Notes under the pieces: model-generated
What the model was told of the DNA's origin: nothing
What the model saw: the letters and a program-made list of their open reading frames with translations, nothing else
Databases searched by the model: none
Translations under genes and position numbers: made by a program
Virus record (IMG/VR): IMGVR_UViG_3300015360_000170
Coordinates: 1 to 26,561 of that record
Source: a virus
DNA length: 26,561 nucleotides
Direction: 5' to 3' (one strand)
Shown: positions 1-26,561 of the stretch, piece after piece
How the letters are laid out: each line of letters opens with the position of its first letter
Position numbering within the stretch: position 1 is the first letter of the stretch

Positions 1-2334
1 AATAATCTAACAGAAAGAGGGAAATCTAAGGCTGGTGTAAAGTCAGATCAAAAATTAATAAGAGAATTAAAGAAACCTCAGATTCTAATTGATTACAACA
101 GAATAGTTGAGAAATATTTCAGGCGATATATAGATTTATGCAATAATATAAGGTTAGTTCTAACTGATATTCATACTGGAAATATTGGGATATCCAAGTA
201 TAATGGTGATCTAAAAATACTAGATTACATGGCACTTAAACTTGATGGTGGCGATAATATTTCTAGGTTAACTGACCCTAAATTTCAATCTACTTATGAC
301 CAATTAAAAAAATCAATAATAATGAAAAAAATATCAAATACTGGGGATTTAATAGTTGCTAGTAAGACTACCCTAATTCCAGATATATACGATTACATAT
401 TAGAAGCAGTAGGAGTGATACCAGAGAAACTTCTAATAACTGTTGATAAGATAACAAAATTCCAATTTGAATGGGTTAATGACTTTATTAAGAGATTCAG
501 AACAAAGGAATTTGTAGGTGATAAAACTGATTTAGCTAAGAAGTATAAGTTCATGAATTATAATAATGTTCATGCCAAAGAGATGAGAGATAAAGATAAA
601 ATAGGGTTGTTTAATCTACAAAAGAAAAGTAAAGATTTATACTACGAGTCTGATTTTGAACAATTTAGCAGTGAACAATTCAAAGAAGTTGAAGATATGA
701 CATTAAAAGTCAGAATCATAATTCAATTTCAGGGTACATTTAAAGGATATAACTCAGATGGTGTTAAGATTGATCAATTATTCAATGAACAAACCAAGGA
801 AACTCATATAACAATATACTATAAATCTCCAGTTGAAATTAATCGTGAAATGCCAGATAAATCTATCGGAGAATTAGAGTTATTCATGAATAAATCTATA
901 GTTAAGTCCAAAATACTAATTAACAAAGAATTAACAAAGAACAGGCAACTTTATTTCAAAGATAGAAGTTCTATAGGTGATAATTATGTCACCACCGATA
1001 GTGTTATAGTTAAAGACAGCCCCGAACTAGAGAATTTTGTTGATATTCTGGATAACTCTCAACCCCTAAACATAAATGCCATGATATCTTCTACCTACAC
1101 AGAATTAGAGTATAATTCCAATAGAAGAGCATCAATAAGAGATACTAAAGCTTTTATTTTCTCCCAAATACTTAAAAACTTTGAACCTACCACTTTCATG
1201 TCTATGATTAAACTTGAAAAGGAAGATTTACAAAAAGCTATTCTTAAAGTTTGTTCAGATATCTCACAGATTCCTATGATGAATATATCCAACGATAAAG
1301 ATTACGAAGCTACACCTAAATTAGCCTTTCAGAGTAAAACGGTAACTGGTAGTAATACTATGACTTCTGGTGTGGTTATAAAATTAGCAAAATCATTTAT
1401 TAAGAAATATAATGTGGATGCTAACATGGATGCTAATAGCTTTAATTTAGACTTTTTTACCAAATTCGGTAAGATGTTTAATGAAATAGGTTTAGACATG
1501 GAGAAAAAGGTCTACAAGGTATTATCTCACCCTAACTTTAGCCTACAGTATAATAAAGCAAATGTTAATAGATTGTATAAGATTATTGTAAAAGCAATTA
1601 TATCTATCATTATTAATGATGGTATAGCAGCGTTAACATCTTACATTGGAGTACAAAAAACTTCTTCTCATATTCTAATTAACACTAAAAAATTAGGACT
1701 AGGATTACTTAATGAGTTCAATATTTACTTTATGAGAGAAAATCAATCATTTAGTAAGACGCTAAATGTAAACGATATAGTAATTAAACATGAGTTTAAT
1801 TCATTTGATTATTGGGCAATACAAAATAATTATGGTAAATTATCTCTAGACAAAAAATTAAAAAAATGGATAATAGGGATAGAGAAGAATCCTATAAAAA
1901 ATTACGGTGAACCCCATCCTTCTGGTGAATTTACACCTAACACAAAGTTAGGATTTGAGGATAACCTATTTGCAGAATTACGAGACAAACATTTTATGAT
2001 TTCTATACAAAAACAATTAGAAGAAATAGAAACAACTAAACCTTTAGATTATGATTATATCTTAGCTGAAAAAGGAGATAAAGACCCTAAAACATACTGG
2101 GGACTTAAAAAACCTAAAAGACAAGAAAAAGGTCCTTTTAATGATTATTATCTGAAACTATATCCTGGACAAAAAGAAAGATTAAACAAAGCAAAGAGAA
2201 GAGAAACTCAGAGAAAATATAATGATAATAATAAAAGAAGGATCGCTCTTAAAAATATAAAGGATAAGCAAGAAAATGATGCTAGAATAGCCAACAAAAA
2301 TGTAAACGCCAAAGCACAACCAAATCAAAAATAA
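1..2334 (+). CDS. Large protein with kinase-like N-terminal signature, 5' end outside window
   Basis: The frame is open from base 1, so the first ATG at 229 is an internal Met and the gene begins upstream of the window; at least 777 codons are present. Just before that ATG the translation reads LTDIHTGNIGI and then DLKILDY: Asp at 166-168, Asn at 181-183 and a second Asp at 223-225. This spacing resembles the catalytic loop and metal-binding Asp of protein-kinase-like/aminoglycoside-phosphotransferase folds (D-x-H-x-x-N ... D). That is an inference, because the ATP-binding lobe would lie outside the window. The remaining roughly 700 residues match nothing I recognise. The last 60 residues are a Lys/Arg/Asn-rich, probably disordered basic tail. 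No signal peptide or membrane segment is visible in the part present. It is followed after 15 bases by a small ORF, probably in the same transcript. Confidence 0.8.
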   Translation, partial: NNLTERGKSKAGVKSDQKLIRELKKPQILIDYNRIVEKYFRRYIDLCNNIRLVLTDIHTGNIGISKYNGDLKILDYMALKLDGGDNISRLTDPKFQSTYDQLKKSIIMKKISNTGDLIVASKTTLIPDIYDYILEAVGVIPEKLLITVDKITKFQFEWVNDFIKRFRTKEFVGDKTDLAKKYKFMNYNNVHAKEMRDKDKIGLFNLQKKSKDLYYESDFEQFSSEQFKEVEDMTLKVRIIIQFQGTFKGYNSDGVKIDQLFNEQTKETHITIYYKSPVEINREMPDKSIGELELFMNKSIVKSKILINKELTKNRQLYFKDRSSIGDNYVTTDSVIVKDSPELENFVDILDNSQPLNINAMISSTYTELEYNSNRRASIRDTKAFIFSQILKNFEPTTFMSMIKLEKEDLQKAILKVCSDISQIPMMNISNDKDYEATPKLAFQSKTVTGSNTMTSGVVIKLAKSFIKKYNVDANMDANSFNLDFFTKFGKMFNEIGLDMEKKVYKVLSHPNFSLQYNKANVNRLYKIIVKAIISIIINDGIAALTSYIGVQKTSSHILINTKKLGLGLLNEFNIYFMRENQSFSKTLNVNDIVIKHEFNSFDYWAIQNNYGKLSLDKKLKKWIIGIEKNPIKNYGEPHPSGEFTPNTKLGFEDNLFAELRDKHFMISIQKQLEEIETTKPLDYDYILAEKGDKDPKTYWGLKKPKRQEKGPFNDYYLKLYPGQKERLNKAKRRETQRKYNDNNKRRIALKNIKDKQENDARIANKNVNAKAQPNQK

Positions 2335-2349
2335 AATAAATCATAAGTA

Positions 2350-2685
2350 ATGAATATACTAAGTATAAAAGAAGCAATAAAACTATCACAATTAGATAGT
2401 ATTCCAAATTTCCAGGAATGGAAAAGTATCAGAGCTTTAGAAAGTCAAATAGATGAAACTAATTTAGGTCAAACTGAGTGGGAAAAAATATTAAATGATG
2501 TGGCTAAAGAAAATGGATTCAAAAATTATGGAAAAGCTTTTAGTGCATTGAGTCTAATACAAACAAAGCCTAATCAGATACTTACTGCTAGAGCTAAGAA
2601 AGTACTTCAAGATGCCAAATCCAGATACGAATTTCAAAATAATGCTAAAAAGAAAAATGCAGAAAAGAATAAGCCAACAAAATAA
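2350..2685 (+). CDS. Small hypothetical protein with Lys/Asn-rich tail
   Basis: This is a 111-residue protein that I do not recognise. It is predominantly charged and probably helical, with no Cys pairs, membrane segment or signal peptide. The last 25 residues are Lys/Asn/Ala-rich (NNAKKKNAEKNKPTK), echoing the basic tail of the preceding large protein. The ATG is preceded by an A-rich stretch rather than a Shine-Dalgarno sequence. It sits 15 bases after the upstream gene and 31 bases before the ligase-NMNAT fusion, so co-transcription with both is likely. Function is unknown. Confidence 0.65.
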   Translation: MNILSIKEAIKLSQLDSIPNFQEWKSIRALESQIDETNLGQTEWEKILNDVAKENGFKNYGKAFSALSLIQTKPNQILTARAKKVLQDAKSRYEFQNNAKKKNAEKNKPTK

Positions 2686-2716
2686 CTGTAAACTCTTGTA
2701 GTAAACGTATATTAAA

Positions 2717-4624
2717 ATGAAAAAAAGTTATATGACTAAGATTAAACATTTAAAAGTTATTTTAGATAATGAAGGAGAAGCTTATACCGAAAATCTTCTG
2801 ACAGATACTATATATGTGTCGGAAAAATTAGATGGTATAAGTTTCAATATGATGAAAATTAATGAAGAAATTTATTTCTATAAAAGAGATACAAGTAAAC
2901 CTATAAGTTTAATAGACAGAATAGTTATTTCTTTGTACGAACCCCCAATAAGGCTAATTAATACATTAAGTACAGAAATTAAATCAAAAATACCAGAGAA
3001 CTTTTTATTTACATTCGAGTATTTTCCTAACACTAACCCAATTAATATTAAGTATGATACCACACCTAAAAACAAATTAGTTCTAAGTAGTGTTGTTAAT
3101 TGGAAAGAAAATAAAATCTTCATAGACATACACAAGTGGGCTGATTTATTTGGTGTCTCCTGTGTTAAGTTTCTTAATGGTAACTATAAAGATCCAAAAA
3201 CTACCTTGTCAGCTATTGATACAGATAAGGCTAAAAATATTATATCTCTTATAGGTCAGAATAAGATCCAAGAAAAGATATTTAGTATGTTTCCTAAGTG
3301 TGATGGTAAAGGATTATTAAATGATAATCCTGGTGGACCAGTAGAGGGTTTTGTTTTTCTAACAAAAAACACAAAATATCCTTATTTAAAATTAATCACC
3401 ACCGAATACTTTGATCAATATATTGCTGGTAGAGATACAATAATTAGTAATAGAAAATCACAAGACTTAGTTAATTTAGTGATAATTGATTTTGCTAGAC
3501 ATTACTCAACTATGGAGAGTTTAGATTTTATTAATAAGTTAGAATTATCTCACGCAGCCGAATTTTCAGATAACCAAGATGTAGCCTATTTAGAGGTTAT
3601 ATTTGAATTATTTAATAGGTATATGACAGATAATAGTAGAATGTGGGTGGGTGTAAATTTTTCGAAACCTACCTTTGCTAATTCAGAATTTTTTAATCTT
3701 AATTCTAGTTTAATTGGTAATGTAATTACCCTAAAAATCCTACATGAATCAGAAAATTTCAAAGATATACTAAAAATCTTAATAGGATACTTCAGAAAAA
3801 ATAAGACTAAATTAAGTAATAATGATATAAGCAATAATGCCTATGATAATATATCTAACTTAATGGCTATTATTCAGAATAAGATAAAAAAACCTAAGTA
3901 TGTTGATAAAATCATTAAGATTGATAACAAAAAAATAGAAGTTACACCAAAAAAAGAAATGTGTTATATTAACTTCATCGAAGAAACAGAAAATCACATA
4001 AAAATAGACATAGAAAAAACATTGTTAGTTGAGTTTCTAAGTGAAAGATATGGTTGCGACTTAAAATTAGAAGATATATCATCTTCTATTGGTACTTCTT
4101 TTGGTGATTATAATATAGGAACTTCCCCAGTTAATATATTTCCAGGAAGATTTCAACCTTTCCACAATGGGCATCTTAAAGTTATAAAGAAAATGTACGA
4201 CCAAAATAAAAAACCAACAGTTTTAGTAGTAGTTACTAGAGATGACAAGGAACACACTTATAATCAAGAATTACATTCTAAGATATTTAAAGATATTATC
4301 AGTAAAAATGATGAGATGATTAAAGATATAGTATTCACTAAAAAAGGCTGGATTAAAGATATAGTTAGTAGCATAAGAGATAAAGACTACGAACCAGTAT
4401 TGTGGGGTTATGGTGATGACAGAAAAGATAATTACTCAACTCAAATAGCTGACTGGGCAGACAAAATACAATCAACTGTAAAAGGTTACCACGTTGATAG
4501 ATCAGATGATAATATTTCTAGTACAGATATCAAGAAAAAAATATTAAATGGAGATGATTTGGAAAAATTTTTACCTGCTGAAGTATTAGTACATATAGAT
4601 TCTATAAAAAAATCCATAAAATAA
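2717..4624 (+). CDS. Bifunctional RNA/DNA ligase-like nucleotidyltransferase - NMN adenylyltransferase-like fusion
   Basis: This 635-residue protein has two enzyme domains. Residues about 30-230 show the covalent nucleotidyltransferase pattern of ATP-dependent ligases: motif I EKLDG with candidate nucleophile K37, a motif III-like FTFEYFP, motif IV EGFVF (E210-F212) and a motif V-like YLKLI with K225. Residues about 470-630 look like the nucleotidylyltransferase (HxGH) superfamily: GRFQPFHNGHLKV with H483-N-G-H486, and ISSTDIKKKI (601 onward), the ISST-type motif of NMN adenylyltransferases such as NadM/NadR. The region between (about 230-470) is unassigned. Known family roles are RNA or DNA end sealing through a lysyl-AMP intermediate, and NMN + ATP giving NAD plus pyrophosphate. 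That one polypeptide does both is inferred from one uninterrupted frame. The second domain could instead use another nucleotide, as related cytidylyltransferases do. The gene ends before a 95-base gap and the polymerase operon. Confidence 0.8.
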   Translation: MKKSYMTKIKHLKVILDNEGEAYTENLLTDTIYVSEKLDGISFNMMKINEEIYFYKRDTSKPISLIDRIVISLYEPPIRLINTLSTEIKSKIPENFLFTFEYFPNTNPINIKYDTTPKNKLVLSSVVNWKENKIFIDIHKWADLFGVSCVKFLNGNYKDPKTTLSAIDTDKAKNIISLIGQNKIQEKIFSMFPKCDGKGLLNDNPGGPVEGFVFLTKNTKYPYLKLITTEYFDQYIAGRDTIISNRKSQDLVNLVIIDFARHYSTMESLDFINKLELSHAAEFSDNQDVAYLEVIFELFNRYMTDNSRMWVGVNFSKPTFANSEFFNLNSSLIGNVITLKILHESENFKDILKILIGYFRKNKTKLSNNDISNNAYDNISNLMAIIQNKIKKPKYVDKIIKIDNKKIEVTPKKEMCYINFIEETENHIKIDIEKTLLVEFLSERYGCDLKLEDISSSIGTSFGDYNIGTSPVNIFPGRFQPFHNGHLKVIKKMYDQNKKPTVLVVVTRDDKEHTYNQELHSKIFKDIISKNDEMIKDIVFTKKGWIKDIVSSIRDKDYEPVLWGYGDDRKDNYSTQIADWADKIQSTVKGYHVDRSDDNISSTDIKKKILNGDDLEKFLPAEVLVHIDSIKKSIK

Positions 4625-4635
4625 TCACATTAATT

Positions 4636-4667
4636 TTTGTTATTCTTATTATTTTAGCTTAAATTTA
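4636..4667 (+). promoter_or_regulatory. Candidate Bacteroidota-type promoter upstream of DNA polymerase
   Basis: TTTG (4636-4639), exactly 20 bases, then TAAATTTA (4660-4667). This fits the known Bacteroides/Flavobacterium housekeeping pattern TTTG, 19-21 bases, TAnnTTTG, with one mismatch at the last base. It lies in the gap before the polymerase N-terminal gene and would give a leader of roughly 50 bases. No hairpin is visible in this gap. Confidence 0.5.
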
Positions 4668-4668
4668 C

Positions 4669-4686
4669 AGTTAAAGTTAAAGTTAT
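4669..4686 (+). repeat. Three tandem hexamers in the polymerase leader
   Basis: AGTTAA, AGTTAA and AGTTAT follow each other directly, 2 bases after the candidate -7 element. In a transcript from that promoter they would lie at or near the 5' end. They may be a regulatory site or simple A+T-rich slippage. Confidence 0.4.
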
Positions 4687-4719
4687 TTATACTATTCACA
4701 ATAAAATTAGTAAATTGAT

Positions 4720-6432
4720 ATGCTATTAGATCAAAAATATAAAGATGGAGTATTGTCTAACTATTACATAGATTCAGATGATAAAGTTAAAGTAAAAACC
4801 ATAAAAGTTGAACCGTACAGATGGATTACCTTAGATGGACCAGATAAATCAGCGTCCAGAACTTACAAATCCTGGAAAAACGAAAGAGTCAAAAAAGTTA
4901 AAGCCAAATCTCTTGATAAGTATACTAAAATGGAAGCACTATGGGAGTTACCTACAGGGCAAAGAGATAGGATATTTAGTCAATGTACACCACTAGAAGC
5001 ATTTGTAGATATAGAAGTAGATTTCGCAAAAGAGTTTCCAAGACCAGAAGAGGTTAAGTTTGGGGTGTCTACTATAGCAACTACTTGGGTTGATAGGAAA
5101 TCAAAGGTTGTGAAGATCATACTTCAAACCTTAAAAGGATTAGATTTAGGAGAAAAATCTTTTATCACAAGAGCAGTAAAAAAATATTTTATAGACTTTA
5201 ATTTAGATTTTGATATAAAATATATTTTTCATCAATCAGAACAGCAGTTATTAGATGTATTCTTTTCTAAAATATGCCCAAAGTTTGGAGTTATCACTGG
5301 ATGGAACTTTGTTGATTTTGACTGGCACTACTTATGGAACAGAGCAATATCTGTTGGGTTAGAGCCTTCAGAATACTTCCCAGATATACATATATCATAC
5401 GACAAAGGATCTAAGGGTGTAGGTTTTCCTTCTAATATTGGAATTATAGACCTAATGGATATATTTACTAAGTTTGATAGATCCATAGATGTTAAAGAAT
5501 CAAAAGCTCTAGAATTTATAGCTAATGAAGTTTTAGGTATAGGTAAAGTATCTCTGAATCAAAGTTTAGATATAGTTTACGAAGAAAATTTCAAAGAATA
5601 TTGCTTTTATAATATTATTGATAGTGTTCTTTGTTTACTGATTGAGGATAAAAAGAAAGTCCTTAAGCTTTACTATGCTCTTTGTAATACATCCTTGTGT
5701 GATATCAGGAATACACTTAAACCTACCAGATCAACAGAAACAGTATTCTCTAATAAATTCTATGAGTCCAACAAAGTTATACCTAGTCCTGGTTGGGACG
5801 AACCTAAAACAAAAAAAGAAACCTACGAAGGTGCTTATGTTATGGTTCCTATAGCTGGAATATACAAATGGGTTATCGCACGAGATTTTCAATCCTTATA
5901 TCCAACATCTGCTAGAATAGGTTCAATATCTCCAGAATCCTATGTAGGTAACTGGTACAAAACCTACCTGACATCAAACTCAATGATGGAAGAACACAAA
6001 GAAGATTACTTAAACTACTGTGTAAGCAGAAGATATATTGAATCAAAATATAGTATCGAAAGTTTATACACCAAAGAAAATGGAGATATTGTTAATGTAA
6101 AAACCAAAGGTATTTATAGTGGACAAGAAGAAGTCCATGGTAATTGGTTTTCAGAATACGTGTCTAGCTTATCAGATAATCTAGAGCACTACAGAGAATA
6201 CCTGACAGACCAGAAAAAAATAAAGAGTGATAAAAAATACTATATCGATCCCAAGGGTTCAGTTTTTGATTTAACTGAAGACCCTGTATACAAGACTATT
6301 TTAGATAAGTTTCACTCAGACAGACAAGACCATAAAAAAGTTAAGAAACTACTAGGCAAAGAAAAAGATAAACTAGAAAAACTTTACATGGAAATACAAG
6401 AACGAAAACTAAATAATAAAACCCGAATATGA
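4720..6432 (+). CDS. 43: Family B DNA polymerase, N-terminal half (3'-5' exonuclease, palm motif A, part of fingers)
   Basis: This 570-residue protein is the front part of a T4 gp43-type replicative polymerase. Exo I is FVDIEVD with D97/E99. Exo II is GWNFVDFDWHY with N196 and D201. Exo III is YNIID with Y297/D301. The proofreading active site therefore looks intact. Motif A of the palm is ARDFQSLYP with metal-ligand D389. Near the end, FHSDRQDHKK (R535, K539) matches the fingers segment that in RB69 polymerase holds R482 and K486, which contact the incoming dNTP. The protein stops about 25 residues later, at the expected tip of the fingers, and lacks motifs B and C. Those are in the separate gene at 11913-13109; together the halves total 968 residues, close to T4 gp43 (about 900). 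The stop overlaps the next gene's start (ATGA). Confidence 0.92.
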   Translation: MLLDQKYKDGVLSNYYIDSDDKVKVKTIKVEPYRWITLDGPDKSASRTYKSWKNERVKKVKAKSLDKYTKMEALWELPTGQRDRIFSQCTPLEAFVDIEVDFAKEFPRPEEVKFGVSTIATTWVDRKSKVVKIILQTLKGLDLGEKSFITRAVKKYFIDFNLDFDIKYIFHQSEQQLLDVFFSKICPKFGVITGWNFVDFDWHYLWNRAISVGLEPSEYFPDIHISYDKGSKGVGFPSNIGIIDLMDIFTKFDRSIDVKESKALEFIANEVLGIGKVSLNQSLDIVYEENFKEYCFYNIIDSVLCLLIEDKKKVLKLYYALCNTSLCDIRNTLKPTRSTETVFSNKFYESNKVIPSPGWDEPKTKKETYEGAYVMVPIAGIYKWVIARDFQSLYPTSARIGSISPESYVGNWYKTYLTSNSMMEEHKEDYLNYCVSRRYIESKYSIESLYTKENGDIVNVKTKGIYSGQEEVHGNWFSEYVSSLSDNLEHYREYLTDQKKIKSDKKYYIDPKGSVFDLTEDPVYKTILDKFHSDRQDHKKVKKLLGKEKDKLEKLYMEIQERKLNNKTRI

Positions 6433-8414
6433 ATTTACCTTTAAGTATTATGTCAGACATCATAACTTACATGAAGTATGCAAATTATGATTTTGATAAA
6501 AAAAGAAAAGAAACATGGGAAGAAATTGTAGACAGAAACAAAGATATGCATCTAAGAAAATTCCCAGAATTAAAAGATGAAATACAAAAACATTATAAGC
6601 TAGTTTATGATAAAAAAGTATTTCCTTCATTAAGAGCTATGCAGTTCGGAGGAAAAGCTATAGAAGCAAACAACATCAGAAGCTATAATTGTTCTTATGC
6701 CCCTTTAGATTCTATTGAAAGTTTCTCTGAAGTACTTTATATTTTATTATGTGGTACAGGTGCAGGTTATTCTGTTCAACCACATCATATAAATCAACTA
6801 CCAGAAGTTCATCAACCACAAGACATCAAAAGTATTTTTGTAGTGGAAGATAGTATAGAGGGCTGGTCTGATTCTATTTTAGCTTTAATGAAATGTTATC
6901 TAGCTAATTCAGTTACTGTTGAAATTTATGATAAAGAAAAAATAGAGAAAATAGGAGAAGACATTTCTTTACTAGGTACAGAAATTGACTCTATTAAAAC
7001 TAAGATAGATTTCGATACAATTAAACCTAAAATTGAATTTGATTATTCAGAAATCAGACCTAAAGGTAGCTTAATCAGATCATCTACGGCTAAGGCTCCA
7101 GGACCAGATGGACTAAGAAAAACTCATGAGAAAATTGTATCAGTACTAGAAAAGAAAAAAACTGGTGACAGATTAACATCTTTAGAGTGCCATGATATAG
7201 TATGTCATATTTCTGATTGTGTTCTTTCTGGTGGAGTTAGAAGGTCTAGTCTAATAGCATTTTTCTCTCCAGAAGACGACTTAATGATGGAATGTAAAAG
7301 TGGTGAGTGGTATATTGATAACCCACAAAGAGGAAACGCTAATAATTCAGCAGTATTCTACAGACCAGAACTAACCAAAGAAAGATTTAATAAATTTTTT
7401 GATGTAGTTGAAGCTTCTGGAGCAGGAGAGCCTGGAATATTTCTAAGTAACGATCCAGATAAAAATGTATTATCTAACCCGTGTGCAGAAATATCTTTAT
7501 ATCCATATCAATTCTGTAATCTATGTGAGATAATATCTAAAGATATAGAATCTAAGGAAGATTTTATAGAAAGAGTTGAAGCTGCGACATTTATTGGTAC
7601 TCTACAAGCAAGTTACACTAATTTCCCTTATCTAAGAGATAAGTGGAGAAAGCAAACTGAAAAGGAAGCCCTTTTAGGTGTTAGTATAACTGGATTAGCA
7701 TCTGGAGACATCAAGACAGAATGGTTGAAAGAAGGAGCAGAAATTAGTGTGAAAGTTAATCAGGACTTAGCTAAAAAAATAGGTATCAACGCATCAGCTA
7801 GAATAACTACAGTAAAGCCTAGTGGTACTAGTAGCTTATTAGCAGGTACTTCTTCTGGTATTCATGCTTGGCATGCACCTTATTATATAAGAAGAATAAC
7901 TGTTTTAGATAATGAGGCTATATATGTTTACCTAAAAGAGAACAACCCAGAATTAATAGAAACTATACACTACAATAATTCTGAAGGTAAATTCTCACAC
8001 ACTAAACATACAATTAACATTCCTATAAAAGCTCCAGAAGGAGCCATATTCAGAGATGAAAATGAGATAGACTTTTTAGAGAGAGTTAAAAATGTAAATC
8101 TAAATTGGATATCTCCTACCTGGAATAAGGGTTTAAATTCTCATAACGTTAGTTGTACTGTCTCAGTTAAGGATTGGGATTCAGTCAGAGAATGGATGTG
8201 GGTTAACAGAGATACGTATACTGGTATAGCATTATTGCCTTACTGGGAAGAAAATACAATGTATCAGCAATTACCACATGAAACCATATCTAAAGAAAAA
8301 TATGAAGAGTTAATCTTGAGTTTATCTGACATAGATTTAACTAAAATTACAGATAACGACTTTAAGAATCTAGAGTTAGAGTTAGCTTGCTCTACAGGAA
8401 ATTGTGAAATATAA
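6429..8414 (+). CDS. nrdJ: Class II (adenosylcobalamin-dependent) ribonucleoside-triphosphate reductase
   Basis: This 661-residue protein looks like a monomeric class II reductase, which converts ribonucleoside triphosphates to deoxynucleotides using a B12-generated thiyl radical. The cysteines follow the Lactobacillus leichmannii enzyme pattern. C88 (SYNCSYAPL) and C363 would form the active-site redox pair. C352 in NPCAEISL would be the radical cysteine, with E354 beside it and C363 eleven residues later. C654 and C659 (CSTGNC, a CX4C) would be the C-terminal reducing pair. The substrate/phosphate segments GGVRRSS and TTVKPSGTSSLLAG are clear. No second subunit or radical-generating protein is needed. 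Enzyme activity would depend on host or environmental cobalamin. The gene starts inside the polymerase stop codon (ATGA overlap), so translational coupling is likely, and it is followed by a GroES gene. Confidence 0.92.
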   Translation: MNLPLSIMSDIITYMKYANYDFDKKRKETWEEIVDRNKDMHLRKFPELKDEIQKHYKLVYDKKVFPSLRAMQFGGKAIEANNIRSYNCSYAPLDSIESFSEVLYILLCGTGAGYSVQPHHINQLPEVHQPQDIKSIFVVEDSIEGWSDSILALMKCYLANSVTVEIYDKEKIEKIGEDISLLGTEIDSIKTKIDFDTIKPKIEFDYSEIRPKGSLIRSSTAKAPGPDGLRKTHEKIVSVLEKKKTGDRLTSLECHDIVCHISDCVLSGGVRRSSLIAFFSPEDDLMMECKSGEWYIDNPQRGNANNSAVFYRPELTKERFNKFFDVVEASGAGEPGIFLSNDPDKNVLSNPCAEISLYPYQFCNLCEIISKDIESKEDFIERVEAATFIGTLQASYTNFPYLRDKWRKQTEKEALLGVSITGLASGDIKTEWLKEGAEISVKVNQDLAKKIGINASARITTVKPSGTSSLLAGTSSGIHAWHAPYYIRRITVLDNEAIYVYLKENNPELIETIHYNNSEGKFSHTKHTINIPIKAPEGAIFRDENEIDFLERVKNVNLNWISPTWNKGLNSHNVSCTVSVKDWDSVREWMWVNRDTYTGIALLPYWEENTMYQQLPHETISKEKYEELILSLSDIDLTKITDNDFKNLELELACSTGNCEI

Positions 8415-8429
8415 ATAAAAAATAAAGAC

Positions 8430-8717
8430 ATGAGTAAGAAAATGATAGAAGGTTTACAACTACTAGATGATAGAATCTTGATAAAGCCTAACCCACACAA
8501 AGAAAAAACAGAATCTGGGATATATATCCCAGATTCTGTTCAAAGAGAAACAGAACAAGGTATGGTGTGTGCTGTAGGAGATTCGGAAGATGTTACTCTT
8601 AAAGAAGGTGATGTTGTTATTTTTAATAAACACTCGGGAGAGGAAATAATAATTAATAATGAAGATTATCTATTAATGAAGGAATTTAATGCTTATGCAA
8701 TAATAATCGAAAACTAA
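8430..8717 (+). CDS. groES: GroES-type co-chaperonin (copy 1)
   Basis: This 95-residue protein matches bacterial GroES from end to end: LLDDRILIKP at the start, the mobile-loop region KTESGIYIPDSVQ, GMVCAVGDSEDVTLKEGD, VVIFNKHSGEE and a closing EYLLM...AYAIII. GroES heptamers cap GroEL. T4-like phages encode a replacement (gp31 in T4) needed to fold the major capsid protein, and TESG also occurs in the gp31 mobile loop. No GroEL gene is present, so the host chaperonin would be the partner. Of the three co-chaperonin-like genes here, this is the most bacterial-looking. Its leader carries TAAAGACATG, shared with two other genes. The mobile-loop codons lie in a perfect 34-base palindrome. The histidine kinase gene begins 3 bases after its stop. 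Confidence 0.92.
   Translation: MSKKMIEGLQLLDDRILIKPNPHKEKTESGIYIPDSVQRETEQGMVCAVGDSEDVTLKEGDVVIFNKHSGEEIIINNEDYLLMKEFNAYAIIIEN
8507..8540. repeat. Perfect 34-base palindrome inside GroES copy 1
   Basis: Bases 8507-8523 read as the exact reverse complement of 8524-8540. The arms contain CAGAATCTGGGATA and the centre is TATATATA. The palindrome covers the codons for the mobile-loop segment TESGIYIPDSV. As RNA it could form a stem of about 15 base pairs; as DNA it could be a dyad protein site. Confidence 0.85.
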
Positions 8718-8719
8718 TA

Positions 8720-9835
8720 ATGAATAATCCAATAAGTAACATGGTTAATACGGATTTTACCTTTGAAGATATATCTAATATCTCAAATCTAATGGGGTTT
8801 GGTGTTATAGTGTATAGTATAAAAGGTAAACCTATATTTATTAACGATTTCGTGTCTACTTATTTGGGTTACTCATCTTTAGTTGATGTTGATAATGTTG
8901 TAGTTATTCCTAAAGAAGAATCTTTTAAGTGTTCTTGTGAAGAATGCGAATTTATACCAAAGATAGTCAGAGGTGATATTAATCATTATACTTTTGATAA
9001 AAAATACAATATTAATGGTAAACAATTATGGGCAAGGGTTACTGCTACTAAAATATCATGGAAAGGCTTAACTCATATTGTAACTATGCTACAAGATATT
9101 ACAGAGGTGAAACTATATCAGGAAAAACTAATCTTAGCTAAAGAAGAAATGGAGGAGTTAATATATTTAACTTCTCATGACCTAAGAGGACCAACAAACT
9201 CTATAAGATCTTTAATTGATATGTTTAATATTGAATACCGAAAAACTATAAAAGATAAAGGTGGAAACGGGATTAAATACTTAGATTTTATATCTAAATC
9301 AGTAAATAGGTCCAAGAATCTAATAGATAATTTACTGGATTATTCTACTACACTTAAAAGTACAGAAGATAAGAAAAAAGAACATATAAACATAAAAAAC
9401 ATCCTAGTTGGCATTTGTGAAGATCTAGAGACATACAATAACGATCATAATTTTGAGATAAAGCTGGAAATAGAAGTTAATGTAATATTTGCACATAAAT
9501 CCGAAATCTATGCTTTATTTCAAAATTTAATATCCAATGCTATTAAATACTCAAAAAAAAACCACAAAAACTTAATAACAATTAAATCTGACATAGAGGG
9601 TGATAATTGGATTTTTCATGTATCTGATACTGGTTTAGGTATTGAAGAAAAATACTTTAATAAAATTTTTCTAGTATTTAAAAGGTTGCACACTAAAGAA
9701 GAAATTGAAGGTACTGGTATAGGGTTAGCACATTGTAAGAAAATATTAGAATTACATAACGGTGAAATTGAGGTTGACTCTGTTTATGGTGAAGGTAGTG
9801 TTTTCAGAGTTACTATACCAATTACAGGAGAATAA
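8720..9835 (+). CDS. Soluble sensor histidine kinase (PAS - HisKA - HATPase)
   Basis: This 371-residue protein contains a complete two-component sensor kinase core. Residues about 25-130 look like a PAS sensor domain ending in the typical ...MLQDITE. A short linker helix leads to the H-box LTSHDLRGP, with phospho-acceptor H153. The catalytic domain has the N-box NLISNAIKYS (N273), G1 SDTGLGI (D303), F-box FLVFKRL and G2 GTGIGL (G331), ending in EVDSVYGEGSVFRVTIPI. No transmembrane segment or signal peptide is seen, so it should be cytoplasmic. The PAS domain carries a cysteine cluster C71-x-C73-x-x-C76, which might bind metal or sense redox state. No response regulator or receiver domain is encoded in the window, so a host regulator or a phage gene elsewhere would be the target. 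It is closely spaced with the GroES genes on both sides and probably co-transcribed. All key catalytic residues look intact. Confidence 0.93.
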   Translation: MNNPISNMVNTDFTFEDISNISNLMGFGVIVYSIKGKPIFINDFVSTYLGYSSLVDVDNVVVIPKEESFKCSCEECEFIPKIVRGDINHYTFDKKYNINGKQLWARVTATKISWKGLTHIVTMLQDITEVKLYQEKLILAKEEMEELIYLTSHDLRGPTNSIRSLIDMFNIEYRKTIKDKGGNGIKYLDFISKSVNRSKNLIDNLLDYSTTLKSTEDKKKEHINIKNILVGICEDLETYNNDHNFEIKLEIEVNVIFAHKSEIYALFQNLISNAIKYSKKNHKNLITIKSDIEGDNWIFHVSDTGLGIEEKYFNKIFLVFKRLHTKEEIEGTGIGLAHCKKILELHNGEIEVDSVYGEGSVFRVTIPITGE

Positions 9836-9852
9836 AAAATAAAAAATAGATA

Positions 9853-10167
9853 ATGAATAATGCAGAAAATGTAACACTAGAATCAATAAAACCTATAGGT
9901 CACAGAGTCCTAATTAAACCTGACCCAGAAAAAGAAGTATACGAAGACTCAGGCTTGATAATCCCAGAGACCCTAAGAAAGATGATGCTAATAGGTACTA
10001 TAATTGCAACTGGTGAAGGTACTAGATCAAGCCCAATGAAAGTTAAAATTGGTGACAGAGTAATTTATCCTAGAGCAGTAAAACAAAAAACTTGGATAAT
10101 TCAGGGTGAAACATACCTATTTTGTATACAGCAAGATTTAATAATGAGAGAGATTAATCAAAAATAA
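9853..10167 (+). CDS. GroES-like co-chaperonin (copy 2)
   Basis: This 104-residue protein has the GroES layout: IKPIGHRVLIKPDPEKE, then a mobile-loop-like EDSGLIIPETLRK, GTIIATGEG, VKIGDRVIYP, a strand pair, and the terminal segment ETYLFCIQQDLIMREI. It diverges clearly from copy 1 in the C-terminal half. Co-chaperonins cap GroEL; different loops would change affinity or client choice. It lies 17 bases after the histidine kinase gene and is the last gene before a strong terminator hairpin, so it closes the operon that begins with the polymerase N-terminal half. The call is firm for family, weaker for function. Confidence 0.85.
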   Translation: MNNAENVTLESIKPIGHRVLIKPDPEKEVYEDSGLIIPETLRKMMLIGTIIATGEGTRSSPMKVKIGDRVIYPRAVKQKTWIIQGETYLFCIQQDLIMREINQK

Positions 10168-10170
10168 ATT

Positions 10171-10213
10171 TAAAAATATCCAAAATTTTATCTTAAAATT
10201 TTGGATATTTTTA
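10171..10213 (+). terminator. Strong 20-bp hairpin after GroES copy 2
   Basis: The arms 10171-10190 and 10194-10213 are perfectly complementary with a 3-base loop (TCT), and the right arm ends in a run of five T. It begins 3 bases after the GroES copy 2 stop codon. The stem is A+T-rich and symmetrical, so it could act in either direction. Confidence 0.85.
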
Positions 10214-10231
10214 TTATAATGCCTATATTTG
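10200..10231 (+). promoter_or_regulatory. Candidate Bacteroidota-type promoter for the clamp gene
   Basis: TTTG (10200-10203), exactly 20 bases, then TATATTTG (10224-10231): a full match to the TTTG, 19-21, TAnnTTTG pattern known for Bacteroides and Flavobacterium. The -33 element lies in the right arm of the preceding terminator. The leader to the ATG at 10268 would be about 30 bases. Confidence 0.65.
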
Positions 10232-10267
10232 GAGTATAATAGAAAACTATAACAAAGAAACAAGAAT

Positions 10268-11044
10268 ATGAAAATATCAGACATAAACATAGTAAAATTT
10301 ATAATCTTCGCTAAAAAGAGTTTAGATATATCGGATGGTGTATTTTTCACTATAGACTTAAAAAATAAAAGGTTTACTGCTTCACCCTACACCAAGACTA
10401 GACAAGTGCTGATGGTAGTTGATGAACCTCTCGATAGTTATTTTAAAACAATAAAAGCAGACAAAGGAGAGGAAATTCCAGATGAAATTAAAATAGGCAT
10501 TTCTTCTGCAACCATAAATAAAGTTCTAGATATTGCAGGTAAAAGCGAAAAACTAAAACTAACAATAAATACTTACGAAGAGGAAAACTTCAAAAATCTA
10601 GCAAGATTAGTTAGATTTTATGATAGTGATTTCAGGATTGAAAAAAAGTGTATACACCCAACCATACCTTTTATTCAGATAGATTCAGACAAGATTAGCT
10701 CCATTATGGACAGTTCTGATTCAGACGCCACATTTACAATTACCAGCAGCACAATAACAAAACTAAAAAGAGATTTCTTTGTTTTAGATGATGTAGTTAA
10801 TTATACTATAGTTACATTTGTTAACCATAAAGGAGAACTACACGTCAAGGGCGAGACTTGGAGTTACAAAATAGATGGGGTTACACTAGACCCCGACATT
10901 GAATTAGACTTTAAGTTTTCAAAATCTTATTTTAACTTTTTAGATAGCAAACCAAACTCTTATGAGTTATCCCTGGTTAATGATAAAATGATAATAAAAG
11001 ATCCAATTACAAATATAGCTTTAGTATTTGCTAGATACTATTAA
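10268..11044 (+). CDS. 45: Probable DNA sliding clamp (T4 gp45-like)
   Basis: This 258-residue protein has no catalytic motif. It shows alternating short strands and a start (MKISDINIVKFIIFAKKSL) resembling gp45 (MKLSKDTTALLKNFATI). The C-terminal part also follows gp45: a GELHVKG strand, a hydrophobic F.F...YFNFL segment, then a NSYELSLVNDKMII strand and a final IALVFARYY. T4 gp45 is 228 residues, so size fits. A clamp ring would tether the split polymerase whose two halves flank this region. No clamp-loader genes (44/62) are in the window. Similarity is weak by eye, so this rests on pattern plus position. It starts a transcription unit behind a terminator and a good promoter match. Confidence 0.55.
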   Translation: MKISDINIVKFIIFAKKSLDISDGVFFTIDLKNKRFTASPYTKTRQVLMVVDEPLDSYFKTIKADKGEEIPDEIKIGISSATINKVLDIAGKSEKLKLTINTYEEENFKNLARLVRFYDSDFRIEKKCIHPTIPFIQIDSDKISSIMDSSDSDATFTITSSTITKLKRDFFVLDDVVNYTIVTFVNHKGELHVKGETWSYKIDGVTLDPDIELDFKFSKSYFNFLDSKPNSYELSLVNDKMIIKDPITNIALVFARYY

Positions 11045-11107
11045 AATAATAAGTATACAGGAGTAAACAATTAAAATTATCATTTAATATTGTGTAATAA
11101 ATATAAA

Positions 11108-11115
11108 GATAAATA
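11108..11115 (+). promoter_or_regulatory. GATAAATA element (possible late-promoter -10)
   Basis: GATAAATA followed by A lies 23 bases before the ATG at 11139. It differs by one base from the T4 late promoter TATAAATA, and the same 9-mer precedes the genes at 22080 and 22840. A+T-rich sequence makes chance matches common. Confidence 0.25.
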
Positions 11116-11138
11116 ATTAAAATATAATAACTAAAAAA

Positions 11139-11438
11139 ATGAACTATAAAATAACACTAACCGACGAAGATAAAAGTGTGGAGTTAAATTTATCTACCGA
11201 GCTAATTGAAAACTGCAGAAAAACTGGTTTCGATAGAATAGGTGTAGCATTTATTAAACTTGCTAACATGCTACAAGAATACAAGAACACTGAACTAGCT
11301 GATGTTGAAGCTAAATCAACTGTACTAGAAGGAACCATGCTAGAAGAATTTAAGAAACAAGAAGTAGTAGCTACAGAAGTTGAACCTGTAAAAGAAGTTG
11401 TAAAGACTACTAAAAAAGTAACAACTAAGAAAAAGTAA
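11139..11438 (+). CDS. Small hypothetical protein with Lys-rich C-terminus
   Basis: This 99-residue protein is of unknown function. The N-terminal 65 residues look like a small mixed fold (YKITLTDEDKSVELNLSTEL...FIKLANMLQEY). The rest is a flexible Val/Glu/Lys tail ending TTKKVTTKKK. It has no cysteine pair or membrane segment. A 94-base A+T-rich gap separates it from the clamp gene and holds a GATAAATA element but no hairpin. It is followed 16 bases later by the zinc-ribbon gene. Confidence 0.65.
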   Translation: MNYKITLTDEDKSVELNLSTELIENCRKTGFDRIGVAFIKLANMLQEYKNTELADVEAKSTVLEGTMLEEFKKQEVVATEVEPVKEVVKTTKKVTTKKK

Positions 11439-11454
11439 TAAAACATATAAAGAC

Positions 11455-11811
11455 ATGACAGATAACACGACAAAGGTAATATTTAAAGAAGTATACTCAA
11501 AGGCAGTACCATTATACGTAGAAATACAATGTAATGATTGTACTATAGGTAAATTAGAAGGTGTACAATTAGTTGGTCAAAACGACAAAGGAACCCACAT
11601 GGTTTTACATGTATGTACTAACTGTAATAAAGAAGAGATTTTTGAAGGACAGTCATTTCCAACAATCACACACAAAAAGGGCAACCTAATAGGAAACTCA
11701 GAAAAACTAGACATTTTTCTTGCTCCTAAAGCTAATGAAGTTGTACCTGAGTATAACAAACCCAAACCAAAAGAAGAAAAACTTAAGTCTAGCTCTATAA
11801 TAATACCATAG
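11455..11811 (+). CDS. Small zinc-ribbon protein
   Basis: This 118-residue protein has two CxxC knuckles, C26-N-D-C29 and C54-T-N-C57, separated by 24 residues of predicted strand. This is the classic layout of a zinc ribbon binding one Zn(II). Small phage zinc-ribbon proteins often bind nucleic acid or RNA polymerase, but nothing here fixes the partner. The C-terminal 35 residues are Pro/Lys/Glu-rich and probably disordered. The leader TAAAGACATG is shared with GroES copy 1 and uvsX. It is the last gene before the hairpin that precedes the C-terminal half of the polymerase. Confidence 0.75.
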   Translation: MTDNTTKVIFKEVYSKAVPLYVEIQCNDCTIGKLEGVQLVGQNDKGTHMVLHVCTNCNKEEIFEGQSFPTITHKKGNLIGNSEKLDIFLAPKANEVVPEYNKPKPKEEKLKSSSIIIP

Positions 11812-11850
11812 TTATATTAGAGTCAGCCTATCTCTACTTAAAGAAAGTCC

Positions 11851-11883
11851 AGAAAACCTATCTAAATTATAGATAGGTTTTCT
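11851..11883 (+). terminator. 13-bp hairpin upstream of polymerase C-terminal half
   Basis: The arms 11851-11863 (AGAAAACCTATCT) and 11871-11883 are perfectly complementary with a 7-base loop, AAATTAT. It sits 40 bases after the zinc-ribbon stop. The run of T is short and inside the right arm, so it could be a terminator or a processing/regulatory hairpin. No promoter match was found between it and the next ATG at 11913. Confidence 0.7.
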
Positions 11884-11912
11884 AGTTATTAATATAAACT
11901 TTAACCCCACTA

Positions 11913-13109
11913 ATGATACACAAAAATGAGCCTTTAACCGAAGAAGAAATAAGCACCTTATCAGAAGAACAAATCCTAGAAAGAATAGATCATATAAATA
12001 TCAGACTAGGTGTAGAGTTTAACACCGAACAAAGTCTTAAATTATGGATGAACTCTTCTTACGGTACTTTCGGATCACCTTTCTTTATACTCAGTAACCC
12101 TAGAGTAGCTGAAGCAATCACATCAACAGGGAAATCCATTATTCTACATACTGAAAAAATAACCAATGATTATTTCATGAATGATTGGCATAAAGATACC
12201 GAGCTACACAAAAATTTAGGTATCACACAAAAAGTTAAACCACTTGAAAATCCTGTAATAGTTTACGCTCATACAGATTCTAATTATTTTAGTTTTGATG
12301 AGCTCTTAACCTCATGTGGTATGGATAAAATGCCAGAAAAAGAAACAAGAGATTTTCTGATTAAATTAGACTCTACTTTTTTATCACCTTTTTATGATAA
12401 GTCCTTTGACGAATTTACTTCCAAAAGAAATCTTAAAAATGACCTAGTATTTGAAACTGAATCTATAGCTAGAAAAATGGTAATTCTAGCAGTAAATATT
12501 AACTTCCAGAATATATCTATGTACGATGGTCAATTCAGCGACTCAGATAAAGTTGTCTTGAAGTACACTGGAGGTAAGATTAAATCCTCAACAACTCCAA
12601 AATTTGCTAGAAATATACTTAAATCATTGTTTGAGATGATTTCTGATCATAGACATGACATTACTATACCAATGCTAACCAAAAAACTTAAAGAGATAAA
12701 AAAAGAAATAATGGTAGTATCTATAGATGAAATAGCAGAAACAGGTAAAATGACAAATTACGAACAATATGTAATAGAGGATAAAGATAACCTTATAACA
12801 AAAAAAGGTACTCCATTTAGAGTATCAGCAGCTGCAAAATACAACCATGCATTATACAAACAAAAAGACTCCGTGAGAAATAGGTATAAACCAATTATTG
12901 ATAGTAAGATAAAAGTTTACTCCACAACAAAAGGTGAATATTTCGCTTATAATCTAGGTGAATATCCTTTGGAGTTTGCACCACCACCAGATAGAGAGGG
13001 GCTATTTGATAAGTTTATACTAAAAACAGTTAATGATATTCTAGAGAGATCCATGAAAGTCTCACCTTTAAGTAGAAGTCTAGTTTATGCTAAACCGTTA
13101 TTTGGTTGA
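11913..13109 (+). CDS. 43: Family B DNA polymerase, C-terminal half (fingers motif B, palm motif C, thumb)
   Basis: This 398-residue protein supplies what the gene at 4720-6432 lacks. Motif B is KLWMNSSYGTFG (K43, N47, Y50, G51). Motif C is YAHTDSNYF with the essential metal ligand D122. SSTPKFARNIL and PFRVSAAAKYNHAL match thumb-region segments of T4/RB69 gp43. The protein begins about 40 residues before motif B, at the opposite side of the fingers tip from where the N-terminal half stops, so the pair would reassemble as one enzyme with a break in an exposed loop. Motif C has His (H120) where family B enzymes normally have the first Asp of DTDS; the second, metal-binding Asp is kept. Split gp43 genes are known in some T4-like phages (for example Aeromonas phage 25). 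It is bracketed by hairpins on both sides. Confidence 0.92.
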   Translation: MIHKNEPLTEEEISTLSEEQILERIDHINIRLGVEFNTEQSLKLWMNSSYGTFGSPFFILSNPRVAEAITSTGKSIILHTEKITNDYFMNDWHKDTELHKNLGITQKVKPLENPVIVYAHTDSNYFSFDELLTSCGMDKMPEKETRDFLIKLDSTFLSPFYDKSFDEFTSKRNLKNDLVFETESIARKMVILAVNINFQNISMYDGQFSDSDKVVLKYTGGKIKSSTTPKFARNILKSLFEMISDHRHDITIPMLTKKLKEIKKEIMVVSIDEIAETGKMTNYEQYVIEDKDNLITKKGTPFRVSAAAKYNHALYKQKDSVRNRYKPIIDSKIKVYSTTKGEYFAYNLGEYPLEFAPPPDREGLFDKFILKTVNDILERSMKVSPLSRSLVYAKPLFG

Positions 13110-13143
13110 AATTAACAAAAATTTATAGACAAAATTCTAAAAG

Positions 13144-13181
13144 ACTTGTAAAATTAGTTAAATCTAACTAATTTTACAAGT
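13144..13181 (+). terminator. 17-bp hairpin after polymerase C-terminal half
   Basis: The arms 13144-13160 and 13165-13181 are perfectly complementary with loop AATC. It lies 35 bases after the polymerase stop, with an A+T-only end and no long T run. Terminator is the most likely role. It overlaps a possible promoter. Confidence 0.75.
13145..13176 (+). promoter_or_regulatory. Weak candidate promoter inside the hairpin before 13201
   Basis: CTTG (13145-13148), 20 bases, TAATTTTA (13169-13176). This fits the TTG, about 20, TAnnTTTG pattern with mismatches at the first -33 base and the last -7 base. Spacing is the same as in the other candidates, and the start of transcription would leave a leader of about 20 bases. 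Being inside an inverted repeat weakens the call. Confidence 0.3.
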
Positions 13182-13200
13182 AAAATTTAAAAGTAAAAGT

Positions 13201-13623
13201 ATGTTTCAAACTGGTAGCGATTTACCTAACTCAGATGATTCTGAAGATAAACCAGGTATATCAGAAGACACCCAAATCAAAGAGGAATCTTTCGATTATC
13301 TCGATATTAAAATGGAAAGAATATTAGGAATAAAATATTCACTATTAGTTAAGTCAGCAAGATTAGGTATAAATGTTGACCTCATTATTAGAATAGATTA
13401 TTTGTCCATTGATTTTGATTTAATCTTAAACGGAGAATTAGCATGCTCTAATTTTTGTAAGTTACAAAATAACGGAGCTAATGGTGTGGAGTTAAAAATA
13501 AAAGTAGATGAATCTAATTACACCCAACTAAAAGATCCTACTACATTCTATAAAGAACTAATAAATCAAATAACAAAATATTATGAAAATAGAACCAATA
13601 GAAAAAGTCAAACAAGAATATGA
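13201..13623 (+). CDS. Hypothetical acidic protein upstream of GroES copy 3
   Basis: This 140-residue protein is one I do not recognise. The first 30 residues are Asp/Glu/Ser-rich and likely disordered (SDLPNSDDSEDKPGISEDTQ). The rest alternates short hydrophobic strands and helices, with a basic end (YYENRTNRKSQTRI). There are no paired metal ligands, although single Cys residues occur around the motif CSNFCK. Its end overlaps the next gene's start by 41 bases in another frame, suggesting translational coupling with the co-chaperonin. Confidence 0.65.
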   Translation: MFQTGSDLPNSDDSEDKPGISEDTQIKEESFDYLDIKMERILGIKYSLLVKSARLGINVDLIIRIDYLSIDFDLILNGELACSNFCKLQNNGANGVELKIKVDESNYTQLKDPTTFYKELINQITKYYENRTNRKSQTRI

Positions 13624-14011
13624 TGTTTTTGATTCATTTCTAATAGTAAGAGTACAATATCTACCAGCAGAACTTAGAACCGAGTCTGGACTTATCTTAG
13701 GCTTTAATAATACCCCAGCAGAAAAAACTATATATTTTGGTGGAGTAATTATAGCTGTAGGTGATGCTGTGGTTAACAAAAAACTTAAGTTAGGTATGAG
13801 AGTTTTAGTTAAAGCATTTTCTGGTCAGAAAGTATATCATCTAGGTGATGAAAACGCTGATAATGACTATGTTAGGTTTGATGAATCTGACATAGCAGCA
13901 GTAATGGATCAGACTGTTGATCTAACACCAATCAAGAACTTCACATTGATTGATAGAGAAGCATTAAAATTAAAAAATCCTAACTTTCCTATAAATAATA
14001 TAACATTATAA
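13583..14011 (+). CDS. GroES-like co-chaperonin (copy 3, extended)
   Basis: This 142-residue protein is longer than GroES (about 97) and T4 gp31 (111). Residues about 15-65 read as a co-chaperonin: FLIVRVQYL, a mobile-loop-like RTESGLILGFNNTPAEK, then GGVIIAVGDAV and LKLGMRVLVKAF. TESGL is also the T4 gp31 loop motif. The C-terminal 50 residues (after DNDYVRFDESDIAAVM) extend beyond the family and are unassigned. No internal Met before the conserved part offers a later start, so the 41-base overlap with the upstream gene is probably real. It lies 4 bases before uvsX. This copy looks closest in style to phage gp31-type proteins; the family call is good but divergence is high. Confidence 0.75.
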   Translation: MKIEPIEKVKQEYDVFDSFLIVRVQYLPAELRTESGLILGFNNTPAEKTIYFGGVIIAVGDAVVNKKLKLGMRVLVKAFSGQKVYHLGDENADNDYVRFDESDIAAVMDQTVDLTPIKNFTLIDREALKLKNPNFPINNITL

Positions 14012-14015
14012 AGAC

Positions 14016-15224
14016 ATGGCAAAAATACAAGAGATAACAACATTTGAAGATTTAGTGGAGTTTCAAAGAAAATTAAATCCTAATTCAGACAGAATGGATT
14101 TATCTACTTATTCAGATGTAGAAGGATATATTCATACTGGTAGTTACATACTAAATGCCTGTATATCTGGTAGATTAACAGGAGGGATACCTCTGAACAA
14201 GATAGTAGCATTCGCTGGGGATTCTCAGACAGGTAAAACCCTAAGTTGTTTGAATATAGCTAGGTCTGCACAAAAAATGGGATATAATGTTGTGTATTAT
14301 GATACTGAAAATGCAGTTACAGAGGACACGATGACAGCATTTGGTGTTGATCCTAAAAGAGTATTATACAATCCTATATCTGTAGTTGAGGACTTAAAGC
14401 ATAATCTAGTTCAGATGTTAAACGCATTAATGGAAACTAAAAAGGCAGGAAAAGAAGTACCTAAACTTTTAATAGTTATAGATAGTTTAAGTCAACTAGG
14501 TACTTTGAAGTCTGAAGTGGATGCTGATTCAGGTAAAAATATCACCGATATGACTAGAGCTAAAGCAATCAAGAATATGTTTCAGCTTATTACTAACAAG
14601 ATTGGTTACTTAAAATACCCTATGATTTTCACTAATCATACTTACGAAAATATTGGTGGATTTCTTAAAGCACACGAGAAAATAAAAATTACTGGTGGTA
14701 AAGCTATTGAGTATACTGCATCCGTTATAATTCACTATTCCAGGACTCAATTAGATGTGGATAAAGGTAAATCAGAAAAAACAGGTATTACTGTTATAGC
14801 ACAACCTCTTAAAAATAGATTGGTTAAACCTATGAGAGTCAGCTATCAGATCCCATGGAACAGGGCAATAAACCCCTTTATCGGGCTAGAGCAATTTATT
14901 GAGATTTCAGACGCTAAGTTAGCTGCAGAGATCTGGGAAAAGGTTGGTTTAGGTAGAGGTACTATGAAAACCAATAAAAATGGTGATATTGAGTTTGCAT
15001 TTAAACCTAAATCTACCACTTGGGCTGTAAGACATCTTGATGAAAATGTCAAAAGGTCAGAAGCATCAAGAATATTTAGTGAAGAAATCTTTACTTCAGA
15101 AGTAATAAAAAATTTAGATGAGTTCGTTTACAGAGAGTTTGCATATTCTAATAGTAATATGGATTCAGATTATATAGATGATCTAAATTCTATGTTATCT
15201 TCAGATAACGAAGAAATTTACTAG
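14016..15224 (+). CDS. uvsX: UvsX-type RecA/Rad51 recombinase
   Basis: This 402-residue protein matches T4 UvsX (391) in length and layout. Walker A is GDSQTGKT (K74, T75). Walker B is LLIVIDSLSQL (D156). The conserved DMTRAKAIKNMFQLIT segment follows, then the NHTYE motif and a GGKAIEYTASVI stretch. The end is acidic (DSDYIDDLNSMLSSDNEE), like the regulatory tail of UvsX. UvsX polymerises on single-stranded DNA and drives strand exchange and recombination-dependent replication; its usual partners UvsY and gp32 are not in this window. The leader carries TAAAGACATG, the same start context as two other genes here. A terminator follows directly, so this is the last gene of its unit. Confidence 0.95.
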   Translation: MAKIQEITTFEDLVEFQRKLNPNSDRMDLSTYSDVEGYIHTGSYILNACISGRLTGGIPLNKIVAFAGDSQTGKTLSCLNIARSAQKMGYNVVYYDTENAVTEDTMTAFGVDPKRVLYNPISVVEDLKHNLVQMLNALMETKKAGKEVPKLLIVIDSLSQLGTLKSEVDADSGKNITDMTRAKAIKNMFQLITNKIGYLKYPMIFTNHTYENIGGFLKAHEKIKITGGKAIEYTASVIIHYSRTQLDVDKGKSEKTGITVIAQPLKNRLVKPMRVSYQIPWNRAINPFIGLEQFIEISDAKLAAEIWEKVGLGRGTMKTNKNGDIEFAFKPKSTTWAVRHLDENVKRSEASRIFSEEIFTSEVIKNLDEFVYREFAYSNSNMDSDYIDDLNSMLSSDNEEIY

Positions 15225-15235
15225 AAGTATTAGTA

Positions 15236-15274
15236 AAAAAAGCAAAGATTTTTACAAGAAATCTTTGCTTTTTT
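15236..15274 (+). terminator. 16-bp hairpin with T-tract after uvsX
   Basis: The arms 15236-15251 (six A, then GCAAAGATTT) and 15259-15274 are perfectly complementary around loop TTACAAG. The right arm ends in six T. This is a classic intrinsic terminator shape, 11 bases after the uvsX stop. Confidence 0.9.
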
Positions 15275-15295
15275 AATTAAATTAAACTATATTTA
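15264..15295 (+). promoter_or_regulatory. Candidate Bacteroidota-type promoter overlapping the uvsX terminator
   Basis: TTTG (15264-15267), exactly 20 bases, then TATATTTA (15288-15295), one mismatch from TAnnTTTG. The -33 element is in the right arm of the uvsX terminator. The -7 element runs into the ATG at 15295, so transcripts would start at or after that codon: either the next gene uses a later Met, or the site chiefly serves the helicase gene. Confidence 0.45.
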
Positions 15296-15567
15296 TGCAG
15301 GAAGTTAAAAAACCAATTAAAATAGAGTATTTTGTTCATATCCAAATACTACACCATAACATGATGCAAAACAAATCTTCGTCTGAAATAAACAGATTAG
15401 CTAATGTATTCAAAGAAAGGTATGAATGTGGAAAAGAGACTATTCTAGGTTATCTAGGAAAACTGGAATATACCTTGATATATTTAGAGGATCTAGAAAG
15501 ATTTGAAGATTGTGCTAAAATATTAAAAGTCAAAAAAATATACGAAGCTCTATTGTTAGAAAATTAA
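15295..15567 (+). CDS. Small hypothetical protein between uvsX and helicase
   Basis: This protein of up to 90 residues is probably mostly helical, with no recognisable motif. In T4 the small gene 40 sits between uvsX and 41, so this ORF is its positional counterpart, though I see no sequence likeness to claim more. The ATG at 15295 overlaps a candidate promoter element. Two adjacent in-frame Met codons at 15361 and 15364 (residues 23 and 24) are alternative starts giving a protein of about 67 residues. It ends 11 bases before the helicase gene. Confidence 0.6.
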   Translation: MQEVKKPIKIEYFVHIQILHHNMMQNKSSSEINRLANVFKERYECGKETILGYLGKLEYTLIYLEDLERFEDCAKILKVKKIYEALLLEN

Positions 15568-15578
15568 ATTCTCAATAA

Positions 15579-16898
15579 ATGGATTTAGAATATCATGAAG
15601 AACATGAAAAAATGTTCATAAATTACTTAAAAAAGAAACCAGATTATTTCCAATACATAAACCCTGAATTTTTTGAGTCAGAAAGCTTAGATGACTTATA
15701 CAGTATAATTCGTGACCATCATCAAAGTTTTAAAATGTACCCTACTTCTGATGAACTAAGAATAAAACTAAAAGGTAATCAATACGATCATATACCCTCG
15801 TCTTATTCGGATATTATATCTCAAGTAGGTAACTATTCAGATGAATATGCAGAAGAAGAACTTCAAAAGTGGATTAAATACAGAACTCTAAAGCTTAATG
15901 TAATTAAAGCTGCAGATTTCTTACAAGGACAGAAATATACTGGAGCAGACCCAGACTATTTACAATCTAAAATTAGAGAGATGTTTTTGATGTCTCCAGA
16001 TTTCTCAAATGATTTAGGTTTAGATTTTTACAAGGCAGAAGACCATGAAATATTCTACGAAGATAAGATAGCTTCTGGGTATCAGTTTTATGATAAACTT
16101 AGTGGTGGAGGTTATGATGCACAGACACTAGTGATATATGTTGGACCACCTAATACTGGTAAATCAATATTTCTAGCTAACGAAGCTAGAAGGTTTATAG
16201 AACAAGGGAAAAACGTCTTGTTTATATCTGCAGAAATGTCGGCAAAAAAATGTATTAAAAGAATCGGTGCTATGACTTTAGGTATACCTTTAGCTGACTA
16301 TGACATAAAGTCAAAAGATGTTGATTTTATGCAGAAAAAAATAGCAGACTTTAAGTATGGTGGTGTAGTTGATCCAGGAATACTGAAAATAATAAAAGTA
16401 CCCACATCTAAATGTAGTTGTAATGACATAGAAGCAATTATTAAAAGACTAGAGGAAAAAGAAGGTATAAAGTTTGATTGCTTGGTTGTAGATTATATTA
16501 ATATATTAGCTGATGATAAAAATAAATCATCGGACAATAGTTATACTAAGATAAAAAATATATCTGAGGATTTAAGAGCTATTGCTGATATTTATGATAT
16601 GCTGGTAGTAACTGCCACTCAAACTAGAAGAGATGGATTTAACTCAGAAGATATAACTATGGAACATATAGCAGAATCAGCAGCTTTATCACATACTGCA
16701 GATGTTATCTGGGCTATAATTCAAACAACAGAAATGTACGCAAATTCATATTTTAAACTGAAGTTGATAAAAACTAGAGACACTGAAGGTAAACATACAA
16801 AAAATAAAATAAGAATTGACGGTGCTACTTTAAGATTAGAAGAAGAGTCAAACTCTGATGAAAATGATATAAGTGATTACTACGATCTAAATAACTAA
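15579..16898 (+). CDS. 41: Replicative DNA helicase, DnaB/T4 gp41 type
   Basis: This 439-residue protein has a RecA-like motor in the second half. Walker A is VGPPNTGKS (K195, S196). The H1a-like segment VLFISAEMSAKK carries the expected Glu. Walker B is CLVVDYINIL (D305). H3 is VVTATQTRRDG, and the IKTRD...KIRI segment near the end fits the arginine-finger region. Residues 1-150 form the smaller N-terminal domain. T4 gp41 is 475 residues. It would form a hexameric 5'-3' helicase that unwinds the fork and recruits primase; no primase gene (61) is seen in this window. The C-terminal 20 residues are acidic. It follows the small ORF by 11 bases and is followed by an unknown gene after 10. Confidence 0.93.
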   Translation: MDLEYHEEHEKMFINYLKKKPDYFQYINPEFFESESLDDLYSIIRDHHQSFKMYPTSDELRIKLKGNQYDHIPSSYSDIISQVGNYSDEYAEEELQKWIKYRTLKLNVIKAADFLQGQKYTGADPDYLQSKIREMFLMSPDFSNDLGLDFYKAEDHEIFYEDKIASGYQFYDKLSGGGYDAQTLVIYVGPPNTGKSIFLANEARRFIEQGKNVLFISAEMSAKKCIKRIGAMTLGIPLADYDIKSKDVDFMQKKIADFKYGGVVDPGILKIIKVPTSKCSCNDIEAIIKRLEEKEGIKFDCLVVDYINILADDKNKSSDNSYTKIKNISEDLRAIADIYDMLVVTATQTRRDGFNSEDITMEHIAESAALSHTADVIWAIIQTTEMYANSYFKLKLIKTRDTEGKHTKNKIRIDGATLRLEEESNSDENDISDYYDLNN

Positions 16899-16908
16899 AT
16901 ATAACTAT

Positions 16909-17616
16909 ATGAACACTACAAACCAATATAATATATCTTTGTACGTCAATAGCATTTACCCATACACAGAATCTGAATCAAAAGCTTTAATTCTTATATT
17001 AAAACAAATCAAGGAAAATAAAGAAAAGGAAAGACTACTTATTCTATCTAGTGATATTTTTAATAGAATCAAAGAAGATGTTATCAATATTTACTTTGGT
17101 GAAATTAACGACAAAGAAAATACAATAATAAAGAGTGCAATTAAACCTAAGGTGAACAGCCATACTAGTAGCTATAATGAAGCTATTTCCAGGCTAACTT
17201 CTACGCCATTTAAACTTAATGATAGTTCCCCTTGGAATATATTATTCAGGGAATCATATGAGCAGGCAGTTAAAGACTTCAGTAATACCACAATTTATAT
17301 TATGGGTGATACTCCTCCTCTTGAATACATCAAAACAGCGTCTGATAGTTTTTGTTACGAGGATATAATAATAGATATTAGCGTATTTTCAGATCATGTT
17401 AAAACATCAACAACCCAGTATATAAGAGATATATGTAACTACAATAAGGTAAAAGGTATACCTAATTGTAATTTTATACTTCATAATGATAATGTAATTA
17501 ATATCGACATGTATGATTTAATTTTATTATCACATACAAGCGTATTCAGCCCTGATAAAATAACTGTGAATGTCCTTAAGGATATATACACTTCGTATCA
17601 GGACTTTGAAATATAA
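16909..17616 (+). CDS. Hypothetical protein downstream of helicase
   Basis: This 235-residue protein is one I do not recognise. It reads as an alternating alpha/beta fold: hydrophobic strands such as ERLLILSSDIF, TTIYIMGDTPP, DIIIDISVF and YDLILLSHTSV separated by helices. That resembles a Rossmann-like arrangement, but no P-loop, metal site or catalytic triad is clear. It is cytoplasmic by appearance. It sits 10 bases after the helicase stop and 9 bases before the next unknown, so it is probably expressed with the replication genes. Confidence 0.65.
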   Translation: MNTTNQYNISLYVNSIYPYTESESKALILILKQIKENKEKERLLILSSDIFNRIKEDVINIYFGEINDKENTIIKSAIKPKVNSHTSSYNEAISRLTSTPFKLNDSSPWNILFRESYEQAVKDFSNTTIYIMGDTPPLEYIKTASDSFCYEDIIIDISVFSDHVKTSTTQYIRDICNYNKVKGIPNCNFILHNDNVINIDMYDLILLSHTSVFSPDKITVNVLKDIYTSYQDFEI

Positions 17617-17625
17617 ACAAACAAA

Positions 17626-18177
17626 ATGACAGCAGAAATAACAACAAAAATAACAGAAGAAATAGTAACAGAAATAGTAACAGAAACAACACCTAAAAGA
17701 AACACAAATATAGATCTCATTAAGAACAAAGTTCAAACTAACTTTTATGGAGCTGTTGGAGAAGACACCAGTAAACTAAAATCAAAATTAATTAAAACAA
17801 AATCTACAAAAAAATTAGTAGATGATGAAGTTGGTGATTCAATACTTCAGGCAGACATACACAAAATCGTAAAACACCAAGAATCTAAATTAAATAAGAT
17901 ATTAACCCCATTAATAATAAATGAGGATGGCGTTTTAGAAAAAAGAGTTAAACAGATAACTAAATCAGACATCAATTTAATGTTTGGGATTATTAGTAAA
18001 GAACTAAAATGGAAGTATCCATATATAGAGTTATATTCAGGTATATCACATTATTTCTCCATAGACTCAACAATATTTTATAGAAAACTCAACACAAAGT
18101 ACAAGGATTTATTAATAAGTGAACATGCTAAAAATTCAGATTTTTTGGCAAGTAAAGGAGTTTTAAATTTATTTTAA
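17626..18177 (+). CDS. Hypothetical protein with repetitive Thr/Glu N-terminus
   Basis: This 183-residue protein is of unknown function. Residues 1-25 are a low-complexity Thr/Glu/Ile stretch (TTKITEEIVTEIVTETT) built partly from a tandem 12-base repeat. After that it is strongly basic to about residue 65, then a folded region carries aromatic residues (LKWKYPYIELYSGISHYF). No known catalytic motif is visible. It is transcribed in line with the helicase gene and the gp47/46 genes. A nucleic-acid role is plausible from the charge and the neighbours, but not shown. Confidence 0.6.
   Translation: MTAEITTKITEEIVTEIVTETTPKRNTNIDLIKNKVQTNFYGAVGEDTSKLKSKLIKTKSTKKLVDDEVGDSILQADIHKIVKHQESKLNKILTPLIINEDGVLEKRVKQITKSDINLMFGIISKELKWKYPYIELYSGISHYFSIDSTIFYRKLNTKYKDLLISEHAKNSDFLASKGVLNLF
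17659..17682 (+). repeat. 12-base tandem duplication in coding sequence
   Basis: GAAATAGTAACA occurs twice in direct tandem (17659-17670 and 17671-17682), encoding EIVT twice. It keeps the reading frame and probably arose by slippage. Confidence 0.7.
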
Positions 18178-18195
18178 AAATTAAAAAACAAGAAC

Positions 18196-18714
18196 ATGAA
18201 AACAGACGAAGAAAAAATCCAGAAAATTAAGGAGATGAAATCTAGTGTTATTAAAGCTGCGTTAGAATTATATCTACCAGATTATTCGGAACTATATCTA
18301 GTTAGCGAATTGTTATTAGCAGTAATTGATGTGAGAAATATAGATTTATCTATAAAAGAAGAACTAAAAAATATAAGTATTCGCATATCAGAGTTATTAA
18401 GAAATATAGTTTCCAATCAAAGCGAGGAAAAGAAAAGCGAACTACATATTATAGGAATTAATGGTGATAATTATGTATCGGTTATAGGTGATATACAAAG
18501 AGCATCAAATATAGGAGAAGAAGATATTATATCTCTTGATGATTTCAAGGATTTATATGGCAATAGAGAAGACGAAGTAAATATTCCTTTTGGGTTGATG
18601 TTAGTAGGAGGAGATGACGAAGAATTAGGAGATAAGGAATGTCTAGCTATATATGAACTATACAAAAGTCTAGGAATAATAGAAGAAGATGAAGAGAGCA
18701 TGGATAATAAGTGA
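18196..18714 (+). CDS. Hypothetical acidic protein overlapping gp47-like gene
   Basis: This 172-residue protein is one I do not recognise. The N-terminal 80 residues look helical and amphipathic (IKAALELYLPDYSELYLVSELLLAVI). The C-terminal half is markedly acidic, with short Gly-containing strands (FGLMLVGGDDEELGD) and an end rich in Glu/Asp. There is no membrane segment or metal motif. Its last 26 bases overlap the start of the gp47-like nuclease gene in another frame, suggesting coupled translation and perhaps a shared process. Confidence 0.6.
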   Translation: MKTDEEKIQKIKEMKSSVIKAALELYLPDYSELYLVSELLLAVIDVRNIDLSIKEELKNISIRISELLRNIVSNQSEEKKSELHIIGINGDNYVSVIGDIQRASNIGEEDIISLDDFKDLYGNREDEVNIPFGLMLVGGDDEELGDKECLAIYELYKSLGIIEEDEESMDNK

Positions 18715-19717
18715 TACACACTTCGGATATAAAAACTCTAGTAGAGAATGGTTGAAAACTATGAGTGAATGGTGGGAGGAGTTTTTAATTCCCACCATAA
18801 AAGAAAACATGCAACCAGGTGACGTTATAATACATTGTGGAGATTTGTTTGATATTAGATCTCATACTGATGAGTTAATCAGACACACCACCAGTAAATT
18901 AATATTGAATCTACTTAAGTTAAAGTTAGAGCTCATAATAATTGCAGGTAACCATGATGTATATTACAAGCATAGCAATACAATTTCCAGTTTAGATTCA
19001 TTAGATTACAGAATACTAAAAAACGAAAAAGTAAAAATCCTAAAACAACCAACAGTAATAGGAGAAGTCTTGTTTGCACCATGGGAGGCAAATACCACGA
19101 AGTTAGGAGAAACTTTACAAAATTCTAAATCTGATTGGGTTTTCATGCATGCCGACATTCAAGGATTAAGATACAATAAAGACCTCAGTTCTCTTGACAG
19201 GGGAATTAAACTAGAAACTTTATCTAAATTCAAGGGTGTTTTCAGTGGGCATATTCATTGGGCTAGTTCTATTGGTAATGTACATTATGTTGGGTCACCA
19301 TATCACATGGATAGAAGTGAAATCAGCAACAAAAAGTACATCCAATTAATAGATTTTACTTCTGGAGCTATAGTTAAGTTTGAGAATAAGTTATCACCTA
19401 AATATGTTTCGGTTCAATATAGTGATATAGTTAACAACAAGGTAACTCTAAAAAATAATGATTACATTGACATTTACTTGGAATCAGAACAAACAGATGA
19501 CGTAAGAAATTTTCTAAAAGAAAATAGTTTAGAAAATTTCAATCTTAAATTTAAACCACCAGAAACTAAAGAAGTAGAACTTAATGAAAAAATTGACTTC
19601 TCTGATAGTTTATTAAACCAAATGCTATCAACTATTAAATCCACCCACTCAGAAGAGGTACAAAAATTCCTTAAAGATTTAAAAAACAAGTATGAAGATA
19701 AAGAACATCAGGATTAA
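18689..19717 (+). CDS. 47: Mre11/SbcD-type nuclease subunit (T4 gp47-like)
   Basis: This 342-residue protein is almost exactly the size of T4 gp47 (339) and carries the full metallophosphoesterase motif set in order: DTH (D9, H11), GDLFD (G51, D52), GNHD (G87-D90), a lone His in FMHAD (H154) and GHIHW (H188, H190). These residues bind two metal ions, typically Mn. With the ATPase encoded next door it would form the gp46/47 complex that resects DNA ends for recombination-dependent replication, and in T4 also degrades host DNA. Residues 250-342 form a less conserved C-terminal part that would contact the ATPase. The gene overlaps both neighbours by 26 bases. Confidence 0.95.
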   Translation: MKRAWIISDTHFGYKNSSREWLKTMSEWWEEFLIPTIKENMQPGDVIIHCGDLFDIRSHTDELIRHTTSKLILNLLKLKLELIIIAGNHDVYYKHSNTISSLDSLDYRILKNEKVKILKQPTVIGEVLFAPWEANTTKLGETLQNSKSDWVFMHADIQGLRYNKDLSSLDRGIKLETLSKFKGVFSGHIHWASSIGNVHYVGSPYHMDRSEISNKKYIQLIDFTSGAIVKFENKLSPKYVSVQYSDIVNNKVTLKNNDYIDIYLESEQTDDVRNFLKENSLENFNLKFKPPETKEVELNEKIDFSDSLLNQMLSTIKSTHSEEVQKFLKDLKNKYEDKEHQD

Positions 19718-21323
19718 GAACTTCTTGTCTTATGGGCAAGATGAGGAATTTTCTCTAGATTTTGAAGATTTATCAGAGGTTACTATTATCAGAGGAGAAA
19801 ATGGTGCAGGTAAATCATCAATTCTTAAAGCATTGACTTGGGGTCTTTATGGTAAAATTGATGGATTCACTAATAAAAATATAGGGAATGTCTATTACCC
19901 TAAAGCAGAAGTCTGGCTGGACCTACAAGTTAATAGTAAAACTATAAGCATCCACAGAAAACTATCTCCATCTAAACTAGAAGTTAAGATTAATGGACAA
20001 GTACTAGACTTACCTGCAAAAGTCAAGATTCAAGAAGAACTTGAAAAGGAAATAAAGATGCCTTATCAGATCTTCTCTAACTATGTAGCAATTAACTCTA
20101 CAAACTTTAAGTCTATTTTATCTATGACCCCTAAGGACAGAAGAAGTATATTCGAGTTAATTCTGGGATTTGATGAAATCAATCAATTTAGAGATTTTGT
20201 TCATCAAGAAAATTCTAAGTTTAATATAACTTTAAAGGAATGTCAGAACAAATCTAATTACATCCAGGAAAATATAAAGGCAAGTGAATCTCAAATTAAA
20301 CTAAAAGAAAGAAACTTGTTGGATCTAATGAAAAGTAACGAGATTCAAGATACTTTAGAGTTAGAAAAGATAAACGAGCTAGAACTAGAAAAAGAAAAAA
20401 TATCTGAATCAGTAATTAAGTTAATCACAAAAAAGGAACTAACTAATAAAGCTATAGAAGATATTAAAAAGGTAGCTAAAGATCTAATAGAACTTAAATG
20501 CTCCAGTTGTGGTAGATTTTATGAAGACAAATCAGAAGATGATCTAGAAATAATGAAAACTAAAAAAGAAAAGATAAAACTAGATTTATCAGAATTAATT
20601 GAGACCAAAAGTAAGTGTGAAGCTTTTGGGGGTAATCTTACTTCCAAGTTATATTCTATAAATAGTGAAATTAGTAAATATGAAAACCACAATAAAAAAG
20701 TGGTTGATAATACTGAAAATTTCAACAGGAATGTAGAAATTTTGAAAAGTTCTTTGAATACTCACCAGGAATTGCTTATAGAACATCAAGACAAATTATC
20801 TGAAAATGAAAATATTTTAAAAACTTTACTTAAAAAAGATGAGATGTATAAAGAGTCTAAAAGTATACTAGGCGATACAGGATTTAAGAAACTATTAATT
20901 AGAAATACAATTCCAGTACTTAATGATTTAATAAATCAATACAGAGATTATTTTGACTTGGACTTTTCTTTTTCATTTAATGAAGAACTAAAATGTGATA
21001 TTGTAAGATACGATACAGTTCTTTCTGGTAGAAGTCTAAGTAAGGGTGAATCTGAGAAATCAGATTTAATGGTGATATTATCTTTGATAGAAATAATAAA
21101 AACCAAAAACCCTAATTTCAATGTGCTATTCTTTGATGAAATGTTTGGTGGATTATCTCCGACTTCAGAAGAAAAGGCTATTAAATTAGTAAGAACTATA
21201 TCAAGTAAGTTAGACATAAAGTCTTTAATAGTAACTCACCATGAGTATAGCTTATCTGATTCTTATTCCAGTATTACTGTAGAAAAAGTTAATGGTTTTA
21301 GTAAATTAAAAAAATTAGAATAA
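19692..21323 (+). CDS. 46: Rad50/SbcC-type ATPase subunit (T4 gp46-like)
   Basis: This 543-residue SMC-like protein is close to T4 gp46 (560). Walker A is GENGAGKSS (K41, S42). A coiled coil runs from about 180 to 390, interrupted by a zinc hook C270-S-S-C273 at its apex. The ABC signature is LSKGESEKSDLMV (S450-E453), Walker B is VLFFDEMFGG (D482, E483), and the His switch lies in IVTHHEY. The hook would dimerise two coils around Zn, and ATP binding gates the gp47-like nuclease. The start overlaps the gp47 gene by 26 bases, and the stop shares a base with the next ATG (TAATG), indicating tight translational coupling. Confidence 0.95.
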   Translation: MKIKNIRIKNFLSYGQDEEFSLDFEDLSEVTIIRGENGAGKSSILKALTWGLYGKIDGFTNKNIGNVYYPKAEVWLDLQVNSKTISIHRKLSPSKLEVKINGQVLDLPAKVKIQEELEKEIKMPYQIFSNYVAINSTNFKSILSMTPKDRRSIFELILGFDEINQFRDFVHQENSKFNITLKECQNKSNYIQENIKASESQIKLKERNLLDLMKSNEIQDTLELEKINELELEKEKISESVIKLITKKELTNKAIEDIKKVAKDLIELKCSSCGRFYEDKSEDDLEIMKTKKEKIKLDLSELIETKSKCEAFGGNLTSKLYSINSEISKYENHNKKVVDNTENFNRNVEILKSSLNTHQELLIEHQDKLSENENILKTLLKKDEMYKESKSILGDTGFKKLLIRNTIPVLNDLINQYRDYFDLDFSFSFNEELKCDIVRYDTVLSGRSLSKGESEKSDLMVILSLIEIIKTKNPNFNVLFFDEMFGGLSPTSEEKAIKLVRTISSKLDIKSLIVTHHEYSLSDSYSSITVEKVNGFSKLKKLE

Positions 21324-21568
21324 TGGTAATATCTTTTAAAGAAGTGCTACTTTTCGTAGATAACGATCAACTAGAAAACCCTCAATATGAAATTACTGAA
21401 TTTAACATAAAGATTCCAAATTTACTTAAGGTTAATGATAGTACTATGGAATATCTATGTAGAAGTATAGGGAATGCAGTAGGTGAAGAAATAAAGAAAA
21501 ACGTAACTAATGTCAGAGAAAAAAACAAGGAAATTACTGAAAATAAAAATGACATTTTTAAAAAATAA
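21323..21568 (+). CDS. Small hypothetical protein after gp46
   Basis: This 81-residue protein has no recognised family. The N-terminal half has short strands (FKEVLLFVDNDQ, FNIKIPN). The C-terminal half is a charged helix (EEIKKNVTNVREKNKEITENK) ending in Lys. Its start overlaps the gp46 stop by one base and its stop codon lies in the loop of the following hairpin, so it is the last gene of the recombination unit. It may be an accessory of that complex, but that is only positional. Confidence 0.6.
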   Translation: MVISFKEVLLFVDNDQLENPQYEITEFNIKIPNLLKVNDSTMEYLCRSIGNAVGEEIKKNVTNVREKNKEITENKNDIFKK

Positions 21569-21583
21569 ATTTTAAAAATGTCA
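21550..21583 (+). terminator. 14-bp hairpin spanning the end of the 46/47 unit
   Basis: The arms 21550-21563 (TGACATTTTTAAAA) and 21570-21583 are perfectly complementary around a 6-base loop containing part of the stop codon of the preceding ORF. It is A+T-rich without a following T run, so efficiency is uncertain. The gap to the next ATG at 21655 holds no promoter match. Confidence 0.7.
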
Positions 21584-21654
21584 AACTTAAATGGAAAAGT
21601 CAATATATACTGTACAAGATAAGGAAAAAAGAAAAAATAAAAATTAATATTATC

Positions 21655-21984
21655 ATGGAAGAAAAATTAGTAGGAAAAAGCGTAGTTGAGTCTAAGACTC
21701 CTGCAAAAGACAAAGGTGAAGTTTTTGAGTTCAACGAAGAAACAACTCCACATCAGTTATTTGAAATGATGCTTGCTGCACAGCAGTTAGCTAAAATTGA
21801 GTTTACTAAATTATTTGATACAGATGTAAAAGTTTCGGCTGTACGTCTACGTAAACTTATGTTGTTCACTAAAGACGCTGCTCATCAAATGAGAAAACTA
21901 GCCTCAGAATTTAGCAAAGAACTTGTTGCTAAAAGAAAAGCTAAAAGAGAAGAAGAAGTGTTAACTGAAGAAGATAACGCATAG
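21655..21984 (+). CDS. Histone H1-like (Hc1-type) small DNA-binding protein
   Basis: This 109-residue protein contains a helical basic segment (about 62-102) with VSAVRLRKLMLFTKDAAHQM and then RKLASEFSKELVAKRKAKRE. The spacing of Arg/Lys and Ala resembles the Bacteroidota histone H1-like Hc1 family (typically ...AGTRARKALQEIKKLAQ...). Those are small nucleoid-associated proteins. The N-terminal 35 residues are flexible and the last 12 acidic. It stands alone between two hairpins, which fits a separately and perhaps abundantly expressed protein that coats or packages phage DNA. The similarity is by eye and covers about 40 residues; a structural or scaffold protein with a similar helix is the alternative. 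Confidence 0.5.
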   Translation: MEEKLVGKSVVESKTPAKDKGEVFEFNEETTPHQLFEMMLAAQQLAKIEFTKLFDTDVKVSAVRLRKLMLFTKDAAHQMRKLASEFSKELVAKRKAKREEEVLTEEDNA

Positions 21985-22014
21985 TCTCTAAAAAACATCA
22001 AGGAATTAATAGTT

Positions 22015-22053
22015 AAAAAACCCTATCTCAAATTAAATGAGATAGGGTTTTTT
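22015..22053 (+). terminator. 16-bp hairpin with T-tract after the Hc1-like gene
   Basis: The arms 22015-22030 (six A, then CCCTATCTCA) and 22038-22053 are perfectly complementary around loop AATTAAA, ending in a T run. This is the most canonical intrinsic terminator in the window, 31 bases after the stop codon. Confidence 0.93.
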
Positions 22054-22058
22054 TGTGT

Positions 22059-22066
22059 GATAAATA
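22059..22066 (+). promoter_or_regulatory. GATAAATA element before the gp15-like gene
   Basis: GATAAATA lies between the terminator and the ATG at 22080. It is one base from the T4 late -10 TATAAATA, at a distance leaving a very short leader. Late expression is expected for a tail gene and a gp55-like sigma factor is encoded nearby, but the match alone is weak. Confidence 0.35.
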
Positions 22067-22079
22067 AAAGTAAAACGGT

Positions 22080-22796
22080 ATGGATAATTATTTCCAAAAA
22101 ACTAACAAGGATATATCAAATTTAAGAAAAATATTAATAGCTTTAGTTAGCGATTTAAACAAAAAGCTATTGTTAAAAAACTATATTAATGGTGAAATTG
22201 TAGAAACTAGAATACCCTTTTATTTTTCTATGGCTGGTGGAGAAACATACCTTCAAGACAATTTCGTTAGTGATTTAAGTCAAGACTTAGAAAATGATAA
22301 AATGGAAGGTGAGTATAGTCAGGTACCAAGAGGTATGGTACAAGTAAATGGTATGAATATTGACACTGAAAACCTAGCTAATAGGTGGACACCATTACCT
22401 ATGCAGATTGAAGAAGATGGTCAAATAAAAAGAATAAGAGCTTTGAATAGAAATATTCCTATAACTCTAAATGTAGATTGTAAAATAATCTTAGATAATA
22501 TATTGAATACTTTTATAGTCAGCGAAACTTTAATAAAGGAGATATATAAGAAGTCAGGAACTTTTTATGACTACAATGGTATACCTATACCAGTAACATA
22601 CAGGTTTCCCTTTGATATTAATAGTGAACAAACTACAGAATTTACCTGGAACGAAAAAAAACAATACGAGATTAGTTTCTCATTAACAATAAACTCGTTT
22701 TTGTTGGACTTAGTTGAAGAGTCTAAAAGATTTGAAGGTAACAGGATGGAAAGTATTACTGTTAGAATTTCAGACAAAATAACGGATAATAAATGA
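22080..22796 (+). CDS. Putative tail completion/sheath-terminator protein (T4 gp15-like)
   Basis: This 238-residue protein begins MDNYFQKTNKDISNLRKIL and continues with VSDLNKKLLLKNYINGEIVE, then TRIPFYFSMAGGE. T4 gp15 has the same order: an early YF, a hydrophobic helix, a 'Q+KRQLESGDKFIRVP' strand pair and later a long segment with INIxL-type strands. The later ITLNVDCKIILDNIL and YEISFSLTINSFLLDL fit gp15's paired strands. gp15 caps the tail tube and sheath so that tails can join heads. The likeness is one of pattern, not identity, so another neck or tail completion protein is possible. It is the first gene of the probable late block, behind a strong terminator. Confidence 0.4.
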   Translation: MDNYFQKTNKDISNLRKILIALVSDLNKKLLLKNYINGEIVETRIPFYFSMAGGETYLQDNFVSDLSQDLENDKMEGEYSQVPRGMVQVNGMNIDTENLANRWTPLPMQIEEDGQIKRIRALNRNIPITLNVDCKIILDNILNTFIVSETLIKEIYKKSGTFYDYNGIPIPVTYRFPFDINSEQTTEFTWNEKKQYEISFSLTINSFLLDLVEESKRFEGNRMESITVRISDKITDNK

Positions 22797-22802
22797 TAAA
22801 TA
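22795..22802 (+). promoter_or_regulatory. GATAAATA element before the 490-residue gene
   Basis: GATAAATA followed by A begins at the upstream gene's last codons and lies 37 bases before the next ATG at 22840. It is the same 9-mer as at 22059 and 11108, again one base from the T4 late -10. Confidence 0.3.
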
Positions 22803-22839
22803 ATTTATAATCTTACAAATTAAATATAAAATTTAAAAC

Positions 22840-24312
22840 ATGGAATTTCAGATTGATAAAAAACTATTCTTAAAAAATAGATTAGTAACTCTATTGGATA
22901 GTCTTACAAACGAATCCTATATTTCCTCTATTTGTGAAAAATATATACATCTACTAAATGAAGGGTCTAAACCTTCTCATCTAGTAGAAAGCCTACTAAA
23001 CGAACTAAATCAGTTTAATTGGAACAACGATATAAATTCATTTATAATGGGAGTATCTAAAGTAGTTAATGAGAACAGCTGCAGTTATTCTGTTGCTAAT
23101 TTTATTAAAACTTACGGCTTTGATTCTCAATCATCTATTGATGGTGAATTTAAAGAGAGATTAAATAGATTAGCTTCATCTTTAAATGAAAGTGATCTAA
23201 GAAAAGAAATTAAGTTCGGAGAACTAAACTTTTATTCTGATATAGTACCAGAATTTAGATATGTAGTTGAGACTGCATATAGATCAGACAACGAAAACCC
23301 TTCTTTGGCTAATGCCAACATCAAAACACCAATAGTACCTATGATAGAATATAAAGACGGCTTTATGTTCCACTTAGCTAATGAGAATTATTACTTTGAA
23401 CCACACAACAATTTACTAGAGGTTCATAATGGTTTCCCTGACGACCAACAATATCTAAAATTAGTTGAAGCGTCTAAGAAATTTAAAATGACTAAAGAAA
23501 GTGCCAATTATAATTCAGATATATCTAACTTAGCTATTAGCATTAAGTATCTAAATGGTGAACCACAAGTAAACATTAACGGTAAAGTCCTAAAAGTTGA
23601 TGAAAGTTTAAGAGATAACATGATATACTCTACAGGTATAGCTCAAGTAGAACTTAACAGCATCAATTTAGCTGTATTTTTAGCTGAGAACTATCATAGA
23701 TTTGTTGAATTAGATTTCGCACAAACTATTAGTAGTGAGTTAAACGAATCTAATTCTGTTACATTCTTTAAGTTAGGATCAGAGACTAAGGTAATAAGCT
23801 ACAACAAATACACCCAGAACACTAACACTAAAACTTTCACAGACATCAACGAGTGTGTTGATTATGTTAATAGTTATACAGGTTATAATATGTATGAGTC
23901 TTTGGATAACATGTTCGGCAATGAAACAGTTGACTTAACTAAGTTCAAAGAAGCTAAAGAAATATTATTAGAGCAAATGTCTAATCTAGTTAAAAACAAA
24001 CAAAAACTAGAAAATTCTGGACTAGTAACAGAAAATAAAGAAATTTCTTCTGCACATGAAATGGTATCAAGTAAAATATCATTAGTTAAATCCAAGATAA
24101 TGAGACTTAATCAGCAACTAGGAATCAGAGAAAGTTTTGAAGAAGATTCATATATTAAAGTAAGAGTTATAGGTAGATACAGATCTATACCTGTAGGTGC
24201 TATTGTTAAGGTTGACGAATCTGCATTTACTTTAGCTTTAACTGAAAATCCAGTAGAAGCTTGGATGGATGGAGAAAAAATCTTTATACCTAAGAAGTTC
24301 TTAGCAATATAA
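22840..24312 (+). CDS. Large hypothetical (probable structural or capsid-associated) protein
   Basis: This 490-residue protein is one I do not recognise. Residues 1-100 are helical (repeated short leucine-rich helices). The middle (about 150-340) is rich in short strands with Asn/Ser, as in many virion proteins. Residues about 365-435 form a charged helix likely to coil. The last 55 residues (YIKVRVIGRYRSIPVGAIVKV...) look like a small SH3-like barrel. There is no enzymatic motif, signal peptide or membrane segment. Position between a gp15-like gene and the sigma factor suggests a late or virion role; this is inference only. Confidence 0.6.
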   Translation: MEFQIDKKLFLKNRLVTLLDSLTNESYISSICEKYIHLLNEGSKPSHLVESLLNELNQFNWNNDINSFIMGVSKVVNENSCSYSVANFIKTYGFDSQSSIDGEFKERLNRLASSLNESDLRKEIKFGELNFYSDIVPEFRYVVETAYRSDNENPSLANANIKTPIVPMIEYKDGFMFHLANENYYFEPHNNLLEVHNGFPDDQQYLKLVEASKKFKMTKESANYNSDISNLAISIKYLNGEPQVNINGKVLKVDESLRDNMIYSTGIAQVELNSINLAVFLAENYHRFVELDFAQTISSELNESNSVTFFKLGSETKVISYNKYTQNTNTKTFTDINECVDYVNSYTGYNMYESLDNMFGNETVDLTKFKEAKEILLEQMSNLVKNKQKLENSGLVTENKEISSAHEMVSSKISLVKSKIMRLNQQLGIRESFEEDSYIKVRVIGRYRSIPVGAIVKVDESAFTLALTENPVEAWMDGEKIFIPKKFLAI

Positions 24313-24323
24313 AAAGAAAAACA

Positions 24324-25046
24324 ATGACCGTAACAAATATAGACCTCACTAAAAAGACTACAAAGAAGAAGAATGAGAAGATCATAGAGAAAGGTGGTGA
24401 AGTTTATACTGACCTACTAACTAAGGTAGACGTTACTGAAGCAACAAAAAAGATTACAAAGAAGAAAGCCAAGAAAATCCCAGGAAAAAGTGAAAGACAA
24501 AAAAGAGGTGAACTCTATACTGACCTAACCAAAGTTGATGTTACAGAATACGTGGATAATCTTGAGTTTTATAAGGAAATGGTTATATCCAAAGAAAATG
24601 GAGAACTCACAGCTAGAGCTGTAGACTTCTTCATTTTGTTGGCTAATAAGGCTATAAGAAGTTTTCCTTATTCTGATAAAAAGGATAAAGATGATTGTTT
24701 GGCTAATTCTTACCATGACTTTATAAAGTACGCCTTGAAAAACTTTAAACCAGAAAAAACAAATATCGTAGCCTATTGCTCGACATTAGCTTTTAACGGA
24801 TTTATGAAAGGCTGGAATAAACTAAAACCAAAAAAACACAAAGCTATAAAATATGTAGTTTCATTTTTTGGTGAACCTCAATACACCACTTACGATGAAG
24901 AGGATGCAAATGAATACTATGAAAATCTAAAATCATACCATCAGAATAACGAAAAGTATGTAACTTTAGATAGCTATACTGTTTCAAAAAATATTAGTAT
25001 GGATGGTATCATGGAAGACTCTGAAACAGGTATATATAACATATAA
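24324..25046 (+). CDS. 55: Late-transcription sigma factor (T4 gp55-like)
   Basis: This 240-residue protein resembles T4 gp55 (185) from about residue 95: LTARAVDFFILLANKAI, DDCLANSYHDFIKYALKNF, NIVAYCSTLAFNGFMKGWN and KHKAIKYVVSFFG follow gp55's helices (IAMLIAEGLSKRF, QEMIADGIEASIKGL, AYITQACFNAFVQRI). gp55 replaces sigma-70 on host RNA polymerase to read late promoters, together with the clamp. The N-terminal 75 residues are extra: two copies of a GE(V/L)YTDL(L)TKVDVTE segment separated by Lys-rich linkers. The gene lies just upstream of the probable head genes. The GATAAATA elements nearby could be its targets. Family call good, promoter specificity inferred. Confidence 0.75.
   Translation: MTVTNIDLTKKTTKKKNEKIIEKGGEVYTDLLTKVDVTEATKKITKKKAKKIPGKSERQKRGELYTDLTKVDVTEYVDNLEFYKEMVISKENGELTARAVDFFILLANKAIRSFPYSDKKDKDDCLANSYHDFIKYALKNFKPEKTNIVAYCSTLAFNGFMKGWNKLKPKKHKAIKYVVSFFGEPQYTTYDEEDANEYYENLKSYHQNNEKYVTLDSYTVSKNISMDGIMEDSETGIYNI
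24390..24548 (+). repeat. Duplicated peptide module in the sigma-factor N-terminus
   Basis: Residues 23-39 (KGGEVYTDLLTKVDVTE) and 60-75 (KRGELYTDLTKVDVTE) are near-identical, with Lys-rich linkers between and before them. The DNA copies (24390-24440 and 24501-24548) have diverged at many third positions, so the duplication is not recent, or the peptide is under selection. Confidence 0.8.
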
Positions 25047-25060
25047 TCAAAAATTAATCA

Positions 25061-25996
25061 ATGATAATTCCAAATTTTAGTTTGTATTTCGAATCAGAAA
25101 AAGAGATAAGAAAATACTTAAACGAGTCTGATGAAAGTGATGAGGAAAGTGAAGATGCCTTAGCACCAAAGGAAAACGAAGGAGATCCAGATGGGATTGA
25201 ATTAGAAGATTCTGATGATTTATCTGATGGTGATTTTGGTGATGATGGTGATTATGAAAGTACGTTTGGTGATGATGCCATGGACCAAATGGGGCAGCCA
25301 GTTAAACCTAAATTTAATGGTATGGATAGAAATGACCTTTATAGTGTCTATATTGAATTAGTGAAAATTATAAGTAGAAATACAGGTCTAAGAGTAGATG
25401 GAGCTTATGATAAGGAAATGGGTATAAGCTATAATGTTAATATACATAACACTGCTTACTGGAAATTAATAAGAAAGGATACCTTAGTGCCTACTTATAT
25501 TTTAACAGCAGTGCTTGACCCATCAAAACTAATTAATGATCAGAGTCCAAAAAAAGAAGAAGACCCTAGCAATAAAGTAGATCCAGAACAAGAACAACCA
25601 GAAGAATTAGGGGCTGAAGAAACTGGAGGTGAAGAACAAGAAGAAAAAGAGCAGGAAGAACAACCAGAAGAAGAAGAAGTACAAGAAGAAGGATTTCTTT
25701 ATGAAGAAGAAGAGGAAGAAGCTGGAGGAATGGAAGGAGACGAAGGAATGGGAGGAGCTGAAGAAATGGGAGGAGTAGAACCACCACCACCAAGTCCTGA
25801 AGGTGATGGTGAACTTAAAATAGAAGTCTATTGTTTAAACACTAAGAAAAAGAAAAAATTAAAGGCTAATGTAGATGTAGTCTCAAAATATATCAATGAC
25901 TTAGAACAAAAAGTAAAAAACAAAATCTCCAGGGAAAGAACTAAAAAGAATAAAGGAGAAGAAGACTCTAACGCACCAAAAAAATACTTTATATAA
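25061..25996 (+). CDS. Highly acidic low-complexity protein
   Basis: This 311-residue protein has three parts: an acidic Asp/Glu/Ser N-terminus (about 20-90), a folded-looking middle (about 98-165, DRNDLYSVYIELVKIISRN... with WKLIRKDTLVPTYILT), and a Glu/Gly/Pro stretch (about 165-250) with runs such as EEEEEEAGGMEGDEG. It ends in a compact basic region (KKKKKLKANVDVVSKYINDL). No family is recognised. Long acidic proteins of T4-like phages include prohead core/scaffold components and DNA mimics; both are possible given the neighbouring gp4-like gene. The gene itself is purine-rich on the + strand. Confidence 0.65.
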   Translation: MIIPNFSLYFESEKEIRKYLNESDESDEESEDALAPKENEGDPDGIELEDSDDLSDGDFGDDGDYESTFGDDAMDQMGQPVKPKFNGMDRNDLYSVYIELVKIISRNTGLRVDGAYDKEMGISYNVNIHNTAYWKLIRKDTLVPTYILTAVLDPSKLINDQSPKKEEDPSNKVDPEQEQPEELGAEETGGEEQEEKEQEEQPEEEEVQEEGFLYEEEEEEAGGMEGDEGMGGAEEMGGVEPPPPSPEGDGELKIEVYCLNTKKKKKLKANVDVVSKYINDLEQKVKNKISRERTKKNKGEEDSNAPKKYFI

Positions 25997-25999
25997 TAA

Positions 26000-26476
26000 T
26001 TGAAACATATAATACCTAAGTGGGGTAAATGTTTATCAGGAACATTTTCACCGAAAAATAACACCAAATACAACGGAAAATACCCCATCATATATAGGTC
26101 TAGCTTAGAGTTAAGATTTATGAAAATCTGCGATAGTAGTCCTAGCGTTTTATCATGGAGTAGTGAAAGTTATATAGTTAATTATGTTTCTCCTAAAGAC
26201 GGTAAAAGCCACAGGTATTATCCAGATTTTGTTATTAAAGCTAAGAATGCCGATAATTATGTTGAGAATATAGTTATAGAAATTAAACCAGACTCTCAAA
26301 CTAGAGCACCTATACCACCTAGTAATATTAGTAAGAAAGGTCTAATTAATTACAATAAAAAAGTATTAGACTGGTATATTAATAAAGCTAAGTGGGAAGC
26401 AGCTAAAAGAGAATCATCTCTTAATGGATCTAAATTCATGATAATTACTGAGAAATGGTTAAATAATACTAACTAG
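26000..26476 (+). CDS. 4: Head completion nuclease-like protein (T4 gp4-like)
   Basis: This 158-residue protein is near T4 gp4 in length (about 150). GTFSPKNNTKYNGKYPIIYR, then SSLELRFMKICDSSPSVLSW and SESYIVNYVSPKDGKSHRYY follow that family, and YPDFVIK ... IEIKP is a PD-(D/E)xK nuclease core with the Glu, Asp, and E-x-K in the right order. gp4 is added to filled or nearly filled heads and stabilises DNA before tail attachment. The start is TTG at 26000: the previous gene's stop is in the same frame 4 bases upstream and the next in-frame ATG (near 26128) would remove conserved residues. The gap to the upstream gene is only 3 bases. Confidence 0.75.
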   Translation: MKHIIPKWGKCLSGTFSPKNNTKYNGKYPIIYRSSLELRFMKICDSSPSVLSWSSESYIVNYVSPKDGKSHRYYPDFVIKAKNADNYVENIVIEIKPDSQTRAPIPPSNISKKGLINYNKKVLDWYINKAKWEAAKRESSLNGSKFMIITEKWLNNTN

Positions 26477-26479
26477 GTT

Positions 26480-26561
26480 GTGGCTAAAAAAGAATTTCCA
26501 GGATTAAAATCAATACCTGGAGCATTAAAACCAGTAAACGAAAAGTTAAATACTATAAGAA
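26480..26561 (+). CDS. Start of a further gene, 3' end outside window
   Basis: An open frame begins with GTG at 26480 and runs to the end of the window: V/M-AKKEFPGLKSIPGALKPV and nine more residues. It starts 3 bases after the gp4-like stop. In T4 the next gene after 4 is 53 (baseplate wedge); nothing in these 27 residues confirms or denies that. Only an N-terminal fragment is visible. Confidence 0.5.
   Translation, partial: MAKKEFPGLKSIPGALKPVNEKLNTIR

What the first reader, a model, noticed from the sequence alone, without database searches (positions are those of the whole stretch)
2717..4624. One protein joins a ligase-type nucleotidyltransferase to an NMN adenylyltransferase-like domain
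Seen: a single uninterrupted 635-codon frame with EKLDG (K37), EGFVF and YLKLI in the first part and GRFQPFHNGH plus ISSTD in the last part. Known: the first set is diagnostic of covalent nucleotidyltransferases (RNA/DNA ligases, capping enzymes); the second of NMN adenylyltransferases. Some phages carry NAD-rebuilding enzymes that counter NAD-depleting defences, and T4 RNA ligases counter tRNA-cleaving defences. Inference: a phage enzyme that couples nucleic-acid repair with NAD supply, or an NAD-using ligase with its own NAD synthesis. I do not recall this fusion as a described enzyme.
Basis: partly seen in the sequence, partly recalled or inferred. Interest (0 to 1): 0.78.

Follow-up and report, generated by a model that had tools for sequence, protein, structure and literature searches.

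The report
Phage RNA-ligase/NAD-enzyme fusion protein
One large-phage protein joins an RNA-ligase-type domain to an enzyme domain of the kind that makes NAD; the same fusion recurs in many marine phages, whose versions carry signs of being packed into the virus head and injected with the DNA.

Summary
Window 2717-4624 is one intact 635-codon gene. AlphaFold2 plus structure searches place residues ~1-243 in the RNA-ligase nucleotidyltransferase fold (Naegleria ligase, T4 Rnl2, T4 Rnl1, Trl1; Z 11-12) and residues 469-635 in the HIGH-superfamily adenylyltransferase fold (NMNAT/PPAT/NadD; Z 15-16). The fusion is not an assembly error: 55 fused ORFs lie in other viral contigs and one in a 462-kb phage. 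The substrate is open: NCBIfam scores NadM and CoaD equally, both far below cut-off. 'NAD-using ligase with its own NAD synthesis' is disfavoured: no Ia domain, and each active site is lost separately in relatives. New here: in marine relatives a hydrophobic-x-E-A/G/S site (T4 prohead-protease type) precedes the HIGH domain (28/31), the C-terminus ends in a capsid-targeting-like tag (29/35), and a ligase-motif gene, typically with a T4-type targeting leader, lies just upstream (51/51). Cyanophage homologues of the HIGH domain carry such leaders and have been found in virions by mass spectrometry. The family is therefore probably an injected two-enzyme counter-defence protein. The window's own copy lacks these marks, so packaging is inferred for the family, not shown for this protein. 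No biochemistry exists.

The parts
2717..4624 (+). gene of the 635-aa fusion protein
2807..3445 (+). RNA-ligase-type nucleotidyltransferase domain (residues ~31-243)
   Evidence: AF2 model m6665f0499b78, Foldseek and VIA-align
2825..2827 (+). K37 codon, predicted adenylated lysine of motif I (EKLDG)
   Evidence: K in 37 of 42 aligned members; D or N in 4, gap in 1
2879..2890 (+). YKRD (55-58), motif Ia-like; K56 invariant in 42 of 42
3014..3025 (+). FEYF (100-103), motif III-like acidic strand; E/D/Q101
3344..3358 (+). EGFVF (210-214), motif IV
3383..3397 (+). YLKLI (223-227), motif V
3449..3889 (+). all-helical domain after the nucleotidyltransferase (residues ~245-391)
   Evidence: secondary structure of the model; no confident fold match of its own
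3890..4120 (+). linker (392-468), mostly predicted disordered; holds LLVEFLSE at 436-443, a weak targeting/cleavage-like match
   Evidence: pLDDT below 50 at 393-447 and 454-465
4121..4621 (+). HIGH-superfamily adenylyltransferase (NMNAT/PPAT-like) domain, residues 469-635
4163..4174 (+). HNGH (483-486), the (H/T)xGH active-site motif
4514..4537 (+). ISSTDIKK (600-607); relatives have ISATxVRN
4720..6432 (+). N-terminal half of split family B DNA polymerase, the conserved downstream neighbour (context)

Best explanation
A two-enzyme phage protein of the injected 'polyvalent effector' type. The N-terminal domain is an ATP-dependent RNA-ligase-type nucleotidyltransferase expected to adenylate itself on K37 and seal RNA breaks, such as tRNAs cut by host defences. 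The C-terminal domain is a HIGH-superfamily adenylyltransferase, most likely joining NMN and ATP to NAD. The two work side by side on linked damage from abortive-infection defences (cut RNA, drained NAD), not as one coupled reaction. In the family the protein is probably packed into the head, cut by the gp21-like prohead protease before the HIGH domain, and injected with the DNA. Shown: intact gene, both folds (predicted models), intact motifs, recurrence, cleavage-site and targeting-tag signatures in relatives. Inferred: ligation, the substrate of the HIGH domain, packaging and cleavage, and the counter-defence role. Packaging is weakest for the window's own copy, which has only a poor site.
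For: Folds. Intact ligase motifs in P0001 and K37 in 37/42 members. Intein inserted exactly after motif I in L064 (SEKPDG|CLKYDT...FANEILVHN|SSFS), a site choice typical of active sites. Recurrence of the fusion. Site [LIVM]xE[AGS] 10-30 residues before the HIGH domain in 28/31 non-redundant relatives against 7.6% of background windows, with variable P2. Targeting leaders at 98/852 N-termini against 33/4260 internal windows. C-terminal tag in 29/35 fused proteins against 10/811 other ORFs. gp21-family protease in 15/16 records. T4 rule L/I-x-E, targeting peptide of 10 residues, and C-terminal processing of Alt: PMC9026906. Cyanophage NMNAT-like proteins found in virions: S-CREM2 ORF154 (PMC10665884), whose N-terminus is MKNFSSFLTEADE, and S-SCSM1 (PMC9602691). 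Ligase-motif and HIGH genes are neighbours in Kyanoviridae, DLP_6, Melnitz-2 and Ps15.
Against: No biochemistry. Most relatives have an eroded motif I (D39 kept in 3/42, G40 in 13/42) and D for E in motif IV, and the huge phages L002-L004 lost K37, so ligation may be lost in much of the family. NadM and CoaD models score equally and far below cut-off. P0001 lacks the clear cleavage site, the targeting leader and the C-terminal tag. No NadV found in 11 of the 16 records, all of them possibly incomplete contigs. The published mass-spectrometry papers themselves allow contamination of CsCl preparations. N-part profiles do not align significantly with the neighbouring ligase-motif families.
Confidence: 0.5

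Rival explanations
1. The N-terminal part is a degenerate ligase fold used as a scaffold or targeting module (for example binding the prohead core or RNA); only the HIGH domain is catalytic.
For: Motif I reads K-x-[QSA]-[AG] in most relatives and motif IV is DG or ES; the huge-phage clade has D or N for K37. W01-W04 carry separate PF09414 RNA ligases. The full-length LR756500 fusion has N at the K37 position but keeps HxGH.
Against: K37 is kept in 37 of 42 and the intein in L064 sits in motif I; P0001 keeps motifs I, III, IV and V. L069 keeps K but has lost HxGH, so the ligase part can outlive the HIGH part.
Confidence: 0.28
2. The HIGH domain is not an NMNAT but adenylylates another small molecule (phosphopantetheine or an unknown one) or an RNA 5' end.
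For: CoaD model 40.9 bits against NadM 39.1; ISSTDIKK is CoaD-like; Foldseek's top hits are PPAT. NadV was not found in the marine contigs, whereas PMC9503650 reports that NadM phages always carry NadV.
Against: Best PDB sequence and profile hit is NadM MJ0541 (E 8e-6 single sequence, 5e-9 profile); GRFQPFHNGH is the NadM signature; contigs are incomplete, so missing NadV is weak evidence.
Confidence: 0.27
3. A coupled NAD+-dependent ligase that recycles its own NMN through the attached NMNAT domain.
For: Chemically tidy: NAD+ ligases release NMN, which NMNAT turns back into NAD with ATP (established knowledge, no tool result).
Against: No Ia domain: only about 31 residues precede the motif I strand and no NAD-ligase family appears in Pfam hits up to E 10. 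Foldseek's best matches are ATP-dependent RNA ligases. L001 and L069 lose one active site each.
Confidence: 0.05
4. An assembly or frameshift artefact joins two genes.
For: The window is one metagenomic contig.
Against: Same fused order in 55 ORFs from other contigs (some near-identical) and in a 462-kb phage genome, at 24-29% identity.
Confidence: 0.01

Closest known systems
T4 RNA ligase 1/2, Naegleria RNA ligase, fungal Trl1 (RNA ligase superfamily)
   Same: predicted nucleotidyltransferase fold (Z 11-12), order of motifs I, III, IV, V
   Different: no significant HMM match to solved ligases; below Pfam RNA_ligase cut-off; joined to a HIGH-type enzyme
NadM (archaeal NMNAT; phage NadM-Nudix as in RB16/RB43) and CoaD/PPAT
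   Same: fold, (H/T)xGH and ISSTx motifs
   Different: below every equivalog cut-off; partner is a ligase fold, not Nudix or a kinase as in NadM and NadR (PMC9503650)
PHROG 455 / PHROG 395 gene pair of Kyanoviridae (KWDG ligase-motif protein + 'cytidyltransferase')
   Same: ligase-like motifs beside a HIGH-type adenylyltransferase carrying a capsid-targeting-like leader
   Different: usually two genes; the ligase-motif family shows no significant profile similarity to the N-part
T4 internal proteins and Alt; polyvalent injected proteins
   Same: targeting leader, [L/I]xE cleavage sites and C-terminal processing signals in the relatives or their neighbours
   Different: different enzymes; marks not seen clearly in the window's copy
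UniProt A0A6J5NWC5, 'Cytidyltransferase-like domain-containing protein', uncultured Caudovirales phage
   Same: its model matches the whole N-part model (TM 0.77) and it is 623 aa long with a cytidyltransferase-like domain, so the same architecture
   Different: no functional description

Membership tests
RNA ligase / covalent nucleotidyltransferase superfamily | motif I KxDG with catalytic lysine | tested here: met
   EKLDG, K37
RNA ligase / covalent nucleotidyltransferase superfamily | motifs III, IV and V in order | tested here: met
   FEYF 100-103, EGFVF 210-214, YLKLI 223-227
RNA ligase / covalent nucleotidyltransferase superfamily | nucleotidyltransferase fold | tested here: met
   Z 12.3 Naegleria, 11.7 T4 Rnl2, 11.2 T4 Rnl1; Foldseek E 6.7e-5 for T4 Rnl1
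Pfam RNA_ligase PF09414 | gathering score 27 bits | tested here: not met
   16.4 bits
RNA ligase | lysyl-AMP formation and sealing of RNA | not testable with these tools
   needs purified protein
HIGH-superfamily nucleotidyltransferase (CTP_transf_like) | curated profile score and (H/T)xGH | tested here: met
   30.3 bits against cut-off 21; HNGH; fold Z 15-16
NadM NMN adenylyltransferase (TIGR01527) | equivalog cut-off 181.2 bits | tested here: not met
   39.1 bits
CoaD / PPAT (TIGR01510) | equivalog cut-off 103.3 bits | tested here: not met
   40.9 bits
NAD+-dependent DNA ligase | N-terminal Ia domain binding NMN | tested here: not met
   about 31 residues before the motif I strand; no such Pfam hit up to E 10
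T4-type capsid-targeted, gp21-processed protein | targeting leader or [L/I]xE site in the window's own protein | tested here: inconclusive
   only LLVEFLSE-R at 436; no leader, no C-terminal tag
T4-type capsid-targeted, gp21-processed protein | cleavage-type site and terminal tag in the fused marine relatives, with a gp21-family protease in the genome | tested here: met
   28/31 sites, 29/35 C-terminal tags, gp21-family protease in 15/16 records
T4-type capsid-targeted, gp21-processed protein | presence in the virion | not testable with these tools
   only published data for cyanophage homologues of the HIGH domain (PMC10665884, PMC9602691)
Phage NadV-NadM salvage pathway | NadV (NAMPT) in the same genome | tested here: inconclusive
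   present in 5/16 relatives' records, all from the large phages; the window is a 26.6-kb fragment

The most novel reading that the evidence does not exclude
A head-packaged polyprotein, cut by the prohead protease, that delivers an RNA-sealing enzyme and an NAD-making enzyme into the cell with the phage DNA, so that both tRNA-cutting and NAD-draining defences are countered before any phage gene is expressed; a second ligase-motif protein with a targeting leader is encoded beside it.
Probability: 0.35. Interest if true: 0.82.

Novelty: new variant of a known kind. Interest (0 to 1): 0.62.

Why it matters
RNA repair and NAD rebuilding are two known phage counter-defences; finding them joined in one protein, with prohead-protease sites and capsid-targeting tags in relatives, suggests they are delivered pre-made. 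It gives a concrete role to test for PHROG 395/455 and the cyanophage 'cytidyltransferases', which are common, unexplained and already seen in virions.

Tried and rejected
Single-sequence scan of viral contigs with P0001: nothing; the alignment A1 found 127 relatives. A1 in genome contigs: none. hhalign of the N-part against the two ligase-motif neighbour families: not significant; the 99% match is void because one sequence was in both alignments, and without it nothing remained. Profile searches of the N-part against PDB sequences found no ligase; the fold rests on the structure model. The gene upstream in the window (229-2334) has no relatives found, and the 429-aa ligase-motif neighbour is not in the window. 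PADLOC: no hit. Tree: the window's protein is a very long branch, place unsure. A window-wide search for targeting leaders gave nothing convincing.

Full report
What is there. Window 2717-4624 is a single open frame of 635 codons. The window is a complete 26.6-kb IMG/VR record of a T4-like phage: split family B polymerase, RecA/UvsX-like recombinase and ribonucleotide reductase, with further genes that by eye look like T4-type replication genes.

Fold of the two parts. The C-terminal 167 residues meet Pfam CTP_transf_like. The full AlphaFold2 model (pLDDT 74) gives PPAT, NadD and NadM at Z 15-16; the best PDB sequence and profile match is the NMNAT of Methanocaldococcus jannaschii. NCBIfam cannot separate CoaD (40.9 bits) from NadM (39.1 bits), both far below cut-off, so the substrate is not settled. 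The N-terminal part was folded alone (pLDDT 79, pTM 0.79). Its best matches among solved structures are RNA ligases: Naegleria RNA ligase Z 12.3, fungal Trl1 11.8, T4 Rnl2 11.7, T4 Rnl1 11.2; DNA ligases follow at about Z 8-9. Among viral models the top two are an uncharacterised phage protein and a 623-aa 'cytidyltransferase-like' phage protein, followed mainly by RNA ligases. A helical domain (about 245-391) follows, then a mostly disordered linker of about 75 residues.

The fusion is real and recurrent. A 462-kb phage genome (LR756500) encodes a full-length relative at 28% identity. An alignment-guided scan of IMG/VR gave 127 relatives, 80 of them fetched. In 55 of the ORFs the ligase-type part and the HIGH motif are in one frame; many contigs are near-copies, and 30 of 41 different fused sequences remain after clustering at 92% identity. 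Others are split into two genes (L054, L057, L067, L072) or lack the HIGH domain (L002-L004 and their clade).

Active sites. K37 is K in 37 of 42 aligned members and K56 in all; D39 and G40 of motif I are mostly replaced, and motif IV is often DG. P0001 keeps the canonical motifs. L064 has KPDG in motif I, and an intein interrupts its gene exactly there. Each active site can be lost alone: LR756500 has N for K37 but keeps HxGH; L069 has EKLDA but SFEFFTNEH in place of GRFQPFTLGH. The two reactions are therefore unlikely to be obligatorily coupled. The four huge-phage records, in which K37 is lost, all carry other Pfam RNA ligases; seven other contigs show none.

Signs of packaging in relatives. 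Just before the HIGH domain most relatives have LNEAL, INEAL, ITEAL, ILEAL, VNEAL or ILEGL. The pattern [LIVM]xE[AGS] occurs there in 28 of 31 non-redundant proteins against 7.6% of background windows; position P2 varies while E is invariant. This resembles the rule of the T4 prohead protease gp21, which cuts after L/I-x-E (PMC9026906). A gp21-family protease is encoded in 15 of 16 relatives' records. Of 35 distinct fused proteins, 29 end in a tag such as MTFEQFINK, seen in 10 of 811 other ORFs; T4 Alt is also processed at its C-terminus (PMC9026906). Neighbouring genes often begin like the T4 targeting peptide (MKHIKLFEQFVNEA, MKKVKLFESFIAEA): 98 of 852 N-termini against 33 of 4260 internal windows. 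Directly upstream of the fusion gene, within 0.85 kb in all 51 fused ORFs with enough DNA, lies a protein of about 429 aa, typically with such a leader, and with EKTDGQN, ARNK, MELIY, EGIVF and KLTG motifs.

Independent support from known phages. Kyanoviridae 'cytidyltransferases' begin MKSYKEFLSEA or MKKFSAFLKEA, and the gene before them encodes a KWDGAP...EGYV...KLVDR protein; PHROG 455, of unknown function, spans both. The pair also occurs in Stenotrophomonas phage DLP_6 (targeting-like leader on the ligase-motif protein) and Methylophilales phage Melnitz-2 (leader-like starts on both), and a similar arrangement in Menderavirus Ps15. The cytidyltransferase of S-CREM2 was detected in virions by mass spectrometry (PMC10665884), and its sequence begins MKNFSSFLTEADE; NMNAT-like proteins were also detected in virions of S-SCSM1 and others (PMC9602691). 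The authors caution that contamination is possible.

Limits. The window's protein is a very divergent member (end branch 2.37). It lacks the clear cleavage site, the leader and the C-terminal tag; the nearest thing is LLVEFLSE at residue 436. The conserved 429-aa neighbour is not in the window. Packaging is thus inferred for the family and only possible for this copy. The N-part and the neighbouring ligase-motif families do not align significantly as profiles, so the latter are called ligase-like from motifs alone.

Conclusion. The fusion claim is confirmed at the level of folds and motifs. The most likely role is an injected, two-enzyme counter-defence protein combining RNA sealing with NAD (or related dinucleotide) synthesis. 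Catalysis, substrate and delivery remain untested.

Noticed in passing
window 4720-6432 and 11913-13109: Family B DNA polymerase split in two genes with ribonucleotide reductase, two Cpn10 genes, a histidine kinase and others between the halves; in relatives the N-terminal half is also a separate gene, and in L103 an apparent C-terminal half precedes the N-terminal half.
   Followed up: partly
window 8720-9835: Phage-encoded sensor histidine kinase (HATPase_c E 2e-23, HisKA, PAS) between two co-chaperonin genes.
   Followed up: partly
window 8430-8717, 9853-10167, 13583-14011: Three different Cpn10/GroES-like genes in one 26-kb stretch.
   Followed up: partly
L064 7232-7636 and 7995-9218; L064 16898-17851: Intein halves in the ligase-motif site and an apparent intein C-terminal end in the polymerase C-half of the same phage; in the first, the two intein parts lie in separate ORFs.
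   Followed up: partly
L006, L013, L017, L034, L038, L046 flanks: Runs of small genes that begin with a T4 capsid-targeting-like leader, suggesting a large set of head-packaged proteins of unknown function.
   Followed up: partly
L087 1408-2328, L064 6243-7169, L068 6307-7254, L105 5803-6516: Genes that by eye look like pol-beta-type nucleotidyltransferases near the ligase/HIGH pair in different phages; the S-CREM2 one (ORF156) was found in virions.
   Followed up: no
L108 351-1511 (LR756500 near 35.6 kb): CoaD-like N-terminus fused to a longer C-terminal part that looks HD-like, in the same 462-kb phage that has NadV.
   Followed up: no
window 26000-26476: TnsA-like endonuclease-fold protein, possibly the T4 gp4-type head completion protein.
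   Followed up: no

Follow-up and report, generated by a model that had tools for sequence, protein, structure and literature searches.

A complete soluble histidine kinase encoded within the replication gene block of a large phage

The presence of a complete sensor kinase among the replication genes of a large phage raises the question of what such an enzyme would do there and to which partner it would pass its signal. The gene concerned (8720..9835, plus strand) lies in the IMG/VR record IMGVR_UViG_3300015360_000170, the whole of which was analysed and is referred to here as the window; at 26,561 bases it is a partial genome of a bigger virus. Judged from its gene content, this virus belongs to a large T4-like, jumbo-like phage lineage, the window gene set including a split family-B DNA polymerase, UvsX, a DnaB-like helicase, SbcD/SbcC-like proteins, a late-sigma-like gene and a head-closure/TnsA-like gene. 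The enzyme that the gene encodes is of a known kind; what is unusual is its place.

The open reading frame, Pfam, PDB sequence matches and the predicted fold agree on a soluble PAS-HisKA-HATPase_c histidine kinase of 371 amino acids. Specifically, its motifs are SHDLRGP at residue 152, which contains the phospho-acceptor H153 (codon 9176-9178), NLISNAIKYS at 269 (N-box, 9524-9538), DTGLG at 303 (G1 box, 9626-9640), FKRLH at 320 and GTGIGLA at 331 (G2 box, 9710-9727), all placed by motif position on the plus strand. The N, G1, F and G2 boxes are intact, and the H-box reads S152-H153-D154, with an acidic residue directly after the histidine. In alignments with cellular homologues H153, N269, N273, D303, G305, G307, G333 and L336 are invariant. 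The HATPase_c (CA) domain (residues 221-368; 9380..9823, plus strand) is matched by Pfam at E 2e-23 (83 bits against a cut-off of 26.4), and AlphaFold2 predicts it with a pLDDT mostly above 90, and of 90-96 over much of its length. The signalling helix and DHp domain (residues 128-213; 9101..9358, plus strand) are predicted as helices 128-179 and 183-213, with a pLDDT of 75-83 in the DHp. The HisKA match (E 6e-5, 23.5 bits) falls under the curated Pfam cut-off of 26.9, which is a database threshold rather than a property of the enzyme, and despite this score the DHp hairpin is seen both in the predicted fold and in close homologues. Moreover, phmmer aligned the DHp and CA domains with histidine kinases of solved structure (E 2e-26), and Foldseek matched the predicted model to soluble LOV/PAS histidine kinases over approximately its full length and to HK853 and ZraS over the core. 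The top 19-residue hydropathy is only 1.13, so the protein is taken to have no membrane segment. The first-pass annotation, which had proposed a complete soluble histidine kinase with H153 and the N, G1 and G2 boxes intact, is thus borne out. The kinase step is well supported by the motifs and the predicted fold; that the protein is expressed and phosphorylates is presumed.

The weakest element of this annotation is the PAS assignment, which had earlier been described as intact and can be kept as putative. A sensor domain at residues ~25-129 (8792..9106, plus strand) is suggested by a Pfam PAS_9 match to residues 28-129 and by the later beta strands (89-126), which are well predicted by AlphaFold2. 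However, the profile match (E 1e-3) reaches 19.8 bits against a cut-off of 27, and residues 1-77 have a pLDDT below 50, so that the assignment depends on a weak match together with the better-predicted later strands. The same region contains a cysteine cluster, C71-x-C73-x-x-C76 (window 8930-8947), and a Nitrospirota homologue (L349) has C-x-x-C at the aligned position, which hints at metal or redox sensing; the redox idea has the cluster C71/C73/C76 as its sole basis.

As regards output, the phosphatase activity of HisKA proteins requires T or N at position H+4 (PMC3510030). In the window kinase this residue is G157, and T or N is likewise absent from nearly all relatives examined. With glycine at this position, a kinase output without strong phosphatase activity is predicted.

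The kinase had also been placed inside a phage replication operon and between co-chaperonins, and both observations hold. Upstream lie the N-terminal half of DNA polymerase B (polN; 4720..6432; phrog_262 E 3e-60, Pfam exo1), a ribonucleotide reductase (RNR; 6429..8414; phrog_367 E 3e-116; 48% to that of Microcystis phage Mel-JY01) and a GroES-like co-chaperonin (groES1; 8430..8717; Cpn10 E 3e-21), and directly downstream lies a second one (groES2; 9853..10167; Cpn10 E 6e-16; about 33-36% to groES1), all on the plus strand. These genes form a tight run, with polN and RNR overlapping by 4 bases and spacings of 15 bases between RNR and groES1, 2 between groES1 and the kinase and 17 between the kinase and groES2. 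The run ends at a strong 20-bp hairpin followed by T-rich sequence (10171..10213, plus strand; folding energy -18.4 kcal/mol, z -8.1), which is likely to be the end of the transcription unit. Beyond it, on the same strand, are g9 (10268..11044), a gene that is clamp-like by position only (25% tblastn match to the gene directly 5' of polC in contig L003), the C-terminal half of the polymerase (polC; 11913..13109; phrog_1918 E 2e-50), a UvsX-like recombinase (14016..15224; phrog_97 E 8e-59) and a DnaB-like replicative helicase (15579..16898; phrog_19 E 3e-73). A third GroES-like gene (13583-14011; 28% identical to groES1) brings the number of such genes to three inside 5.6 kb, and no GroEL was found in the window. 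On the minus strand, two long near-perfect inverted repeats of 16 pairs each (8506-8541, inside groES1, and 11849-11885) received terminator-like scores.

The 462 kb phage LR756500 is a syntenic relative of the window. The order polN ... g9 - polC - UvsX - DnaB - g19 - sbcD - sbcC - g25 - sigma - TnsA-like is common, whole or mostly, to the window, LR756500 and contig L003, and ~150 further loci keep parts of it. Across the lineage DNA polymerase B is encoded by two separate genes with variable cargo between them (window 4720-6432 and 11913-13109; L111:3054-18174). It is within this variable polN-polC interval that the kinase sits. In LR756500 the ribonucleotide reductase found in this interval is split in an intein-like manner and nuclease-like ORFs are inserted; in L003 the interval is short.

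The host was considered from the gene starts, since genes of Bacteroidota are expected to have A-rich leaders without a Shine-Dalgarno sequence. In the window, 27 of 28 starts are preceded by A-rich leaders in which no Shine-Dalgarno-like 4-mer occurs (a raw count, with no AT-matched control); this fits a Bacteroidota host, which we presume. Enrichment of the Bacteroidota promoter motif in the window was not significant (8 of 100 shuffles reach the observed level), and the promoter scan of the window found 54 against 59.6 expected.

The catalytic core of the kinase is closest to cellular Bacteroidota kinases (40-43% over the core, in a search of 395 Bacteroidota genomes), and the closest of these have the GIGLAHCKKI box in common with it. 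In 84,980 species genomes a rare-peptide scan picked up eight relatives, at 35-38% identity for the best, and no near-identical copy; the best identity in any sampled genome was 43%. In a maximum-likelihood tree the window kinase, on a long branch of 1.55 changes per column, groups with Bacteroidota kinases without a resolved order among them, and eleven viral kinases form a separate, weakly supported (81/86) group that does not include it. The comparison of the kinase core with cellular kinases that had been suggested recovers a kinship with Bacteroidota kinases but leaves the nearest kin unsettled. The shared box and the tree placement fit an old acquisition from a Bacteroidota-like cell; the lack of a near copy in the sampled genomes suggests that this acquisition is old and established, and codon use and GC3 like those of neighbouring phage genes suggest long residence in the phage. 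A recent host fragment was rejected on the identity of 43% at best and the missing near copy, both in the genomes sampled, and on the codon use.

Among the sampled relatives of the phage the gene stands by itself. A single-protein scan of viral contigs with the window kinase found no relative (an eight-sequence kinase alignment was discarded as a scan query, being too diverse), and tblastn at E 1e-3 found no histidine kinase relative at its place in polC-lineage loci. HATPase_c matches occur in 8 of 50 lineage records; two of these (G462 and G502) are of histidine kinase type, of a different subfamily and elsewhere in the genome, and the remainder are weaker (E 2e-8 to 9e-7) and lie in frames of 597-788 aa. 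As no sampled relative has the kinase, conservation gives no argument for function. The first-pass annotation had held that a recent host fragment, present in a single isolate and not conserved in relatives, would weaken a functional role; the latter half of this describes what we found, the former does not. We did not use the isolate-phage collection to estimate the frequency of phage kinases, because many of its kinase matches are in records flagged as unverified or in contigs that are clearly bacterial. Counts over the IMG/VR kinase contigs are likewise rough, as some of these contigs may be pieces of prophages or of cellular genomes (L140, L144 and L147 are from isolate-type records). No description of phage histidine kinases of the window type was found in the literature searched. 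The sole PADLOC match was weak and to a generic ATPase (E 3e-7), and no defence role is therefore claimed.

To which receiver, then, would the phosphate pass? A receiver domain was sought with PF00072 and with a custom profile built from 15 sequences, and none was found in the 26.6-kb window; a complete two-component system, in the sense of a kinase with its cognate receiver nearby, is thus not present there. However, a stand-alone receiver of 125-170 aa adjoins or overlaps the homologue in 7 of the 11 Bacteroidota neighbourhoods read (L338, L340, L341, L342, L344, L346 and L347), and the same holds for the Nitrospirota homologue L349. Furthermore, 12 of 14 other viral histidine kinase records of the broad class have a receiver at most 2.5 kb from the kinase. 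Taken together, these neighbourhoods and the empty window make a host stand-alone receiver the most likely partner.

We propose that the product of the window gene is a cytosolic sensor kinase that is dimeric and active. Its N-terminal PAS domain would receive a small-molecule or redox input, the coiled-coil helix would relay this to the DHp domain, and H153 would there be phosphorylated with ATP. The phosphate would then most likely move to a stand-alone, CheY-like receiver of the host, similar to those with which the closest Bacteroidota relatives are paired. The outcome would be a shift in host physiology at the stage of infection, early or middle, at which the genes for nucleotide synthesis and replication are expressed. 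This is our leading explanation, held tentatively and at a little short of even confidence; partner, signal and effect on infection are presumed in it, and a function of the kinase for the phage is plausible. If the kinase does signal, it would mean that a large phage equipped for its own replication steers or reads the two-component signalling of its host by a complete enzyme and not just an inhibitor. Such a kinase, apart from its receiver, would also serve as a test case.

The main rival, which we consider rather unlikely while taking it seriously, is that the receiver is encoded by the phage itself in the rest of the genome, giving a split two-component system of its own, perhaps acting on late or lysis functions. 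As the window is a fragment, such a gene may lie outside it; the viral records with a nearby receiver argue in the same direction, as do the lineage relatives G462 and G502, which have a cassette of histidine kinase, receiver and membrane protein beside their lysins. Yet the kinases of G462 and G502 are of a different DHp subfamily (RHDMHSG as against SHDLRGP), and the stand-alone receiver-like protein of LR756500 (L152:2660-3013) is degenerate, the usual phospho-Asp reading Asn (DVILMNI). A receiver over the PF00072 cut-off was present in just 1 of 50 lineage records, in a search that missed the divergent receivers of the lysis cassettes. Less probable again is a decoy that would bind or mis-dimerise with host kinases, or drain phosphate, and so block a host response with no signal of its own. 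The lack of a partner in the window would suit it, and host two-component systems are reportedly affected by the phage protein PIT4 (PMC10714779), but all the catalytic residues, unneeded by a decoy, are kept. Least probable of all is the chance pick-up of a host gene without function for the phage, since its restriction to one contig, with none in any sampled relative, is countered by the intact frame and motifs, neighbour-like codon use, the absence of a near-identical copy from the rare-peptide scan and a place in a tight gene run without spare DNA.

The cassette deserves description in its own right. In G462, G502 and G026 a histidine kinase of the RHDMHSG type is accompanied by a receiver of 143-145 aa and by a protein that combines a coiled coil with two membrane segments (sites L351:3837-8712, L352:6446-10609 and L353:4436-8179; loci L355-L434). 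It adjoins a GH19/peptidoglycan-binding endolysin in all three, an M15-peptidase endolysin too in G462 and G502, and a Pam3 gp28 family holin in G502. The membrane protein is encoded at no fewer than 355 loci in IMG/VR. Among the best 80 of these at least 355 loci, kinase and receiver are both present in 76, and one or more of the endolysin/holin lysis genes in 47 (fetched flanks of up to 5 kb). The membrane protein matched none of 50,697 isolate phage records, and no description of the cassette was found in the literature searched. The cassette is widespread in phages and more novel than the window kinase. From gene neighbourhood only, we hypothesise that it may provide two-component control of lysis timing, and the larger question is whether phages time lysis through two-component signalling. 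We think it quite improbable that the window kinase is the free sensor arm of a similar, split system of the phage, in which metabolic or redox state would be reported from the nucleotide and replication block and a receiver encoded by the phage would in turn control lysis or other late events, much as the cassettes in related phages may do. A second type in other phage contigs combines a PAS/GAF kinase, a CheY-like receiver and a second receiver protein with a coiled coil and a membrane segment, or those parts as a separate small protein (L142:1947-4402, L146:6542-12059, L150:8919-11274, L350:4871-11016, L109:5071-8161 and L139:9290-12766); in L146 it adjoins an M23/GH19 endolysin.

Among known systems, the Bacteroidota PAS/HisKA kinases with SHDLQEP...GIGLAHCKKI (for example L338, L341, L342 and L346) resemble the window kinase in the 40-43% identical DHp and CA core, the AHCKKI box and the lack of T or N at H+4. 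However, their sensor part varies, and hydrophobic, membrane-like segments occur in several of them and an adjacent receiver in most, whereas the window kinase is solitary. The LOV/PAS kinases YF1 (4gcz) and SB2F1 (8a6x) share its domain order and soluble build, and Foldseek aligns them with almost all of it (E 4e-19 to 5e-21), but at 16-17% identity; a flavin is not indicated for the putative window sensor, which has the cysteines C71, C73 and C76. The phage kinase-receiver modules of Microcoleus phage My-WqHQDG and of IMG/VR contigs L139, L141-L143, L146, L150 and L350 are, like the window kinase, phage-borne and of the broad SHDLQEP class, but their receiver is directly adjacent, and most fall in a weakly supported tree group apart from it. 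Finally, the phage kinase families PHROG 857 and PHROG 10912 match it by kinase-core profile (E 5e-35 and 4e-33), the match to PHROG 857, a family listed in PHROGs as of unknown function, being limited to the catalytic core.
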